From contig NZ_MWQN01000002.1 of assembly GCF_002024165.1 (NCBI RefSeq), forward strand, positions 1,178,001 through 1,242,000: a stretch of DNA of 64,000 nt, read 5' to 3'. A program made the position numbers and the translations under genes. Below are positions 1 to 64,000 of this stretch, in pieces (positions within the stretch are counted from its first letter, which is position 1; the number at the start of each line of letters is the position of its first letter). The stretch is from Embleya scabrispora (GTDB taxonomy: Bacteria; Actinomycetota; Actinomycetes; Streptomycetales; Streptomycetaceae). The notes under the pieces are model-generated. The model saw only the letters and a program-made list of their open reading frames with translations, was not told the DNA's origin and did no database searches.

Positions 1-348
1 GGGCACCACGTACGGCGGCGGGGTGAGCAGGATGCCGTCGAGGCCGGCGGCCCTGGCGGCGCGGGCGTGGCCGATCGCGGCGGCGGCGGTGTAGGCGTTG
101 CAGCCGCCGAGCAGGGTGTATCGGCCGCGGACCCGGCGGGCTGCGTGGGTGAACAGGGTGGCGCGTTCGGTGGCGGTGAGCGTGTACCACTCGCCGGTGG
201 TGCCGGCGATGACCACGCCGTCCAGGCCCTCGGCGGCGAACCATTCCAGTTGTTCGTCCCAGGCGGCCAGGTCGAGGTCGCCCTGGGAGGTGAAGGGGGT
301 GGTCACGGCCGGTATGTAGCCGTGCCAGTCGACGGTGGTGCGGTCCAT
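1..348 (-). CDS. DapA/N-acetylneuraminate lyase family protein, N-terminal part
   Basis: The reverse strand reads from an ATG at 348 through 116 open codons to the window edge, so the C-terminal two thirds are outside. The start MDRTTVDWHGYIPAVTTPF followed by an AGTTGEW motif is the typical opening of class I aldolases of the dihydrodipicolinate synthase family, where the TTGE loop lines the pyruvate-binding site. The Schiff-base lysine and the catalytic tyrosine lie beyond the edge, so the substrate cannot be judged. It shares its strand with the XRE-cupin regulator upstream and lies near a peptide ABC operon that ends in an amidohydrolase. A catabolic role in the same pathway is possible but is inference. 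Confidence 0.85.
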   Translation of the reverse strand, partial: MDRTTVDWHGYIPAVTTPFTSQGDLDLAAWDEQLEWFAAEGLDGVVIAGTTGEWYTLTATERATLFTHAARRVRGRYTLLGGCNAYTAAAAIGHARAARAAGLDGILLTPPPYVVP

Positions 349-460
349 GCCCTCGATCCTTTCGGGGACACAAACCCGGGATCCGACCCACGCGGGCCGT
401 TCGGCGCCGGTGGGCCTGGTACGTGCGGCACGCTCCGGCCGTACGGCGCGGTCGGCCGGC

Positions 461-498
461 GCGTCCGGGGTGTGGGGGAGCGACCACACCCCGGACGC
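461..498. terminator. Perfect 15-bp hairpin, terminator or leader structure
   Basis: Positions 461-475 are the exact reverse complement of 484-498, with an 8-base loop. There is no T-run, which is common for actinobacterial terminators. It lies about 110 bases upstream of the DapA-family start and downstream of the XRE-cupin stop, both on the reverse strand. Termination of the regulator transcript is the simplest reading. A role as a structured leader of the DapA gene is the alternative. Confidence 0.5.
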
Positions 499-569
499 GC
501 AAGCCGACCGCGCCGCGCGCCGTGGCGACGCGAGGCCCGCACGTCGCGGGGCGTCGAGGTGACCCGCGC

Positions 570-748
570 CTACGGCGACGGGTGTACCCGCGGGCCGTAC
601 GGCGCGGGCAACCCCCGTGCCGTACCACCTCGGGAGCACCCGAAGTCGCGATGGCCCGAGAGCCCCGCCGCGCTACGGCAACGGGCGTACCCGCGACCGC
701 CGGCCCGCCGGGACCGCCCGCCGCGCTACGGCGTGGGAAGTACCCTCG
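570..748. repeat. Three copies of a CTACGGC-N3-GGG-N2-GTACCC motif
   Basis: Related 23-base words start at 570, 673 and 726. The first two match at 21 of 23 positions and contain a near-palindromic centre (CGGGTGTACCCG, CGGGCGTACCCG). The third is more diverged. They sit just downstream of the XRE-cupin stop. They could be protein-binding sites or remnants of a dispersed repeat. The evidence is only the similarity itself. Confidence 0.35.
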
Positions 749-775
749 CCCCGGTGCCCCGGGCGCACCCGTGCC

Positions 776-1312
776 TCACGGCATCGGAGGCGTGACCGCG
801 ACCAGTAGCCGTGCCGGGGCGTCGGAGTTGTTGACGAACCGGTGCGGCAGACGCGAATCGAACGTGATCGCGTCGCCCTCGTGCAGGTGGTGGACGCGAC
901 CGTCCACCTCGACGTCGAGTTCTCCGGCGAGTACCGTGGCGCATTCCGTGGAGGGATGGCTGTACGGCTCGTCGGAGGAGGCCTGGCCCGGCTCGATGTC
1001 CGCTTCCAGCACTTCCAGATCGCCCGTTCCGGGGGTGAGCCTGGAGTAGGTGATGTGCTGACGGGCGGCACCGAGCCGCATGCGCCGCTCACGCGTGGTG
1101 ACAGCCACGCGCGGTACGTCGGGGTCGTCGAACAGGGTGGCGATGGAGGTGTCGAAAACGCGGGCGAGCTTGCGCAAGGTGCTCAGACTCGGTTCCGCGG
1201 CGCCGTTCTCCAACTGGCTGAGCATGCCCGCCGAAATACCGGCTGCGGCGGCCAACTGACGCAAGGTCAGATCGTGCGCCTGCCGTAGTTCGCGCAGTCG
1301 GTCACCCAGCAT
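776..1312 (-). CDS. XRE-family regulator with C-terminal cupin
   Basis: A 178-residue protein. The helix-turn-helix lies at about residues 5-60 (TLRQLAAAAGISAGMLSQLE), and a small cupin at about 105-175 contains HPSTECATVLAGEL and a LPHRF strand. The XRE-plus-cupin arrangement is that of PuuR-type regulators, which bind a small ligand in the cupin and usually repress transport or catabolic operons. I chose the ATG at 1312 because the domain begins at once, while the upstream in-frame extension looks non-coding. It is divergent from the peptide ABC operon starting at 1801 and is the obvious candidate regulator of it. That link is inference. Confidence 0.88.
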   Translation of the reverse strand: MLGDRLRELRQAHDLTLRQLAAAAGISAGMLSQLENGAAEPSLSTLRKLARVFDTSIATLFDDPDVPRVAVTTRERRMRLGAARQHITYSRLTPGTGDLEVLEADIEPGQASSDEPYSHPSTECATVLAGELDVEVDGRVHHLHEGDAITFDSRLPHRFVNNSDAPARLLVAVTPPMP

Positions 1313-1800
1313 GGTCCGATCCCGTTCGCTTCGCTGCCGAGTACCCTCGACTCGTGGATCCTGGCTTGTGCTATCGACTTGTTCAACGTGATTGAACGCT
1401 TCGGGGCGAAGATAAGCACGGTGCCGACCCCCCGTCAAGATCGATTGGCTCGGTGTGGGGGTGAAGCACGCCCTCCCGACGTACCGCGGGGGAAGTACGC
1501 GTCGGGAAAAGCGGGTTCGCCGCTCCCCGCTCGCCGCCGTCGGCATTTGTCCCCGACAACGCCTGTGAGCAGTCATCGAGCGGATGTCGAGCAGTCATCA
1601 AAGCGTTATCAAAGCGGAGAATGCTCGCTCCATGTGGATCCTTGATCACCAAACATAAATTTTTGGTCCCACATGTCGAGATGTGGAAAAAAGTCATTGA
1701 CCGCCACCTCGACCCGCGCCTACTTTCGAGCCCACCGTTCAGCCAGATCAAACACTCGGTTCCGTCATCGGCCGATCGGGTGCCTTGAGAAAGGTGCGCC
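1313..1800. promoter_or_regulatory. Divergent control region of regulator and ABC operon
   Basis: A 488-base gap with several signals. TTCAA-N5-TTGAA at 1382-1396 is an inverted repeat 70 bases from the regulator start. GAGCAGTCATC occurs at 1567-1577 and 1589-1599 (period 22), and ATCAAAGCG at 1597-1605 and 1608-1616 (period 11). This spacing puts the repeats on one face of the helix. A forward promoter TTGACC (1697-1702), an 18-base gap and TACTTT (1721-1726) lies upstream of the lipoprotein gene. These are candidates for the operator of the XRE-cupin protein and the operon promoter. Confidence 0.5.
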
Positions 1801-3471
1801 ATGCAGGGCAATCAAGCCATCGGGGACAACAGCGGCAGCACGACCGCGGGCAGGTCGGCAGGCAGCAGATCCGCCCGCCGCCGGGCCGTGCGACGCGCCG
1901 CCGCGCCCGTCGCGGTCACCGTGGCCGCCGCCATGATGCTCGCCGCGTGCGGCGGCGCGAAGAAGAACACCGACGACAAGGGCGGAGGCGGCGGAGGCAC
2001 CCTCGTGGTCGACACCTCCTTCAGCCTCAAGACCGCCGACCCGGGCCGCACCTTCGAGCCCACCGGCATCATGGTCACCCGGCCCGTCTACGACACGCTG
2101 CTCACCTTCGCCAACGGCGATGTGACCAAGCCCGTGCCGCTGCTCGCCTCCTCCTACGAGGCCTCGCCCGACGCGAAGACCTTCACCTTCCCGCTGCGCT
2201 CGGAGGCCAAATTCTCCGACGGCACCCCGGTCACCGCGAAGGATGTCGTCTTCTCCTTCAACCGGGTCAAGAACCTCAAGGGCAACCCGGCCTTCCTGCT
2301 CGACGGCGTGACCGCCACCGCCAAGGACGAGCACACGGTGGTGCTCACCACCGCGGCCGCCGACCCCGCGCTGCCCTTCCGCATCGCGACCCCGGCACTC
2401 GGCGTGGTCAACTCCAAGACCGTGGCCGCGCACGGCGGTTCCGACGCGGCCGGCGCCGACCAGGGCGACAAGGCCGAGCAGTTCCTCAACGGCGACTCGC
2501 AGGGCAGCGGTCCGTACAAGATCACCAAGTACGACGTGTCCACCGAGGTCATCCTCACCCGCAACGAGAACTACTGGGGCGCCAAGCCCAAGTACGCCAA
2601 GGTCGTGGTGCGCAACGTGCCCGCGAACACCCAGCAGTTGAACGTGCTCAGCGGCGAGAGCCAGATCTCCCTCGACATGTCGCCCGACCAGGCGGTCAAG
2701 GTCAAGGGCCAGGCCCAGGTGCTGCAACAGCCCACGCCCACCACCGCGTTCCTGTTCACCAACGACAACCCCGCGATCTCGCCGACGACCTCCAACAAGG
2801 ACTTCCAGGAGGCCGTGCGCTACGGCCTCGACTACAAGAGCCTGTTGGACGTGGCCGGCGCCGGATCCGCCCAGGCGGCCGGCATCGTGCCCAGCTTCTT
2901 CACCGGCGCGCTCGACCCGGGCAAGGCCATCCAGCGCGATGTCCCGCGCGCCAAGGCCGCGTTGGCCAAGGCCGGGCTGAACAACCCGAGCGTCGACCTG
3001 TACTACGCGTCCGACGTGACGATCAACGGCATCAACTTCGGCGACCTCGCCGCCCGGGTGCAGGCCAACCTCAAGGAGGTCGGCATCAACGTCAACCTCA
3101 AGCCGGCCCCCACCCAGACCGCGCTCGACTCGTACCGCAACGGCTCCGAGGCGATGGGCCTCTGGTGGTGGCAGGCCGACTACCCGGACGCCAGCGACTA
3201 CCTCGCCTTCACCCCCGGCGAGCTGGTCAGCCTGCGCGCCGGCTGGAAGGCCGAGGCCAACCCCGAGGTGTCCGGCCTGGCGCAGAAGGCCAAGACGGCC
3301 ACCTCCGACGCGGAACGCGTCACGGCCTACAAGCAGCTGCAGGAGTCGATGAACAAGACCGGCCCCTTCATGCCTCTGCTCCAGCCCGCCCAGGTGATCG
3401 CCGCGAACAACTCGGTCAAGAACCTGCGCTACAACCCGATCTGGTACATCGATGTCGACAAGCTCGGCTGA
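1801..3471 (+). CDS. Peptide/nickel-type ABC substrate-binding lipoprotein
   Basis: A 556-residue extracellular solute-binding protein of family 5 (DppA/OppA type). An arginine-rich N-region and a hydrophobic stretch end in the lipobox LAAC, with the lipidated cysteine at residue 50, followed by a glycine-rich linker. The body shows the family landmarks FEPTGIMVTRPVYDTLL, LASSYEASPDAKTFTF and YNPIWYIDVDKLG. A purine-rich GAGAAAGG precedes the ATG. It is the first gene of an operon with both permeases and both ATPases, so it should capture a peptide or peptide-like solute outside the membrane. The exact ligand cannot be read from sequence. Confidence 0.93.
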   Translation: MQGNQAIGDNSGSTTAGRSAGSRSARRRAVRRAAAPVAVTVAAAMMLAACGGAKKNTDDKGGGGGGTLVVDTSFSLKTADPGRTFEPTGIMVTRPVYDTLLTFANGDVTKPVPLLASSYEASPDAKTFTFPLRSEAKFSDGTPVTAKDVVFSFNRVKNLKGNPAFLLDGVTATAKDEHTVVLTTAAADPALPFRIATPALGVVNSKTVAAHGGSDAAGADQGDKAEQFLNGDSQGSGPYKITKYDVSTEVILTRNENYWGAKPKYAKVVVRNVPANTQQLNVLSGESQISLDMSPDQAVKVKGQAQVLQQPTPTTAFLFTNDNPAISPTTSNKDFQEAVRYGLDYKSLLDVAGAGSAQAAGIVPSFFTGALDPGKAIQRDVPRAKAALAKAGLNNPSVDLYYASDVTINGINFGDLAARVQANLKEVGINVNLKPAPTQTALDSYRNGSEAMGLWWWQADYPDASDYLAFTPGELVSLRAGWKAEANPEVSGLAQKAKTATSDAERVTAYKQLQESMNKTGPFMPLLQPAQVIAANNSVKNLRYNPIWYIDVDKLG

Positions 3472-4576
3472 CCCCACCGCCCGACCCGGCACCTCCCCGG
3501 CGGCCGCATCCCCCAGCGGGGGTGCGGCCCCCGGGCCCCGGGCCGCGCGCGGCTCCCACCCCTTCGCCAGGTTCGTCCTGGTGCGCCTGTCCATCGGCCT
3601 GCTGCTGTGCGTCGGCATCACGGTCCTGGCCTTCGTGCTGACCCACTCGGTGCCCGGCGACCCCGTCGCCGCGAACCTCGGCGACCGGGCCCAGAACGAC
3701 CCGGCCGCGGTCGCCGCGTTCAAGGAGAAGAACGGGCTCAACGACTCGCTGCCCTCGCAGTACTTCACCTACCTGGGCAACCTGCTGCACGGCGACATGG
3801 GCACCTCCCAGCAGACCCACCGCGCGGTCTGGGACGACCTGGGCGACAAGATCCCCGCCAGTCTCGAACTCGCCCTGTTCGCCATCGTGTTGGCCCTGGT
3901 GATCGGCGTCGGCTTGGGTATCGTCGCCGCCGTCACCCGCAACGGGTGGCCGGACCGGGTGATCCGCGTGGTCAGCCTCGCGGGCGTGTCCATGCCGGTC
4001 TTCTGGCTCGCCCAGGTCGCCTTCTACCTCTTCTCGTTCAAGCTCGGCTGGATCCAGGCCGGCGGTCGGCTCTCGCCCGGCGCGATTCCCCCGGACGAGA
4101 TCACCGGCCTCTACACGCTCGACTCGCTCCTGGTCGGCGACACCGGCACCTTCGGTGAGGCCTTCTCCCGGATGATCCTGCCCGCCTGCGTCCTGGCCGC
4201 CTTCAACATCGGCGTGCTCACCCGCTTCACCCGCGCCGCCGTGCTCGAAGCCCTCGGCAACGACTACGTGCGCGCCGCCCGGGCGAAGGGACTTCCCGAG
4301 AGCACGGTCATCCGTCGGCATGTGCTGCGCCCCGCGCTCACCTCGATCCTGACCGTCGCCGGCCTCACCTTCGGCGGCATGCTCGCCGGCACCGTGCTCG
4401 TCGAGAACGTGCTGTCCTGGCCGGGGCTGGGCCAGTACGCCTACAAGAGCGCGCTCAACCTGGACCTGCCGTCCATCATGGGCGTCTGCCTGTTCGTCGC
4501 GGTCGTCTACGTCGTGATCAACCTCCTCGTGGACCTGCTCTACGGGGTCATCGACCCGAGGATTCGCCTCTCGTGA
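3452..4576 (+). CDS. ABC permease, DppB type
   Basis: A 374-residue inner-membrane subunit of the same importer. After a proline- and alanine-rich leader of about 35 residues there are six predicted membrane helices. The EAA loop (NDYVRAARAKGLPESTVIRR) contacts the ATPases, and the C-terminus ends GVIDPRIRLS as usual for DppB. The ATG at 3452 lies 20 bases inside the lipoprotein gene, which suggests coupled translation. A later start is possible because the first residues are not conserved-looking. The next permease overlaps by GTGA. Confidence 0.92.
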   Translation: MSTSSADPTARPGTSPAAASPSGGAAPGPRAARGSHPFARFVLVRLSIGLLLCVGITVLAFVLTHSVPGDPVAANLGDRAQNDPAAVAAFKEKNGLNDSLPSQYFTYLGNLLHGDMGTSQQTHRAVWDDLGDKIPASLELALFAIVLALVIGVGLGIVAAVTRNGWPDRVIRVVSLAGVSMPVFWLAQVAFYLFSFKLGWIQAGGRLSPGAIPPDEITGLYTLDSLLVGDTGTFGEAFSRMILPACVLAAFNIGVLTRFTRAAVLEALGNDYVRAARAKGLPESTVIRRHVLRPALTSILTVAGLTFGGMLAGTVLVENVLSWPGLGQYAYKSALNLDLPSIMGVCLFVAVVYVVINLLVDLLYGVIDPRIRLS

Positions 4577-5493
4577 ACGCCACGCGCCTGTTCCTCGGCG
4601 ATCGGCTCGGAGCCGACCGCACCCTCAGCCCGGACGACGACGCCCCCCGGCGCAAGCCCCGGCGCGCCGGGAAGTCGCCCTGGCGCAGCCCGTTGGCCGT
4701 CACCGGCCTCGTCATCATCGGCGTCTTCCTGATCGCCGCCGTGTTCGCCTCGCTGATCTCCCCCGAGGACCCCCTCGCGCAGAAGTGGCCGAAATACCAA
4801 TCCCCGTCCGGGGACCACTGGTTCGGCACCGACCAACTCGGCCGCGACATCCTGTCCCGGGTCATCCACGGCACCCGGATCTCGCTGCCGCTGGCACTGC
4901 TCCTGGTGGTCCTGGCGATGGTCATCGGTACCGTCCTGGGCGCGGTCGCCGGATACTTCGGCGGCTGGATCGACATGGTCGTCATGCGCTGCGCCGACCT
5001 CGTGCTCGCCTTCCCGGCGATCATCCTGGCCATGGCCGTGGTCGCCGCGCTCGGGCCGAACCTGACGAACGCCGTCCTCGCCGTGGTGATCGTCAGCTGG
5101 CCGACCTACGCCCGCGTGGTGCGCGGCCTGGTACTGACGCTGCGGCAATCGGACTTCGTCCAGGCCGACCGACTCCTGGGCGCCTCCGGATGGCGGGTAC
5201 TCGCCGTGGACCTGCGGCCCAACCTGGCCGGGCCGGTCGCCGTGCTCGCCGCGCTCGACCTGGGCAACGCGGTGCTGCTGCTGTCCGGACTGTCCTTCCT
5301 CGGTCTGGGCGCGCAACCGCCCGCCGCCGAGTGGGGCGCCATGGTCAACGCCGGATCGGCGAACTTCGACGCGTGGTGGGTCGCGGTCTTCCCCGGCGCG
5401 GCCATCCTGCTCTCGGTGCTCGCCTTCAACTTCCTGGGCGACACCCTGCGCGACGCGCTCGACCCGCGTACGGCCCGGGCGATCCGAAAGTGA
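4573..5493 (+). CDS. ABC permease, DppC type
   Basis: A 306-residue second permease. The GTG start at 4573 overlaps the stop of the preceding gene (GTGA). It has the DppC layout: a short cytoplasmic N-terminus, a first helix, the motif FGTDQLGRDILSRV, then the multi-helix domain with the EAA loop around QADRLLGASGWRVLAVDLRP. It ends [13 protein letters not shown], typical of the family. Together with the DppB-type subunit it forms the membrane channel. Confidence 0.92.
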   Translation: MNATRLFLGDRLGADRTLSPDDDAPRRKPRRAGKSPWRSPLAVTGLVIIGVFLIAAVFASLISPEDPLAQKWPKYQSPSGDHWFGTDQLGRDILSRVIHGTRISLPLALLLVVLAMVIGTVLGAVAGYFGGWIDMVVMRCADLVLAFPAIILAMAVVAALGPNLTNAVLAVVIVSWPTYARVVRGLVLTLRQSDFVQADRLLGASGWRVLAVDLRPNLAGPVAVLAALDLGNAVLLLSGLSFLGLGAQPPAAEWGAMVNAGSANFDAWWVAVFPGAAILLSVLAFNFLGDTLRDALDPRTARAIRK

Positions 5494-6581
5494 CTCCGAA
5501 AGTGACGGAGATGAACGAGAACCCCGCTTCGACGCCCGACGCTTCGACGCCCGACGCTTCGGCACACGAGAAGTCGATACCCGGCGCGGAACCCGTGTTG
5601 GCGATTCGCGATCTGGTCGTCGAACTGCCCGGCCCCGACGGGAGTCCGCTGCGCGCCATCGACGGCGTCGACCTGACCGTCGGGCGCGGCGAGATCGTCG
5701 GCCTCGCCGGTGAGAGCGGCTCCGGCAAGACGATGACCGCGCTCGCCCTGCTCGGCCTGCTGCCGCAGGGCGGCACCGCCGCCGGACAGATGCTCGTCGA
5801 GGGCGACGACGTACTGAAGATGACCCCGCGTCAGGTCCGCGACCTGCGCGGCAACCGGGTCGCGATGGTCTTCCAGGACCCGATGACCTCGCTGCACCCG
5901 ATGCTCAGCGTCGGCAAGCAGCTCACGGAACACCTGCGCCACCACAAGAAGTTGGACAAGCGCGCGGCCAACGCGCGCGCGGTGGAACTGCTCACCACGG
6001 TGCGCATCCCCGACCCCGAACGGGCGCTCGGCCGCTACCCGCACCAGTTCTCCGGCGGCATGCGCCAGCGCATCGCGATCGCCATCGCGCTCGCCTGCGA
6101 CCCGGCGCTGCTGCTCGCCGACGAGCCCACCACGGCCCTGGACGTCACCGTCCAGGCGGGCATCCTGCGCCTGCTGGACCGACTGCGCCGGGAGAACGGC
6201 CTGTCCGTGCTGATCATCACGCACGACCTCGGCGTGATGTCCGCCCTCGCCGACCGGGTCAGCGTGATGTACGCGGGCCGCATCGTGGAGAGCGGGCCGC
6301 GCGCCGACGTGCTGCGCGAACCCCGACACCCGTACACCCGGGGCCTGTTGGACGCGCTGCCGCACCCGGACGGGGGCAACGCCGCGCTGGTGCCGATCGT
6401 CGGCTCGCCGCCCAAGCTCGGCCAGGCGCCCAGCGGTTGCGCGTTCCACCCGCGCTGCCCGCACGCCGTGGCCGCGTGCGCCGAGGAGCGGCCGAACCTG
6501 CTCGCGCTGACCCCCACCCACGCCGGGGCCTGCCCGATCGACCCCCTGGCCGTCACCGCCTCGAAGGTGGGTACCCCATGA
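5490..6581 (+). CDS. ABC ATPase, DppD/OppD type
   Basis: A 363-residue ATPase. It shows Walker A GESGSGKT, the Q-loop [11 protein letters not shown], signature FSGGMRQR, Walker [13 protein letters not shown] and the H-loop ITHDLG. The C-terminal oligopeptide-transporter extension includes [15 protein letters not shown] chose the GTG at 5490 because it again overlaps the previous stop as GTGA. An ATG at 5511 is the alternative. The N-terminus contains a short TPDAS repeat. The downstream ATPase overlaps by ATGA, so the five transporter genes form one coupled operon. Confidence 0.92.
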
Positions 6582-7582
6582 CCGCGCTCTCCGCCACGTC
6601 CAACCTCACCGTCACCAGCAAGGACGTCGGCCTGCGGCTGCACGATCTGTCCGTGACCTACCGCTCGCCGGGCCGCCCCCTGGTGCGCGCGGTGGCGGGG
6701 GTGAGTCTGGCGGTGGCCCCGGGGCAGGTGGTCGGTCTGGTCGGCGAATCCGGCTGCGGCAAGTCGACCCTCGGCAAGGCCGCGGTCGGGCTGCTCAAGC
6801 CCGCCGGCGGCCGGGTCACGTTCAACGGCCGGGCGGTCGGCACACTGGGCCTGCGCCCTCGGCCGAGCGACCAGCGCGGCCTGCAGATGGTCTTCCAGGA
6901 CCCCTACGCCTCGCTCAACCCGCGCCGCCGGGTCGGTGAACAGATCTCCGACGCCGTGGTGTTGGCCGGCGGCACCCGCGAACGCGGCCGCGAGACGGCC
7001 CGCGAACTGCTCGATCGCGTCGGCTTGGCCGCCGAGTTCGTCGACCGCTTCCCGCACGAGTTCTCCGGTGGGCAGCGGCAACGCATCGCCATCGCCCGGG
7101 TGTTGGCCGCGGAACCGTCGTGCATCGTCGCCGACGAGCCGATCGCCGCCCTGGACGCCTCCGCGCAGGCGTCGGTGGCCAACCTGTTGCTCGACCTGGC
7201 CCGCGAACGCAACGTCGGCCTGCTGTTCATCTCGCACGACCTGTCCATCGTGCGGCAGATCGCCGACACCGTCGCGGTGATGTACCTGGGCACCGTGGTC
7301 GAGAGCGGTCCCACCGCACAGGTGTGGGACGACCCGCGCCACCCGTACAGCAAGGCGCTGATCTCCGCGGTGCCGCGCGCCGACGGCAGCGGCGAGTTGC
7401 CCGTCGACCTCCCCGGCGACGTCCCCGACCCCGCCTTCCCGCCCACAGGCTGCCGGTTCCACCCGCGCTGCCCGATCGCCACCGACGCCTGCGAGGTCGA
7501 CGAACCCGCACTGGTGGAATTCCTTCCGGAGCGCAGGGCCGCCTGTTCGGTCCTCGCTCCCGCTCTCACGAAAGTCGGGTGA
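6578..7582 (+). CDS. ABC ATPase, DppF/OppF type
   Basis: A 334-residue partner ATPase. It shows Walker [11 protein letters not shown]-loop [15 protein letters not shown], signature FSGGQRQR, Walker [14 protein letters not shown]-loop ISHDL and a C-terminal cysteine-containing tail ([14 protein letters not shown]). The ATG at 6578 overlaps the previous stop. With the upstream ATPase it would form the heterodimeric motor. The next gene starts inside its stop (GTGA), tying the amidohydrolase to the transporter. Confidence 0.93.
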
Positions 7583-8772
7583 CCGCACCCATGTGGTTGA
7601 CCAACTGTCACGTCGTCGACGTCGTCACCGGCGAGGTCCTGCGCGATCGCAGTGTGCACATCGACAACGGCGTCATCGTCGAGGTGGCCGCCGCCGCGCC
7701 GGCGGACGCGGACGTCCACGACCTGGGCGGGCGGCACCTGCTGCCCGGGCTGATCACGTGCCACTCGCACATGTCGATCGTCTTCCCCTTCTCCGAGACG
7801 CGCGAGGACGAACCGGCCGAGTTGACCGCGTTCCGCGCCGCACAGCGGGCCGCCGACGCGCTGCACGCCGGGGTCACCACGATGCGGTGCGTGCACGAGC
7901 AGAACCGGATCGACTTCGTGCTGCGCGAGGCGCGCGCCCGGGGCTGGATCCGCGCGCCGCGCGTGTTCGGCGCCGGTCGTGCGCTGTCCACGCCGGGCGG
8001 CCACGGCGAGGGCTCGGACTGCGTCTACGTCAAGGGCGCGGACGCCTTCTACCACGCCGCCGTGGGCGAACTCGAGGCCGGCGCCGACCACATCAAGATC
8101 TTCATCAACTCCGGCCTGGCCCGCGAAGGCGAGGACTTCGAACACGCCGAGATGACCGACGCGGAGATCGCCGCCACGGTCAAGGCCGCCGACGAGCACG
8201 GCGCCTACGTGGTCGCGCACGCCGGCGAGTCCGCCGCGATCCGCCAGGCCGTCGAATTGGGCGTGCGCTCGTTCGAGCACATCTACGCCCTCGACGCGGA
8301 GACCGCCCGCCTGCTCGCCGAGCGCGAAGCGTTCGTCACCCCGACGCTGTGCGTGACCAACTCGCTGGGCTGGATGCGGGACAACCACTTCGACGAGGGC
8401 TCCGTCGTCAACGCCAAGAACGCCATCGCGCCGCACCAGGAGAGCTTCCGGCGCGCGGTCGAGGCGGGCGTACAGGTGGTCAACGGCACCGACGTGCCGC
8501 CCGGCGACCGGGTCGACGGGGTCTCCGCCGTCGTGCACGAGATGTACCTGATGGCCAAGGGCGGCCTGGACAACCTGCGCGTGCTCCAGGCGGCCACCGT
8601 CACCGCGGCCCGGCTGATCCGGGCCGAGGACCGGCTCGGCCGGATCGCCCCCGGCTACGCGGCCGACCTGATCGCCGTCGACGGCGACCCGCTGAGCGAC
8701 CTCGGCGCGATGGGCCGGATGTCCTTCGTGATGCTGGAGGGCGAGGTCGTCCGCGAGGACGTACCGGTCTGA
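7579..8772 (+). CDS. Metal-dependent amidohydrolase (imidazolonepropionase/prolidase-like)
   Basis: A 397-residue TIM-barrel amidohydrolase. It contains the metal-binding CHSHM motif after the first strand ([12 protein letters not shown]), the likely carboxylated lysine in HIKIFINSG, histidines in VVAHAGES and SFEHIYALD, and the catalytic aspartate in NGTDVPPGD. The small beta-sandwich returns at the C-terminus ([14 protein letters not shown]). GTG at 7579 overlaps the ATPase stop, and ATG at 7591 is an alternative. Its coupling to the importer suggests it hydrolyses the imported compound in the cytoplasm. Family members act on cyclic amides or Xaa-Pro peptides, so the substrate stays open. 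Confidence 0.88.
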
Positions 8773-8815
8773 CCTCCCGCGTGCCGCCCCGCCCGCCCTC
8801 TCCGATAGGACCCGC

Positions 8816-9261
8816 ATGACCACCCCTTCCACCTCCCGCGACGCCTACCGCCCCGCCGGGTCGGCCGAGGACCGCGCCGCCGTGTGGAGCGCCCTGCTCG
8901 ACATCTACGCCGGCTTCACGGCCGGCGACCGGGAGCGGATCGACCGCCGGATCCACCCCGAGGCCACCATCTGGGACTCGGCCGCCCCGAACTGCTCTTC
9001 GGCCGCGCCGACCTGGACCGCATCCGGGCCGAACGCCCGGTCGGCCCCGACGCCCCGGTGGTCACCGGGATCCACGCGAGCGACGAGGTGATCGACATCT
9101 GGGACGACACCGCCCTCGCCCGCTACAACCTGCGCGTCGACTTCGCGCCCGCCGCCGACGGCACGGTCCCGCCCTCCGAGCACATCCGCAACACCGCCGT
9201 GGCCCGCCGCTTCCCCCAGGGCTGGCTCGTCGTCCACAACCACGAGGACGTCCTCGCGTAG
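8816..9261 (+). pseudogene. NTF2-like (SnoaL-type) protein, interrupted by a frameshift
   Basis: Frame one runs from ATG 8816 (RBS GATAGGA) as MTTPSTSRDAYRPAGSAEDR and on to HPEATIWDSAAP, then loses the family pattern. A different frame continues from about 8989 with PELLFGRADLDRIRAER and ends GWLVVHNHEDVLA at 9261. Inserting one G in CCGAA near 8989 would join them into a normal protein of about 149 residues of the nuclear transport factor 2-like fold, with the usual WDSAAPELLFGR joint. Such proteins often follow amidohydrolase or transport genes and act as small ligand-binding or hydrolytic accessories. It could be a true pseudogene or a one-base sequencing error. Confidence 0.75.
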
Positions 9262-9549
9262 CGAACACCCGGCGGGCGGATCGGACCCCGCCCGTCCCGG
9301 GGCGTCGGCGCCGGTCCGCGCGGCGGGGGACGTGGCAGGGCTTGCCAACGTGTGCGATCGCTCGATCCGCGCGGACACGAGGAGCATGCCTCGGCGTGCG
9401 CCGACGCCGCTTCGGTCACCCGCCGGCATGAGCCGTTCGCGGTCCGGTGAGAATTCGGGTGGTCGGGAATGGGCGTGTCCGGTGTCGGATCGGCGCGGCA
9501 ACGGCCATCCTGGGGTCGGCGGATCCGGTCGGTGCGGAGGAGACATCGG

Positions 9550-11676
9550 GTGGGCGATCGGGGCGAGGACACACGGGACGCGGCGACCGAAGGCGGCAAT
9601 CCCGGAAACGGGTTCGCCGACGGGGACGGCCATCGGGCGCGGCCCGGACGCGACTTCGGCGGTGTCGCCCTCGCACCCGCGCCGACGCGCCTGATCCCTC
9701 GACAGATCCCGCCCTCGCATCGCGACTTCGTCAACCGCGACGCCGAACTGCGCGCCCTCGAAGAGGTCCTGGCCACCGGACTGCGCGGCCCGGGCCCCGG
9801 CGTGGTCGCCCTCACCGGTCTGGGCGGCGTCGGCAAGACCGCGCTCGCCGCCCACTGGGCCGCAGGCGCCGCCGGCCGATTTCCCGACGGACAGCTCTAT
9901 GTCGACCTCGGACAGAGCCGGTTCGAGGGCACGATCGACGTCGGCAGCGTGCTCGGCGCGTTCCTGCGCGACCTGGGCGTCGACGAGGCGTACATCCCGC
10001 CCACCCTGGCCGGGCGCGCCGCCACGTTCCGCTCCGCGACCGCCGATCGCCGACTGCTCGTGTTCCTCGACAACGCCCGGCACGCCGCGGAGGTCCGCGC
10101 CCTGCTGCCCGCCTCCGGCATGGTCATCGCCACCAGCCGGACCCGCATCGACGGGCTGATCCTGGACGGCGCCCGCGCGGTGGTCCTGGACCCGCTGAGC
10201 GTCCCGGCCGGGACGTTGCTGATCCGCCGTTGGCTGGGCGACGGCCGCGCGGCGGACGGCGAACTGGCCGAACTGGTCCGGCTGTGCGGGGGGCTCCCGC
10301 TGGCGCTGCGCGCGGTGGGCGCGCGCCTGATCCGGCGCCGGCGGCTGAGCGTGGACCGCGTGCTGACCGAACTCGCCGACGCGGAGCACGGGTTGGACGC
10401 CCTGGCCAACCACGAGGGGGTGCACGTGGAACGGGTCTTCGACGCCGTCTACGACAGCTTCTCGCCGGCGGCCCAACGGCTGTATCGCCTGCTCGCCGCC
10501 CACCCCGGCCCCACCTTCACCCCGGCCCTCGCCGCGGCGGCGACCGGCGAGCCCGACGCCGCCGCACACCTGGACGAACTCGTCGACGCCCACCTGGTCG
10601 AGGAGATCGACCCCGAGGGCACCGGCGAGGAGCGCCACCGCTTCCACGACCTGGCCCGCCTGCACGCCCGGCGGCACGCCCTGCGCGATCCGGAGCCGGA
10701 GCGGGAGGCGGCGCTGCGCCGCATCGTGGCGTATCACCTGGTCGCCGCCGACGCCGCCGACCGTCTCGTGCTCGGCTCCCGGCTCAGGCTCGGCGGCGGT
10801 ACGACCACGGCATCGGCCGGTACGCCCGTCGCTCCGCGGTTCGCCGGGCGCGCCGAGGCGCTGGACTGGCTGGACGCCGAACGCGCCGACCTGCTCGCCG
10901 TGCTGCGGGCGGCGGCGAGCCGGGGATGGCACGACGCGGTGTGGCGCCTGTGCGAGTCGTTGTGGGCGCTGTACCACAGCCGCAAGCACTACGCCGACTG
11001 GATCGAGAGCCACCAACTGGGCATCGTGGCCGCGCAATGGGAGCGCCGACCCGACGCCGAGGTCCGTATGCGCAACCAACTCGCCCGCGCGTTCCACGAG
11101 TTGCGTGACCACGAGCGGGCCGAGACGGAACTGCGGCGGGCCGAGGAGCTGTTGCCGATCGTGTCCGACCCGCGCCTGAGCGGGGTGGTGTGGGAGACCC
11201 AGGGCCTGCTGTACCTCGCCCGGTCGAGTCCCGAGGACGCGGTGCGTGCGTTCACCCGGGCCCGGGAGGCCAATGCCGGCGACGCGCACGGCATCGTGGT
11301 GCAGAGCTACAACCTCGGCCAGGCGCTGCTGGCCGCCGGTCGGCCCGACGAGGCACTGCGGGTGCTGGACGAGGCGCTGGCCACGGCCGAGGCGGCCGGC
11401 GACGAGGCGATGCGGCCGAGGATCGCCATCGTGCGCGGCCGGGTCCTGCACGCGCTGGGTGCCACGGACCGGGCCGTCGCGAGCCTGACCGAGGCGGTGC
11501 GGGCGGCCGCGAGGCTGGGGCAACACGTCAAGGAGGCCCAGGCGTTGGAGGCGTTGGTCGAGGTGGCGGTACACGTGGGCGATGTCGACCTGGAGCACCA
11601 CGGTCGGGCCCGTCTGGGCGTGCTGTACCGCGAACTGGGCGTGCCCGCGCCGGAGGCGGGAAACGATCGGGCCTGA
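9550..11676 (+). CDS. STAND ATPase (NB-ARC type) with TPR repeats
   Basis: A 708-residue signalling ATPase. After a glycine-rich N-terminus, RLIPRQIPPSHRDFVNRDAE leads into the P-loop GLGGVGKT at residues 90-97. Walker B is near RLLVFLDNAR and the NB-ARC GLPLAL motif follows (LCGGLPLALRAVG). The C-terminal half has alpha-helical TPR-like repeats (ALLAAGRPDEALRVLDEALA). It resembles the AfsR-family regulators without their N-terminal SARP DNA-binding domain. I chose GTG 9550 because a GGAGGAG at 9536-9542 lies 7 bases upstream. An ATG at 9469 would add non-coding-looking sequence. The signal it senses is unknown. Confidence 0.87.
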   Translation: MGDRGEDTRDAATEGGNPGNGFADGDGHRARPGRDFGGVALAPAPTRLIPRQIPPSHRDFVNRDAELRALEEVLATGLRGPGPGVVALTGLGGVGKTALAAHWAAGAAGRFPDGQLYVDLGQSRFEGTIDVGSVLGAFLRDLGVDEAYIPPTLAGRAATFRSATADRRLLVFLDNARHAAEVRALLPASGMVIATSRTRIDGLILDGARAVVLDPLSVPAGTLLIRRWLGDGRAADGELAELVRLCGGLPLALRAVGARLIRRRRLSVDRVLTELADAEHGLDALANHEGVHVERVFDAVYDSFSPAAQRLYRLLAAHPGPTFTPALAAAATGEPDAAAHLDELVDAHLVEEIDPEGTGEERHRFHDLARLHARRHALRDPEPEREAALRRIVAYHLVAADAADRLVLGSRLRLGGGTTTASAGTPVAPRFAGRAEALDWLDAERADLLAVLRAAASRGWHDAVWRLCESLWALYHSRKHYADWIESHQLGIVAAQWERRPDAEVRMRNQLARAFHELRDHERAETELRRAEELLPIVSDPRLSGVVWETQGLLYLARSSPEDAVRAFTRAREANAGDAHGIVVQSYNLGQALLAAGRPDEALRVLDEALATAEAAGDEAMRPRIAIVRGRVLHALGATDRAVASLTEAVRAAARLGQHVKEAQALEALVEVAVHVGDVDLEHHGRARLGVLYRELGVPAPEAGNDRA

Positions 11677-11775
11677 GCGCCGGGTCGGGCCGGAGCGGCG
11701 ACCGCACCGGATCCGGGCTTCGAACCGCCGTGCCCCGAACCGCCGCGCCCCGAACCGCCGCCGCAGCGATGCCGA

Positions 11776-13509
11776 TCAGCCCCGGCGCGGCCCCGGTCCC
11801 GGCCCCCGGGAGTCCGTGGTGAACGCGACCGCCACCTCCCGCTCGCCCGTGCGAATCCGGATGCCGTCGCCCAGCGTCGCGGGACGGCCGCCGGCCATCG
11901 CCCACAGGTGCAGCGCGCAGCCGAGCACCACGGGGTCCAGCTCCGGCCGGTTCGTTCCCCACGTGCGCACGGCGGACGCCTCCAGCAGGATCCCGCCGCG
12001 CAGGCGCACCAGATGCCGGCCCTCGTCCAGTGCGGCCACCGCCACACTCAGCCCCGGCAGTTCGCCCGCCGTCTCGGCCGCCCACGCGGGCGCGGCCGGT
12101 TCCGCGAACGGGTCCGTGCGTACCACCACCTCCGCGCCGGCCCGGTGCCGCAGGTCCACCTCGTCGGCGGTCACCGCGTAGAAGCCCCGCGCCTCCTCGT
12201 GCCCGGGCAGCACCGGGAACCGCCGGACCGTCACCGTCGCCACCGCCGCTCGCGCCGAAGCGGTCGCCTCGTCCATCACCACCGAACCCGTCACATCCCA
12301 CCGGGTGGGGCCGGGGCCGAACTCCGGGCGCGGATCGGCGACGGGCCGTACGACCGGCTCCTCGGCGGAGGCCGGCAGGCCGAGCTGCGCGTAGAGCAAA
12401 TCCCGCAGCAGGCGCGGCGATTCGTCGACCGCCCCCAACGAGCGCGCGGTGATCGGGAGCAGCGCCCCCGGCTTGTGCTCCTCGGCGGTCCGCAGCAGCT
12501 GCGCGTACAGATCCCCGTCGGGATCCAGCCGGGGCGCCTCCCGGGCGAACGCGGCCGTGGGCGAGGCCGGATCGACCTCCCCCTCCCCGGTCGCCGCGAG
12601 CAGCGTCACCCGGTCCAGGCCCGCGCCGTAGAACGAGACCGAACCGTGGTCGCCGACCACCCAGTCGGCGGCGATCAGCGCGGCCTGCCAGCCCCGTTCC
12701 GGCGGCACGATCAGCAACCCGGCGTCCAGCGCGTCGGCCAGGAGCCGGTCCCGCACGTTGAACGGCCCGTGATAGTTCCACACGTTCGGATGCAGCACCA
12801 CCGCCACCACGAACTCGTCCGCCGGCAACTCGCCGATCAGCCGCAGCGGCAGGTCCGGATGCCGACCCAGCAGCGAATGTTCGCTCCAGGTCGAGCTGAC
12901 CACGACCAGCCGCCGGCCGTGCAACGCGCCGAACGGCTGCCGGTAGCGGCGCCGCCGGGACAGGCTGAGCACGATTCGGGAGAAGCACGGATCGCCGATC
13001 ACCACCGAGACCGGCAGTGCCTCGGGGCACGTGCGGGCGAGCAAGTCCCACTGCTCCTCGTGGGACAACCCGATCGCGGCCGGGAACACCCGCCCGTCGT
13101 GGGTCAACTCCCGCCGGGACAAACCCGCCGGCGACTCGCCGTCCCCCGTCGAGGCCGGCACCAGGCGGTTGTACCCGGCCCCGTGCGGCATCACCACCAG
13201 CGGCGCGTCCACGTGCCGCATGTCCGCGTGGACCGCCGCCGCCACCGCGAGATCGAAGCGGCGACTCGTCGCCTCGGCCCAGGACAACACCCGCACACCG
13301 AGCGAACCCAGGTATTCCGGCAGTCCGTCGGCGAACGCCGAGCCGGGGTTGATGGTGAACGACACCTGGATGCCGTGCTCGGGACGCAGCAGGGGAAGCA
13401 CATCGAGCAGACGCGTGGCCGAGGTGAGCGTGCGGACGACGGCGAGCACTTCGAAGTCGGTCCGCAGGGTGCCCCAGCGGGAACCCTCGGGGCTATCGGA
13501 TACCAGCAA
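11776..13509 (-). CDS. CDP-glycerol glycerophosphotransferase-like protein
   Basis: A 577-residue protein, convergent with the STAND ATPase. The N-terminal half looks like a GT-B fold (WGTLRTDFEVLAVVRTLTSA, LLPLLRPEHGIQVSFT). DWVVGDHGSVSFYGAGLDR resembles the nucleotide-binding segment of TagF-type polymerases that transfer glycerol phosphate from CDP-glycerol. The first available start after an in-frame stop is TTG 13509, with GGAG 6 bases upstream. The last 200 residues are beta-rich and unrecognised. A wall teichoic acid role is family knowledge only. Many actinomycete homologues are uncharacterised. Confidence 0.65.
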   Translation of the reverse strand: MLVSDSPEGSRWGTLRTDFEVLAVVRTLTSATRLLDVLPLLRPEHGIQVSFTINPGSAFADGLPEYLGSLGVRVLSWAEATSRRFDLAVAAAVHADMRHVDAPLVVMPHGAGYNRLVPASTGDGESPAGLSRRELTHDGRVFPAAIGLSHEEQWDLLARTCPEALPVSVVIGDPCFSRIVLSLSRRRRYRQPFGALHGRRLVVVSSTWSEHSLLGRHPDLPLRLIGELPADEFVVAVVLHPNVWNYHGPFNVRDRLLADALDAGLLIVPPERGWQAALIAADWVVGDHGSVSFYGAGLDRVTLLAATGEGEVDPASPTAAFAREAPRLDPDGDLYAQLLRTAEEHKPGALLPITARSLGAVDESPRLLRDLLYAQLGLPASAEEPVVRPVADPRPEFGPGPTRWDVTGSVVMDEATASARAAVATVTVRRFPVLPGHEEARGFYAVTADEVDLRHRAGAEVVVRTDPFAEPAAPAWAAETAGELPGLSVAVAALDEGRHLVRLRGGILLEASAVRTWGTNRPELDPVVLGCALHLWAMAGGRPATLGDGIRIRTGEREVAVAFTTDSRGPGPGPRRG

Positions 13510-13935
13510 AGGTCACTCCGGGCGACGACGCGCGTGAAGACGGGTGATCACGATGCTAACCAAGTCCGCCGCGCCCCCGGCTCACCGGACCCCGCCACGC
13601 CGAGCCGGCCCGCCCCGGCGGCCGGGTATCGGTGGCTCCGAGCCGGGTTCGGTCGCGGGGGCCTCGCCGGAAGGCGCGGGTGCCCTTCGGCACGCGAGCG
13701 AGGTGAACCTCCGGCGGAGCGGCCGGATTTCCTGCGCGGGGGAGCGCCGGACGGCCCGGCGCGTCGGCGGCACTCGTGGCGCCGTCGGGCGCCCGGTGAC
13801 GCGCAGGAGTCCGGCGGGAACGACCTTTCCCAAACAGGGATCTCTCAGGCAATGCGCCGTGTACCGTTGCTTCCCGATCGACTGCGTACGGCGTGTCATC
13901 GAGCAATGACACTGGGTGATCAGGGGGTTGGGGAC
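13510..13935. promoter_or_regulatory. Divergent gap with 7-bp palindrome
   Basis: This 426-base gap separates the glycerophosphotransferase-like gene from the secreted metalloprotease. The only clear structure is GTGTCAT (13893-13899), a 6-base loop, ATGACAC (13906-13912), which ends 23 bases before the GTG start at 13936. It could be an operator or an RNA hairpin in the leader. The rest shows nothing I can support. Confidence 0.4.
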
Positions 13936-15171
13936 GTGAAGACTTCGGGTGCGCGCCGGGTCACATGGGCCGGCGGATTCGCCGCGGTGGCGCTGATCGT
14001 GGCCGGACTGCCGCTGTCCGGTTCGGCGTTCGGCGATCAGGACGGCTCGCCGCCGCCGACCGCGCGGTCCCGGACGGGAGGCGAAACACCCGATCCGGCA
14101 CCACCGCCGCCGGGCTCGGCCCGGATCCGGGCCGCCGGCGCCGGTTCCGGGTCCGTGTCCGGGCCGGGCTGGGCGTCGGGCGGAGCCACCCGGCTGCTCG
14201 CCGACGGGTACGTGATCCGGTTCCTCGACCGCAGGGCCGCCGAGTGGTTGGGCCCCTATGTCCGGGCGTCGGCGGCCGAGTTGGCCCGGATCACCGGCCT
14301 GTCGATCTCCGTCGATCCCGAACCGGCGGGCTACGCCTATCCCCGGAGCAGGGGCGAGATCGTGGTCGGCGCGCTGGCCGGCCCGTGCGTGGTGCCCGCC
14401 GACGGCGGCGCGTGGCGGGCGGTCACGGACGGTTCGGGTACTCCGGGCTGGAGTTGCGGGTTCCACGCGCGCGGCGTGCCGGACACGGTGACCGGCGGGC
14501 ACGCGTATATCGACACGTCCTTCTTCACCGCCGAGGGCAAGCCGATCGCCCGCCTCGGCGAGGCCGGGATGCGCAACCACATCAGCCACGAACTGGGTCA
14601 CACCCTGGGCCTGGGACACGCGGACGACGCGCCCGGGGGCTGCGTCCGGGGCGCCGACTCGGGCGAGGCGCCGGTGATGTGCACGGTGTCCAACGGCTAC
14701 CAGGACTCCCGGGCCGGCCAGTACGTCCAGCAGTTCGACGTCCAGGGCCTGCGGGCGCTCGCCGAGGCCGGCGGCGCGCCGGTGCCGCCGCAGGGGAGGG
14801 TGACCGGGCTCGGCGGCCGATGCCTCGGCGTGGCGGGCGGGCGGCCCGCGAACGGCACGCCGATCCGGCTCCGCGACTGCGACGGGGGTGTGGGGCAGTC
14901 CTGGATCGTGGAGAAGGACGGCACGCTGCGCGCGATGGGGAAATGCCTTGACGACCTGGGCAACGGTGCCGCCGACGGCAACGGGATCGACCTGTTCGAC
15001 TGCAACGGCACGGCCGCCCAGAAGTGGGCGGTCGACGCGCGCGGACGCCTGGTCCACCTCGCGAGCGGCAAGGCCCTGGACCTCGCCGCCGCCGGCTCCA
15101 CCGACGACGGGGCGGTGGTCCTGAACACCCCGGGACGGGGCCGGGGGCAACTCTGGACCGTGCCGAAGTAG
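13936..15171 (+). CDS. Secreted metzincin-like protease with ricin-type lectin domain
   Basis: A 411-residue exported protein. A basic start and hydrophobic stretch (FAAVALIVAGLPLSGSAFG) form a signal peptide, followed by a proline-rich linker. The catalytic domain has the zinc site HELGHTLGLGH at residues 218-228 and a methionine turn at Met248 (APVMCT), the pair that defines metzincins. Residues 285 to the end form a beta-trefoil with QSWIVEKDG and QKWAVDARG repeats, the QxW signature of carbohydrate-binding ricin B domains. GTG 13936 has GGGGG upstream, and an ATG at 13906 is possible. It likely cleaves extracellular protein while bound to glycans. Confidence 0.88.
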   Translation: MKTSGARRVTWAGGFAAVALIVAGLPLSGSAFGDQDGSPPPTARSRTGGETPDPAPPPPGSARIRAAGAGSGSVSGPGWASGGATRLLADGYVIRFLDRRAAEWLGPYVRASAAELARITGLSISVDPEPAGYAYPRSRGEIVVGALAGPCVVPADGGAWRAVTDGSGTPGWSCGFHARGVPDTVTGGHAYIDTSFFTAEGKPIARLGEAGMRNHISHELGHTLGLGHADDAPGGCVRGADSGEAPVMCTVSNGYQDSRAGQYVQQFDVQGLRALAEAGGAPVPPQGRVTGLGGRCLGVAGGRPANGTPIRLRDCDGGVGQSWIVEKDGTLRAMGKCLDDLGNGAADGNGIDLFDCNGTAAQKWAVDARGRLVHLASGKALDLAAAGSTDDGAVVLNTPGRGRGQLWTVPK

Positions 15172-15290
15172 CCGCCGCCGGGCGCGTTGCTCACGTGTGA
15201 CCTGGATCTCCGGGGGATCCCGATGAGTTCGCGGTGGCCCTGCGGTCCTATCCTCGACGACATCGGAACGATCGCGTGAGGGATACGGAC

Positions 15291-15506
15291 ATGAGTGACA
15301 AGCCGAAGGGCCCGGCGACCTATTTCCCCTCGATCGAGAAGAAGTACGGTCGGCCCATCGAGGAGTGGCTGGACCTGGTCCGCTCCTCGCCGCTGACCAA
15401 GCACATGGAACTGGTGTCCTGGCTCAAGACCGAGCACGGCCTGGGCCACGGCCACGCCAACGCACTGGTCGCCCACGTGCGCGCCGAGCAGCCGGCCGCC
15501 GGGTAG
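15291..15506 (+). CDS. DUF4287 small protein
   Basis: A 71-residue soluble protein, MSDKPKGPATYFPSIEKKYG, with HMELVSWLKTEHGLGHGHAN and a short tail. This matches the compact DUF4287 family, whose members occur alone or fused to DUF5655 modules and have no assigned biochemical role. The ATG at 15291 follows GTGAGGGATACGGAC. TATCCT near 15248 could be a -10 element. It ends close to the convergent XRE-cupin gene. Confidence 0.85.
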   Translation: MSDKPKGPATYFPSIEKKYGRPIEEWLDLVRSSPLTKHMELVSWLKTEHGLGHGHANALVAHVRAEQPAAG

Positions 15507-15528
15507 GCGTCGATCCTCGCGACGGGGG

Positions 15529-16131
15529 TCAGGCGCTCCCCGGCGGCGGCGGCGTGGTGGGGCGGGCGCGCAGGTGGGCCCGCTCGCCCTGGGTGCCGAA
15601 CAGGCTGAGGAATTCCACCGGTCGGGCGTCGACCGCGTCGAACCAGTGCGGCACGCGGGTGTCGAACTCGGCCGCCTCGCCGGGCGCGAGGACCAGATCC
15701 CGCTCGCCCAGGATCAGCCGCAACCGCCCGTTGAGCACGTACAGCCACTCGTAGCCCTCGTGGGTCCGCGGGTCGGGCTCCCCGCGCAGGCCGCCGGCGG
15801 CGATGACCAGTTTGTACGCCTGGATGCCGCCCGCCCGACGGGTCAGCGGCACCATGGTCATGCCGAAGCGGGTGATCGGACGCAGATGGATGCGCGGGTC
15901 GCCGGTCGGCGGGGCGTCGACGAGTTCGTCGAGGGTGACCCCGTGTGCCCGGGCCAGGGGCAGCAGCAGTTCGAGGTTGGGGCGGCGGGAGCCGGATTCC
16001 AGGCGGGACAGCGTGCTCACCGAGATGCCGGTGGCCGCCGCCAGGTCACCCAGGGTGATCTGACGGTCGCGCCGCAATGCCCGCAGGCGTGGGCCGACGG
16101 CGGTGAGGATTGAGTCGAGATCGTCGTCCAT
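15529..16131 (-). CDS. XRE-cupin regulator (paralogue 1)
   Basis: A 200-residue regulator. The HTH lies at about residues 15-70, with recognition helix GISVSTLSRLESGSRRPN, then the cupin (THEGYEWLYVLNGRLRLILG, GEAAEFDTRVPHWF). It is divergent from the thioredoxin reductase-like gene. A TTGCC/GGCAA/TTGCC palindrome cluster lies 11 bases from its start. A protein of exactly the same length and very similar sequence is encoded at 58512-59114, next to an MFS exporter. ATG 16131 is chosen because the upstream extension runs through the operator. It is likely an autorepressor and a regulator of the neighbouring oxidoreductase. Confidence 0.9.
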   Translation of the reverse strand: MDDDLDSILTAVGPRLRALRRDRQITLGDLAAATGISVSTLSRLESGSRRPNLELLLPLARAHGVTLDELVDAPPTGDPRIHLRPITRFGMTMVPLTRRAGGIQAYKLVIAAGGLRGEPDPRTHEGYEWLYVLNGRLRLILGERDLVLAPGEAAEFDTRVPHWFDAVDARPVEFLSLFGTQGERAHLRARPTTPPPPGSA

Positions 16132-16141
16132 ACCGTCGAGT

Positions 16142-16167
16142 TTGCCATATCGGCAAGTAACGTTGCC
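16142..16167. promoter_or_regulatory. Candidate XRE-cupin operator TTGCC-N5-GGCAA-N6-TTGCC
   Basis: TTGCC (16142-16146), GGCAA (16152-16156) and TTGCC (16163-16167) form two overlapping inverted repeats in the 80-base gap between divergent genes. The GGCAA-N6-TTGCC half recurs at 59145-59160, in front of the paralogous regulator. Sharing of the same element by two paralogous regulators is the evidence for a binding site. Confidence 0.65.
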
Positions 16168-16211
16168 AGGATCGAAGATGCGTCGCAAGGTCGTGGGCGG
16201 AGGTGGTCACG

Positions 16212-17231
16212 ATGACCGATCGGCTGATGGACGGCTATGACGTGGTGGTGATCGGTGGCGGTGCCGCCGGACTGAACGGGGCGCTGATGCTGGCCCGGGC
16301 GCGCCGCTCGGTGGTGGTGATCGACGCGGGCGCGCCCCGCAACGCCCCGGCCGATGGGGTGCACGGATTGCTGGCCCGGGAGGGCATGCCGCCGGCCGAA
16401 CTGGTCGAGCGGGGCCGAGCGGAGGTGCGCGGATACGGGGGCCACGTGGTGACCGGCGAGGTGGACGCGGTGGCCCGGGAGGCCGACGGGTTCACGGTGG
16501 CGCTGGCCGACGGGCGTACCGTGCGGGCCCGGCGGCTCCTGGTGACCACCGGGCTGGTGGACGAGCTGCCCGAGGTCGCCGGGCTGCGCGAGCGGTGGGG
16601 GCGGGACGTGCTGCACTGTCCGTACTGCCACGGCTGGGAGGTGCGCGACGGGGCGATCGGCGTGCTGGCGAGCGGGCCGCTGTCGATGCACCAGGTGTTG
16701 CTGTTCCGGCAGTGGAGCGACGACATCACCTTCTTCTCGCACACCACGGCGCCGCCGACGGAGGAGGAGGCCGAGCAGTTGGCGGCCCGGGGGATCCGGG
16801 TGGTGGCCGGCGAGGTGGCGTCGGTGGAGGTCGTCGACGACCGACTGGCGGGTGTGCGGCTCGCGGACGGGACGCTGATCGAGCGCGACGCGCTGGCGGT
16901 GGCCACGCGCATGGTGGCGCGCGCCGACTTCCTGGCCGGCCTCGGCCTGCGGGTGACCGCGCATCCCTCGGGGGCGGGCGAGTACGTCCCCGCCGACCCG
17001 ACCGGACGCAGCGAGGTGCCCGGGGTCTGGGTCGCGGGCAACGTCACCGACCTGATGGCCCAGGTCGGCGCCGCGGCGGCCGGGGGCGCGGCGGCGGGTG
17101 CGCAGATCAACGCCGACCTGGTCGCCGAGGACACCCGGCGCGCGGTGGCGGCGTACCGGGACGTGTTCTCGGCCGCGAGCGAGGCGCGCGTGTGCGAAGA
17201 GGTGCTGGGGGAGCGGCGGCACGGCCTGTGA
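16212..17231 (+). CDS. Thioredoxin reductase-like FAD/NAD(P) oxidoreductase
   Basis: A 339-residue flavoprotein. The FAD-binding GGGAAGLNGALMLARARRS lies at the N-terminus, the redox-active CPYCHGWEV in the middle, and the second FAD motif near the C-terminus (VPGVWVAGNVTDLMAQVGAA). The CxxC motif identifies the low-molecular-weight thioredoxin reductase fold. The NADPH domain has a weakened motif (GVLASGPLSMHQ instead of GGGDSA), so the electron donor may differ, as in ferredoxin- or bacilliredoxin-type relatives. ATG 16212 has GGAGG 8 bases upstream. It is probably controlled by the divergent XRE-cupin protein. Confidence 0.88.
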   Translation: MTDRLMDGYDVVVIGGGAAGLNGALMLARARRSVVVIDAGAPRNAPADGVHGLLAREGMPPAELVERGRAEVRGYGGHVVTGEVDAVAREADGFTVALADGRTVRARRLLVTTGLVDELPEVAGLRERWGRDVLHCPYCHGWEVRDGAIGVLASGPLSMHQVLLFRQWSDDITFFSHTTAPPTEEEAEQLAARGIRVVAGEVASVEVVDDRLAGVRLADGTLIERDALAVATRMVARADFLAGLGLRVTAHPSGAGEYVPADPTGRSEVPGVWVAGNVTDLMAQVGAAAAGGAAAGAQINADLVAEDTRRAVAAYRDVFSAASEARVCEEVLGERRHGL

Positions 17232-17347
17232 GGGCCGGCGGCGTCGGTTCCCGCCCCTGACGAACCAGACATCGGCCCGGCGTGTGCCGGTCAGGCGTGT
17301 CGAGTCCGGCTCGCGCCGGTCCGGGGCGTGAGTCCGGCGCGTGCCGG

Positions 17348-18304
17348 TCAGGGGCGTCGGTCCGGTGATTCCCGAGGTGTCGGGTCGGTGCCCCAACTGG
17401 CCAGCAGGCGCAGGTTCTCCGCAGCGATCGGGTCGACCGGGACGTGATGGATCGTCAGACACTGTTCGGGGTCGTCGGGCAGACGCAGTGTCTCGAACGG
17501 CAAGGTCAGCTCGCCGACCACGGGGTGGTGCAGACGCCGGCTGCCGTGGCTCTGCTCCCGGACGTCGTGCCGGGCCCACAACCGGCGGAACTCCACGCTC
17601 CCGGACGAGAGTTCCGCCACCAGCGCGGTCAGCCGAGGGTCGTCGGGATAGCAGCCGGCGTCCAGGCGCAGGGTGCCGACGACGTCCACCGCCTTCGACT
17701 CCCAGTCCACGAACAGGCGGCGGTACCCGGGATTCAGGAAGACCAGCCGACCCCAGTTGCGCTCCCGGTCCGAAAGCCCGTCCCAGTCGCCGAACAGGGC
17801 TGCCGCCGGGCGATTCCAGGCGAGGATGTCCAGGCGCCGACCGGTGACGTACGCGGGCATCGTGTCCATGGCGGTCAGCAGTGCCCGCAGGCCCGGACGC
17901 ACCTGTTGGCGCTGCGACGCGGTGTAGCGCCGGTGCGGCTGGTGCCGGCACTTGGACAGGTGGGTCAGGTGGGCGTGCTCGGTGTCGGTCAGCCGCAGCG
18001 CCCGGGCGATGGCGTCGATCACCTCGGTCGACACGTTGTGGCCCTTGCCCTGTTCGAGCCGGGTCAGGTAGGCGACCGACACGCCGGCCAACCGGGCCAA
18101 CTCCTCGCGGCGCAGCCCCGGTACGCGCCGGTGCCGCCCGGACACCGGCAGCCCGACGTCCGCCGGGCCCAGCCGGGCGCGCCGGGTGCGCAGGAACTCG
18201 CCGATCCCGTCGCGCGGATCGATCGACCGCGCGCCGCCGGGGCGCGCGGCCTCGTCCGTACCGATGCGATCGTCGACGCCCTTCGTGCCGTTCATGTCGT
18301 TCAT
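17348..18304 (-). CDS. XRE regulator with MmyB-type ligand-binding domain
   Basis: A 318-residue protein. The N-terminal HTH (GLRREELARLAGVSVAYLTR) is followed by a C-terminal PAS-like domain with the family landmarks DILAWNRPAAALFGDW, NWGRLVFLNPGYRRLFVDWE and LTIHHVPVDP. The MmyB type is named after the methylenomycin regulator and binds a small ligand in the C-terminal domain. ATG 18304 gives MNDMNGTKGVDDR. It is divergent from the Old Yellow Enzyme homologue at 18488, a common arrangement in which the regulator controls a redox enzyme. Confidence 0.9.
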   Translation of the reverse strand: MNDMNGTKGVDDRIGTDEAARPGGARSIDPRDGIGEFLRTRRARLGPADVGLPVSGRHRRVPGLRREELARLAGVSVAYLTRLEQGKGHNVSTEVIDAIARALRLTDTEHAHLTHLSKCRHQPHRRYTASQRQQVRPGLRALLTAMDTMPAYVTGRRLDILAWNRPAAALFGDWDGLSDRERNWGRLVFLNPGYRRLFVDWESKAVDVVGTLRLDAGCYPDDPRLTALVAELSSGSVEFRRLWARHDVREQSHGSRRLHHPVVGELTLPFETLRLPDDPEQCLTIHHVPVDPIAAENLRLLASWGTDPTPRESPDRRP

Positions 18305-18487
18305 TGTCCACGGCCGGGCGGGCGAGCGCGGGCGCCGAGACTGACCCTGGCAGGAGTAGGAACGGCGGTCCTGAGCAGAACGGAGGTCTGGAAGCGCGGG
18401 CCCGAGGCGGGCAGGGTCGGGTGCAGGTACATGCACACGACCGCTGCGCCTACCGCTTCCCGCTTCCGCTTCCGGTGAAGGAGCCCC

Positions 18488-19549
18488 ATGCACTCCCCGC
18501 TGCTCGATCCCTATCGCGGCCCGAACCTGCACCTGCCCAACCGGGCGGCGATGGCGCCGATGACCCGCTCGCGCGCCGACGACGTCACCGGGGTTCCGAC
18601 GCCGATCATGGCCGCCTACTACGCTCAGCGCGCCGCCGCCGGCCTGATCGTCAGCGAGGGCATCTGGCCGCATCGTCTCGGCAAGGGCGGCCCCGGCGTG
18701 CCCGGCCTGACCGACCCGGCGCAGGTGGCCGGCTGGCGGGAGGTGACGCGCGCGGTACACGCCGAGGGCGGGCGCATCTTCGCCCAGCTGTGGCACGTCG
18801 GCCGGGTCAGCCACCCCGATCTCCTCGACGGGGCGCGGCCGGTCGCCCCCTCCGCCGTGGCGATCACATCCGGCGCCGTCCACACCGCCGACGGCCCCAA
18901 GCCCTATGTGCGCCCGCGCGAGTTGTCGACCGCCGAGGTCGCCGCGTCGGTCGAGGCGCATGCCGAGGCCGCGCGCAACGCCGTCGCCGCCGGCTTCGAC
19001 GGGGTCGAGGTCAGTGCCGCGTACGGCTATCTGCTCGCCCAGTTCCTCGCCGACAGCGCCAACCGGCGTACCGACGGCTACGCCGACCATGTGCGCTTCC
19101 CGATCGAGGTCGTCGAGGCGGTCGCGGCCGCGATCGGGCCGGAACGCACGGCGCTGCGGATCTCCCCGGACCACACGCAGCTCGACATCGTCGAGGCCGA
19201 TCCGGCGACGCGCTACCGCCGACTGGTCGGCGCGCTGGACGGCACGGGGCTGGCGTACCTGCACGTGGTTCAGTCGGGGGCCTACCCGGCGCTGGCCGAC
19301 CTGCGGCCGCGCTGGGGCGGCACGCTGATGGCGACCTACGACGGGCCCGAACCGGGCGGCCACGAACGGGCGGAGCACGCGGTGCGCACCGGGCTCGCCG
19401 ACGTGTACGCCTTCGGCCGACTGTTCCTGGCCAACCCCGACCTGCCCCGACGCCTCGCCGCCGGCGCCGGGTTCAACCGGCCGCTGAAGACCGGCCGCTA
19501 CGGCGGCGGCGCCGAGGGCTATCTGGACTACCCGCGCCTGGACGGGTGA
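18488..19549 (+). CDS. Old Yellow Enzyme-family NADH:flavin oxidoreductase, atypical active site
   Basis: A 353-residue TIM-barrel flavoprotein of the NemA/XenB type, which reduces activated alkenes using FMN and NAD(P)H. It shows PNRAAMAPMTRSRA, AQLWHVGRVSHP and the C-terminal FMN phosphate region TGLADVYAFGRLFLANPDL. The usual HGANGY substrate motif reads SAAYGY here. The substrate-anchoring His and Asn are Ser176 and Tyr179, while the proton-donating tyrosine (Tyr181) is kept. The GGSxxNR segment that normally follows NRRTD is missing. The fold is secure but substrate use may differ. Confidence 0.88.
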   Translation: MHSPLLDPYRGPNLHLPNRAAMAPMTRSRADDVTGVPTPIMAAYYAQRAAAGLIVSEGIWPHRLGKGGPGVPGLTDPAQVAGWREVTRAVHAEGGRIFAQLWHVGRVSHPDLLDGARPVAPSAVAITSGAVHTADGPKPYVRPRELSTAEVAASVEAHAEAARNAVAAGFDGVEVSAAYGYLLAQFLADSANRRTDGYADHVRFPIEVVEAVAAAIGPERTALRISPDHTQLDIVEADPATRYRRLVGALDGTGLAYLHVVQSGAYPALADLRPRWGGTLMATYDGPEPGGHERAEHAVRTGLADVYAFGRLFLANPDLPRRLAAGAGFNRPLKTGRYGGGAEGYLDYPRLDG

Positions 19550-19615
19550 CCGGGGTCGGACCCGGCCCGGGGCGACGGCGATTCCCGGAGTCGGGCACGG
19601 GGGAGGATTCCGGGC

Positions 19616-20782
19616 ATGACCGACTCCGGGCAATACCTCGACGGTGCGTTCGAGCAGTTCGACGCCATGGTGGACCTGTTGCGCGACCTGGTCACCTGCG
19701 AATCCCCCTCCGAGGACCGGCGGGCGCTCGACCGCTGCGCCGATGCGGTCGCGGCGGCCGGGGAGCACCTGCTCGGGCGGCCGCCGGAGCGGGTGCTCCG
19801 CGAGGGCATCACCCACCTCGTCTGGCGCCCGGGCGGGAAAGGGCCGCTCCTGCTCGGGCACTACGACACGGTGTGGCCGATCGGCACGCTCGACGAGCTG
19901 CCCTTCTCGGTGCGGGACGGCATCGCCCGCGGGCCCGGCGTATTCGACATGAAGGCCGGGATCGTCCAGATGATGTACGCCGCGGCGCTGTCCGGCGCGG
20001 CCGATCGCATCGGCCTGCTGCTCACCGGCGACGAGGAGACCGGTTCGCCTACCTCCCGCACCCTGGTGGAGGAACTGGCCGCCGAGTCCGGGGCGGTACT
20101 GGTGGGCGAGCCGAGCGGGGACGGCGGGGCGGCCAAGACCGCCCGCAAGGGGGTCGCGCGTTTCCGGGTGGCGGTACGCGGGCGCGCGGCGCATGCCGGC
20201 CTGGAACCCGAACTGGGGGTGAACGCGACGGTGGAACTCGCCCACCAGGTCCTCACGATGGCCGGCGCGTCCCGGCCGGACCTCGGCACCACGGTCACCC
20301 CGACCGTCGCGGCGGCGGGATCCACCACCAACACCGTGCCCGACGCGGCGACGCTGTCCGTGGACGTACGCGCCTGGACGCGGGGCGAACTCGACCGCGT
20401 GGCGCGGTACATGCGCGAGTCGAGCCCGGTGCTGCCCGGGGCCGAGTTGGTGGTGACCGGCGGGGTGAACCGGTATCCCCTGGAGGAGGCCGTGTCCGCC
20501 GACCTGTTGTGCCTGGTCCGCTCGGTGGCCCGGGACCTGGGCATGCCGGAGCCCGACGCCGTCCGCTCCGGCGGCGGCTCCGACGGCAACTTCACCGGCG
20601 CGCTCGGGATCCCCACCCTCGACGGCATGGGCGCGGTCGGCGGACACCCGCACGCCCGGGACGAGTTCGTGGACCTGGGCCACCTGCCCGGCCGAACCGC
20701 GCTGCTGGCGGCGGTGCTCGCTCGGCTGTGCGCGAACCGGCCGAGCCCGGCGGCGAGTTCGCGCACGGCGGCCGACCGGTAG
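19616..20782 (+). CDS. M20-family metallopeptidase (glutamate carboxypeptidase-like)
   Basis: A 388-residue di-zinc peptidase. The metal ligands are visible: HYD in LLGHYDTVW, Asp in GVFDMKAG, Glu pair in LTGDEETGS, and His in VGGHPHARDEF. A lid domain lies in between (KGVARFRVAVRGRAAHAG). The layout is that of carboxypeptidase G2-type enzymes, which remove C-terminal glutamate or similar residues. No signal peptide is visible, so it is probably cytoplasmic. GGGAGGA precedes ATG 19616. It follows the Old Yellow Enzyme gene by 66 bases on the same strand. Confidence 0.9.
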   Translation: MTDSGQYLDGAFEQFDAMVDLLRDLVTCESPSEDRRALDRCADAVAAAGEHLLGRPPERVLREGITHLVWRPGGKGPLLLGHYDTVWPIGTLDELPFSVRDGIARGPGVFDMKAGIVQMMYAAALSGAADRIGLLLTGDEETGSPTSRTLVEELAAESGAVLVGEPSGDGGAAKTARKGVARFRVAVRGRAAHAGLEPELGVNATVELAHQVLTMAGASRPDLGTTVTPTVAAAGSTTNTVPDAATLSVDVRAWTRGELDRVARYMRESSPVLPGAELVVTGGVNRYPLEEAVSADLLCLVRSVARDLGMPEPDAVRSGGGSDGNFTGALGIPTLDGMGAVGGHPHARDEFVDLGHLPGRTALLAAVLARLCANRPSPAASSRTAADR

Positions 20783-20845
20783 GGCCGGGCGGTGATTCGC
20801 GAACCGGGTCACGAGCCCCGAGCCCGCCGGCCGACGACCGGGCCG

Positions 20846-21211
20846 TCAGCGCGAGGCGCCGGTCCGTTCGGAGGCGTCGAGGTAGGTGTGCAGCGCCCGG
20901 CGGGTGTGGGTGAGCGCGTCGATGCGCTGGTCCAGTCCGTCCAGGCGGGCGCGCAGGAAGTCGGTCAGTTCGCCGCAGGGGGCGAACTCGGGGGCCGTGC
21001 CGATCGCACAGGGCAGCAGATACGCGATGTCCTCGGTGGAGAGCCCGGCTTCGAGCAGGCTGCGGATCTGGGTGACGGTGAGCACGGCGTCGGCGTCGTA
21101 TTCGCGATAGCCGTTGGCGCCGCGCGCGGGTGCCAGCAGGCCCTGGGCCTCGTAGTAGCGCAGTTGGTGGGTGTGTACCCCGGTCCGTCGACTCAGTTCC
21201 CCGATCAGCAC
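20846..21211 (-). CDS. MerR-family transcriptional regulator
   Basis: A 121-residue protein with the winged HTH at residues 1-70 (MLIGELSRRTGVHTHQLRYY, YREYDADAVLTVTQIR) and a coiled-coil dimerisation helix after it. There is a single pair of cysteines (LLPCAIG and APCGEL). The start is GTG 21211 with AGGAG upstream. It diverges from the imine reductase-like gene. A perfect 16-base palindrome at 21232-21247 lies between the two starts and is the obvious binding site. Confidence 0.9.
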   Translation of the reverse strand: MLIGELSRRTGVHTHQLRYYEAQGLLAPARGANGYREYDADAVLTVTQIRSLLEAGLSTEDIAYLLPCAIGTAPEFAPCGELTDFLRARLDGLDQRIDALTHTRRALHTYLDASERTGASR

Positions 21212-21225
21212 GTGTGCGCTCCTGG

Positions 21226-21257
21226 TTGACCTTCATACCGGTATGAACGTCGATGAT
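21226..21257 (+). promoter_or_regulatory. MerR-type operator-promoter
   Basis: TTGACC (21226-21231) is followed directly by the perfect palindrome TTCATACCGGTATGAA (21232-21247). GATGAT at 21252-21257 would be the -10, giving a 20-base spacer. A palindrome inside an over-long spacer is the hallmark of MerR-activated promoters. It would drive the gene at 21294. Confidence 0.65.
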
Positions 21258-21293
21258 CCTGCCACAGGCATCGCGTCACACGAAGGAGCCACG

Positions 21294-22193
21294 ATGGGAA
21301 GGCACGACGTCGACCGCACACCCGTGACGGTCATCGGTCTGGGGCACATGGGTCGGGCACTGGCCGACACCCTCCTGCGCGAGGGATACCCCACCACGGT
21401 GTGGAACCGTTCGCCGGCCAAGGCCGACGACCTCGTCGCGCGGGGCGCGCGGCTCGCCCCGTCGGTCGCCGACGCCGTCTCGGCCGGCGCGCTCGTGCTC
21501 GTCTGCGTCACGGACTACGCCGCCGTGCGCGAACTGCTCGACCCGCCGGCCGCGACGTTGTCCGGCCGGACCCTGGTCAACCTGACCACGGGCACCTCGC
21601 GGGAGGCCCGGGAGACCGCCGCGTGGGCCGCCGGGCATGGCGCGAACTACCTCGACGGCGCGATCCTGGGCGCGCCGACCGCGATCGGTACGCCCGAGGG
21701 GGTGATCCTGTACAGCGGCCCGCCGGCCGCCTTCGAGCGGCACGAGGCGGCGCTGCGGAGCCTGGGCGGCGGAACCGCGTATCTCGGCGCGGACCAGGGC
21801 CTGTCCGCGCTCTACGACGCGTCCATGCTCGGTCTGATGTGGGGCATCCTGAACGGTTTCCTCCAAGGGGCCGCGCTGCTCGACACCGCCGGGGTGAGCG
21901 CGGGCACGTTCGCGCCGGTCGCCCGGCAGGGGTTGGCGACGGTGGCCGAGTGGCTGGCGGGCTATGCCACGCAGATCGACGAGGGCAGGTATCCGGTACT
22001 CGACGCCAGTATCGACACGCACCTCGCGTCGATGGAGCACCTGGTGCACGAGAGCGAATCGCTGGGCGTGGACGCCGCGTTCCCGAGGCTGGTCCGGGCC
22101 GTGGCCGAGCGGGCGGTGGCCGACGGGCACGGCGGCAGCGGCTACGCCGCCCTGATCGAACAGCTCCGGGCGCCGGCCGGGACCCGCCCGTGA
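21294..22193 (+). CDS. Imine reductase-like NAD(P)-dependent dehydrogenase
   Basis: A 299-residue member of the 3-hydroxyisobutyrate dehydrogenase superfamily. The Rossmann motif GLGHMGRALADTLL and the NRSPAKADDLVARGA cofactor loop start the protein. The substrate loop NLTTGTSREARETAAWA and the helical C-terminal dimerisation domain (GILNGFLQGAALLDTAGV) fit imine reductases. The 3-hydroxyisobutyrate dehydrogenase catalytic lysine is not evident. ATG 21294 follows GAAGGAG. It probably responds to the divergent MerR regulator. Substrate unknown. Confidence 0.85.
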   Translation: MGRHDVDRTPVTVIGLGHMGRALADTLLREGYPTTVWNRSPAKADDLVARGARLAPSVADAVSAGALVLVCVTDYAAVRELLDPPAATLSGRTLVNLTTGTSREARETAAWAAGHGANYLDGAILGAPTAIGTPEGVILYSGPPAAFERHEAALRSLGGGTAYLGADQGLSALYDASMLGLMWGILNGFLQGAALLDTAGVSAGTFAPVARQGLATVAEWLAGYATQIDEGRYPVLDASIDTHLASMEHLVHESESLGVDAAFPRLVRAVAERAVADGHGGSGYAALIEQLRAPAGTRP

Positions 22194-22254
22194 TCGGCGA
22201 GCGGGCCCGGCGCGAGGGGAATACGCGGCGCCCGATCGGGAATTGGGCCCTGAC

Positions 22255-22686
22255 ATGACCACCTCATCGTTCGACCCGCATTCGCTGCTCGCGCAGAGCC
22301 GCCTCGGCGTCCTCGCGACCATCAAGGCGGACGGCCGCCCCCAGCTGTCCCCCGTGATGCCCTTCTACGATCGAGCCGCCGGCGTACTGCACGTCTCGAT
22401 GACCGAGGGCCGGGCCAAGACCGCCAACCTGCGCCGCGACCCGCGCGCGACCCTCGAGGTCACCAGCTCGGACGGCGGCTCCTGGGCCACCGCCGAGGGC
22501 GTCGCGACGCTGATCGGACCGGGCACCGACCCGGACGGTCCCGAGGTCGACGCGCTGGTGGACTACTACCGCGCGGCGGCCGGGGAGCATCCGGACTGGG
22601 CGGAGTACCGGTCGGTCATGGTGTCCGACCGTCGGGTGCTGATGACGATGACGGTCGATCACGTCTACGGGGCCAGAATCCGCTGA
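22255..22686 (+). CDS. PPOX-class flavin/F420-dependent enzyme
   Basis: A 143-residue split-barrel protein: SRLGVLATIKADGRPQLSPV, TANLRRDPRATLEV and a C-terminal VSDRRVLMTMTVDHVYGARI. This is the pyridoxamine phosphate oxidase-like family, in actinomycetes mostly annotated as probable F420-dependent reductases. The start ATG 22255 lies in a GC-rich leader without a good ribosome site, so a leaderless message is possible. A strong hairpin follows at 22715-22753. Confidence 0.87.
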   Translation: MTTSSFDPHSLLAQSRLGVLATIKADGRPQLSPVMPFYDRAAGVLHVSMTEGRAKTANLRRDPRATLEVTSSDGGSWATAEGVATLIGPGTDPDGPEVDALVDYYRAAAGEHPDWAEYRSVMVSDRRVLMTMTVDHVYGARIR

Positions 22687-23048
22687 CCCGCCGGGCTCGT
22701 CGGCCGGTCCGTGTGCGGCGCGGCCGGGACCGTCACCTCCCCGGCCGCGCCGCGACGCCCGGCCGACCCCCGCCCGTTCGGCGCAATCCGGTGACGGCCG
22801 CGGCCACACCTTGTCGTCGATCGCCCGAACGTTGTGTGCCTTGGCCCGTTTCCGGCCCGCCGCTCGGAGCCGTGGGCGGTGGAGGGGGTTCGTCCCGCAC
22901 TTTCGGGTCAGGGCAGGCGGGGGGACTTGCGGCAAGGCCCCCGTGCGGGCCCACAATGCCGACTCACGGTGATCGGGTACCGGCTGATCGTGACCGTGGC
23001 GGTGCCGGGCCGGCCGGGTCCGAGGGCGGGGTGGGAGAGGGAGTTGCG
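22687..23048. other. Gene-free gap before glycosyltransferase
   Basis: 362 bases without a credible gene. The first part holds the strong terminator-like hairpin at 22715-22753. The remainder presumably carries the glycosyltransferase promoter, but I see no convincing -35/-10 pair. Confidence 0.5.
22715..22753 (+). terminator. 14-bp hairpin terminator
   Basis: Positions 22715-22728 are the exact reverse complement of 22740-22753, with an 11-base loop, starting 29 bases after the PPOX-type gene. No T-run follows. Confidence 0.65.
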
Positions 23049-24266
23049 ATGCAAGTGTTGTTGTCGACGATCGGGTCGCGGGGCGATGTGCAACCGATCG
23101 TCGCGTTGGCACTGGAGTTGCGCGACCTCGGGGAGGACGTGCGGGTGTGCGCGCCGCCGGACTTCCGGGCCTGGCTCGAAGGACTCGGGATCGAGTTCGT
23201 GCCGATCGGTCCGGAACCGGCCGGCACCGGGAAGGCCGACCCGGCGGCGGGTCCGCCCACGCCCGAGCAGCGGCGGCTGATCGAGGGCACGGTCGCGACC
23301 CAGTTCGAGACCATCCCGGCGGCGGCCGCGGGCTGCGACGTCATCGTGGCGGCCACGGCCCTGCAGATCGCGGCGCGTTCGGTGGCCGAGTCGATGGGAA
23401 TCCGCTACGTCTACGCGAGTTATTGTCCGATCGCCCTGCCGTCCACCCGGCATGCGCCGCCCCCGATGCCGGGATGGCCGCCGAGCGAGACCGACGCCGA
23501 CCACGCCGCGCTGTGGGCCGAGGACGCACGGCGCCTGAACGACCTCTGGGGGCCGGCCCTCGACGCGCATCGCGCCGGCCTCGGATTGGGCCCGGTCGAC
23601 GATGTGCGCGGCCATATGTTCACCGAACAGCCGTGGTTGGCCGCCGATCCGACGCCGGCGCCCTGGCCCGGGCCGGCGGACTCCGAGGTCGTGCAGACCG
23701 GCGCCTGGATCCTGCCCGACGAACGCCCGCTCGCCGCCGAGGTGGAGGCCTTCCTCGACGCCGGCGAACCGCCCGTGTACTTCGGCTTCGGCAGCGTCCG
23801 TGCGCCGCACGACCTCGGCAAGAGCATGATCGAGGCGGCCCGGGCGCTCGGGCGCCGGGCGATCGTGCTCCGCGGCTGGGCCGAACTCGCGCTCCCGGAC
23901 CGGGAATCCGATTGCCTGTCGATCGGCGAGGTGAACCAGCGGGCGCTGTTTCGCCGGGTGGCGGCCGTCGTGCACCACGGCGGGGCCGGCACCACCACCG
24001 CGGCCGGTCGGGCGGGCGCGCCGCAGGTGATCGTCCCGCAGCACTACGACCAGCACTACTTCGCCCGGCGGGTGGTCGAACTCGGCATCGGATGCGCGCA
24101 CGCGTCCGGGACGCCGACCACCGACTCGCTGGTCGCGGCACTCGACGGGGCCCTCCGGCCCGAGCCGGCGAAGCGCGCCGCGGCGGTCGCCGGCGAGGTA
24201 CGGGCCGACGGTGCGCATGTCGCGGCGCTGCGATTGCTCGCGCAGGAGCGCCGGGGGCCGTGTTGA
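23049..24266 (+). CDS. Family 1 glycosyltransferase (UGT type)
   Basis: A 405-residue GT-B enzyme. It opens with STIGSRGDVQPIVALALELR, typical of sterol- or natural-product glycosyltransferases, and ends with the nucleotide-sugar-binding signature HHGGAGTTTAAGRAGAPQ and PQHYDQHYFARR. ATG 23049 follows GGGAGAGGGAG. No biosynthetic genes adjoin it, so the acceptor could be an antibiotic to inactivate, a lipid or a plant-type aglycone. It is convergent with the Gfo/Idh/MocA gene. Confidence 0.9.
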   Translation: MQVLLSTIGSRGDVQPIVALALELRDLGEDVRVCAPPDFRAWLEGLGIEFVPIGPEPAGTGKADPAAGPPTPEQRRLIEGTVATQFETIPAAAAGCDVIVAATALQIAARSVAESMGIRYVYASYCPIALPSTRHAPPPMPGWPPSETDADHAALWAEDARRLNDLWGPALDAHRAGLGLGPVDDVRGHMFTEQPWLAADPTPAPWPGPADSEVVQTGAWILPDERPLAAEVEAFLDAGEPPVYFGFGSVRAPHDLGKSMIEAARALGRRAIVLRGWAELALPDRESDCLSIGEVNQRALFRRVAAVVHHGGAGTTTAAGRAGAPQVIVPQHYDQHYFARRVVELGIGCAHASGTPTTDSLVAALDGALRPEPAKRAAAVAGEVRADGAHVAALRLLAQERRGPC

Positions 24267-24270
24267 CACC

Positions 24271-24301
24271 GCCGCCGGATGCGTCCGCCCGCGTCGGCGG
24301 C
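24271..24301. terminator. Hairpin between convergent genes
   Basis: GCCGCCG (24271-24277) pairs with CGGCGGC (24295-24301) across a 17-base loop, in the 48-base gap between convergent genes. It could serve both directions. Confidence 0.4.
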
Positions 24302-24314
24302 CGGCCCGCGTCGG

Positions 24315-25325
24315 CTAATCGACGCCCGGGTAGCGCACCCCGATGTGCTCGCGGACGGTGTCCAGCGTGCGCATCACGGCCAGCGTGCCCGCCAGTGGCA
24401 CCAGCGGGGACTCGGTCTCGCCCGCACGCAGGCAGCGCATGACCTCGATCGCCTCGTGCCGCATCGTGCCGCGCTCGGGATCGTCGGTGACATCCGCGAG
24501 CAGCACGGTCCGCGGCTCCTCGCCCCGGCGGTGCACGACGAACCGGTCCGGGTAGAAGAAGCCGTCGGCGAACTCGATCCGGCCCAAAGTGCCGGCGACG
24601 GTCGCGGGCGCATCGGTGTCGGCCGTCATGGAGCAGCTCAGGGTGGCCACGGCACCGCTGTTCCAGCCCAGGACGATGCCGGTGTTCGCGTCCACCCCCT
24701 CGGGGGTCCGGTGGGCCCAGGCCCGGACCGTATCGGGCTCGCCGAGCAGCAGCTGGGCGAAGGAGACCGGGTAGACGCCCAGGTCGAGCAGCGCGCCGCC
24801 ACCCTGCGCCGGGTCGCGCAGCCGGTGCTCGGGCGGGAGGTCCCAGGCGGAGCCGAACGCGGCGGACACGCTGCGCACCTCGCCGATCACCCCCTCCCGG
24901 ACCAGTTCACGCATCCGGCGGATCAGCGGGTGGCAGTAGGTCCACATGGCTTCCATCAGGAACAACCCGCGTTCCCGGGCCAGTTCGACCAGTTCGTGGG
25001 CCTCGCGCGAGTTCAGCGTGAACGCCTTCTCGCACAGCACCGCCCGCCCGGCCGCCAGACACAGCCCCGCCGCCTCACGATGCGCCGAGTGCGGGGTGGC
25101 GACATAGACGATGTCGACGTCGTCGTCGGCGGCCAACTCGGCCCAACTGCCGTACGCCCGGGGGATTTCGTGCCGCTCGGCAAAGGCCTTCGCACTCGCC
25201 GTGCTGCGCGACCCGACGGCGATCACCTCGGTGTCCGGCAGGCTGCGCAGCGCCTCGGTGAACTCGGCGGCGATACCGCCGGTCGCCAGGATGCCCCAGC
25301 GAATGGTTCGTACGGCAGCGCTCAT
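24315..25325 (-). CDS. Gfo/Idh/MocA-family oxidoreductase
   Basis: A 336-residue NAD(P)-dependent dehydrogenase. The Rossmann domain (GILATGGIAAEFTEALRSLP, VDIVYVATPHSAHREAAGLC) is followed by the catalytic-lysine motif CEKAF (usually EKP), then the alpha/beta domain with GGALLDLGVYPVSFAQLLLG. Relatives oxidise sugars, dihydrodiols or inositols. ATG 25325 is the first start. It stands alone between a convergent glycosyltransferase and a long gap. Confidence 0.9.
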   Translation of the reverse strand: MSAAVRTIRWGILATGGIAAEFTEALRSLPDTEVIAVGSRSTASAKAFAERHEIPRAYGSWAELAADDDVDIVYVATPHSAHREAAGLCLAAGRAVLCEKAFTLNSREAHELVELARERGLFLMEAMWTYCHPLIRRMRELVREGVIGEVRSVSAAFGSAWDLPPEHRLRDPAQGGGALLDLGVYPVSFAQLLLGEPDTVRAWAHRTPEGVDANTGIVLGWNSGAVATLSCSMTADTDAPATVAGTLGRIEFADGFFYPDRFVVHRRGEEPRTVLLADVTDDPERGTMRHEAIEVMRCLRAGETESPLVPLAGTLAVMRTLDTVREHIGVRYPGVD

Positions 25326-25736
25326 CGTCGCACCTCACCCTTGGTTCCCGCAGCCCCGTCCCCGCCAGGATAGGCAGCCCCTCGGCGCCGCACTCCGATG
25401 GGGGAGGGGCGGCGGCGGTCGCGGCGGTGCGGGCTCGAACCGCCGGGCGGGAGTCGTTCGTCGCGCGTCACCCCGGCCGGCCGATGCGCCTCCGGGGCAC
25501 GCCCGGCGCGCGGTGCGGTCGAGCTGACGAGGGCGCGTGTCGTGGGGGTGTCCGGTGCCGGTCGATCGGCGGGGCCGGGCAGCGAATCGTTTGGTCGAGC
25601 GCCCGTTCGAGGCGCCCGATGCGGCTCCGCGCCTCGCTCTCACACCGGTGCGCTCTGCCGGGGTGTCACCCCACCGCACCAGCATTGGCGGACGCTCCGC
25701 CGAGCCATCCCACCCCCACGATCGGAAGGCGCCGTC
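25326..25736. other. Divergent gap before ABC exporter
   Basis: 411 bases between divergent genes. I see GC-rich sequence with no strong inverted repeat and no clear promoter hexamers. GGAAGG at 25724-25729 is the ribosome site of the exporter. Confidence 0.5.
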
Positions 25737-27908
25737 GTGACCGCGAAACCCGCCGGAGAAGATCCCACCCCGCCGGCCGAAGCCCGCTCGAAACCCGGGC
25801 CGAACGCCATCCCGCACCAGAGCGCCGCCACACCCGAGGTGCCCGCCGAGACCTCGCCCGAGGTCCCCGCCGAAGTCCCGATCGAAGAGCCCGCCGAAGT
25901 CCTGACCCAAGCCCCGACCCAAGCCCCGACCCAAGCCCCGACCCAAGCCCCGACCCAAGCCCCGACCGAAGTCCCGACCCAAGCCCCGACCGAAGTCCCG
26001 ACCCAAGCCTCGACCGAAGTCCCGGCCGCCGACGAACGCCCGGACCAGGAACTGGCGTTCGCGCCCCCGGGCCGGGACACCGCCGTCGCGCTGACGAAGA
26101 TCACCACCCGCGCCATGGCCGCCCGCCTGCCGCATCTGCTGGTGCGCGCCATGCGCCTGGCCTGGAAGGCCGATCCGCGGGCCCTGATCGCGCTGATGGT
26201 ATGTCAGGTCCTGGCCGGCGTACTCGAAGCCGGCGGACTGCTCGCCACGACCGGAACGATCACCGCGCTGATCTCGTCGGGTGACGTCACCGACCGGTTG
26301 CGTGACGCGCTGCCCTCGATCCTCCTGCTGAGCGCGGCGGTCGGGGTGCGCGCGGTGCTCGGCATCGCCGTGGTGGCGCTGTCCGCACGCGTGACACCGC
26401 GGCTGACCCGCGAGTCCGAATGGCTGCTGCTCCAGGCCGCCTCCCGGGCCGAGTTGGCCGCCTACAACCACCCCGGCTATCAGGACCGGTGGGACGCCGC
26501 CGACCGGGGCCTGCAGTCGATGCGCGGTCTGATGCCGCAGTCCCAGGACGTCCTCGCCGCCTGCGCCTCGCTGATCGCCGCCGCGTCCGTCCTCACCCTC
26601 CTGCACCCGGTGCTGCTGCCCCTGCTGCTCCTGGGCGCGCTGCCGCGCGGGGTGGCGGCGGTGCGCGGGGCGCGGGTCGAATACCTGACCACATTGCACA
26701 CCCAGGACGAGCGGCGGCTGCTCAACATGCTGCGTTGGCACATCTCCGATCAGCGCTGGGCCGACCAGCTCCGGGCCGGCACCATGGCGCCGTTCCTGCT
26801 CGGCCGCTACGCCGTCGCGGCCGATCGGGTCCAGCGGGTCACCCAGTCCGGCGCCTGGACCACCGCCAAGATCGGCCTGGTCGGCGCCGCCGTCGGCGGG
26901 TTGGCGGCAAGCCTGGTGTGGGCAGCGCTGGCGTACCTGCTGTCCACCGACCGCATGTCGGTGGCCGCCGCCGGCACCGCGGTCATCGCGCTGCGCACGG
27001 TCGGTACGGCCCTGGGCGGCCTGGTGGTCTCCGGCAGTCGGCTCTACAGCGTCGGCCTGTACCTCGACGACTGGGCCCGCTTCCTCGACGAGGCCGGCGG
27101 TCACGCGATGACGCGCGGCGACCTCGTCCCGAAGCCGCCCGTCGTGGTCCGCGCCGAGAACGTCACCTACCGCTACCCCGGCAAGGCCGCACCCGCCGTC
27201 GCCGGCATCAACTTGGAGCTGCGCAAGGGCACCATCCTGGCCCTGGTGGGGGAGAACGGCTCCGGCAAGTCGACCCTGTCCCGCCTGCTGTGCGGCCTGT
27301 ACCTGGCCCACGAGGGCCGGGTCACCTGGAACGGTGACGACGTGGGCGACCTCGACCCGCACGCGGCCTGGTCCCACGTCGGCTACGTCCCCCAGGAGAT
27401 CGCCCGCTGGCCGCTGTCCGCCCGACTGAACATCAACCTCGGCCAACCCCGCGAGGACGACGACGAGGCGATCGAGCGCGCGGCCGGCGCCTCGGGCGCG
27501 GACGACGTGATCGCCGGACTCCCCCGCGGCCTCGGCACGCTCCTGGCCCGCGAATGGTGGGGCGGCGTCGACCCGTCCGTGGGCCAGTGGCAACGATTCG
27601 GCATCGCCCGCGCGCTGTACGGCGAGCCGGCGCTGATCTGCCTGGACGAACCCACCTCGGCCCTCGATCCCCGAGCCGAACACCGCATCTTCGCGGGCCT
27701 GCGCGAGATCGCCCGGGACGGCGCCGTCGTACTGGTCACCCACCGACTGGCCAACGTCGCGGTCGCGGACCACATCGTGGTGATGGACTCGGGGCGGGTG
27801 ATCCAGCAGGGCACGTTCGACGAACTCCTCGCGGAACACCACGGGTTGTTCGCCGAACTGTGGCGGCTGCAACAGGACCGGGGCGCCGAATCCGCGCCGC
27901 GCGCGTAG
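25737..27908 (+). CDS. ABC exporter (fused permease-ATPase) with repetitive N-terminus
   Basis: A 723-residue half-transporter. The first 110 residues are a low-complexity TQAP/TEVP repeat. The membrane domain spans about residues 140-460 and the ATPase domain 470-715. Walker A is GENGSGKST, Walker B LICLDEPTSALD and the H-loop VTHRLANV. The signature reads PSVGQWQR instead of LSGGQQQR, a clear deviation. The GVDP-GQWQRFGIARAL context is that of actinomycete lipid or peptide exporters. The start is GTG 25737. It is followed 28 bases later by a small protein gene. Cargo unknown. Confidence 0.88.
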   Translation: MTAKPAGEDPTPPAEARSKPGPNAIPHQSAATPEVPAETSPEVPAEVPIEEPAEVLTQAPTQAPTQAPTQAPTQAPTEVPTQAPTEVPTQASTEVPAADERPDQELAFAPPGRDTAVALTKITTRAMAARLPHLLVRAMRLAWKADPRALIALMVCQVLAGVLEAGGLLATTGTITALISSGDVTDRLRDALPSILLLSAAVGVRAVLGIAVVALSARVTPRLTRESEWLLLQAASRAELAAYNHPGYQDRWDAADRGLQSMRGLMPQSQDVLAACASLIAAASVLTLLHPVLLPLLLLGALPRGVAAVRGARVEYLTTLHTQDERRLLNMLRWHISDQRWADQLRAGTMAPFLLGRYAVAADRVQRVTQSGAWTTAKIGLVGAAVGGLAASLVWAALAYLLSTDRMSVAAAGTAVIALRTVGTALGGLVVSGSRLYSVGLYLDDWARFLDEAGGHAMTRGDLVPKPPVVVRAENVTYRYPGKAAPAVAGINLELRKGTILALVGENGSGKSTLSRLLCGLYLAHEGRVTWNGDDVGDLDPHAAWSHVGYVPQEIARWPLSARLNINLGQPREDDDEAIERAAGASGADDVIAGLPRGLGTLLAREWWGGVDPSVGQWQRFGIARALYGEPALICLDEPTSALDPRAEHRIFAGLREIARDGAVVLVTHRLANVAVADHIVVMDSGRVIQQGTFDELLAEHHGLFAELWRLQQDRGAESAPRA
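25904..26023 (+). repeat. Ten 12-base tandem repeats inside the exporter gene
   Basis: Ten consecutive 12-base units, seven close to GACCCAAGCCCC up to 26011 and three GACCGAAGTCCC interspersed, encode four-residue units TQAP and TEVP. The period keeps the reading frame, so copy number can change without frameshift. The encoded stretch would be an extended acidic-neutral linker before the membrane domain. Confidence 0.9.
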
Positions 27909-27936
27909 TCGGCCCACCCGGACGGAGGAACATCCC

Positions 27937-28137
27937 ATGGACATCGGTACCAGGGTCGAAGCGATCGGGGATCTGGGCGGCGGTCTCACCCAATCCGTCC
28001 CCGCACGGGCCCAGGGCGTAGTCGTGGGCAGCCGGTTCGACGGCCGACTGGAGGTCGCCTTCACCCTGGCGGGCCTCCTCGGCGGCACCCGGTCGGTGAC
28101 GGTCGCGGTCGCGCCGAACGAGGTGAAGCCACTGTGA
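27937..28137 (+). CDS. Small protein of unknown function
   Basis: A 66-residue protein, MDIGTRVEAIGDLGGGLTQS to SVTVAVAPNEVKPL, predicted to be mostly beta strand, without membrane segment or signal peptide. GGAGGAA precedes the ATG. It lies 28 bases behind the ABC exporter and is probably cotranscribed. I do not recognise the family. The strand pattern suggests a small SH3-like barrel, which is a guess. Confidence 0.7.
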   Translation: MDIGTRVEAIGDLGGGLTQSVPARAQGVVVGSRFDGRLEVAFTLAGLLGGTRSVTVAVAPNEVKPL

Positions 28138-28330
28138 GGGCAGCCGGGGCGATCGGGGACACCCACCGAAGCCGCCGTACCGGGGCCTCGACCTCTTCCC
28201 GGCGCGACCCGGCCGTGCCGCGGCGACCGGCGCCGGAGACGGACGCGGGCGGGTGCCCGGTCCGGGGGCGGGCGGCGCGCGGTCGGTGTCCGGCCCCGGG
28301 TGCGGGTGTGGCGGTTTTCCGGTGGCCGGG

Positions 28331-28342
28331 TACATTCCTGCC
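28331..28342 (+). promoter_or_regulatory. -10 element of a leaderless message
   Basis: TACATT at 28331-28336 lies 6 bases before the ATG at 28343, and there is no ribosome-binding site. This spacing places the transcription start at or next to the start codon. Confidence 0.5.
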
Positions 28343-29302
28343 ATGCACATCGTCGCCATCCTCGCCCTGGACGGGGTGATCCCGTTCGACCTGGCCACCC
28401 CGATCGGGGTGTTCACCCTCTCCCGGCTCCCGGACGGTCGGCCCGGCTACGACGTGCGGGTGTGCGCCGAGGAGCCGGAGGTCGACGCCGGCCTGTTCAC
28501 CCTGCGGGCGCCGTGGGGGCTGGACGGGTTGGCGGACGCGGACACGATCATCGTGCCCGGGACCGCCGACCCGCTGACCCCGCTCAGCCCCGCCGTGCGC
28601 GAGGCGCTGCGCTCGGCGGCGCGGAACGGGGCCCGGATCGCGTCGATCTGCGTGGGCACCTTCCCCCTGGCCGACACAGGGCTCCTGGACGGTCTGCGCG
28701 CCACCACGCACTGGATCGCGGCCGACCTCCTGGCCGAGCACCACCCGTCCGTCGAGGTCGACCCGGACGTGTTGTACGTGGACAACGACCGCATCCTCAC
28801 CTCGGCCGGCGCCGCCGCCGGGATGGACCTGTGTCTGCACATGATCCGCCGCGACTACGGTTCGGCGGTCGCCGCCGACGCCGCCCGGCTGTCCGTCATG
28901 CCGCTCGAACGCGAAGGCGGGCAGGCGCAGTTCATCGTGCACGACTACACCCCGACACCACAGGGTTCGGCCCTGGAACCACTGCTCGCGTGGTTGCAGG
29001 ACAACCTGGACGCCGAACTCACCCTCGCCGACATCGCCGCCCGGGCGGGAACCAGCACCCGGACCCTGATCCGCCGCTTCCGCGAGCACACCGGCACCAC
29101 GCCGCTGCAATGGCTGCACCGCGCGCGCATCCGCCGGGCCCAGCACCTCCTGGAGGCCACCGACCACCCGGTCGAACGCATCGGCGCCCAGGTCGGTTTC
29201 GGCTCCCCCACCGCCTTCCGCGACCGCTTCAAGAAGACCACCGGCGTCAGCCCCCACACCTACCGCCGCACCTTCGGCGCCGCGCAACCGGCGTACCCCT
29301 GA
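28343..29302 (+). CDS. GlxA-family regulator (DJ-1/PfpI domain plus AraC HTH)
   Basis: A 319-residue protein. The N-terminal amidotransferase-like domain (residues 1-190; DTIIVPGTADPL, RIASICVGTFPLADTGLLDG) carries the nucleophile-elbow cysteine in SICVG. The C-terminal AraC domain has two HTHs (TLADIAARAGTSTRTLIRRF, PVERIGAQVGFGSPTAFRDR). GlxA-type proteins act as transcription activators responding to small metabolites. It is preceded by a likely leaderless promoter and is convergent with the methyltransferase gene. Confidence 0.92.
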   Translation: MHIVAILALDGVIPFDLATPIGVFTLSRLPDGRPGYDVRVCAEEPEVDAGLFTLRAPWGLDGLADADTIIVPGTADPLTPLSPAVREALRSAARNGARIASICVGTFPLADTGLLDGLRATTHWIAADLLAEHHPSVEVDPDVLYVDNDRILTSAGAAAGMDLCLHMIRRDYGSAVAADAARLSVMPLEREGGQAQFIVHDYTPTPQGSALEPLLAWLQDNLDAELTLADIAARAGTSTRTLIRRFREHTGTTPLQWLHRARIRRAQHLLEATDHPVERIGAQVGFGSPTAFRDRFKKTTGVSPHTYRRTFGAAQPAYP

Positions 29303-29384
29303 CCACGCCCGGCATCCGGCCCCGACTCCGCGGCCCCGGATCGTCCGCCGGCGTCGGCCGTCCCGGGCGAGGTTCGCGGCGAGG

Positions 29385-30215
29385 TCAGGCGGGCTCGCGG
29401 GTTGTGGTGAGGGTCAGCGTGGCGTAGTCGACGGGGACGTTGCCGCCCGCCGCGTCGATCGCGGTGCCGAGGGCGGTCAGGAGTTCGGCCGAGACGTCGG
29501 GGGCGAGTCGGGTGTAGACGCCGATGGTGGGTACCTGGTCCAGCCACTCGTCCCGGGTGTACACGTGCCGCCAGTCGAGCCGCCACTGCTCCGGTTCGGC
29601 GAACCCGCCCGCAGCCCGCAGGCCGTCGGCCGCGTGGGTGCACATGGTCGTGTACGCCCGGTCGATGTCCGCCGGGGTCGGCAGGGCGGCGGGGGAGTCG
29701 GGCAGCAGTCGGTGGTGGATCTCGGCGAAGGAGGCGGCGAGTTCGGGCTCGGGGCAGGCGGCGTTCCAGAACAGGGCGAGCCGGCCGTCCGGACGCAGCA
29801 CCCGTGCCGCCTTGGCCGCGCCCGCGACCGGGTCCACCCAGTGCCAGGCCTGGCCGCAGACGAGTGCGTCGAAGGTGCGTCCGGCCGGATCCCAGTCCTC
29901 GAACGTGGCGACCTCGACGTCGAGTCCGCGTCCGTGCGCCCAGTCGGCCATGCGCGGGTCCGGGTCGACGCCGAGCACGGTACATCCGGCCGCCCGGAAG
30001 CGGCGGCCGACGATGCCGGTGCCGCAGCCGACGTCCAGCACGTCCGGGCCCGGGGCGGCGGCGACGATCCGGTCCACCAAGGCCTGCGGGTAGCGGGGAC
30101 GGGTCCGGTCGTAGCGCTCGGCGTCCACGCCGAACGACTCCGCCGTCTCGCGGTGGCGGTGGGGTTGGATCGGGGGTTCGGATCGGGGGGTGTGCCCCGA
30201 CGGTATAGTGGGCAT
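29385..30215 (-). CDS. Class I SAM-dependent methyltransferase
   Basis: A 276-residue enzyme with the SAM-binding motif I VLDVGCGTGIVGRRFRAAG, the acidic loop TVLGVDPDPRMADWA and CGQAWHWVDP, a pattern common to the UbiE-related methyltransferases next to TetR genes. I chose ATG 30215 because the family pattern HRETAESFGVDAERYDRTRP begins soon after. TTG 30251 and ATG 30236 are upstream options that run through the second operator, and GTG 30134 is a later one with a good GGAG. The start codon lies inside a palindrome, so the divergent TetR protein should block its expression. Confidence 0.85.
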   Translation of the reverse strand: MPTIPSGHTPRSEPPIQPHRHRETAESFGVDAERYDRTRPRYPQALVDRIVAAAPGPDVLDVGCGTGIVGRRFRAAGCTVLGVDPDPRMADWAHGRGLDVEVATFEDWDPAGRTFDALVCGQAWHWVDPVAGAAKAARVLRPDGRLALFWNAACPEPELAASFAEIHHRLLPDSPAALPTPADIDRAYTTMCTHAADGLRAAGGFAEPEQWRLDWRHVYTRDEWLDQVPTIGVYTRLAPDVSAELLTALGTAIDAAGGNVPVDYATLTLTTTREPA

Positions 30216-30245
30216 GTGCCCACTGTGAATGGGCATCTGCCCACT
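30207..30245. promoter_or_regulatory. Two tandem TetR operators
   Basis: An 18-base palindrome at 30207-30224 (AGTGGGCA-TG-TGCCCACT) and a second at 30230-30243 (TGGGCA-TC-TGCCCA) have centres 21 bases apart, two helical turns. They lie between a TetR gene and a divergent methyltransferase, and the first covers the methyltransferase start codon. Confidence 0.8.
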
Positions 30246-30268
30246 CGTCAATGAGCCGGAAGGGGCGA

Positions 30269-30874
30269 GTGACGATGCCGACCGGAGTGGCCCTGCGCGA
30301 CGTGCGGGAGCAACTGTTCGACGCGGCCGAGCGGGTTCTGCTCCGGGACGGGCCGAGCGCGCTGACCAGCCGGGCGGTGACCGCCGAGGCCGGCTGCGCC
30401 AAGGGCGTCCTGCATCGGCACTTCACCGACTTCGACGACTTCCTCGCCGAACTCGTCCGCGATCGGGCGGCCCGGATCGAGGGGCGCGCCGCCGAACTGC
30501 GCGGCGTGGCCGGGACGGGCGACATCGCCGATCACCTCGCCGAGGCGCTGAGCGACCTGTTCGGATCGGTCGCCGTCGCGATCGTCGGCCTGGTCGTCTC
30601 GCGCGACGAACTGCGCGCCCGGCTGCGCCGCACGACACCCACCGGTGTGCCGATCCTGACCGAGGCCACGGCGATGATCGCCGGCTATCTCGCCGCCGAA
30701 CGCGCCTTGGGCCGGCTCGTCCCGGACGCCGATCCCGACACCCTCGCACCCATGCTGGTCGGCACCGGGCATCTGCTCTTCGCCGACCGGAAGGGCACGC
30801 CGCCCACGCCCGAGACGGTGCATCGGGCGGTGCGTGCCTTCCTGGCGGGCGTGGTGTCGCAGGCCCCGCGCTGA
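30269..30874 (+). CDS. TetR-family repressor
   Basis: A 201-residue regulator. The N-terminal HTH (VREQLFDAAERVLLRDGPSA, SRAVTAEAGCAKGVLHRHFT) is followed by a helical ligand-binding domain. GTG 30269 follows GGAAGGGG. ATG 30251 and ATG 30275 are in-frame alternatives. Tandem palindromes just upstream indicate autorepression and control of the divergent methyltransferase. The small-molecule inducer is unknown. Confidence 0.9.
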   Translation: MTMPTGVALRDVREQLFDAAERVLLRDGPSALTSRAVTAEAGCAKGVLHRHFTDFDDFLAELVRDRAARIEGRAAELRGVAGTGDIADHLAEALSDLFGSVAVAIVGLVVSRDELRARLRRTTPTGVPILTEATAMIAGYLAAERALGRLVPDADPDTLAPMLVGTGHLLFADRKGTPPTPETVHRAVRAFLAGVVSQAPR

Positions 30875-31005
30875 TCGTCGGTGCACGCCTCCGAAAGAAG
30901 CGTTCCGGAATTCATTGACGCGGGTTTCGGAGCGTCCGATGCTGGGAGCAGACCAACCCGACAGATGTCGACGAAAGACGCATACGGTACGCAAGGGAGT
31001 CGGCC

Positions 31006-31458
31006 ATGTCTCGACGACCGCGTCGCCCCGCGCCCCGCGGCGGGGGTGGATCCTCCGCACCACCGCCGCGGCCGAGCCGACCCGAGCGGTACCAACAACC
31101 CGTGCCCGCCTCGGAACTGCTGCGCCTGAACGTCACCGCCGACAGGGAGCCGGTCCTGCTCCGGGTCGCCGGCGAGATCGACGTGGCCACCGGTCCGCGA
31201 CTGTGCCGGGCGCTCGGCCGGGTGCTCGACAGCGGCGCGAGAAACGTGCACGTCGACCTGGCGGACGTGACCTTCTGCGACAGCACGATCGTGCACGCGC
31301 TGTTGCACGCGCGCACGCGGGCGGGCGCGCGGGACACGACGCTCACCCTGGACCCGGGCGAATGGGCCCGCCGCCTGCTCGACATCACCGGGACGACGCA
31401 TCTGTTCACGCTGCGCCGACACCCCGAGGCGCCGCGTTCCGAGCCCGCCGACTCCTGA
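31006..31458 (+). CDS. STAS-domain anti-sigma factor antagonist
   Basis: A 150-residue protein. After a basic, proline-rich N-terminus the STAS domain (residues 40-140) contains LLRVAGEIDVATGPRLCRAL and the phosphorylation-site region DLADVTFCDSTIVHALL, where the serine would be modified by an anti-sigma kinase. Such proteins release SigB/SigF-type sigma factors. GGGTTT (30922-30927) and GGGAGC (30944-30949), 16 bases apart, weakly resemble a SigB-type promoter. No kinase or sigma gene adjoins it. Confidence 0.88.
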   Translation: MSRRPRRPAPRGGGGSSAPPPRPSRPERYQQPVPASELLRLNVTADREPVLLRVAGEIDVATGPRLCRALGRVLDSGARNVHVDLADVTFCDSTIVHALLHARTRAGARDTTLTLDPGEWARRLLDITGTTHLFTLRRHPEAPRSEPADS

Positions 31459-31486
31459 CCGAGTCGCGCCCTCGCCCGCTGCCGCC

Positions 31487-34400
31487 TCAGCCGCAACAGC
31501 CGTCCCGCTGCAACTCCAAGGCGATGGCCAACCAGCCGTCGGGGGGCCGGGGTTGTTCGGGGTCGGCCGCTCCGGGCGGCGTCACCCGGGCCCGGCCGGC
31601 GGCGGGCGCCGGGAAGGAGCGGACCAGGTCGTCCCGGTGGAAGGGGGTGCCGCCGCGTACCGCCGAGACGGTGCGGACCAGGGTGTCGAAGTCGGTGAAC
31701 GGATCGCCGTCCACGATGGTCAGGTCGGCCAGTCTGCCCGTCTCCAGCGTGCCCAGGTCGCGGTCCACGGCGAAGAGTCGGGCCGGCAGCACCGTGGCGG
31801 TGCGCAATGCCTGGGCGGCGGACAGACCGTGCGCGTGCAGCGCGCGCAGTCCCAGATGCAGATGCAGACCCACCGGGACCAGTGGCGCGTCGGTGCCCAG
31901 GGCGACCCGGCCGCCGGCGGTCAGGATGCGGCGGTAGGTGGCCATCTCGGTGGCGAGCGCGGCCAGTTGGGCGGGCGTGGGCGGGCGGTCGGCGAGTTGG
32001 CGCACGAGCGCGGTGTGCCAGGGCGGCATCAGCGCGGTGACCCGGTCGTCCGCGGCCAGGGCCGGATCGGCCCCGATCAGGGGCAGCGCGGTGAACGGCG
32101 TGGCGATCATGGCGAAGCCGCCGGTGGTGTAGATCTCGTGCACGTCCTGGTACGAGTGGCCCGTCACGGAGACGGCGCGGCCGAACTCGATGCGCTGGGT
32201 CGCGTTCAGATGGGTCGTCAGGTCCTGGCCCACCTCGATTCCGGGCGAACACAGGTGACTTCCGGCGGCTACGCCCAGCTCTTCGTGCGCGTACCGCGCC
32301 GCCTGGGCCATCAGCCACGTGGGGGCGCGCACGTACGTCTTCACGAAGTCCCAGTCGAGCGCGGCGGCCCGGGCCAGCGAACGGGCGAGCCCGGCCGGCG
32401 TGCGGTGGCTGCGGCCCATGCTGTACGCCACCCGCGCCCCGTCCAGGAGTTCGCCGGTGCTCAGCAGGCGGGGGCCGGCCGACTCGCCCGCGTTGATCGC
32501 CTCCTTGAGCCGGGCCTGCTCGTACGCGAAGCCGCCGAGCGAGACGGCGGTGGTGATGCCGTAGGCGAGTTGGGTGGCGGTCTGTCGGCCGCCGAAGGTG
32601 TACTGCCACGGGTGGGTGTGCGCGTCCCACAGGCCGGGGAGCACGGTGCGCGCGGACGCGTCGAGGGGCGGGGCGGCGGACCGGCGGCCGGGGCGATGCG
32701 GTTCGATCGCGGTGATCCGGCCGCGGTGGACGAGGATGTCGACGTCGTCGCGGGTGTGCTCGCCGGTGCCGTCCCACAGGCGTCCGGCGTGGACGACGAG
32801 GTCGGCCGGGGTGGGGTGGCGGTGGTCCAGCGGCACCCGGACGGTGCGGGCGGTGCCGGCGGCCACGTCGAACAGGCGCAGCCGCCCGGCGGACAGGTAG
32901 AGCAGGCGGCCGCCGTCGGCGGACCAGGACGGATGGTCGGCGGCCTCGGTGGTCAGCTGTCGCGCCTCGCCGTCCGGGGTGCCGTCGGCGCGAACGGGCA
33001 GCAGCCACAGGGCGGATTCGACGATCACCGCCATCGAGCGCCCGTCGGGGGACCAGACCGGCCCCGAGTCGTAGCGGTCGGCGAGCGAGGTGTGCGGGGC
33101 GACCGCGTACAGCCGGCTCGCGCCGGGCGCGTCATGCGCGTCGCCGGCGGGCGCGTCGACGTCGATCACCCGGATGAGGTTGTAGCCCTCGCGGAAGCGC
33201 CGGTTGAGCCGGTTGCGGTCGCACAGCGCCACGCGGCGGCCGTCGGGCGACCAACTCGGCCGCCCCGGCAGTCCGCTGCCCGACAGCGGCGGCGCGAGCA
33301 CCCGTTCGGTGCCGGCGGCGAGTTCGGTCAGGACCAGGTTGCCGGACATGTCGAGGCTGACGAGCCGGCGGCCGTCGGGGGACAGGGCCGGGTGTGCGCG
33401 TCCCCCGCCGGCCAGGACCGTTTCGGCGCCGGACGCCAGGTCGAGGCGGCGTACCGCGTAGAGGCCGTCGCGGTCGTCGGCGAATACCAGGCTCCGGCCG
33501 TCGCCGGTCCAGGTCGGCGCCATCACGTAGCGCGTGGGCGCGGCGGAGAACACCCGGCGCGGCACCGCGCCCCCCGAAATCGGCGCGACCCAGAGCGAGT
33601 TCAGCGCGGCGAAGGCGACCTCGCGGCCGTCGGGGGACAGGGCGGGCAGGTGGATGCCGCGTACGGGTCGCACCCGGTCGGTGTCGAACTCACGGTGTTT
33701 GGCGCGGTACCGCGGCCGGTCGAGCGGCAGCGTGGCGTCGAAGGCGAGCTCGGCGGCCGTCGTGGGGTCCTCGGGGCGGAGCAGTCGGAATCGCCCGTCC
33801 ACGTTGAGCAGCAGTTCGCCGCCCGCGCTCCAGCGCGGCGGCACCGGCAGCACGTCGCCGTCGATCGGGATCCGCACGCCGTCGACGATCAGGGCGCACT
33901 CCCCGTCGGGCCGTGCGCTGTCGGGCCCGCCCATGGTGCGCAGATACGCCAACCGCCCGGAGGCGGACAGCGCCGGGGTCATGATCTGCGTCCCGGGCGT
34001 GGTCTCGGTGTGCTCGACGGTCACCGGGCCGGTGCCGTCGGGGTGCACGCAGGCCACGGTGCGGGCGTCGGGGGACGCGCCGCCCGCGGCGGCCCGGACG
34101 AACAGGATCCGGGTGCCGTCGGGGGCCCAGGTCGGATCGAAGTCCTCCCACGGCCCGTCCTGGAACGGGCCGTCCTGGCCGGGCAGTCCGGTGATCCGGG
34201 TGAGCGCGCCGCCGCGCACGTCGAGCACCCACAGCCGGTACGGGCTGCCCGTGATCGGGTCGCCGTCGCGTTCGGACGCGAACACCAGCCTGGCGCCGTC
34301 CGGGGACCAGGCGGGCGCGCGGTCGTCCCACGGGCCGTCGGTGAGTTGCCGGAGTCCGCTGCCGTCGGGGCGCATCGTCCAGACGTGGAATCGGCCGTCC

Positions 34401-34777
34401 CGATAGGCCGAGAAGGCCAGGAGGCGGCCGTCGGGGGCGAACGCCGGTCGTCCGGGCTCCAGTTCGGGCGAGGTCAGCGCGCGGGCCGGGCCGCCGTCGG
34501 GTGGGATCGCCCACAACACGCCCTGCACCTCGGCGACCAGGCCGCCGCCGACGGGGTCGAGGGTCGCGGCGCCGTTGGTGGCGGCGGTGAAGGAGAGCGA
34601 GTCGTGGCCGGCGGCGACCTCCGCGAACGGATCGTGGGGAGACCGGGCGTCGGGCCCGATCGCGTCTCCGATCGACGCGCCGCCGACCGCGATCCCGCCG
34701 GCGGCGATCACGAAGCGGCGCCGGGTGAGTCCCGAACGGGAGGAACGGCCCTCGTCGGCCAGGTCGATGGTGTGCAC
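31487..34777 (-). CDS. Secreted beta-propeller/amidohydrolase fusion (TolB-like)
   Basis: A 1096-residue protein. GTG 34777 has AGGAGG upstream. A twin-arginine signal (RSGLTRRRFVIAAGGIAVGG) directs folded export. Residues 70-720 hold many TolB/PD40 repeats of the type SPDGRRVALCDRNRLNRR, forming one or two beta-propellers. The C-terminal third is a metal-dependent amidohydrolase: LPGLWDAHTHPWQYTF, the lysine in DFVKTYVRAP, histidines in GSHLCSPG and VTGHSYQDVHE, and LGTDAPLVPVG. Known relatives are putative prolidases or imidazolonepropionase-like enzymes. Its stop is 28 bases from the convergent STAS gene. Confidence 0.9.
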   Translation of the reverse strand: MHTIDLADEGRSSRSGLTRRRFVIAAGGIAVGGASIGDAIGPDARSPHDPFAEVAAGHDSLSFTAATNGAATLDPVGGGLVAEVQGVLWAIPPDGGPARALTSPELEPGRPAFAPDGRLLAFSAYRDGRFHVWTMRPDGSGLRQLTDGPWDDRAPAWSPDGARLVFASERDGDPITGSPYRLWVLDVRGGALTRITGLPGQDGPFQDGPWEDFDPTWAPDGTRILFVRAAAGGASPDARTVACVHPDGTGPVTVEHTETTPGTQIMTPALSASGRLAYLRTMGGPDSARPDGECALIVDGVRIPIDGDVLPVPPRWSAGGELLLNVDGRFRLLRPEDPTTAAELAFDATLPLDRPRYRAKHREFDTDRVRPVRGIHLPALSPDGREVAFAALNSLWVAPISGGAVPRRVFSAAPTRYVMAPTWTGDGRSLVFADDRDGLYAVRRLDLASGAETVLAGGGRAHPALSPDGRRLVSLDMSGNLVLTELAAGTERVLAPPLSGSGLPGRPSWSPDGRRVALCDRNRLNRRFREGYNLIRVIDVDAPAGDAHDAPGASRLYAVAPHTSLADRYDSGPVWSPDGRSMAVIVESALWLLPVRADGTPDGEARQLTTEAADHPSWSADGGRLLYLSAGRLRLFDVAAGTARTVRVPLDHRHPTPADLVVHAGRLWDGTGEHTRDDVDILVHRGRITAIEPHRPGRRSAAPPLDASARTVLPGLWDAHTHPWQYTFGGRQTATQLAYGITTAVSLGGFAYEQARLKEAINAGESAGPRLLSTGELLDGARVAYSMGRSHRTPAGLARSLARAAALDWDFVKTYVRAPTWLMAQAARYAHEELGVAAGSHLCSPGIEVGQDLTTHLNATQRIEFGRAVSVTGHSYQDVHEIYTTGGFAMIATPFTALPLIGADPALAADDRVTALMPPWHTALVRQLADRPPTPAQLAALATEMATYRRILTAGGRVALGTDAPLVPVGLHLHLGLRALHAHGLSAAQALRTATVLPARLFAVDRDLGTLETGRLADLTIVDGDPFTDFDTLVRTVSAVRGGTPFHRDDLVRSFPAPAAGRARVTPPGAADPEQPRPPDGWLAIALELQRDGCCG

Positions 34778-35167
34778 GGAGCCTCCTGGTGGACGACGTG
34801 CGAGGTCGGGAGGGCGGACTTCGGCAACGTATCGATTTGTCCGGTACGGCGGTTGTCGATGCGGCGCGGGAGGCCGAAGAAACCATCCCAATGGCTGAGT
34901 CGCGGTATGCGCTCGTGGGTCGATCGGTGTGTGCGGGCGAGCGAACGCCGCAGGGATGCGTTACCCAACTCGGGCGTGATGCAGCCGAATTGGCTTGTGA
35001 GCCGAGAGATCGTGAGCATCGGCGGGAGCGCCCGATATGGCGTTGGCATCTTTGGTTAGGTAAGGCTAACCTAACTCGTACACTGCTCAATCCGTGCGGT
35101 CGGGTGGGCGCCGCGCGTGACGTGTCGAGGCCCGGGCCGGCCGCGGTATCCGAGGACGGTGCATCCC
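34778..35167. promoter_or_regulatory. Divergent gap containing iron box
   Basis: 390 bases between the exported amidohydrolase and the salicylate synthase. The sequence from about 34820 to 35095 is richer in A and T than its surroundings. Beyond the iron box at 35056-35074 I see no further symmetric site. Confidence 0.6.
35056..35084 (+). promoter_or_regulatory. DmdR/IdeR-type iron box with adjacent -10
   Basis: TTAGGTAAGGCTAACCTAA at 35056-35074 matches the actinobacterial iron-box consensus at nearly every position. TACACT at 35079-35084 starts 5 bases later and could be a -10, so iron-loaded repressor would block RNA polymerase. It serves the salicylate synthase at 35168. The divergent gene starts 279 bases away on the other side. 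Confidence 0.88.
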
Positions 35168-36553
35168 ATGACCATCGACTCCGCCGCCACCACCACCGCC
35201 GCGCCCCCCGATGCGGCCGCGACCGACCCGCGCCGGCTGTGGGTGCGCCGCGAGGGGGAGTTCGATCCGCTCGACGTCGTGGTGCGGTTGGCCGAGGCCG
35301 GGGGGTTCGACGAGTCGGTCGTCTACGAAGGCGAGGGGCGGTGGTGGTTCGCCGGCGGCGCCGTCGCGGAGGTGGCCGTGTATCCGGATGCCGTGGTCGG
35401 GACGAGTGCGGGGCGATGTACCCGGGTGCCGTGGGTGGGGTCGCCGGCGCGGGCGATCGAGGCGGTGCTGGCCGGGCTGCCGATCGAGGACTGGCGGCTT
35501 TACGGGTGGGTAGGCTTCGAACTCGGGCGGGCCGTGGCCGGGTTGCCGGTGGGGCCGGATCTGCTCGGGCGGCTGACGGTGCCTCGGGTCGAGGTCGGCG
35601 TGGACGAGAGGGCGCTGACCGTGTGGGCGTGCGACGTCGAGGGGTTGCGGCGGGTGACGCGGATCGTGCTCGACGGCGATCGGGCGACGGCCGCGCCGAG
35701 TTGGCCCGTGGACGTCGAGGACGACGATCCCGCGCCGTTCGCGGCGGCCGTGGCAAAGACGGTGGGGCGGATCCGGGCGGGCGAGGCGGACAAGGTGGTG
35801 TTGTCGCGACGGGTGGCCGTGCCCTATGCCGTCGACTTTCCGGCCACCTACCTGCGGGGGCGTCGGGAGAACGCGCCGGCCCGATCGTTCCTGCTGGATC
35901 TGCCGGGACTTCGAGCCGTCGGGTTCAGCCCGGAGACCGTGGTGGAGGTCGCCGGCGACCGGACCGTCACCGTGCGACCGCTCGCGGGCACGTGTCCGCG
36001 CGATGGCGACCCCGCCTTCGACGCCCGACGGCGCGGCGCGCTCCTGCGGGACGCCAAGGAGGTACACGAGCACGAACTGTCGGTCCGTGCGGCCGAGGCC
36101 GAGCTGCGCGCCCTGTGCGAGCCGGACAGCGTCGGCGTGGACGAGTTCATGGTGGTCCGGGAGCGGGGCAACGTGCACCACATCGGCTCGCGCCTGTCGG
36201 GCCGACTGGCACAGCCGTACAGCCCGTGGGACGCGTTCGTCGCGACCACCCCCGGCCTCGCCGCGACCGGCGTCCCCAGGGCGGCGGCCTACGCGGTGAT
36301 CGACGCCCACGAGTCGGGCCCGCGCGGCCTGTACGGCGGCGCCGTCGTCCGAGCCACCCGGCTGGGTGAGTTGGACGCGACCCTGGCCCTGCGGATGGTC
36401 CACACCCGGGACGACACCACCTGGCTACAGGCCGGCGCCGGTATCGTCGGCGACTCCCGCCCGCCCCGCGAATACCGCGAGACCTGCCACCAACTGTCCA
36501 CGACGGCCCCACACATCGTCCCCCTGTCGCACGGCGCCGCGAAGCTCCGCTGA
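35168..36553 (+). CDS. Salicylate synthase (MbtI/Irp9 type)
   Basis: A 461-residue chorismate-utilising enzyme that converts chorismate through isochorismate to salicylate for siderophore assembly. The general base Lys209 is in ADKVVLSRRVAV and Glu256 in GFSPETV. PLAGTCPRDGD, AKEVHEHELSVRAAEAEL and the C-terminal WLQAGAGIVGDSRPPREYRE align by eye with mycobacterial MbtI over its whole length. A TrpE-type anthranilate synthase is less likely because there is no partner amidotransferase. ATG 35168 is preferred over GTG 35117, which has no ribosome site. The iron box upstream supports expression under iron limitation. No siderophore NRPS lies in the window. Confidence 0.9.
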   Translation: MTIDSAATTTAAPPDAAATDPRRLWVRREGEFDPLDVVVRLAEAGGFDESVVYEGEGRWWFAGGAVAEVAVYPDAVVGTSAGRCTRVPWVGSPARAIEAVLAGLPIEDWRLYGWVGFELGRAVAGLPVGPDLLGRLTVPRVEVGVDERALTVWACDVEGLRRVTRIVLDGDRATAAPSWPVDVEDDDPAPFAAAVAKTVGRIRAGEADKVVLSRRVAVPYAVDFPATYLRGRRENAPARSFLLDLPGLRAVGFSPETVVEVAGDRTVTVRPLAGTCPRDGDPAFDARRRGALLRDAKEVHEHELSVRAAEAELRALCEPDSVGVDEFMVVRERGNVHHIGSRLSGRLAQPYSPWDAFVATTPGLAATGVPRAAAYAVIDAHESGPRGLYGGAVVRATRLGELDATLALRMVHTRDDTTWLQAGAGIVGDSRPPREYRETCHQLSTTAPHIVPLSHGAAKLR

Positions 36554-36782
36554 CCCTTCGTGGGCGCGCTCGCCGGTCCGTGGCGGATCGTGGTCTTCGT
36601 CACCCGGGAAGGGGAAGCGACCGGTTTCGGGGCCGGTCGGGCCTGCGGCACCCGGGGCCTTGTGCGGATCGCCGAAGTCTCGGTTGCAGCATGTTCGCCT
36701 CGACCACTGTCCGTCGCGTGGGGACATGCCGGAGAATGTCCCGGAGCACTGGTTCGCGAGTCGGCGGGAGAGGAGCAGGTCG

Positions 36783-37379
36783 TTGATCGGTTTCGCGCAC
36801 CGCGCCAAGGGCGGGGCCGTCCTGGGGGCCGCTCCGGGCCACCACGGGCCGTTCGGCGCCGACGCCCCGAGCGGCACCGGCGACATTCGCCTCGTGCCGC
36901 GTCCCTACACGCATCCCGACACCCAGCGCCTGCTGCACGCGCTCTACGCCCAGCAGGTCGCGCTCTACGGCTTCGCCGATCACCCCGACACCACCGAGCC
37001 GCGCGATCTGGAGCCGCCCGAGGGCCTGTTGGTGGTGGCGTACGCCGGCACCGAGCCGATCGGCTGCGGCGGCTGGCGTACCCTGCCGAGTCGCACGGCG
37101 GAGATCAAGCGGCTCTACGTGGTGCCCGAACACCGGGGTCGCGGTTGTGGTCGCCGCCTGCTGAACACCCTGGAGCACACCGCCGCCGAGGCGGGGGCGC
37201 GGCGCCTGGTGGTGGAGACCGGTGCGCGCAACATCCGTGCGCTCGCGCTGTTCGCGGCGACGGGATATACGCCCCGCATCCCGTATGTCGAGGGCCGTGA
37301 CCCGGCGGTGAACCGGGCCATGACGAAGGAGTTGTTCCGCACCCTGGGCACGCGCCCCCTGTCGGCACCACCGCGCTGA
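36783..37379 (+). CDS. GNAT-family N-acetyltransferase
   Basis: A 198-residue enzyme. The acetyl-CoA-binding motif A is VVPEHRGRGCGRRLL, preceded by EIKRLY and followed by RRLVVETGARNIRALALFAA. I chose TTG 36783 because AGGAG lies 7 bases upstream. An ATG at 36726 is the alternative. The first 45 residues are not part of the fold. It is separated by 229 bases of featureless sequence from the salicylate synthase, so an operon is uncertain. Substrate unknown. Confidence 0.87.
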   Translation: MIGFAHRAKGGAVLGAAPGHHGPFGADAPSGTGDIRLVPRPYTHPDTQRLLHALYAQQVALYGFADHPDTTEPRDLEPPEGLLVVAYAGTEPIGCGGWRTLPSRTAEIKRLYVVPEHRGRGCGRRLLNTLEHTAAEAGARRLVVETGARNIRALALFAATGYTPRIPYVEGRDPAVNRAMTKELFRTLGTRPLSAPPR

Positions 37380-37387
37380 GCGGCGGC

Positions 37388-37410
37388 GGCGCGCCGAACG
37401 GCGGCGCGCC
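37388..37410. terminator. Bidirectional hairpin between convergent genes
   Basis: GGCGCGCC at 37388-37395 and again at 37403-37410 (self-complementary) form an 8-bp stem with a 7-base loop in the 41-base gap between convergent stops. Confidence 0.6.
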
Positions 37411-37420
37411 CGGGCCGGGG

Positions 37421-38158
37421 TCAGCGTCGGGGAGTCCCCCGGGCCGTGGCGACGGCGAGTTCGCGCGGGAGGGTGGGATCGGGCACGGGTACCTCGCCGA
37501 AGTCGGGCGCGGCCGCGTCCACCGGAAGGCCGTGGATGACCCGTTCGACGGCCGGCGGCAGTCGGGGGTCGGCGCCGCGATGACTGGCGGCGATCAACGC
37601 GTGCCGCACGGGATCGGTGAGCAGCGGGCGGGCGGCGCACGGCACTTCGCACGGTGCGTCGGGTGCGGTCATGCGCTCGGCCCGGCGGCGCCAGTGCACG
37701 GCGTCACGGGTCTGGCCGTGGCTGCGGTGCAGGAGGTACAGGCAGTGTGCGGCGGTGCGGTTGCCGCAGCCGGCCGCGACCTGCCACCAGAAGCGGGCGC
37801 CGTCCCCGTGATGGGCCAGGTACAGCAGCGAGGCGAACACCAGCGCGCCGTCCGGCCCGCCCGCGTGCAGCGTGGACAGCCGCTGGAGCGCGTCGGTGGC
37901 CTGGTCGGCGTTGAGCACCACGGCCGCGGCCAGGGCGAGTTCGTGGGCGGCGCGCTCGCGGACGGCCCGGGGACCGGCCTCGGCGTCGGTGTCCGTACCG
38001 GCCTCGGCCGGGGTCGACGCGCCGAACAGGGCATCGACGATGGCCCGTTCCGCCTCGGCGTGGTCGTAGTCGTCGTATTCGTGCGCGAGGACGCCATCCG
38101 CGCCCAGCATCTCGTCGATGGTCGGCCGGTGTTCGCGACGGTCGGGGCAGGTGCTCAC
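37421..38158 (-). CDS. TPR/Sel1-like helical protein coupled to a sigma-like gene
   Basis: A 245-residue protein whose GTG at 38158 overlaps the stop of the sigma-like gene as GTGA. The body is alpha-helical with repeat-like elements (ATDALQRLSTLHAGGPDGAL, VFASLLYLAHHGDGARFWWQ, AHCLYLLHRSHGQTRDAVHW). It ends with a proline-rich segment. Tight coupling suggests it works with the sigma-like protein, perhaps as a partner or anti-sigma. I do not recognise a named family, and that role is inference. Confidence 0.8.
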   Translation of the reverse strand: MSTCPDRREHRPTIDEMLGADGVLAHEYDDYDHAEAERAIVDALFGASTPAEAGTDTDAEAGPRAVRERAAHELALAAAVVLNADQATDALQRLSTLHAGGPDGALVFASLLYLAHHGDGARFWWQVAAGCGNRTAAHCLYLLHRSHGQTRDAVHWRRRAERMTAPDAPCEVPCAARPLLTDPVRHALIAASHRGADPRLPPAVERVIHGLPVDAAAPDFGEVPVPDPTLPRELAVATARGTPRR

Positions 38159-38631
38159 GGGATGTCCTCGCTGGGGTCGGTCGTGCCCGGATGGGTGGCC
38201 GTTCGGCGCAGCGCCCACCGCAGATCGCAGCGCACGCCGTCGGCGGTCGTACCGAGCAGGTCCGCGACCTGCTCCGCGGAGCAGCGCAGTCGGGTGCGCA
38301 GGATCAGTACGTCGTAGTGCCGCCCCGGGAGCGCCGGAGTGTGCGGCGAGGCCGCGACGGCGATCCGCGTCCGGTGCGGGCCGTGCTCGTCCAGATGTCG
38401 CCGGAACAGGGCCCAGGCGTACGCGTGCACGTTGGGGCGGCGCAGCGCGTGCGCCCACGTGAGGGCGAGGTCGAGGAGCGCGCGGGCGACGAGGGTCCGG
38501 GCCCGGTCCGGGTCGTCGAGGTGCAGGCGCGCGTAGTCGAGCCAGGTGTCCGCGTGTGCCTGGCGGTAGGCGTGGAACGACACGGGCAGCGTGCGGGGTT
38601 CGCCGCCGATCGCGGCGTCGGTGGGGCTCAT
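38155..38631 (-). CDS. Small sigma-factor-like protein
   Basis: A 158-residue protein. The N-terminal helices (SFHAYRQAHADTWLDYARLH, LLDLALTWAHALRRPNVHAY) resemble a degenerate sigma region 2, and the C-terminal HTH (LRCSAEQVADLLGTTADGVR) resembles region 4. It is about the length of a minimal ECF sigma factor, but the region 2 promoter-melting residues are not obvious. ATG 38631 lacks a good ribosome site. ATG 38739 is an alternative. The next gene overlaps. A related, larger protein is encoded divergently at 39322. Confidence 0.75.
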   Translation of the reverse strand: MSPTDAAIGGEPRTLPVSFHAYRQAHADTWLDYARLHLDDPDRARTLVARALLDLALTWAHALRRPNVHAYAWALFRRHLDEHGPHRTRIAVAASPHTPALPGRHYDVLILRTRLRCSAEQVADLLGTTADGVRCDLRWALRRTATHPGTTDPSEDIP

Positions 38632-39321
38632 GGGCGGGTCGGAGGGGGACGGTCTGGGCGCCGATGGTCGCTCACGGGTGTCCTTGCCTGTTCGGGGCGC
38701 GTGTCGAGGCCGGATCCGCGAGGTCGCCGATGCGGACATCGACAGGACTTCGGGATGCGCTCGAGGGGACTTGGCACACAGCCAAGCGGACGCGGAGGCC
38801 GTCTGTGCAAGTGCACGGCAAGTATTTTGTCCCATCCGGGGGGTTCGCCGTGCGGAACGGCGGACCGCGGCCCCCGGATGCGGGACACTCGGTACCCGCC
38901 CGGCGCAACCGCGTTCGCCGGGTCGTCCGACCGCCGGGTGGTGGTCCCCCGCTCGGCGTGCGATCGGCTCGCGGCCGCGGTGTGGGCGCCAGGCGCCGGG
39001 GCTCTTCGATCCTGGATAAATGATCGTAAACATGCCAAAACAAGGCCCGTTCGATCAACGGACAGCGCATATGCACTCACGTGCAGTTAGCCTTCATCTT
39101 GCACAACCGGGCTCTGCACCGGGTTTGCTGTGCCTGGGAGCGCGCCGCGCCCCGCATCGACGCCCCGGCCCGCACGGGCCGGGGAGCCAACAGAGAGGTC
39201 TCCGCGTGGAGACGCAGAACCACCCTCTGCGGGCCCTCGAACCCGGCTCGCTGATGCCCCTCCCCGGGCCGGGGACGGGAGTTCCCCGCCGGACCCCACC
39301 GCGCAACAGGAAGGACGGGTC
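38632..39321. promoter_or_regulatory. 690-base divergent gap between sigma-like genes
   Basis: No credible gene. An AT-rich patch at 39013-39050 and the inverted repeat TGCAC-TCAC-GTGCA (39072-39085) are the main features. CTTGG-N7-CCAAG also occurs near 38769-38785. The length is unusual for this gene-dense window, so a long leader, a small RNA or multiple promoters for the two divergent sigma-like genes are possible. Confidence 0.45.
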
Positions 39322-40152
39322 GTGACGAACCCGGGGGAACGATCCGCCGAAGGCCAACTGCCGCCCGATTTCGTCCGGTTCCATCGCAGGCACGCCACCC
39401 TGTGGTTACGGGTCGCGCACCTGGAACTGGGCGCGCGCGAGCCGGCCGCGGAAGTCGTCGAACAAAGCCTGATCGAACTGGCCACGGTATGGGAGCGCGC
39501 GTCGGGACCCGTGGAACCGCTCGCCTGGCGCATGTTGCGCCGGCACATCGTCCGCCACATGCAACGCACGGGCCAGACCTCGTCGTTCGTGTCCACCGCC
39601 GCCTTCGACCCGGCCGCCTTCGAGGCGCTGCGCCTGCCGCCGAAGGTATTCGACACCCTCGAACACCGCATCGCGCTGTTCACCGCCGTGCACGAACTGC
39701 CACGGGACCACCACGAGGTCTTCCTGCTCACCCGGGTCCTCGGACAGAGCAACCAGGACGCCGCCCGGCTGCTCGGCATCCGGGAGAAGACCGTGCGCGA
39801 ACTCCGGCGCGACGCGATCGCGCTGCTGATGCAGGGATTGAGCGAGGACGACCCGGACACCGCGACAGCCGCCCGCCGGGTACTGCACCTGTCCCGCGAC
39901 CAGCTCGCCGAACTGGAGGGCCCCATCGGCCTGTTCCGGGCCATCGCCCGGCTGCCGGACCGGCAGTTCGAGGCGATGACGCTGCGGTACGTCCTGGAGT
40001 ACTCCGACGAGACGGCCGGTCGCCTGCTGGGCATGACCGCCGCCACCGTGCGCTCGAACGTTCGCCACGCGAAGGAGACGATCGCCCGGACCCTGGGCCT
40101 GCCGGAGATCCCGGACCCCGACCGACGCGCGACGCCCCCCGATCGCGGGTAG
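39322..40152 (+). CDS. Sigma-like protein with two region-4 HTH domains
   Basis: A 276-residue protein. The N-terminus (FVRFHRRHATLWLRVAHLEL) resembles that of the divergent sigma-like gene. Two consecutive HTHs follow: ELPRDHHEVFLLTRVLGQSN with DAARLLGIREKTVRELRRDA, and RLPDRQFEAMTLRYVLEYSD with TAGRLLGMTAATVRSNVRHA. Each matches sigma-70 region 4. Ordinary sigma factors have only one. GTG 39322 follows GGAAGGACGGG. Either a tandem-duplicated sigma factor or a regulator built from sigma parts is possible. Confidence 0.8.
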   Translation: MTNPGERSAEGQLPPDFVRFHRRHATLWLRVAHLELGAREPAAEVVEQSLIELATVWERASGPVEPLAWRMLRRHIVRHMQRTGQTSSFVSTAAFDPAAFEALRLPPKVFDTLEHRIALFTAVHELPRDHHEVFLLTRVLGQSNQDAARLLGIREKTVRELRRDAIALLMQGLSEDDPDTATAARRVLHLSRDQLAELEGPIGLFRAIARLPDRQFEAMTLRYVLEYSDETAGRLLGMTAATVRSNVRHAKETIARTLGLPEIPDPDRRATPPDRG

Positions 40153-40163
40153 TTTCCCGATGT

Positions 40164-40179
40164 GCCCCGCGGGCGGGGC
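40164..40179 (+). terminator. Short GC hairpin after sigma-like gene
   Basis: GCCCCGC (40164-40170) and GCGGGGC (40173-40179) are exact complements, beginning 11 bases after the stop. The tight loop means the two innermost pairs probably open. Confidence 0.45.
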
Positions 40180-40252
40180 CGGTTCGCGATGATCGGGCGG
40201 ACGACGACCGGTACCGCGCGGAGGATCCGGTCGGCAACCAGGGGAGACGACG

Positions 40253-41074
40253 GTGGCGGACGAGCCCGGACGCGGCACGGACAGGTCCTTGGAGATCGGG
40301 ATCGAACGAGCCCACCCGGCCCGGATGTACGACTACTACCTCGGCGGCAGGACCAACTTCGACCCCGACCGCGAGGCGGCCGAGGCGGCGCTCGCGGCCT
40401 TCCCCACCCTGCGGATCACCGCCGAGGAGAACCGGGGGTTCCTGCTGCGCGCGGTCGAGCACCTGGCCCGGGCCGGGATCCGGCAGTTCGTCGACGTGGG
40501 CAGCGGCATCCCGGTCGCCGGCCGCAACACGCACGATGTGGCCCAGGCCGTCCGGGCCCAGGCCCGGGTGCTCTACGTGGACAACGACCCCATCGTGCTC
40601 GCGCACGCCCAGGCCCTGCTCACCAGCGGACCCCGGGGGCGTACCGCCTACCTCAACGCCGACCCGCACAGGCCCGAAACGATGGTCGAACACCCGGAGT
40701 TCGTGCGCTCGGTGGCCTCCGACGAGCCGGTCGCGATGCTGCTCGTGGCGATCCTGCACTTCGTCGCCGACCACCAGGACCCGATCGACCTGCTGCGCCG
40801 GCTGACCCGACGACTGCCCTCGGGCAGTCGGCTGGTGATCGCGCACGTCACCGGCGACTACGACCCCGAGGGGTGGGCCGGCCTGGTCCGCGCCTACGCC
40901 GACGCGGGCATCACCGTACGCCCGCGCAGCCGCGCGGAGGTGGCCGAACTCCTCGACGGCTGGGACGTGGAGGAGCCCGGCGTGGTCCCGGTGTCCCGGT
41001 GGCACCCCACCGTCGAGCCGTCCGCCGAACCCGCGCTGGTCTCCTGCTACGGGGCGGTGGCCCGCAAACCGTGA
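40253..41074 (+). CDS. DUF574-type SAM-dependent methyltransferase (intact copy)
   Basis: A 273-residue member of the PF04672 family, abundant in Streptomyces. Landmarks: HPARMYDYYLGGRTNFDPDR, IRQFVDVGSGIPVAG (SAM motif I), ARVLYVDNDPIVLAHAQALL and the C-terminal EEPGVVPVSRWHP. The family adopts a Rossmann methyltransferase fold, but substrates are unknown. GTG 40253 follows GGGGAGACGAC. A second, frameshifted copy lies at 43851-44632. Confidence 0.9.
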   Translation: MADEPGRGTDRSLEIGIERAHPARMYDYYLGGRTNFDPDREAAEAALAAFPTLRITAEENRGFLLRAVEHLARAGIRQFVDVGSGIPVAGRNTHDVAQAVRAQARVLYVDNDPIVLAHAQALLTSGPRGRTAYLNADPHRPETMVEHPEFVRSVASDEPVAMLLVAILHFVADHQDPIDLLRRLTRRLPSGSRLVIAHVTGDYDPEGWAGLVRAYADAGITVRPRSRAEVAELLDGWDVEEPGVVPVSRWHPTVEPSAEPALVSCYGAVARKP

Positions 41075-41647
41075 ACACACCGCGGACGCGCCCACGAGGT
41101 GGGTCGCCCGCACTCCGGACGCTTGCGGGCGCAGGGCGCGCTCGAATGCACGGGAGGGTCGGCACGGTGCCGCCGCCCGTGGCCGAGATGCGTATCCCGT
41201 GGCCGAGTCGGGCCACGATCGGGCCCGGGCGGATGGACAGGGCCTGCGCCGAGAGGGCTCAAAGCCGGACGCGGGCCCGGGCCGAGGCGTGCCGGGGAAC
41301 GGCCGGTGGGGGCCGGCGGGCCGGGCCGGAAGGCGCGAATCCGCCCACGCGGTACGGCCGGACGTCCCGCGGGGCGGCCCCGACCGGACCGGGCGGCGAC
41401 GGGGTGCGGCACGGCCGATTCCGTCCGGCGCGCAGGATGGACCGCCGTGCTTCGGGACGCGAGCGCACCACCCCCGCGCGCCCTGCCGCCGACCCGTGAC
41501 CGGATGGTGCACTGGCGGGACGGCGGTGAGCCGAGCGGGTCGTTCCCGCCGTCGACCCTGCCCGCCAGACATCCCGCACGGCTGCCACGTCGGCGGCGGC
41601 GCCGCCCGTATACGGCCGGTCGGCGTCGCGCGGAACAGGAGTCGACG
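41075..41647. other. 573-base gap, no gene seen
   Basis: All frames in this gap are arginine/glycine/proline-rich and match nothing I recognise. The upstream open frame of the chorismate enzyme extends through it, but without conserved features. There is no strong hairpin and no clear promoter apart from AGGAG before 41648. Confidence 0.5.
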
Positions 41648-42823
41648 ATGCCCCTCGGTCCGGCCCGCTTCCTACTCGCCACCTCCCGATCCCTGCTGCG
41701 GGCCCATCCCGGGCCGCCGCTGCGGGTCCGGCCCGGCCCGGGCCAGTTCGCCCGCGTCGCGCAGACCGCCGAGCGGGCCCTGCGGCACGCCGGTCCCGGC
41801 CGGTGCGTGGTCGGCGCGCTCCCCTTCGACGAGAACACCCCCGCGGTGCTCGCCGTCGGTCGCATGTACAGCACGGCCCGTACCACCGTCGCGACCTGCG
41901 GAGCGGCGCCGCCCCGGCGGGCCGGACCGTCGGCCGCCGACCCCGCCTACCTGGCCGCGGTCGCCGAGGTGGTGCGGCGGCTGCGGGCCGGCGACGCGCG
42001 CGGGGTGATGCTGGCCCGCAGCCTGACCCTGGCGGGCCGATTCGACCCCACGGTGACGCTGGATCGGCTGTACCGAAACAACCCCGGCGGACACGTCTTC
42101 CGACTCGACCTCGACCCCCGCGCGCCCGGACCCGACGCACACCGCCCCGGCGTGCGCGGGCCCCGGCGCATTCTGGTGGGCGCGTCGCCGGAACTGCTCC
42201 TGTCCCGACACGGCGACCGACTCCTGCTCAACCCGATGGGCGGCAGCGCACCGCGACACCCCGATCCCGCCCTGGACCGGGCCCGAGCCGCCGAACTCCT
42301 GGGTTCGGCCAAGGAGCGGCGCGAACACGCCCTGCTGGTGGATGAGTTGCGCCGAGTGCTGAGCCCGCTGTGCACGAGGCTGGACATCCCCGAACGGCCG
42401 GACGTGGTGGCGACCGCACGGGTGTGGCACCTGTCCACCCGGATCCAGGCCAGACTGCGCCCACCGGTGCCCAGCGCGCTGGCGCTCGCGGCGCTGCTGC
42501 ATCCGACCCCGGCGGTGTGCGGACTGCCCCGCGCGGCGGCCCGGACCCTGATCGACCACCTGGAGACCCACCCGCGCGGCTACTACAGCGGCCTCGTCGG
42601 CTGGATGGACCGGCACGGCGACGGCCGCTGGATCATCGCGTTGCGCTGCGCGGTGATCGGCCGCTACGGCATCCGACTGTGGGCGGGCGCGGGCATCCTG
42701 CCCGAATCCGACCCGGAGGCCGAACTCGCGGAGACCAGCGCCAAGTTCGCCACCATGCTCGACGCCCTCGGCCCGCTCCCGGTGGAACACCGCCTGGTCC
42801 CGATGCCACCGCGCCACGCGTGA
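41648..42823 (+). CDS. Isochorismate synthase-like protein, catalytic lysine missing
   Basis: A 391-residue chorismate-binding protein of the DhbC/EntC/MenF type. ILVGASPELLL carries the conserved glutamate (Glu182). SAKERREHALLVDELRRVL, LHPTPAVCGLPRAAARTLI, YYSGLVGWMD and LWAGAGILPESDPEAELAET are the family motifs. The general-base lysine of the KVVLSR motif is Gly119 here (ARGVMLAR), and the LAGT loop reads MGGS. The fold is intact, but isochorismate formation by the standard mechanism is doubtful. AACAGGAG precedes ATG 41648. No iron box is visible upstream. Confidence 0.82.
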   Translation: MPLGPARFLLATSRSLLRAHPGPPLRVRPGPGQFARVAQTAERALRHAGPGRCVVGALPFDENTPAVLAVGRMYSTARTTVATCGAAPPRRAGPSAADPAYLAAVAEVVRRLRAGDARGVMLARSLTLAGRFDPTVTLDRLYRNNPGGHVFRLDLDPRAPGPDAHRPGVRGPRRILVGASPELLLSRHGDRLLLNPMGGSAPRHPDPALDRARAAELLGSAKERREHALLVDELRRVLSPLCTRLDIPERPDVVATARVWHLSTRIQARLRPPVPSALALAALLHPTPAVCGLPRAAARTLIDHLETHPRGYYSGLVGWMDRHGDGRWIIALRCAVIGRYGIRLWAGAGILPESDPEAELAETSAKFATMLDALGPLPVEHRLVPMPPRHA

Positions 42824-42933
42824 GCGCACGCCGGCGCCCTCACCCGTGCCAACCGGACGGTTTCGGCGTGGTGGGCGCCCGGGTGCTCCCGGTCCCGTTC
42901 GCGCAGGTCGTCGGGTATGTCGGCAACCGGCGG

Positions 42934-42939
42934 TAGCGT
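42934..42939 (+). promoter_or_regulatory. -10 element, leaderless promoter of AraC gene
   Basis: TAGCGT lies 7 bases before the ATG at 42947, with no ribosome-binding site. The same TAGCGTGG-N4-GCATG arrangement recurs before the next gene. Confidence 0.55.
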
Positions 42940-42946
42940 GGTCCGC

Positions 42947-43387
42947 ATGACTCCGGAAGAGCTGGCCGATCTGGCCCACCTGCGGCGTGCGCGGGACCTG
43001 ATCGACCGGGACTACGCCCGACCGCTCGACGTGCCGACGATGGCCCGCCGGGCGCTCATGTCGCCGGCGCACTTCTCCCGGCGGTTCCGGGCCGCCTATG
43101 GCGAGACGCCCTACAGCTACCTCATGACCCGTCGGATAGAACGGGCGATGGCGCTGCTGCGCGGCGGGATGACGGTGACCGAGGCGTGCATGGCCGTCGG
43201 CTGTACCTCGCTCGGCTCCTTCAGCTCACGGTTCACCGAGATCGTCGGCGAGACCCCGAGCGCCTATCGCGGCCGGGAGCACCCGGCGGTGGCGGCCATG
43301 CCCGCGTGTGTGGCCAAGCTGCAGACCCGGCCGAGCCGGGGCGGACCGAGCAGGATCCGAGAAGCGGGCCCCGCCGACGCCGGCTAG
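42947..43387 (+). CDS. AraC-family regulator
   Basis: A 146-residue protein that is almost only the two-HTH AraC DNA-binding domain (PLDVPTMARRALMSPAHFSR, MTVTEACMAVGCTSLGSFSS). It has no ligand domain and a short basic tail. This compact type is often followed by a glyoxalase/VOC gene, as here. Its TAG stop overlaps the -10 of the downstream gene. It probably activates the VOC gene. Confidence 0.9.
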   Translation: MTPEELADLAHLRRARDLIDRDYARPLDVPTMARRALMSPAHFSRRFRAAYGETPYSYLMTRRIERAMALLRGGMTVTEACMAVGCTSLGSFSSRFTEIVGETPSAYRGREHPAVAAMPACVAKLQTRPSRGGPSRIREAGPADAG

Positions 43388-43390
43388 CGT
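43385..43390 (+). promoter_or_regulatory. -10 element, leaderless promoter of VOC gene
   Basis: TAGCGT at 43385-43390 lies 7 bases before ATG 43398 and includes the stop codon of the AraC gene. No ribosome-binding site is present. Confidence 0.55.
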
Positions 43391-43397
43391 GGGACGC

Positions 43398-43805
43398 ATG
43401 AAGATCGCCCTCCAGTACTGCCACATCACCGTCAACGACGTCGACGAATCGCTCGGCTTCTACCGTGACGCGCTCGGCCTCGAACTGCGCAACGACGTCG
43501 CATCCGGCGACTTCCGCTGGGTCACCCTGGGCAGCGCCACGCAGCCCGACCTCGAAATCGTGCTCTCCGAGCCGCACGCCGGCCGCTCCCGGGCCGACGG
43601 CGACGCCCTTCAGGAACTGCTGGTCAAGGGCATGCTGCCGATGACCGTCTTCAGCACCGACGACCTCGACGCGACCTTCGAGCGGGTCCGGGCGTCCGGC
43701 GCCGAGGTCCTGCAGGAGCCGATCGATCAGCCCTGGGGACCGCGCGACTCCGCGTTCCGCGACCCCTCGGGCAACATGGTCCGGATCCAGCAGGCCAAGG
43801 GGTAG
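43398..43805 (+). CDS. VOC-family (glyoxalase/dioxygenase fold) protein
   Basis: A 135-residue protein with paired beta-alpha-beta modules: IALQYCHITVNDVDESLGFY, the middle strand DLEIVLSEPH, and WGPRDSAFRDPSGNMVRIQQ. Candidate metal ligands are His9, Glu53 and the C-terminal FRDPSGN region. Family members act as glyoxalases, dioxygenases or antibiotic-binding proteins. It lies directly behind the AraC gene. Confidence 0.9.
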   Translation: MKIALQYCHITVNDVDESLGFYRDALGLELRNDVASGDFRWVTLGSATQPDLEIVLSEPHAGRSRADGDALQELLVKGMLPMTVFSTDDLDATFERVRASGAEVLQEPIDQPWGPRDSAFRDPSGNMVRIQQAKG

Positions 43806-43823
43806 CACATCCGACAGGCCGAG

Positions 43824-43847
43824 GGCCGGCGCCGCTCGCCCCCGGCC
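43824..43847. terminator. Hairpin between convergent genes
   Basis: GGCCGG (43824-43829) and CCGGCC (43842-43847) form a stem with a 12-base loop in the 45-base gap between the VOC stop and the convergent methyltransferase stop. Confidence 0.5.
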
Positions 43848-43850
43848 GGC

Positions 43851-44632
43851 TCAGCGCAGCCGGCCCACACCCGCGAACATGTTGGTGTCCTCGACGCCGA
43901 CCGGTTCCTCCCCTCGACGGGGTGCCAGTGCTGCATCGGCACGACACCCGGTTCGACGAGGTCGTACCGGTCGGCGAACAGGGCGGTCAACTCGTCCCGG
44001 GAGCGCAGATACATCGGCACGCCCCGGCGGTTGTACACCTCGGCCAGCGCGGTCGAGCCCTTGGCCAGGTCGGCCGTCGCGGCGGTGATGGCCAGGTAGC
44101 TGCCGGGGGCCAGCGGCGCGGTCAGCTTCTCGATCAGCCCGGCGGCGTCCTCGACGAACTGCAACATCGCGATGACCGTCACCGCGACCGGCCGGCTCAG
44201 GTCGAGGGTGTTGCGCAACTCGGGGCTCGAGAACAGCGCGTCGGGCTTGCGCATGTCGGCCTCGACGTACGAGGTGCGGCCCTGCGGGGTGCTGCTCAGC
44301 AGCGCGCGGGCGTGCACGAGCACGATGGGGTCGTTGTCGACGTACACCACCCGCGACTCCGGGGCGGTCTCCTGCACCACCTCGTGCAGGTTCGGCGAGG
44401 TGGGGATGCCGGTGCCGATGTCGAGGAACTGGCGGACACCGGCCTCGACGGTCAACCAGTGCGCCATGCGGCGCATCACCGCCCGGTTGACCCGCATGCT
44501 CGTCCACAGCCCCGGCCACACCTTCAGGGCTTCCTCGGCGGCCTCCCGGTCGACGAGGTAGTTGTCCTTGCCGCCGAGCACGTAGTCGTACATCCGTGCC
44601 GAATGCGGCACCGTCGTATCCACCTGAACCAT
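43851..44632 (-). pseudogene. DUF574-type methyltransferase, 3' frameshift
   Basis: From ATG 44632 the frame reads MVQVDTTVPHSARMYDYVLG, VRQFLDIGTGIPTSPN, SRVVYVDNDPIVLVHARALL and EPGVVPMQHWHPVEG, the full family pattern. It then shifts near the four-C run at 43910-43913. The expected ending, EEPVGVEDTNMFAGVGRLR with its stop at 43851, is in another frame. One missing G on the coding strand explains this. If the base is really absent, the protein is extended into unrelated sequence to 43727, and the fold could still form. It is a paralogue of 40253-41074. Confidence 0.78.
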
Positions 44633-44773
44633 CCTCGGCCACTCCTGACTTCCGACCGGTAACGCGCTGGGGCCGATAGGCATACGATCCTGCATCACAG
44701 GAACGTATAAGCGAGTTTCGAATCCGACAACCGCGGCGGGGTGTTCGTCCGCTTTGCCGGCCCCGTCGGGCGC

Positions 44774-45619
44774 TCAGGCGGCGCGGCGGCAGTGGAAGAT
44801 GCCCCAGTTCATCCGGCCGCTGCGGCACGCGTCGACCCACAACGGCAGGTTCTCCTGGAGGGCGGCGAGGTAGCTCGGGTCGATCACGCCACGGAGTTCG
44901 TCGGCGCGCCGGTGGGTCTCCTCGGTCAGGCGCAGGTAGTGGGTGAGCGCCTGGTCGCTGCGGTCGTCGAAGTCGATGTGGGTCAGGCCCAGCGCGGCGA
45001 TCTCGCGGAGGTAGAACGACGGCGTGGCGAACTCCGCCACCTCGAGCCGGGCCAGCACGGAGCGCAGCGCCTCGGGCGGGGTGCCGTCGGCGGCCATCAG
45101 GTCGGTGAAGACCAGGTCCCCATCCGGGGCCAGTACACGAGCGGCCTCGGCCAGGAGTTGCCGCCGATCACCGCTGTGGCAGAACGCCTCCTGCGACCAC
45201 ACCACGTCGAACCGCCCCGCCGGGTACGGGATGTCCTGGAACGAGCCGGTGACGACCTCGATCAGCCCGTCCAGACCGGCCTCGACGTTGGTGTCGTGAT
45301 GCCGGACGTTCTGCGTCGGACTGATGTTGAGCGCGACGACCCGACACCCGAACCGCCCGGCCAGGTAGCGAGCCGGCCCGCCGTACCCCGAGCCCAGGTC
45401 CAACACCGTATGCTCCGGCCCGAGCCGCCCGGCGACCCGATCCGCCGCGAGCTCGACGGCGCGGCGGGACGCGACCGCGACCGATTCGTCGGCGCGGGCG
45501 TACACGCCGGTATGGATGTCCTCGCCGCCCCACACGGCCCGATAGAAACCGTCGACGTCGCCGGTGCCGTAGTAGCGCCGCGCCGCCTCGGCAGCCGCGA
45601 CCGCGCTCTCGGAACTCAT
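44774..45619 (-). CDS. SAM-dependent methyltransferase (sarcosine/dimethylglycine type)
   Basis: A 281-residue enzyme. Motif I is VLDLGSGYGGPARYLAGRFG, then VVALNISPTQNVRHH and VVWSQEAFCHSGDR. The N-terminal YYGTGDVDGFYRAVWGGEDI pattern is shared with sarcosine/dimethylglycine N-methyltransferases and related enzymes. ATG 45619 is chosen because the family pattern starts there. It may make betaine-like osmolytes, but related methyltransferases modify many natural products. It is transcribed toward the frameshifted DUF574 gene. Confidence 0.85.
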   Translation of the reverse strand: MSSESAVAAAEAARRYYGTGDVDGFYRAVWGGEDIHTGVYARADESVAVASRRAVELAADRVAGRLGPEHTVLDLGSGYGGPARYLAGRFGCRVVALNISPTQNVRHHDTNVEAGLDGLIEVVTGSFQDIPYPAGRFDVVWSQEAFCHSGDRRQLLAEAARVLAPDGDLVFTDLMAADGTPPEALRSVLARLEVAEFATPSFYLREIAALGLTHIDFDDRSDQALTHYLRLTEETHRRADELRGVIDPSYLAALQENLPLWVDACRSGRMNWGIFHCRRAA

Positions 45620-45652
45620 CACCGCCACCCTCACCCTTCGCTCGTGCGCCAC

Positions 45653-46015
45653 CGCCGGGGGACCCGACGGCAGGTTCGCTCGAATGTGCCGAATTCGACG
45701 TTAGTCGGCTTCGTTACCGGTGACCGGGATTCGGCAATCATCAGCTTTTTGGGGGTGGACGGCCCTCGATGTTCGCACCGTCCGAGCGACCGAGCGACCA
45801 CCGCCCGACCGCAGCGTGTCCTTCGCGGTGTCCGAGTCAGTCGAAGTAGTGACGCCCCAACGTGCCTGTCCGAAGCGCGAATCGGGGGACGGACGACCCC
45901 GCGTCACCGCGCCGCCGGGTTGATCCGAAACCGTGCGATCGCCAACGTGAAGCCCGGTTGTTCTCAGGGGAGTTCGCGCTACGATCCAGCGATCGTGGCG
46001 ATGAGCGGGGGAAAC
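45653..46015. promoter_or_regulatory. Divergent gap before lipoprotein gene
   Basis: 363 bases with no gene. A weak forward promoter TTGTTC (45958-45963) with TACGAT (45980-45985, 16-base spacer) precedes the lipoprotein gene. GTTACCGGTGAC near 45713 is a near palindrome, and a T5G5 tract follows at about 45745. I would not claim more. Confidence 0.4.
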
Positions 46016-46462
46016 GTGGGGCGTTGCGCCTGGTGGCGAACGGTGGTGTCGCGGGCCGTGCGCGGCACCACACCGGCTCTGGCGGCCGTCGTGACGATCT
46101 CCTGCTCGGTGTCGGGGGCCGACTTCGACCGCCCGTGGCACGACACCACGCGCGACTACCTGCACGCGGTCGCCGCCGGCCGACCGGCGGCCGCGTTCCA
46201 CGGCACCTGCGACGGCGCGCGCGAGGAGGACACCCGCCGGGTGGTGGCGGGCGAGGGCGCCGACTTCACGTTCTCGTTCGTCGATTCCACCCGGGAGGAC
46301 GACCTGGCCACCGTGAACGTCTCGATCACCGGCTCCGACCACTCCCCTTCGCCCTACTCGGTCGACCTGCGCCGAGAACACGGCAAGTGGTTCGTCTGCC
46401 ACCTGGCCACAGGCAACACCGCCATCGACGCCGGCCTCCCGGGAAACGCCCCCATCGGCTGA
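46016..46462 (+). CDS. Small lipoprotein, NTF2/DUF4878-like
   Basis: A 148-residue exported protein. A short basic start, a hydrophobic stretch (ALAAVVTISC) and Cys33 form a lipoprotein signal. The rest, RDYLHAVAAGRPAAAFHGTC to KWFVCHLATGN, follows the cystatin/NTF2-like pattern of DUF4878 lipoproteins: an initial helix, then strands ending in a conserved tryptophan-valine-cysteine. GTG 46016 follows GCGGGGGAAAC. ATG 46001 is the alternative. A long hairpin follows the stop. Function unknown. Confidence 0.78.
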   Translation: MGRCAWWRTVVSRAVRGTTPALAAVVTISCSVSGADFDRPWHDTTRDYLHAVAAGRPAAAFHGTCDGAREEDTRRVVAGEGADFTFSFVDSTREDDLATVNVSITGSDHSPSPYSVDLRREHGKWFVCHLATGNTAIDAGLPGNAPIG

Positions 46463-46547
46463 CCGGGCCCGGGCCCACAAACCTTCGGCAACCAAAAGCA
46501 CCATCCTGGCCGCACATGCAGACCCAACACCCAAGCCACCGATCGGC

Positions 46548-46610
46548 CTTGCCAAGACACGGGCGCCGGCGCTGCGGCGCTGCGGAGCTCCGGCGCCGAG
46601 GCTTGGCAAG
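46548..46610 (+). terminator. Two-part hairpin after lipoprotein gene
   Basis: CTTGCCAAG (46548-46556) pairs with CTTGGCAAG (46602-46610), and GGCGCCGG (46562-46569) with CCGGCGCC (46590-46597). Together they make a 17-bp interrupted stem with a 20-base loop, about 85 bases after the stop and just before the 208-base repeats. Confidence 0.6.
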
Positions 46611-46624
46611 TCGGGTGGCGTACG

Positions 46625-47325
46625 CGGGGAGGACGGGCGGGCGGGTGGTTGGGCCGAGTCCTCCGGAGGGCCTTCCCGAGCGGGTCGGGCGTTCCCGGCG
46701 GTGCGTTGCGCTTTCGGCTGCGGGCCGGCCGGTGCGGGGTTGGTCCGAGTCGGTGATGGGCCGCCGCCGGCGTTCGGGGCTCCGAGGCTTGGGACTCCGG
46801 TGAGGCGGGTGCATTGGTCGGCGAAAACCGGCTGGCAGCGGGGGGCAGGGTGGGTGCTCGGGTCCAGTCCTCCGGGCAACCTTCTCGAGCAGGTCGGGTG
46901 CTTTCGGCGCCCGTTGCGCCTTGGGCTGCGGGTGGCCGGTGCGGGGTTGGTCCGAGTCGGTGGTGGGCCGCCGCCGGCGTTCGGGGCTCCAAGACTTCGG
47001 GCTTCCGACGAGACGGGTGTGTTGGTCGGCGAAAACCGGCTGGCAGCGGGGGGCAGGGAGGACGGCTGGGTCGAGTCTTCCGGAGGGCCTTTGCGAAGGG
47101 GTCGGGCGTTCTTGGCGCCCGTTGCGCCTTGGGCTGCGGGTGGCCGGTGCGGGGTTGGTCCGAGTCGAAGGTGGGCCGCCGCCGGCGTTCGGGGCTCCAA
47201 GACTTCGGGCTTCCGACGAGACGGGTGTGTTGGTCGGCGAAAACCGGCTGGCAGCGGCGGGCCGGGAGGGCGGTCGGGTCGAGTCCTCCGAGGAACCCTG
47301 CTGGGTGGGTCGGGGCGCTTCGGGG
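46625..47325 (+). repeat. 208-base tandem repeat array, left arm (forward)
   Basis: About 3.4 copies of a 208-base unit. The conserved core GAAAACCGGCTGGCAGCG starts at 46823, 47031 and 47239, exactly 208 bases apart. A partial copy precedes the first core. Other conserved words are CGTTCGGGGCTCC, TCCGGAGGGCC and GTCCGAGTCG. Because 208 is not a multiple of three, no frame can encode the same peptide in successive units, so the array is almost certainly non-coding. The unit contains GGCGC-N5-GCGCC, a possible small hairpin. Confidence 0.92.
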
Positions 47326-47694
47326 GCGTTTGGAGGGGAGTTGGGGTCGGAACCGGATCGCGATCGGCCGTAATGGGTTTCGAGTTTCGGTGACCTGCGG
47401 TTTTGTGGGATCGGGGTGGAAAGTCGGGCGCCGAGTGCCGGTTTCGTGCGCTTCGACCCCCTCAACGCCGGAGCGGAGACCGAAACCGCCCCATCGGGCC
47501 GACTTCGGGCGCTGCGACCCCACGGAAGGACGTCGAGGAGACCGAAAGTGCCCGGTGAGAGCCGAAACCGGATTCCAAAGGCATCCGAAACAGCCGCCGT
47601 CCGCGCTGACCTGCGATCTTCTCTCACGCCAAGACTCCGGCGACCCATGCGATCCGGGTTCGTAAACTTTCGTCACCCACATGCCACCGCCCGC
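47326..47694. other. Unique centre between the inverted repeat arrays
   Basis: About 370 bases not belonging to the repeat, flanked by oppositely oriented copies. No convincing gene. It contains several GAAACCG- and CCGAAA-like words on both strands (for example near 47485, 47543 and 47567) that may pair with each other. Recombination between the flanking arrays would invert it. Confidence 0.6.
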
Positions 47695-48676
47695 CGAAAA
47701 CACGCGGCCCACTCGGGAAGGCGCCCCGGAAGACCCGACCCGAGCACCCACCTCGCCCCCGCTGCCAGCCGGTTTTCGGCGAGCAAGACGCGCGTCTCGT
47801 CCGGGGCGCGGAGTCTTGGAGCCCCGAACGCTGGCGGCGGCCCATCTTCGACTCGGACGGGCCCCGGACCGGCTACCCGCAGCCCAAGGCGCAATGGGTG
47901 CCGAGAACTCTCGACCCGCTTGGGAAGGCTCTCCGGAGGACTGGACCCGGCCGTCCTCTCTGCCGCCCGCTGCCAGCCGGTTTTCGGCGAGCAAGGCGCG
48001 TGTTTCGTCGGGGGCGCGGAGTCTTGGAGCCCCGAACGCTGGCGGCGGCCCATCTTCGACTCGGGCGGGCCCCGGACCGGCCACCCGCAGCTCAAGGCGC
48101 AACGGGCGCCAAGAACGCTTGACTCCATCGCAAAGGCCCTCCGGAAGACTCGACCCGGCCGTCCTCTCTGCCGCCCGCTGCCAGCCGGTTTTCGGCGAGC
48201 AAGGCGCGTGTTTCGTCGGGGGCGCGGAGTCTTGGAGCCCCGAACGCTGGCGGCGGCCCATCTTCGACTCGGGCGGGCCCCGGACCGGCCACCCGCAGCT
48301 CAAGGCGCAACGGGCGCCAAGAACGCTTGACTCCATCGCAAAGGCCCTCCGGAAGACTCGACCCGGCCGTCCTCCCTGCCCTCCGCTGCCAGCCGGTTTT
48401 CGCCGAGCAAGGCGCGTGTTTCGTCGGAAGCCCGAAGTCTTGGAGCCCCGAACGCTGGCGGCGGCCCATCTTCGACTCGGACGGGCCCCGGACCGGCTAC
48501 CGCAGCCCAAGGCGCAATGGGTGCCGAGAACTCTCGACCCGCTTGGGAAGGCTCTCCGGAGGACTGGACCCGGCCGTCCTCTCTGCCCCCGTTGCCAGCC
48601 GGGTTTCGCCGAGCAAGACGCGCGTCTCGTCGGGAGCCCCGTGTTTTTGGAGTCCCGAACGCCGGCGGCGGCCACT
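47695..48676 (-). repeat. 208-base tandem repeat array, right arm (reverse)
   Basis: About 4.7 copies of the same unit in reverse orientation. The reverse core GCTGCCAGCCGGTTTTC starts at 47761, 47969, 48177 and 48385 (208 bases apart) and, in diverged form, at 48591 (206 bases). Copies at 47969 and 48177 are nearly identical over their whole length. The two arms together form a very long imperfect inverted repeat. Long frames across the array exist only because GC-rich DNA lacks stops. Confidence 0.92.
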
Positions 48677-48847
48677 GGCTGCCTGCGCGGCCCGAGGGGC
48701 AGCGTGTGCCGGGGGCCTTCTGCCTGTTCGGGCAGGTTTTCGGCGGGCTCTTGCTTCGGTTGCCGCCGCCCTGGTCCCGTCCCCGGAGCCGCGTGTGCGG
48801 GGGATACTCGCGGCGTAGAGTCCGACCACCTTTGGGAGGGCCGGTGA
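48677..48847 (+). promoter_or_regulatory. Flank of the repeat array and promoter of the two-component operon
   Basis: GCTGCC (48678-48683) with GGCAGC (48698-48703), and CTGCC (48720-48724) with GGCAG (48731-48735) followed by TTTT (48737-48740), are hairpins that could terminate transcription leaving the array. GCGTAGAGT near 48813-48821 resembles a -10. GGGAGGG (48834-48840) is the ribosome site of the response regulator. Confidence 0.45.
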
Positions 48848-49606
48848 GTGTGGGGTGGTGGACGGGTGGTTGAGGGGGAGGGGGCTGCGGGGGCGGCTCG
48901 GATATTGGTTGTGGATGACGATCCTGCCATTCGGCGGGCCCTCGAGCGGGGGCTGCGGTTGGCCGGCTATCGGGTGCAGTTGGCCTCGGATGGGGCGGCG
49001 GCGTTGGCTGCGGTCGGGACCGGAGAAGGGCTCGGGGGGCAGGCGGCGCCGCAGGCGATCGTGCTCGACGTGGCCATGCCCGGGCTTACCGGGATCGAGG
49101 TGTGTGCCGCGTTGCGTGAGCGCGGGGTGGATACCCCGGTGCTGATGTTGTCCGCTCGGGACGAGACCGTCGACCGGATCACCGGGCTGGAATCGGGTGC
49201 GGACGACTACCTGGTCAAGCCCTTCGACCTGCGCGAACTCGAACTCAGGCTGCGTGCGCTGTTGCGTCGTCGACCGCCGGCCCCGGTCGGGGATCGGGTG
49301 CTGCGGGCAGGGCCGCTGACCCTGGACGGTGCCGCGTATCTGGCCACCTACGAGGGTGAGCCGGTGAACCTGACCGCTCGCGAGTTCGCGCTGCTCGACG
49401 TGTTCGTGCGCAATGCCGGGCTGGTCCTGACTCGGGACCAGTTGCTGGCCCGGGTATGGGGCTACGACTTCGAGGTGCGGACCGATGTGGTCGACACCTT
49501 CGTGAGCTACCTGCGCCGCAAGTTGGAGGCCGGTGGCAGGCCGCGCCTGTTGCACACCGTGCGCGGGGTGGGCTTCGTGCTTCGCGTGTCGGACGGCCGG
49601 CGGTGA
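48848..49606 (+). CDS. OmpR-family response regulator
   Basis: A 252-residue regulator. The receiver domain has the acidic cluster VVDDDP, phosphoacceptor Asp74 in IVLDVAMPG, and Lys124 in DYLVKPFDL. The C-terminal winged HTH spans about residues 150-250 (LTAREFALLDVFVRNAGLVL, VVDTFVSYLRRKLEAGG). GTG 48848 lies 7 bases after GGGAGGG. GTG 48866 is possible. The histidine kinase gene overlaps its stop by GTGA, so they are a cognate pair. Confidence 0.93.
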   Translation: MWGGGRVVEGEGAAGAARILVVDDDPAIRRALERGLRLAGYRVQLASDGAAALAAVGTGEGLGGQAAPQAIVLDVAMPGLTGIEVCAALRERGVDTPVLMLSARDETVDRITGLESGADDYLVKPFDLRELELRLRALLRRRPPAPVGDRVLRAGPLTLDGAAYLATYEGEPVNLTAREFALLDVFVRNAGLVLTRDQLLARVWGYDFEVRTDVVDTFVSYLRRKLEAGGRPRLLHTVRGVGFVLRVSDGRR

Positions 49607-51216
49607 AGGCGGCAGATGTGGACCGGGCGGTGAACGTGGCCGGCGGGGGTGCGCCGTCCGCGCCCGCCGGTGGACCCGTATCCGTCGAGGCCGGCCGCCG
49701 GCCGTCGGGCGCCACCTCCCCGGCCCGGCGCCGGCGACTGTCGATGCGGTTGTCCACCCGGATCGCGCTCGCCGTCGGCATCCTGGTTCCCCTCCTCGTG
49801 ATCGCGGCCGGAAGTCTGGTTGTGCGGTGGGTCACCGCTGATGTGACTCACCGTCAGGACGTCACGTTGCGGCAGCGCGCCGATCGGCTTGCTCCGGATG
49901 CTCGGGCGCTTCTGCGTGCCGTCGAGAACGATCGGGAGAATGCCGTGCGGGTCCGGGAGACCAAGCTGTTCGACGGGGCGCTCGACGTCGGGGTGCGCGT
50001 CGAACTGCCCGGCGGGCCGGTCGCCGCCGGGCCGCAACCGCCGCCCGAGGTGGCGCTGCCGGAGAATCGGCGGTCCGGGCCTGTCACCGTGCGCTCCGGC
50101 GGCAAGGCCTGGCGCGTGATCACCCGGCCGCTGGGTGCGACGCGCTCCGGGGCGTCGGCGACGCTTCGGGTGTTCCAGCCGACGGCGGAGACCGAGGCCC
50201 GTACCGCGCTGCTGCGCCGCCGGGTGTTCGTGGTCGCGCTGTTCGCCGTACCGATCTCCGCCCTCGCCGGCCTGGTCGTCGCCGGCACGACCACCCGCTC
50301 GTTGCGGGCGCTGCGCCGACGGGCGGCGGCGATCGAACCGGACGACCGGGAGCGGCCGGACGTACACGTCCCGTCGGGTGTGGCCGAGGTGGACGAACTC
50401 GGTCGCACTCTCGCGGACGTGCTCGGGCGCTACGACGTGCAGACCGCGCGGACCCGGGACGCCCTGGACACGGCGAGCGCGTTCGCCGCGACCGTCGACC
50501 ACGAACTGCGCGGGCCGCTCACCGGGATGCGAACCGACCTCGACGTGCTCGTCGGCTACCCCGACCTGGCGGCGCACGAGCGCATCGAGGTACTGGCCGA
50601 CCTGACCGCCGGCCACGAGCGGATCCTGTCCCTGCTCGCCTCGCTGCGCGCCCTCGCCCAGGGCGACCTGGCCGACGCGCAATCCTTCGAGCGGGTGGAC
50701 CTGGTCGAACTCGCCCACGAGGCGGCCCACGACGCGCGGATTCGGCAGCCAGGCGCGGAGGTCGAGGTGGTCGGCTCCGGCGAGGTCCGGGTCGACGGCC
50801 TGCGCCCGGGACTGCGCCTGGTCGTGGACAACCTGATCGGCAACGCGCTGGTGCACGGACGCGGCCCGCACGGGCCGACCCCGATCCGGGTCGCCGTCGA
50901 GGCGGTGCCCGACGGCGTCCGGATCCGGGTGGACGACGCCGGCCCGGGGATTCCGGTCGACCGCCGCGCGGCGGTCTTCGAGCGCTTCCGGCGCGGACCG
51001 GACAGCCCGGGAGCCGGTCTGGGGCTGACCCTGGTCGCCCAGCAGGTCGAGCTGCACCGGGGCCGGGTCACGGTCGCCGACTCGCCCGCGGGCGTCGGTA
51101 CGCGCGTCGAGGTCGTGCTCCCGCTACGGCACCCGGCGGCGGACGCGACCGGCGACGACGGGATCCGGCACGACTGGCTCACCCGCGAACCGGAGGCGGT
51201 CGACACCGCGAAGTGA
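49603..51216 (+). CDS. Sensor histidine kinase
   Basis: A 537-residue membrane kinase. Two membrane helices at about residues 52-75 and 206-228 enclose an extracellular sensor of about 125 residues. A HAMP linker follows, then the H-box with His300 in DHELRGPLTGMRTDL, the N-box DNLIGNALVHG, and the G-boxes VDDAGPGIP and GAGLGLTLV. The N-terminal 45 residues are disordered. It starts with the GTGA overlap. With the OmpR regulator it probably controls the secreted protein genes downstream. Confidence 0.93.
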   Translation: MKAADVDRAVNVAGGGAPSAPAGGPVSVEAGRRPSGATSPARRRRLSMRLSTRIALAVGILVPLLVIAAGSLVVRWVTADVTHRQDVTLRQRADRLAPDARALLRAVENDRENAVRVRETKLFDGALDVGVRVELPGGPVAAGPQPPPEVALPENRRSGPVTVRSGGKAWRVITRPLGATRSGASATLRVFQPTAETEARTALLRRRVFVVALFAVPISALAGLVVAGTTTRSLRALRRRAAAIEPDDRERPDVHVPSGVAEVDELGRTLADVLGRYDVQTARTRDALDTASAFAATVDHELRGPLTGMRTDLDVLVGYPDLAAHERIEVLADLTAGHERILSLLASLRALAQGDLADAQSFERVDLVELAHEAAHDARIRQPGAEVEVVGSGEVRVDGLRPGLRLVVDNLIGNALVHGRGPHGPTPIRVAVEAVPDGVRIRVDDAGPGIPVDRRAAVFERFRRGPDSPGAGLGLTLVAQQVELHRGRVTVADSPAGVGTRVEVVLPLRHPAADATGDDGIRHDWLTREPEAVDTAK

Positions 51217-51303
51217 GCCTCCAGAAGCCTCGGAGACCGCCAGACCGCCAGACCGCGAAACCGGGAGACCGGCGGACCGGGCGCCCCCCGGCCGAGTCCC
51301 GCT

Positions 51304-51358
51304 TCACAAAAACCCCACAGACGGCTCACAAGAACCCCACAGATCGGCGACCTACTCT
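51304..51358 (+). promoter_or_regulatory. 22-base-phased direct repeats and -10, likely OmpR-type operator
   Basis: TCACAAAAACCCCACAGA (51304-51321) and TCACAAGAACCCCACAGA (51326-51343) are 17/18 identical and exactly 22 bases apart, followed by TACTCT (51353-51358) as a -10. OmpR/PhoP-type regulators bind direct repeats of about 11 bases per subunit upstream of target promoters, so the adjacent response regulator is the natural candidate. Confidence 0.7.
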
Positions 51359-51412
51359 CGCGGCACGCCACCCCGCAGCGGGGCGGTGAACCGTGAACTC
51401 GGGAGATCCACC

Positions 51413-51832
51413 ATGTCTCGCCGTACCACCACTTCGCGCGCCCGCGCGCCCCGGCGCCTCGCCACTCTGGGCGCCCTCGCCGCCCTGACCACCGTCGGCG
51501 CCCTGGTCTCGGCACCCGCCGCCCAGGCCGGACCGATGCCCGCCGGCGACAAGCACAAGCCGGCCATCTGCAAGCGTGTCCCGACCGTCGACACGCGTCT
51601 GACCAAGGCGATCGAGCGGCTGGGCGGCGACGCGACCGTCAAGGGGTCCATCGCACACCTGCAGGCGCGCATCGCCGAGGCGGACAAGCTCAACCGGCCG
51701 GCCGTGAAGACCTACCTGAACGACAAGTTGACGACGCGTCAGCGTCTGTTGCCGGAACTCAAGCAGCGCAAGGCCGACCTGGCGAACGTCAAGACGTGGT
51801 GCGACACGCAGCCGTCCGCCGCGGGCAAGTGA
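51413..51832 (+). CDS. Small secreted helical protein
   Basis: A 139-residue protein. The signal peptide (RRLATLGALAALTTVGALVS) ends with AQA. The mature part has a pair of cysteines (AICKRV and TWCDTQ) that may form a disulfide, and a charged helical hairpin between (VKGSIAHLQARIAEADKLNR, TTRQRLLPELKQRKADLANV). No known family. GGGAGATCC precedes ATG 51413. It follows the two-component genes and shares its transcript with the lipoprotein gene, so it may be their main output. Confidence 0.85.
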   Translation: MSRRTTTSRARAPRRLATLGALAALTTVGALVSAPAAQAGPMPAGDKHKPAICKRVPTVDTRLTKAIERLGGDATVKGSIAHLQARIAEADKLNRPAVKTYLNDKLTTRQRLLPELKQRKADLANVKTWCDTQPSAAGK

Positions 51833-52062
51833 CCGGCGCGCGCCGCCGGATCGGCGGACTCGTCGTGGCGGCGCTCGCCCTCGGTGTCACCCTGACCGGG
51901 TGCGGCGGCTCGGACGGCGGCGACAACGGCTCGAAACCGGCCGGCAGCCGGGCCACGCCCGCCGACGCGCCCTCGGACATGGCCTCGGCGGTGGCCGAGG
52001 CGGAGAAGGCCGCCGACCGCGCCGACCAGGACGCCACGGCGGCCGAGGCCCCGCCGGGCTGA
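51829..52062 (+). CDS. Small lipoprotein
   Basis: A 77-residue protein whose GTG 51829 overlaps the previous stop (GTGA). MTGARRRIGGLVVAALALGV ends in the lipobox LTGC, followed by a GGSDGG linker and an alanine/acid-rich helix (DMASAVAEAEKAADRADQDA). It is probably anchored to the outer face of the membrane and may interact with the secreted helical protein encoded upstream. No enzymatic domain. Confidence 0.82.
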   Translation: MTGARRRIGGLVVAALALGVTLTGCGGSDGGDNGSKPAGSRATPADAPSDMASAVAEAEKAADRADQDATAAEAPPG

Positions 52063-52133
52063 CGGCCCCACCGGTCCTCGCAGGCCCCGGGAGCGCACGG
52101 GCGCACCGAGCCACGGCGATCGGTACGTACACA

Positions 52134-52161
52134 CCGGCGGGCCGCACGAGCGGCCCGCCGG
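52134..52161. terminator. 12-bp hairpin between convergent genes
   Basis: 52134-52145 and 52150-52161 are perfect complements with a 4-base loop, placed between the lipoprotein stop and the convergent GNAT stop. It probably acts in both directions. Confidence 0.75.
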
Positions 52162-52184
52162 CCCCACGCCCACCCGCCGGCCGC

Positions 52185-52919
52185 CTACCGCGCGTTCACT
52201 CCGGCGACGGGCTCGTCCGCCGGGACCCGTACGGCGAGGAAGGTCGGGGTGTGCCGCAGCCGGAAGCCCAGCGACTCGTACAGCCGTATCGCGTCGGCGT
52301 TCCCGGCCGAGGCATGCAGGAACGGAGTCTCGCCCCGATCCCGTATCCCGGCCACCAGAGCCAGGACCAGCCGCGTCGCCAGTCCCCGTCCCCGGTGCGC
52401 CGGATCGGTACACACCGCGCTGAGTTCGGTCCAGCCGGGCGGATGCAGGCGCTCCCCGGCCATCGCGATCAGCGCGCCGTCGTGGCGGACGCCGAGATAG
52501 GTGCCCAGTTGGATGGTGCGGGGCAGGAACGGCCCGGGCTCGGTACGGGCGACCAGATCCAACATCTCCGGTACGTCGGCGGCGGTGAGCCGGACCAGCG
52601 AGTCGTCGGGGATGCCCACCACGACGTCGCCCAGGAGTTGTACGCCCGCCAGTCGCATCACCACGTCCCAGTCCTCGGGCGGCCGCAGGGTCTGCCCATT
52701 GGCCAGTGGTATGACCGCGCCGGGACCGGCCAGGGCGGCCAGATCCGCCCAATCCGCCGCGTCCGGATCGTCCGGCAGCGCCGCGAACGGCGATACGTCG
52801 ACGGGATAACGCCGCACCCGCCCCTTGCTCTCGGCGAGGCCGGCATGCGGTCCGGTCAAGGACGTGTAGGCCACGTTGTCCAACACCCGCAGGTCGCTCA
52901 CGCGGCACCGCCCGGCCAT
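52185..52919 (-). CDS. GNAT-family acetyltransferase (FR47-like)
   Basis: A 244-residue protein. The acetyl-CoA motif is VCTDPAHRGRGLATRLVLAL, followed by GETPFLHASAGNADAIRLYE and SLGFRLRHTPTF. The N-terminal 100 residues form a degenerate second half, as in FR47-like proteins. ATG 52919 is the only early start. Substrate unknown. It diverges from the leader-peptide operon. Confidence 0.87.
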   Translation of the reverse strand: MAGRCRVSDLRVLDNVAYTSLTGPHAGLAESKGRVRRYPVDVSPFAALPDDPDAADWADLAALAGPGAVIPLANGQTLRPPEDWDVVMRLAGVQLLGDVVVGIPDDSLVRLTAADVPEMLDLVARTEPGPFLPRTIQLGTYLGVRHDGALIAMAGERLHPPGWTELSAVCTDPAHRGRGLATRLVLALVAGIRDRGETPFLHASAGNADAIRLYESLGFRLRHTPTFLAVRVPADEPVAGVNAR

Positions 52920-53020
52920 CGGGACTGAGACATGATCCGCAGGCTACGAGCATGTTCCCGCTCCGTCAAAGGGTGTTCACGGTTCGAAACGACGCCCGGG
53001 GCCGGCCCCGACCGGGTCGA

Positions 53021-53081
53021 TGGACAAGACCGGACGGGCTGCGTTAGCGTCGCGATGTCGACCGATGCAATGTCGACCGAT
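53021..53081 (+). promoter_or_regulatory. Promoter and direct repeats upstream of the leader peptide
   Basis: TGGACA (53021-53026), an 18-base spacer and TAGCGT (53045-53050) make a reasonable vegetative promoter. ATGTCGACCGAT occurs at 53055-53066 and 53070-53081 (period 15), just downstream, where a regulator could bind or an RNA structure could start. Confidence 0.5.
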
Positions 53082-53098
53082 ACCGGGGGAACGATCGC

Positions 53099-53245
53099 AT
53101 GAGCGGGTGGATGAGTACGGCGAATCGCCGCGCCACACCTGCCGCGTACCCCCGCACCGCCGCCGGTGCGATGTCGCCTCGGGCGCGGTTGACCCGGCGC
53201 CTGTTCATCGATCTGCGCCGCTCCGCCGGCTCCCTGTGTCACTGA
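53099..53245 (+). CDS. Cysteine-ending leader peptide (putative attenuator)
   Basis: A 48-codon reading frame that ends RLTRRLFIDLRRSAGSLCH and stop. The pattern basic-hydrophobic-DLRR-S-x-C near the stop is what I know from the short leader peptides in front of sulfur-assimilation operons in actinomycetes, in which ribosome stalling at the terminal cysteine codon reports cysteine shortage. GGGGGA lies 8 bases before ATG 53099. ATG 53171 would give only the conserved 24 residues. Two flavin-dependent monooxygenases follow. Confidence 0.7.
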   Translation: MSGWMSTANRRATPAAYPRTAAGAMSPRARLTRRLFIDLRRSAGSLCH

Positions 53246-53533
53246 CCGGGTAGCACCCTCCGCCCACCCGGGCCCACACGGCCGCTCCACGAAACGACCC
53301 GTTCCGCACGCGACATCGCGCGCGGCAGGACTCGTGGTCGGTCGATTCCGCGCATGAACCGCCGCCCGTGGCAGGCAACTTCGGCATGCCCCCCTGCGGG
53401 CCGTCCGGCGACGCCGCGTGCCCGGGCGGCCGACTCATGGCGTGCGTCGCCCCGGCAGGGATCCGGCTTCGCCACCGTCATTCACCTTCGCCACCGTCAT
53501 CCGCCGTGCCCGTCGAAAGCGAGAACCGAACCC
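53246..53533 (+). promoter_or_regulatory. Leader region between attenuator peptide and monooxygenase
   Basis: 288 bases. GCCCGTGGCAGG near 53364 can pair with CCTGCGGGC near 53393. TTCGCCACCGTCAT is repeated about 17 bases apart near 53468 and 53485. These are candidates for mutually exclusive attenuator structures, but I could not fold them. Confidence 0.4.
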
Positions 53534-54766
53534 ATGTCATCCGTACCGAACCCCGCGACCCCCCTCCACCTGGCCGTGGCTCTCGACGGCGCCGGTTGGC
53601 ATCCGGCCGCCTGGCGCGAACCCGACTCCCGCGCCGACGAGTTGTTCACCGCCCGCTACTGGACCGACCTGGTCGCGGAGGCGGAGGCCGGACTGCTCGA
53701 CTTCGTCACCATCGAGGACGCGCTCGGCCTCCAGTCCACCGGCTTCGATCGCATCGACGACCGGATCGACCAGGTGCGCGGTCGACTGGACGCGGTGTTG
53801 ATCGCCGCCCGCGTCGCGCCGTCGACCCGGCACATCGGGCTGATCCCGACGGCGACCGTGACGCACACCGAGCCGTTCCACGTCTCGAAGGCGATCGCCA
53901 CCCTCGACTACGTGAGCCTGGGCCGGGCCGGCTGGCGGGCGCAGATCTCCCGGCCGGTGGACAACGCCCACTTCGGGCGGCGCGAGCAACCGGCGTTCAC
54001 GTTCGCCGACCTCGGGAAGCCCGAGGCGGTGGCCGCGGTCGCGGAAACCTTCGCCGAGGCGCGGGACTTCGTCGAGGTGGTGCGCCGACTGTGGGACAGC
54101 TGGGAGGACCACGCGGAGATCCGTGACGCGGCGACCGGCCGCTTCATCGACCGCGACAAGCTGCACTACATCGACTTCGTCGGGCCGAGGTTTCGGGTCC
54201 GAGGCCCGTCGATCGTGCCGCGCCCGCCGCAGGGTCAGCCGCTGGTCACCGTGCTGGCCCACGACACCGTGCCCTACCGGCTCGGCGCCGACTCGGCCGA
54301 CGTCGTGTACGTGACCCCGCGCGACCACGACCACGCGCGGGACATCGTCACCGAGATCCGAGCCGAACAGCGGCTCGCGGGACGGGAGTCGCAGACCGTG
54401 CACGTCTTCGGCGACGTGGTCGTCGTCCTCGACGAGAGCACCACGGCGGCGCGCGAGCGCAAGGCACGCCTCGACGACCTCGACGGCGCGGAGTACGCGA
54501 GCGACGCGCTCGTATTCACCGGCACCGCCGTCGAGTTGGCCGACCTGCTCCAGGACTGGCAGCACGCCGGGCTGACCGGATACCGCCTGCGCCCGGCCGC
54601 GCTGCCCCACGATCTGCGCGCCATCACCCGCGAGTTGATACCCGAGTTGCAGCGTCGCGGCGTCTTCCGCACCTCCTACGACGCGGGTTCCCTGCGTTCC
54701 CGCCTCGGCCTGCCGCGTCCCGCGAACCGCTACGCCGCGCCCGCGCCGGCCGCCGCCGCGTCGTGA
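53534..54766 (+). CDS. LLM-class flavin-dependent monooxygenase
   Basis: A 410-residue bacterial luciferase-like protein. PLHLAVALDGAGWHPAAWRE, LLDFVTIEDALGLQS, the TIM-barrel strand HIGLIPTATVTHTEPFHVSK and LDYVSLGRAGWRAQIS fit the desulfurisation and amine-monooxygenase subgroup. It uses reduced FMN supplied by a separate reductase. ATG 53534 begins the conserved part. The upstream leader peptide suggests that it releases sulfur from an organosulfur compound. It is probably cotranscribed with the next monooxygenase. Confidence 0.88.
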   Translation: MSSVPNPATPLHLAVALDGAGWHPAAWREPDSRADELFTARYWTDLVAEAEAGLLDFVTIEDALGLQSTGFDRIDDRIDQVRGRLDAVLIAARVAPSTRHIGLIPTATVTHTEPFHVSKAIATLDYVSLGRAGWRAQISRPVDNAHFGRREQPAFTFADLGKPEAVAAVAETFAEARDFVEVVRRLWDSWEDHAEIRDAATGRFIDRDKLHYIDFVGPRFRVRGPSIVPRPPQGQPLVTVLAHDTVPYRLGADSADVVYVTPRDHDHARDIVTEIRAEQRLAGRESQTVHVFGDVVVVLDESTTAARERKARLDDLDGAEYASDALVFTGTAVELADLLQDWQHAGLTGYRLRPAALPHDLRAITRELIPELQRRGVFRTSYDAGSLRSRLGLPRPANRYAAPAPAAAAS

Positions 54767-54839
54767 CTTCGGCGCACCCACTCGTCGCACCACCCGTCTC
54801 GCCACCGGTCTCGCCACCCGTACGAAGGAACCCATCCCG

Positions 54840-56231
54840 ATGAGCAAGCCACACAAGCAGATCATCCTCGGCGCCTACCTGGGCGGGGTGAACCACCACA
54901 CCCTGTGGTCCGATCCCGAAGCCGGCAGCCAGATCGACTTCGCCTCCTTCCGGCACGCGGCGCAGACCGCCGAGCGTGGCCGGTTCGACTTCTTCTTCCT
55001 CGCCGAGGGCCTGGCGCTGCGCGAACGCCTCGGCCTGATCTTCGACCAGGACGTCGTCGGCCGCCCGGACACCCTGCCGGTGCTCGCCGCGCTCGCCGCC
55101 GTCACCGAACACCTGGGCCTGATCGGCACGATCAACGCGACTTTCAACGAACCCTACGAGCTGGCCCGCCAGTTGAGTTCGCTCGACCATCTGTCGGGCG
55201 GCCGGGCCGGATGGAACGTGGTCACCTCGTTCGACGCGTTCACCGGCGCCAACTTCCGCCGCGCCGACTTCCTGCACCGGGACGAGCGCTACACCCGAGC
55301 CGGCGAGTTCCTGGCCGCGGCCCGCGAACTGTGGGACTCCTGGGCGGCGGACGCGGTGGCCGCCGACCGGGAGGCGGGGGTCTTCCTGCGCGATGCCAAG
55401 GCCGGCGAATTCGCGTTCGACGGCGCACAGTTCGACATCTCGGGCCGATTCACCACGCCGCGCAGTCCGCAGGGCAGGCCGGTGATCCTACAGGCCGGCG
55501 TCTCACCGCAGGGGCGCGACTTCGCCGCCGGCGGGGCCGACGCGATCTTCTCCCCGTACCACCGCCTCGACGAGGCCCAGGAGTTCTACCGGGACATCCG
55601 GGCCCGGGCCGCCCGACTCGGCCGCCCCGCCGACGCGGTCAAGCTGCTGCCGCACGCGTCCTTCGTACTGGGCGAGAGCGAGGCCGACGCGATCGAACGC
55701 CATCGCGACATCACCCGGCGCCAGATCGGCGGACGCACCGCGCAGATCCTCCTGGAGACGGTCTGGAACCGCGACCTGTCCGGGTACGACCCCGACGGGC
55801 CGCTGCCCGATGTGGATCCCGACCCCGAGGGCCCGCCCGTGATTCGCGGCCGGGCCCGGATCGCCGAGGACGCGCACCGCAGGGTGGCCGAATGGCGTGC
55901 GCTCGCCGAGGCCGAGTCGTACTCGCTGCGCGATCTGGCGATCCACGTCTTCGGCCGCACCGAGTTCGTCGGCACACCCGAGCAGGTCGCCGACCGGATC
56001 GACACGTTCGTCCAGCAGGACGGCTCCGACGGGTTCATCCTCGGCTCGCACCTGACCCCCACCGGCCTGGACGAGTTCGTCGACAAGGTCGTGCCGCTGC
56101 TCCAGGAACGGGGTTCGCTGCGCACCGACTACACCGGTACGACGCTGCGCGACAATCTCGGCCTGCCGTACCCGAACGCACACCCGGACGTACAACCGAA
56201 CGTACAACCGGACACGACCCGGGTGGCCTGA
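54840..56231 (+). CDS. NtaA/SnaA/DszA-type FMN-dependent monooxygenase
   Basis: A 463-residue enzyme. ILGAYLGGVNHHTLWSDPEA, RGRFDFFFLAEGLALRER, HLSGGRAGWNVVTSFDAFTG and PVILQAGVSPQGRDFAAGGA are the hallmarks of the nitrilotriacetate/dibenzothiophene-sulfone monooxygenase family. Relatives oxidise sulfones, dimethylsulfide or aminopolycarboxylates with external reduced FMN. ATG 54840 follows GAAGGAACCC. It lies 73 bases behind the first monooxygenase and ends at a very strong terminator. Confidence 0.92.
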   Translation: MSKPHKQIILGAYLGGVNHHTLWSDPEAGSQIDFASFRHAAQTAERGRFDFFFLAEGLALRERLGLIFDQDVVGRPDTLPVLAALAAVTEHLGLIGTINATFNEPYELARQLSSLDHLSGGRAGWNVVTSFDAFTGANFRRADFLHRDERYTRAGEFLAAARELWDSWAADAVAADREAGVFLRDAKAGEFAFDGAQFDISGRFTTPRSPQGRPVILQAGVSPQGRDFAAGGADAIFSPYHRLDEAQEFYRDIRARAARLGRPADAVKLLPHASFVLGESEADAIERHRDITRRQIGGRTAQILLETVWNRDLSGYDPDGPLPDVDPDPEGPPVIRGRARIAEDAHRRVAEWRALAEAESYSLRDLAIHVFGRTEFVGTPEQVADRIDTFVQQDGSDGFILGSHLTPTGLDEFVDKVVPLLQERGSLRTDYTGTTLRDNLGLPYPNAHPDVQPNVQPDTTRVA

Positions 56232-56238
56232 GCCACGA

Positions 56239-56284
56239 CGTCCCCATGCCCGGTCGTCGCGGACGACGACCGGGCATGGGGACG
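56239..56284. terminator. 21-bp perfect hairpin terminator
   Basis: 56239-56259 is the exact reverse complement of 56264-56284, with a 4-base loop, 8 bases after the monooxygenase stop and 13 before the convergent sortase stop. It should terminate in both directions. Confidence 0.92.
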
Positions 56285-56296
56285 CGCGAGGGTGGG

Positions 56297-56995
56297 TCAG
56301 CGCGAGCCCGTCAGGTGCGCGAACAGGATGGTGTTGTCCTGGTAGCCGCCCTTGTCGGCGTCATAGTCGCCGCCGCAGGTGATCACCCGCAACTCGGCGC
56401 GGTTCAGGTCGCCGTAGACCCGCTGGGTCGGGAAGTCGGTCTTGGTGAAGCGTTCCACCGCGTCGACGGTGAAGATCGCGGTGCTCTGGTCGGCCCGGCG
56501 GATCTCGACGGTGGCGCCCGGACGCAGGTTGCCCACTTCGTAGAAGACGGCGGGACCGGCGGCCGAGTCGAGGTGGCCGACCAGTACGGCCGGGCCGAGT
56601 TCGCCGGGGGTGGGTCCCTGGTCGTACCAGCCGGCGCGGCGCTCGTCCTCGGCGGGCGGTACCTGCACGGCACCGTCGGCGTCGAGACCGACCGAGGTCA
56701 CGGGAGCGTGCACGCCGATTTCCGTGATGTCGACCGTGACCGGCTCGGAACGGGCCAGGATCGGTCCCTCCGGCGGTGCCGGCGCCGCTGCGGAACCAGC
56801 GGGATCGCCGAGTGCGCCGGCGGCCGGGGAAGGGGCCGCCGTGGCAACGGACTTGGGCGCGGCCGTGGCCGTCGCGGGCGGGCGACGGTTCTGGTAGCCG
56901 ATCACGCCGAGTACGACACCGCACACCACCGCCGCGACGGCCACCACCAGCAGGAGGCGGCGGCCGACGCGACGAACGAAGGACGTGTCAGCCAC
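56297..56995 (-). CDS. Class F-like sortase
   Basis: A 232-residue membrane-anchored transpeptidase. A membrane helix lies at residues 12-34, then an alanine/proline linker, then the sortase barrel. His141 is in VLVGHLDS and Cys207 in LRVITCGG, the expected catalytic pair. The position after the cysteine that I would expect to hold the active-site arginine is Gln219 (GGYQDNTIL). GTG 56995 overlaps the end of the surface-protein gene by 8 bases. It probably anchors that protein to the cell wall. Confidence 0.85.
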   Translation of the reverse strand: MADTSFVRRVGRRLLLVVAVAAVVCGVVLGVIGYQNRRPPATATAAPKSVATAAPSPAAGALGDPAGSAAAPAPPEGPILARSEPVTVDITEIGVHAPVTSVGLDADGAVQVPPAEDERRAGWYDQGPTPGELGPAVLVGHLDSAAGPAVFYEVGNLRPGATVEIRRADQSTAIFTVDAVERFTKTDFPTQRVYGDLNRAELRVITCGGDYDADKGGYQDNTILFAHLTGSR

Positions 56996-57773
56996 GCAGG
57001 CTGCCCCGACGCAGTGCGAACGCACCGGCGCCCGCACCCGCGACGGCCAGCGCGCCGCCCAGGGCGAGCAGACCGGCGTCGGACTCGGTGGTCCCGCCCG
57101 AGCCACCGGCGACGGCGCCGACCGGCGTGGTCTTCGTCTGCGTCCCGTGGTGGGCCGCCGGCTGGACCACGTGGTGCGGCTTGGTCGTGTCGTTCTTGTG
57201 GTGCACGTGCTTGGGCCGATCGTGCTTCGGGCGCTCGTGCTTGGGGTGTTCGGGCTTCGAGTGCGCGGGCTTGTGGTTGTGCACGATGTTCGTCGTGTGG
57301 TTGTTGTTGATGTTCACCGTGTTGTTGGTCGTGTGATTGACCGTCACGTGCGACGTGCTCACGGTGGTGTTCGTGACGTGGTTGATCACGACCGGCCGGT
57401 GGATCGGCTTGTGGTCGGGCTTGCCGGCCGGCTTGTGGTCGGAATTGTGGTCCGGCTTCCCGGACGGCTTGTGATCGGGCTTGTCGGCAGGCTTGTCGGC
57501 GGGCTTCTCGGCCGGCTTGTGGTCGGGCTTCCCGGCCGGCTTGTGGTCCGGCTTCCCGCTCTGGCAGTCGTGCGTGGGCCGGGGGCAGCGGCCCACGCCG
57601 TCGGCGGTGCGCGCGGCCTGGTCGTCGTCGGACCCAACACTGGTGCCGGTCGCCGGGGCCTTGAGGGTCTTGCTCTGCGGGCCGAGGCCTTCGGCCGCGG
57701 CGGCCGTGCCGCCCATGGCTACGGCCAACAGGCCGGCGGCTACCGTGGTGCTAAGGACACGAGTGGTACGCAT
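56988..57773 (-). CDS. Surface protein with KPDHKP and NHTTNN repeats, likely sortase substrate
   Basis: A 261-residue secreted protein. The signal peptide (VLSTTVAAGLLAVAMGGTAA) is followed by a lysine/proline/histidine/aspartate repeat region (GKPDHKPAGKPDHKP), then a threonine/asparagine-rich stretch (NHTTNNTVNINNNHTTNIV), and a second HKP/KHERPKH region. The C-terminus has a GLLALGGALAVAGAGAGAFA membrane segment and a basic tail RRGSLRG, as in sorted proteins, but no classical LPXTG. SDAGLLA may mark the cleavage region. AGGAGAG precedes ATG 57773. The histidine repeats could bind metal. Confidence 0.82.
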   Translation of the reverse strand: MRTTRVLSTTVAAGLLAVAMGGTAAAAEGLGPQSKTLKAPATGTSVGSDDDQAARTADGVGRCPRPTHDCQSGKPDHKPAGKPDHKPAEKPADKPADKPDHKPSGKPDHNSDHKPAGKPDHKPIHRPVVINHVTNTTVSTSHVTVNHTTNNTVNINNNHTTNIVHNHKPAHSKPEHPKHERPKHDRPKHVHHKNDTTKPHHVVQPAAHHGTQTKTTPVGAVAGGSGGTTESDAGLLALGGALAVAGAGAGAFALRRGSLRG

Positions 57774-58025
57774 CAGCGTTGTTCTCTCCTTCGCGGCCGG
57801 CGCGTGATCGGTGATCCGATGGGGAACGCGGCGGCGCATCGGAGGGTTGCCTCGCTTAGTGCGAATATCACTCTTTGTAGCTTTTTTGACACATATGGAC
57901 GATCGCGCCGCCGGCCGGGGCCGCGCCCTCGGCAACGACCTTCCGCGTGGATCACCGCGAGCACCGTTCGTATCTGCTTGGCTACTGAGCGACGTGAAAG
58001 GCGCGTCGGTATCCGGGAGGCAGCG
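57774..58025. promoter_or_regulatory. Divergent promoter region with AT-rich patch
   Basis: A 252-base gap. From 57850 to 57900 the sequence is unusually AT-rich, with a T6 run and AGTG-N7-CACT (57858-57872). The reverse strand here (TGTCAAAAAAGC, then TATTCG) probably carries the surface-protein promoter. I could not define exact hexamers. Confidence 0.4.
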
Positions 58026-58454
58026 ATGAGCACAACCGAGTACGAGCAGACCAACCCCGCCGTCCGGCTGGACCTCGAACCCGGCCGGATCGTCCAGGAA
58101 TTGGGCTACGACGACGACGTCGACCACGACCTCCGCGAGGGCATCGAGTGGCTGACGGGCCACGACCTCGTCGACGAGGACTACGACGACATCGCCGACG
58201 CCGTGCTGCTCTGGTTCCGCGCCGAGGACGGCGACCTCGCCGACACGCTGCTCGACGTCGTCGGCCTGCTTCCGGAGGACGGCGCCGTCTGGCTGCTCAC
58301 GCCCAGGCCCGGCCGGGACGGCGCGGGCGAGCCCGACGCGATCGAGGACGCCGCGCGCAACACCGGCCTGAGCCGGACCCCGGCCGTCGACGTCGGCGCG
58401 GACTGGGAGGCAACCCGGCTGACCGTCGCCGGAAGCCGGCCGTCCTGGGGCTGA
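58026..58454 (+). CDS. DUF3052 protein
   Basis: A 142-residue acidic cytoplasmic protein with the family pattern NPAVRLDLEPGRIVQELGYD, DVDHDLREGIEWLTG, DLVDEDYDDIADAVLLWFRA, EDGAVWLLTPRPGRDG and NTGLSRTPAVDVGADW. The family (PF11253) is nearly universal in actinobacteria and has no established activity. GGGAGGC precedes ATG 58026. It is convergent with the XRE-cupin gene. Confidence 0.9.
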   Translation: MSTTEYEQTNPAVRLDLEPGRIVQELGYDDDVDHDLREGIEWLTGHDLVDEDYDDIADAVLLWFRAEDGDLADTLLDVVGLLPEDGAVWLLTPRPGRDGAGEPDAIEDAARNTGLSRTPAVDVGADWEATRLTVAGSRPSWG

Positions 58455-58511
58455 CCGCCGACGCCTTTCGAGCCGGGCCCGGGAGCTGCCGCGGCCTGCC
58501 GTCGACCGTCG

Positions 58512-59114
58512 TCACTCGGGATCGGCGGCGCTGCGGGGCTTGGCGCGTACGTGCATACGTTCGCCCTGGCGGCCGAAGAGGCTGAGCACCTCGACCGGCC
58601 GTTCGTCCGCGCTGCTGAACCAGTGCGGGACCCGGGTGTCGAACTCGGCGGCCTCGCCCGGGCCGAGGACCAGATCGTGCTCACCGAGGATCAGCCGCAG
58701 CCGGCCCTCCAGCACATACAGCCACTCGTAGCCCTCGTGGGTACGGAAGGCGGGCTCGGTGCCCCGGAACGGGATGATCATCTTGAACGCCTGGAGCGGG
58801 CCGGGGGTGCGGGTGAGGGGGATGAACATACCGCCGCTGGGCAGCGGGTGCGGGTTCAGCCGGATCCGGGGATCCCCCACCTCCGGGGCCCCGACCAGAT
58901 CGTCCAGCGGCACCCGGTACACGCCCGCCAGCGGCAGCAGCAACTCCAGCGTGGGCCGCCGTTGCCCGGACTCCAGTCGGGACAGCGTGCTCTTGGAGAT
59001 GCCGGTCGTCTCGGACAGCGCGGCGAGCGTGAGACCACGCTCGGCCCGCAGCCGCCGAAGGCGGGGCGCGACCTCGTCGAGGACCGCTCGGTAGGGGGGT
59101 GCGTCGTCCGTCAT
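58512..59114 (-). CDS. XRE-cupin regulator (paralogue 2)
   Basis: A 200-residue regulator. The HTH recognition segment is GISKSTLSRLESGQRRPT and the cupin has THEGYEWLYVLEGRLRLILG and GEAAEFDTRVPHWF. It has the same length as the protein at 15529-16131, and long stretches are identical. ATG 59114 is preferred because upstream sequence contains the operator. GGCAA-N6-TTGCC lies 31 bases from its start. It probably represses itself and the divergent MFS transporter. Confidence 0.9.
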   Translation of the reverse strand: MTDDAPPYRAVLDEVAPRLRRLRAERGLTLAALSETTGISKSTLSRLESGQRRPTLELLLPLAGVYRVPLDDLVGAPEVGDPRIRLNPHPLPSGGMFIPLTRTPGPLQAFKMIIPFRGTEPAFRTHEGYEWLYVLEGRLRLILGEHDLVLGPGEAAEFDTRVPHWFSSADERPVEVLSLFGRQGERMHVRAKPRSAADPE

Positions 59115-59144
59115 GCGGGCATTCCACCGTGCCGTCCCCATCTT

Positions 59145-59160
59145 GGCAACACGAGTTGCC
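59145..59160. promoter_or_regulatory. Candidate XRE-cupin operator GGCAA-N6-TTGCC
   Basis: GGCAA (59145-59149) and TTGCC (59156-59160) flank CACGAG. The outer bases C and G extend the palindrome to 6 bases per arm. It lies almost exactly midway between the regulator start (59114) and the MFS start (59192). The same element occurs at 16152-16167. Confidence 0.65.
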
Positions 59161-59191
59161 GGGGTGGGGGAGCCGGTGCAGCCTCCTCGCC

Positions 59192-60640
59192 ATGACCTCA
59201 GAGATTTCGCGGGATGTGCGGGTGACCCACGATGTGCGGCCGGCGTCGGGCTCGGTGCGGTGGGCGCTCGCCGGGCTGTGCCTGTCCATGTTGTTGTCCT
59301 CGCTGGGCACGAGCGTCGCCAATGTCGCGCTGCCGACGCTGGCGGATACGTTCTCCGCCTCCTTCGCCCGGGTTCAGTGGATCGTGCTGGCCTACCTCCT
59401 GGCCATCACCACCGTGATCGTCGGCGCCGGCCGACTCGGCGACCTGATCGGGCGCCGCCGGCTGCTCCTGGCCGGGATCGGCGTGTTCACCGGGGCCTCG
59501 GTGTCGTGCGGCCTGGCACCGACCCTGGAGACGCTGATCGCCGCCCGCGCCGCGCAGGGTCTGGGGGCGGCCGTGATGATGGCGCTCACCATGGCGTTCG
59601 TCGGCGAAACGGTGCCCAGGGAGCGGACCGGGAGCGCGATGGGGCTGCTCGGCACGATGTCCGCCGTCGGCACCGCGCTCGGTCCGTCGCTCGGCGGCGC
59701 GCTGATCGCCGGGCCGGGGTGGCGGGCGATCTTCCTGGTCAACGTGCCGCTGGGGATCCTGGCCCTGTTCCTGGCACACCGGCACCTGCCGACCGACCGC
59801 CGCGAGCCCGGGGCCGACCGACCCCGCTTCGACCACGTGGGCACGCTGCTGCTGGCCGGGACGCTCGGCGCCTATGCCCTCGCGATGACCGTCGGGCGCG
59901 GCGGATTCGGCGCGCTCAACGCGGCGCTGCTCGTGGCGGCCGGGCTCGGCGTCGCGCTGTTCGTACGGACCGAGGCGCGGGCGGCGTCCCCGCTGATCCG
60001 GTTGGCGATGTTCCGCGAGCCGGCGCTGAGCGCGAGTCTGGCCACGAGTGCGCTGGTGTCGACGGTGATGATGGCCACGCTCGTGGTGGGGCCGTTCCAC
60101 CTCGCGCGGGCGCTCGGCCTCGGCGACGCGCTCGTCGGACTCGTCATGTCGGTCGGCCCGGTCGTCGCCGCGCTCACGGGGATACCGGCCGGCCGGATCG
60201 CGGACCGCTTCGGCGCACGGCGGATGACCGTCGTCGGGCTGATCGCGATATCCGTCGGCGCGTTCGCCCTGGCGCTGACCTCGGGACACCTCGGACCGGC
60301 CGGCTACCTGGCCCCGATCGTGGTGACGACCGCCGGATACGCGGTGTTCCAGACCGCGAACAACACCGCCGTGATGGCCGACGTCCGGCCCGACCGACGC
60401 GGGGTGGTCTCCGGCATGCTCAACCTGTCGCGCAACCTCGGCCTGATCACCGGCACATCGGTGATGGGCGCGATCTTCGCGCTCGCCTCGGGCGCACACG
60501 ACGTGACCACGGCACGCCCCGACGCGGTGGCGGCCGGCACCCGGATCACCTTCGCCGTGGCGGGAGTCCTGATCGTCGCGGCGCTCGTCATCACGCTCCT
60601 CGCCCGACGCCCCGCCGCCGGCCCCGCCCCGACCACGTGA
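59192..60640 (+). CDS. MFS drug exporter (DHA2/EmrB-QacA type)
   Basis: A 482-residue membrane protein with about 14 helices. LGTSVANVALPTLADTFSAS, the antiporter loop GRLGDLIGRRRLLLAG and motif C GLLGTMSAVGTALGPSLGG identify proton-coupled multidrug exporters. A 52-residue loop precedes the second half. ATG 59192 has no clear ribosome site. It is divergent from the XRE-cupin regulator, whose cupin could bind the exported compound. Confidence 0.9.
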   Translation: MTSEISRDVRVTHDVRPASGSVRWALAGLCLSMLLSSLGTSVANVALPTLADTFSASFARVQWIVLAYLLAITTVIVGAGRLGDLIGRRRLLLAGIGVFTGASVSCGLAPTLETLIAARAAQGLGAAVMMALTMAFVGETVPRERTGSAMGLLGTMSAVGTALGPSLGGALIAGPGWRAIFLVNVPLGILALFLAHRHLPTDRREPGADRPRFDHVGTLLLAGTLGAYALAMTVGRGGFGALNAALLVAAGLGVALFVRTEARAASPLIRLAMFREPALSASLATSALVSTVMMATLVVGPFHLARALGLGDALVGLVMSVGPVVAALTGIPAGRIADRFGARRMTVVGLIAISVGAFALALTSGHLGPAGYLAPIVVTTAGYAVFQTANNTAVMADVRPDRRGVVSGMLNLSRNLGLITGTSVMGAIFALASGAHDVTTARPDAVAAGTRITFAVAGVLIVAALVITLLARRPAAGPAPTT

Positions 60641-60797
60641 ACCGGACCGCGTGAACCCACCCGCGCGGCCGGGAACTTTGTCGGTCGGACGGACGACTGC
60701 TCGGGTGGAACGACGAGGGCGGGGGCGTCCCGGCGGCGCCATCGACCCCGCCCCGATCCCTCCGCAGCCGACGCCTCGACCGAAGGACGGATCACGC

Positions 60798-62639
60798 ATG
60801 TGTGGAATCGCCGGCTGGGTGTGCCTCCGGCCCGACGGGCGCCCGCGCCGAACGGTCGTCGAGGCGATGACCTCGACCCTGACCCCGCGCGGCCCGGACG
60901 CGGGGGACGTATGGGCGGGCGCACACGCGGCGTTCGGTCACCGCCGCCTGGCCGTGCTCGACCTCGCGGGCGGCACGCAGCCGATGGGAGACCGGCCCGA
61001 GGACCCCCGAGTGGTCCTCGTGTACAGCGGCGAGGTGTACAACCACCACGAGCTGCGGGCCGAACTCCGCCGTGCCGGGCACCGGTTCCGCACCCGCAGC
61101 GATACCGAGACGGTGCTTCGCGCCTACCTCGAATGGGGCGACGCGTGCGCGGAACACCTGGAGGGGATGTACGCGTTCGCGATCTGGGACCTGCGGTACG
61201 ACCGCCTGGTCCTGATCCGCGACCGATTCGGCGTCAAGCCGCTGTACTGGGCGCGCGTGCGTGACGGCATCGCCTTCGCGTCCGAGCCCAAGGCCCTGTT
61301 CGCCCACCCCGAGATACGACCGCGCGTGGACGCGGACGGACTGCGCGCGGCCTACGGGCTGCTCTTCGACACCGGACCCACCGTCTGGACCGGGATCCAC
61401 GAGCTCGAACCCGGCTCGATCCGCACCCTCGACCGCGCCGGAACGCGCGAACACCGGTACTGGCAACTGGCGGTAGGCCCACACCACGACGACCGCGACA
61501 CCACCGTGGAACGGGTGCGCGCCCTGGTCGAGCACGCCGCCCGCAGCCAACTGGAGGCGGACGTACCGGTGTGCAGCCTGCTGTCCGGCGGCCTGGACTC
61601 CACCGTGGTCACCGCGCTGCTCGCCGACGAACTGCGGCGCCGCGAGGGCCCCGACGCCCGGATCCGCTCCTACGCGGTCGACTACACCGACCAGGCCGAC
61701 ACGTTCACCGCCGACATACTGCGCACCGGCCACGACACCCCGTACGCCGCCGAAGCGGGCCGGTTCATCGGCACCGAGCACGACACGGTGGTCCTGGACC
61801 CGCGTTCCCTGCTCGACCCGGAGCACCGACGCGCGGTCGTCGCCTGCCGCGACTCGCCGATCGGCGTCGGTGACATGGACACCTCGCTGTACCTGCTGTT
61901 CGGCGAGATCCGCCGGCACGCCACCGTCGCGCTGTCGGGAGAGGCGGCCGACGAAGTCTTCGGCGGCTACCCGTGGTTCCACAGTCCCGCCGCACGCGCC
62001 GCCGACACCTTCCCGTGGCTCCTGGTCACCGGCGACGAGGCCGCGATGCCGCTGCATCCCGACGTCGCGGGCGCCCTGCGCATGGGCGAATACCGGGCGG
62101 ACACCTACCGCACCGCGCTCGCCGCCGTTCCGCACGCCGCGCACGAGAGCGCCGAGGAGCACCGGCTGCGCGAACTGCGGCACCTGTCGCTGACCCGCTG
62201 GCTGCGCCAACTCCTGCACCGCAAGGACCGGTTGAGCATGGCCCAGGGTCTGGAGGTGCGGGTGCCCTACTGCGATCACCGCCTGGTCGAGTACGCCTAC
62301 GACGTGCCGTGGTCGCTGCACTCCTTCGACGGTCGGGAGAAAAGCCTCTTGCGAGCCGCCGCCGGCGAGACACTCGCTCCCCGCTCGGTCCGGGAGCGGC
62401 CCAAGAACCACTACCCGGCCACCCATCACCCCGACTACAACCGGGGATTGCAGGACCTGGCCCGGGACGCCCTCGACGGACACGGCGGACAGGTCCGCGC
62501 GCTCGTCGACGAGACGGTGATCAAGTCCTGCCTCGACACGCCCGCGCACGAACTGCCGTGGGGACACCGGCTGCGCCTGGAACGAGTGGTCGACCTGGGC
62601 CTGTGGCTGGACGTGTACCGACCGGAGATCACCATCTGA
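60798..62639 (+). CDS. asnB: Asparagine synthetase B-type amidotransferase
   Basis: A 613-residue enzyme. Mature Cys2 (MCGIAGWV) is the glutaminase nucleophile. RGPDAGDVWAG, YSGEVYNHHELR and RDRFGVKPLYW complete the glutamine amidotransferase domain. The synthetase domain begins near residue 220 with the PP-loop LLSGGLDSTVV and includes SGEAADEVFGGYPWF and RKDRLSMAQGLEVRVPYCDH. It makes an amide from an acyl-AMP using glutamine. The P450 gene 77 bases downstream suggests either natural-product amidation or primary asparagine synthesis next to a cluster. Confidence 0.92.
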   Translation: MCGIAGWVCLRPDGRPRRTVVEAMTSTLTPRGPDAGDVWAGAHAAFGHRRLAVLDLAGGTQPMGDRPEDPRVVLVYSGEVYNHHELRAELRRAGHRFRTRSDTETVLRAYLEWGDACAEHLEGMYAFAIWDLRYDRLVLIRDRFGVKPLYWARVRDGIAFASEPKALFAHPEIRPRVDADGLRAAYGLLFDTGPTVWTGIHELEPGSIRTLDRAGTREHRYWQLAVGPHHDDRDTTVERVRALVEHAARSQLEADVPVCSLLSGGLDSTVVTALLADELRRREGPDARIRSYAVDYTDQADTFTADILRTGHDTPYAAEAGRFIGTEHDTVVLDPRSLLDPEHRRAVVACRDSPIGVGDMDTSLYLLFGEIRRHATVALSGEAADEVFGGYPWFHSPAARAADTFPWLLVTGDEAAMPLHPDVAGALRMGEYRADTYRTALAAVPHAAHESAEEHRLRELRHLSLTRWLRQLLHRKDRLSMAQGLEVRVPYCDHRLVEYAYDVPWSLHSFDGREKSLLRAAAGETLAPRSVRERPKNHYPATHHPDYNRGLQDLARDALDGHGGQVRALVDETVIKSCLDTPAHELPWGHRLRLERVVDLGLWLDVYRPEITI

Positions 62640-62716
62640 GCCCCGACCGGCACCCGATCCACACCGCTGCCCAACCACCGCCCCCGCACCGCACCGCACC
62701 GCAGGAGACGCACCCC

Positions 62717-63988
62717 GTGACCCGGATCGAACCCGGTACGAACCGCCCCGACCGCACCGAGAACGCCCCGCACGCCGTCGAGTTGTACGGGCGCGAGTAC
62801 AAACGCGACCCCTACCCCCTGTACGCCAAGCTCCGCGCCGCCGGCCCGATCCACCGGGTGCGCTTCCCCAGCGGGGTGGGCGCCTGGCTGATCACGGGCT
62901 ACGAGGCCGCGCACGCCACCCTCAATGATCCCCGGCTGGGCAAGAACCACGACCTGGGCAACGACCGTTGGCGGGCCCTGGCCTCGATCATGCCCGAGCC
63001 GCAACACACCGAACTCCAGGTGCATCTGCTCCACCAGGACCCGCCCAAGCACACCACCATGCGCCGCCTGGTCACCGACGCCTTCGCACCGCGCCGGGTC
63101 GACGCGCTGCGACCCCGGATCCAGGAGATCGCCGACGACCTCGTCGACGCCATGCCGGCCGGCGGGGGAGCGGACGTCGTGGCCTGCTTCGCGGCCCGCT
63201 TCCCGTTCCGGGTGCTCGCCGAGGTCATCGGTCTGCCCGAGGGGTTCGCGGCCCGGTTTCGGCGCGAGTGGTGCAAGGTGGTGCAGCCCGTCGGTCCGAG
63301 AGACCCGCGCCGGGCCGGGTACGAGGCGCTGCTGCGCGAACTCCAGGGCTATATCGCCGACCTCGTCGCCGATCGCCGGGCCGATCCGGACGACGACGGC
63401 CTGCTCGGCCGACTGGTCGCCGCGCACGCCGCCGGCGAACTGACCCGGGCCGAGCTGGATTCGATGATCTTCCAACTCCTGGTCGCCGGACAGGAGCCCG
63501 TGACCAACCAGATCAGCACCGCCCTGATTACCCTCCTGCGGCACCCCGGACACCTGGACCGACTCCGCGAGGACCCCGCGCTCCTGCCCGCCGCCGTAGA
63601 GGAACTGCTGCGCTACGACAGCGCGTTCGAACTCACCACCTGGCGCTTCCTCGCCGCGGACGACGATCTGCACGGCACCCCCGTACCCGCCGGCGACTCG
63701 GTGATCGTCTCACTGTGCGCGGCCAACCGGGACCCGAGACGTTTTCCCGACGCGGACACCCTCGATTTCGACCGCAGCCCCAATCCGCACCTCGCCTTCG
63801 GCCACGGCATCCACTTCTGCCCGGCCGCCGCACTGGCCCGGGTCGAACTCCAGGTCGCGCTCGGCACGCTTGTCGCCCGCCTGCCGGGATTGGCCCCGGC
63901 CGTGCCGGTCGACGACGTCGAGTGGATCCCCGCCGTGCTCGCGCGCGGTGTCGACGCGCTGCCGGTCACCTACACCGAGCGGGCCTGA
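62717..63988 (+). CDS. Cytochrome P450 with atypical I-helix and heme loop
   Basis: A 423-residue soluble P450. The K-helix ExxR is Glu296-Arg299 (EELLRYDS) and the heme loop FGHGIHFCPAA provides Cys368. The usual Cys-Leu-Gly is Cys-Pro-Ala. The I-helix reads LLVAGQEPVTN, so the conserved threonine of the AGxxT oxygen-activation motif is replaced by Pro261/Val262. GTG 62717 has AGGAG upstream. A nearby asparagine synthetase and the window edge 12 bases after the stop leave its pathway open. Confidence 0.92.
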   Translation: MTRIEPGTNRPDRTENAPHAVELYGREYKRDPYPLYAKLRAAGPIHRVRFPSGVGAWLITGYEAAHATLNDPRLGKNHDLGNDRWRALASIMPEPQHTELQVHLLHQDPPKHTTMRRLVTDAFAPRRVDALRPRIQEIADDLVDAMPAGGGADVVACFAARFPFRVLAEVIGLPEGFAARFRREWCKVVQPVGPRDPRRAGYEALLRELQGYIADLVADRRADPDDDGLLGRLVAAHAAGELTRAELDSMIFQLLVAGQEPVTNQISTALITLLRHPGHLDRLREDPALLPAAVEELLRYDSAFELTTWRFLAADDDLHGTPVPAGDSVIVSLCAANRDPRRFPDADTLDFDRSPNPHLAFGHGIHFCPAAALARVELQVALGTLVARLPGLAPAVPVDDVEWIPAVLARGVDALPVTYTERA

Positions 63989-64000
63989 CCACACCTCGGC

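Follow-up and report, generated by a model that had tools for sequence, protein, structure and literature searches.

Inverted arrays of a 208-bp repeat in Embleya look like copies of a dispersed, gene-free foldback element

What kind of sequence sets arrays of one 208-bp unit head to head between two genes of a plant-dwelling bacterium? The question is raised by a 64,000-nucleotide stretch of the Embleya scabrispora NF3 genome (hereafter the window), which lies on contig C2 (1,247,984 bases) of an assembly of 10,958,352 bases in 8 contigs. We judge, at a probability of roughly 0.6, that the array belongs to a dispersed family of gene-free, non-autonomous mobile elements of the foldback type, the arms of which would be arrays of putative protein-binding sites. 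A 1,248-kb NF3 contig is described as highly similar to part of EEC1, a large secondary replicon of Embleya, in a paper whose available text makes no mention of the element (PMC13152386), and the accessible part of the NF3 genome paper counts 156 repeat regions without describing them (PMC5813959).

The window array and its copies in NF3

Profile matches for unit and core place the whole window element at about 46635 to 48674. Its left arm, tandem 208-bp units on the + strand, occupies 46635 to 47322, and its right arm, the same units in opposite orientation (− strand), 47676 to 48674, each delimited by a repeat search, Tandem Repeats Finder and profile matches. Tandem Repeats Finder reported a period of 208 at 46650-47290 (3.1 copies) and 47718-48673 (4.6 copies), with which the separate repeat search agreed. 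The left arm consists of a partial unit (46635-46786), units at 46797-46995 and 47003-47203 and an inner partial unit (47211-47322), the right arm of an inner partial unit (47676-47801), units at 47813-48012, 48021-48220, 48229-48429 and 48437-48635, and a remnant (48646-48674); the units at 48021 and 48229 differ by ~4%. A first-pass annotation had listed eight motif positions in opposed arrays spaced by 208 bases, 206 for the last, and we reproduced every one exactly: 46823, 47031 and 47239 on the + strand (spacing 208, 208) and 47761, 47969, 48177, 48385 and 48591 on the − strand (208, 208, 208, 206). The conserved unit motif itself, GGCGAAAACCGGCTGGCAGCGG, is found at 46820-46841 (+) in the first of three left-arm occurrences, followed at 47028 and 47236, and at 47759-47780 (−) in the first of five right-arm occurrences, followed at about 47967, 48175, 48383 and 48589.

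Between the arms, profile and sequence comparison identified a conserved core of about 410 bp (47297-47710, +) that is common to other elements. From the window sequence and box constraint across 60 cores, it holds module A (47347-47446, +), with boxes TCGGAACCGGATC (47347-47359), GACCTGCGGTTTTG (47392-47405) and GTGCCGGTTTCG (47435-47446), and its direct repeat, module B (47562-47662, +), with boxes CCGAAACCGGATTCC (47562-47576), GACCTGCGATCTTC (47608-47621) and GATCCGGGTTCG (47651-47662), the second of which departs in the window from the consensus GACCTGCGGTTTTC. By our own gene caller, which also set the start codons, the element begins about 173 bp after a 139-aa gene without a Pfam match (46043-46462, +) and is followed by a response regulator gene (48959-49606, +) and a histidine kinase gene (49603-51216). 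Protein coding is not supported. Five long ORFs across the element scored −0.29 to −0.38 log-odds per codon versus +0.34 to +0.39 for three neighbouring genes, in line with the earlier view that this is not a peptide repeat, and these scores, together with unit spacings that vary by single bases, rule out a protein repeat.

Searching the host genome with one unit, a check that the first-pass annotation had suggested, returned 180 matches, and the unit array is therefore far beyond chance. By profile search the matched loci formed 26 clusters, in all of which a centre is flanked by units on the left and by oppositely oriented units on the right. The centre had been called unique, which holds within the window only: the core was found, in either orientation, in 26/26 of these clusters, and the window core shares 71-92% identity with other cores. 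Using the core as query added further elements beyond the unit-search clusters, and the NF3 inventory, built from profile hits with E below 0.01, stands at at least 43 elements spread over four contigs, 0.6 to 2.8 kb long (median 1.5 kb) and 64 kb in total; L083, which has two cores, is counted once, and the right arm of L052 falls outside its cluster. All 297 of the 297 NF3 arm units scoring above 20 bits are head-to-head around the nearest core, and arms measured from such units span 0 to 6.3 unit equivalents, a variable unit number as in foldback transposons. The lengths of the two arms of one element correlate (r 0.59). Long inverted arms of tandem sub-repeats around a middle segment, the layout of foldback elements, were found across the 43 elements.

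Gene neighbours were tabulated for 41 NF3 clusters, that is, the inventory without L129 and L130. No gene was called in the arms or core pieces of these clusters, and by our gene calls the elements are intergenic, with the exception of inserted cargo in a few. Convergent gene pairs flank 14 of the 41, versus 77 of 380 background pairs, a weak excess (p 0.03). Element density on the secondary-replicon contig C2 is above average (12 observed, 4.9 expected, P 0.005).

Ends, core and unit motif

Spacings between neighbouring full units are 207-209 bp in 54 of 90 cases and range from 170 to 217 in the others. Inner partial units stop mostly near unit-model positions 105-135. Outer ends gather at positions 110-129 (28/84), where many read TRCYGAGGTTTGCGCTTTTGGTTGCGGG versus GGCGGGCGTTGCGCTTTTGG in the internal consensus, and a second group of 15 lies at positions 0-9. 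A terminal inverted repeat, TRCYGAGGTTTGCGCTT, unlike the usual internal unit junction, is present on 16 of 132 ends, which score above 17 bits with a terminal-motif matrix versus a maximum of 10.4 in 300 null windows of ordinary DNA; the matrix was built from nine ends, and 7 of the 16 passing ends lie outside that seed. A defined terminal inverted repeat at the outer ends is what a foldback element would have, though most ends are without it: the remaining 116, those of the window included, score 17 bits or less, and in the window element no terminus above the 99% null and no intact terminal repeat was found. Internal unit junctions came near the terminal motif twice, one at 16.3 bits and one at 19.2 bits with a rebuilt matrix.

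Both termini are clear in L072, L081, L082 and the first element of L083, and in L033 the second (right) terminus is weak (10.0 bits). The complete minimal form is seen in L072 (4511-5298, 788 bp), each arm of which has a single unit. Two back-to-back elements make up L083 (4164-5567), and the termini of the first, at 4164 and 4884, match. In the five elements with both termini (one of them weak), no target-site duplication of 3 bp or more was detected at four end offsets; the matches were of 2 bp only, and the insertions look old. Nor was a transposase recognised in any element or cargo examined. Membership of a transposon superfamily is unproven because neither a transposase nor a target-site duplication was found.

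The core is under strong constraint. Among 60 cores that score above 150 bits and contain no N, no more than one parsimony change is needed at 45 of 395 sites, versus 3.2 expected under equal rates. The slow windows, GACCTGCGGTTT (twice), GTGCCGGTTTCG and CGAAACCGGATC (twice, in part), form two direct modules of ~100 bp, in each of which GACCTGCGGTTTT is framed by an inverted pair of CGAAACCGG-type boxes. Within the unit, the neighbouring windows GCCGCCGCCGGC and GCGTTCGGGGCT pass the permutation threshold, and the 12-base window CGAAAACCGGCC misses it (109 changes versus 93 at the 5% level); several columns of the unit motif are conserved at 97% or more in 172 units, a set restricted to units covering model positions 6-195. 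Judged by eye, the unit motif read as its reverse complement, GCTGCCAGCCGGTTTTC, looks like the core motif GCTGACCTGCGGTTTTC, a likeness to be taken as a lead only. For a foldback element it is unusual that conservation is higher in the core than at the ends, which could point to a host role.

Three ideas about the core were considered and set aside. Alignment of core to unit was no better than that of shuffles, at odds with a core made of two diverged units, and a global palindrome was not significant (consensus score 37 versus 26 ± 5 for shuffles, maximum 54). The core also contains GGTTCGAAACC, which we take to be T-arm-like in appearance; ARAGORN, run on 30 loci, reported two tRNAs, neither within an element, which speaks against a tRNA-derived origin.

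Occupied and empty sites in other Embleya genomes

We compared NF3 with E. hyalina NBRC 13850 (G001) and two further genomes of the same genus, G002 and G003. About 20 core loci were fetched from E. hyalina, while BLAST found no match to the core in G002 or G003. Across 200 genomes of the family, the genus included and three candidates scored per genome, real matches occurred in NF3 and E. hyalina only; four other family genomes gave single short matches with E near 0.0005-0.0009. A genome-collection scan with one core pattern returned 24 stretches, of which 17 belong to E. hyalina and the other 7 have core scores of 13 bits or less, and the same pattern found nothing among viral contigs. With the minimal element L072 as query, nine plasmid records gave short matches (best E 0.02) and no phage matched. 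The search for diverged copies covered E. hyalina, the fetched loci and 400 kb of G002.

The masked flanks of E. hyalina elements match NF3 element flanks at many loci, mostly at 84-97%. Nineteen NF3 sites could be placed in E. hyalina. Ten hold an element with a usable core (these were traced from E. hyalina elements, so that the sample leans to occupied sites), five more hold arrays, four of them at contig ends and that of L043 without a core, remnants lie at L035 and L073, and L039 and L071 are empty. These two are the only located sites without an element in E. hyalina, where it may have been lost. Several E. hyalina contigs end inside elements, and in 11 fetched loci N runs fall there; the elements thus break the E. 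hyalina assembly, and unit counts from this genome were left unused because of the scaffold gaps in the arrays of those 11 loci.

Fourteen sites (the window, L046, L050, L051 and ten others) were looked up in G002. Nine are empty (L036, L037, L039, L043, L046, L048, L051, L054 and L071), with the flanks 40 to about 680 bp apart and no unit or core match between them. The window and L050 sites have other sequence there, about 3 kb without an element, the sites of L033 and L034 were unpairable, and the L073 site retains a decayed core (E 3e-10) with faint arm matches, the only relic found in the 400-kb scan. All five sites fetched from G003 are empty as well; these were chosen for close flanks and are not a random sample, and outside the fetched set the flanks of L036 lie about 6 kb apart. 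Empty sites in relatives, as expected of an inserted foldback element, were thus observed in two Embleya genomes, and L039 and L071 lack the element in E. hyalina, G002 and G003 alike. Because G002 holds a decayed copy, the family is older than its burst, and the simplest history has an old family expanding in the shared ancestor of NF3 and E. hyalina, after which perhaps two further copies inserted in NF3.

Alone among the sites looked up, the L073 site (L073, L168, L176) shows remains of the element in all three of NF3, E. hyalina and G002, with several core-module pieces in E. hyalina, and this may have been the founder locus.

Ten shared sites have usable cores; the core closest in sequence was the orthologous one in only 1/10, and core orientation relative to the flanks was opposite in 3/10 (window/L101, L036/L093 and L042/L086), from which it follows that copies exchange sequence between loci. 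Among 133 full units of NF3, 100 have their nearest neighbour in their own element (45 adjacent, 15 non-adjacent in the same arm and 40 in the other arm), and the arms of one element therefore evolve together. Adjacent units are as little as 0.9-2.8% apart in six elements, which bears out an earlier suggestion of recent local amplification. The three guesses of the first-pass annotation as to function fared unequally: a recombination or inversion element came closest, given the flipped orthologous cores, to which we add that the elements form a dispersed family with shared ends, whereas the presence of 43 elements on four contigs makes a single-replicon partition site unlikely. The third, a small-RNA family, is taken up below.

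Mechanism, alternatives and known systems

In the foldback reading, an intact copy would run from a terminal repeat, TRCYGAGGTTTGCGCTT, through one to six 208-bp units, a core of about 410 bp and one to six inverted units to a second terminal repeat. A protein encoded elsewhere would bind one GAAAACCGGC site per unit and the similar-looking GACCTGCGGTTTT sites of the core, each arm unit adding, we infer, one more putative binding site. The bound protein may pair the two inverted arms and move copies among intergenic sites, and most of this movement probably predates the split between NF3 and E. hyalina. Arms would lengthen and shorten through unequal exchange, recombination between inverted arms would flip the core, and ectopic conversion would homogenise the copies. 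Any new, precise insertion would begin at TRCYGAGGTTTGCGC.

A bolder form of this proposal, which we regard as possible but doubtful, makes the conserved two-module core, not the ends, the active site of a bacterial foldback class. Here a dedicated protein would bind core and arm sites, flip the core, exchange copies between loci and capture neighbouring genes, and the family would amount to an array of sites common to the chromosome and secondary chromosome of Embleya.

The same constraint on the core boxes, strong while the rest changes, might instead mean that the host needs them, and that the elements are a host-maintained array of protein-binding sites on chromosome and secondary chromosome that serves the nucleoid, chromosome folding or segregation. 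Copies on four contigs, their position between genes by our calls, the likeness of unit motif to core motif and about 15 located sites occupied in both NF3 and E. hyalina (in a sample that leans to shared sites) are consistent with such an array. Against it, sites are empty within the same genus, at 9/14 in G002 and at the five fetched from G003, real BLAST matches among the 200 family genomes are confined to NF3 and E. hyalina, density is uneven (12 on contig C2 versus 4.9 expected), and the shared terminal repeats point to insertion. We hold this explanation to be unlikely.

Cargo bears on a further alternative, in which the elements are hubs of gene capture and recombination, with the core as an insertion site for foreign genes and the arms serving homologous recombination. 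L052 and L103 each have a called gene without a Pfam match inside the core. In L084 (9216-13566, E. hyalina contig 45), Asn_synthase, PqqD and Transglut_core3 genes, a set that we presume to be a lasso-peptide-type cluster, lie between two inverted partial core pieces with arms, and in L069 (5533-8788) a gene for an M1 peptidase and a fragment that is possibly the end of a resolvase (Pfam HTH_7, E 0.04, below the cut-off) lie between the broken right arm and a 40-bp terminus. Yet only about 4 of some 63 elements carry cargo, which differs each time and has no common insertion point that we could see, and passive insertion into neutral DNA explains it equally well, so that a capture hub appears improbable. 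More improbable still is passive, satellite-like DNA that spreads by replication slippage and ectopic recombination without a dedicated enzyme, or a product of misassembly: there is clear unequal exchange and conversion, but two separate assemblies have arrays at orthologous sites, and the fixed core, the fixed head-to-head order and the shared terminus suggest a specific mechanism. RNA structure is not supported, and transcription of the arrays into structured non-coding RNAs or RNA hairpins, among them the small-RNA family proposed earlier, can be given very little credence: the + strand of the whole core (30 sequences) and the opposite strand of module B fold better than column-shuffled alignments (z −4.1 and −4.4), but the scores are inconsistent (core − strand 1.2; module A 0.1 and 0.8; module B + strand 0.5; middle 0.5 and 0.9; 40 units 1.1 and 0.0), no conserved strand-specific structure of the kind seen in structured RNA families emerged, and the sole Rfam match in 45000-50500 falls far below threshold and outside the element.

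Eukaryotes are known to have foldback elements whose terminal repeats form arrays, and our literature searches brought up no bacterial one. The Embleya element is undescribed so far and looks like a mobile foldback element. If that is true, it offers a tractable system in a bacterium for asking why mobile elements multiply their end sites, and it identifies one origin of inversions, broken assemblies and captured genes in antibiotic-rich genomes with a secondary chromosome.

The first-pass annotation had held that no CRISPR, REP or insertion sequence fits, and we agree on all three. CRISPR arrays have short repeats, unique spacers and one orientation, whereas here the repetition extends over entire units, and their orientation inverts across a core. 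Miniature inverted-repeat transposable elements (MITEs) are short (up to about 600 bp) and gene-free with short terminal inverted repeats; the Embleya element is gene-free with terminal repeats, yet has a median length of 1.5 kb and arrayed arms. An insertion sequence is rejected on the gene-free arms and cores of the 41 NF3 clusters, the cargo of L052 and L103 being without a Pfam match and other cargo not transposase-like. REP and BIME sequences are likewise dispersed palindromic repeats of bacteria but are described as units of 20-40 bp in high copy (PMC3733652), as opposed to 43 elements of 0.6-2.8 kb with 208-bp units.

The closest known system in form is Tetris, a non-autonomous foldback transposon of Drosophila virilis with tandem units of about 220 bp in its terminal inverted repeats and, in the available text, no transposase-bearing copy (PMC4079207). 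The Embleya element resembles it in all these respects. Tetris, however, is eukaryotic and its complete copies have 8-10 bp target-site duplications (PMC4079207), whereas the Embleya element is bacterial, none was found for it, and its central core is the best-conserved part, unlike in Tetris. Galileo, a foldback-like member of the P superfamily linked to chromosomal inversions, has long terminal repeats in which tandem repeats hold several transposase-binding sites (PMC3688188), the mechanism that we propose for the Embleya unit motif. A transposase is known for Galileo and none for the Embleya element, and the likeness is one of form, with no sequence relation claimed. The closest bacterial system is BrickBuilt, a MITE with an internal minisatellite, present in Porphyromonas gingivalis in 19 copies of 84-991 nt and, like the Embleya element, gene-free and intergenic with variable tandem repeats and short terminal inverted repeats (PMC4596501). 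BrickBuilt has 23-bp direct repeats mid-element between a leader and a tail, as against two inverted arrays around a conserved core, and its terminal repeats resemble insertion sequences of its own genome (PMC4596501).

Elsewhere in the window, short-period tandem repeats occur at 25865-26024 (12, 24 or 36 bp) and 57190-57558 (12, 15, 24, 30, 36 or 48 bp); the periods are multiples of three, and both stretches are possibly coding.
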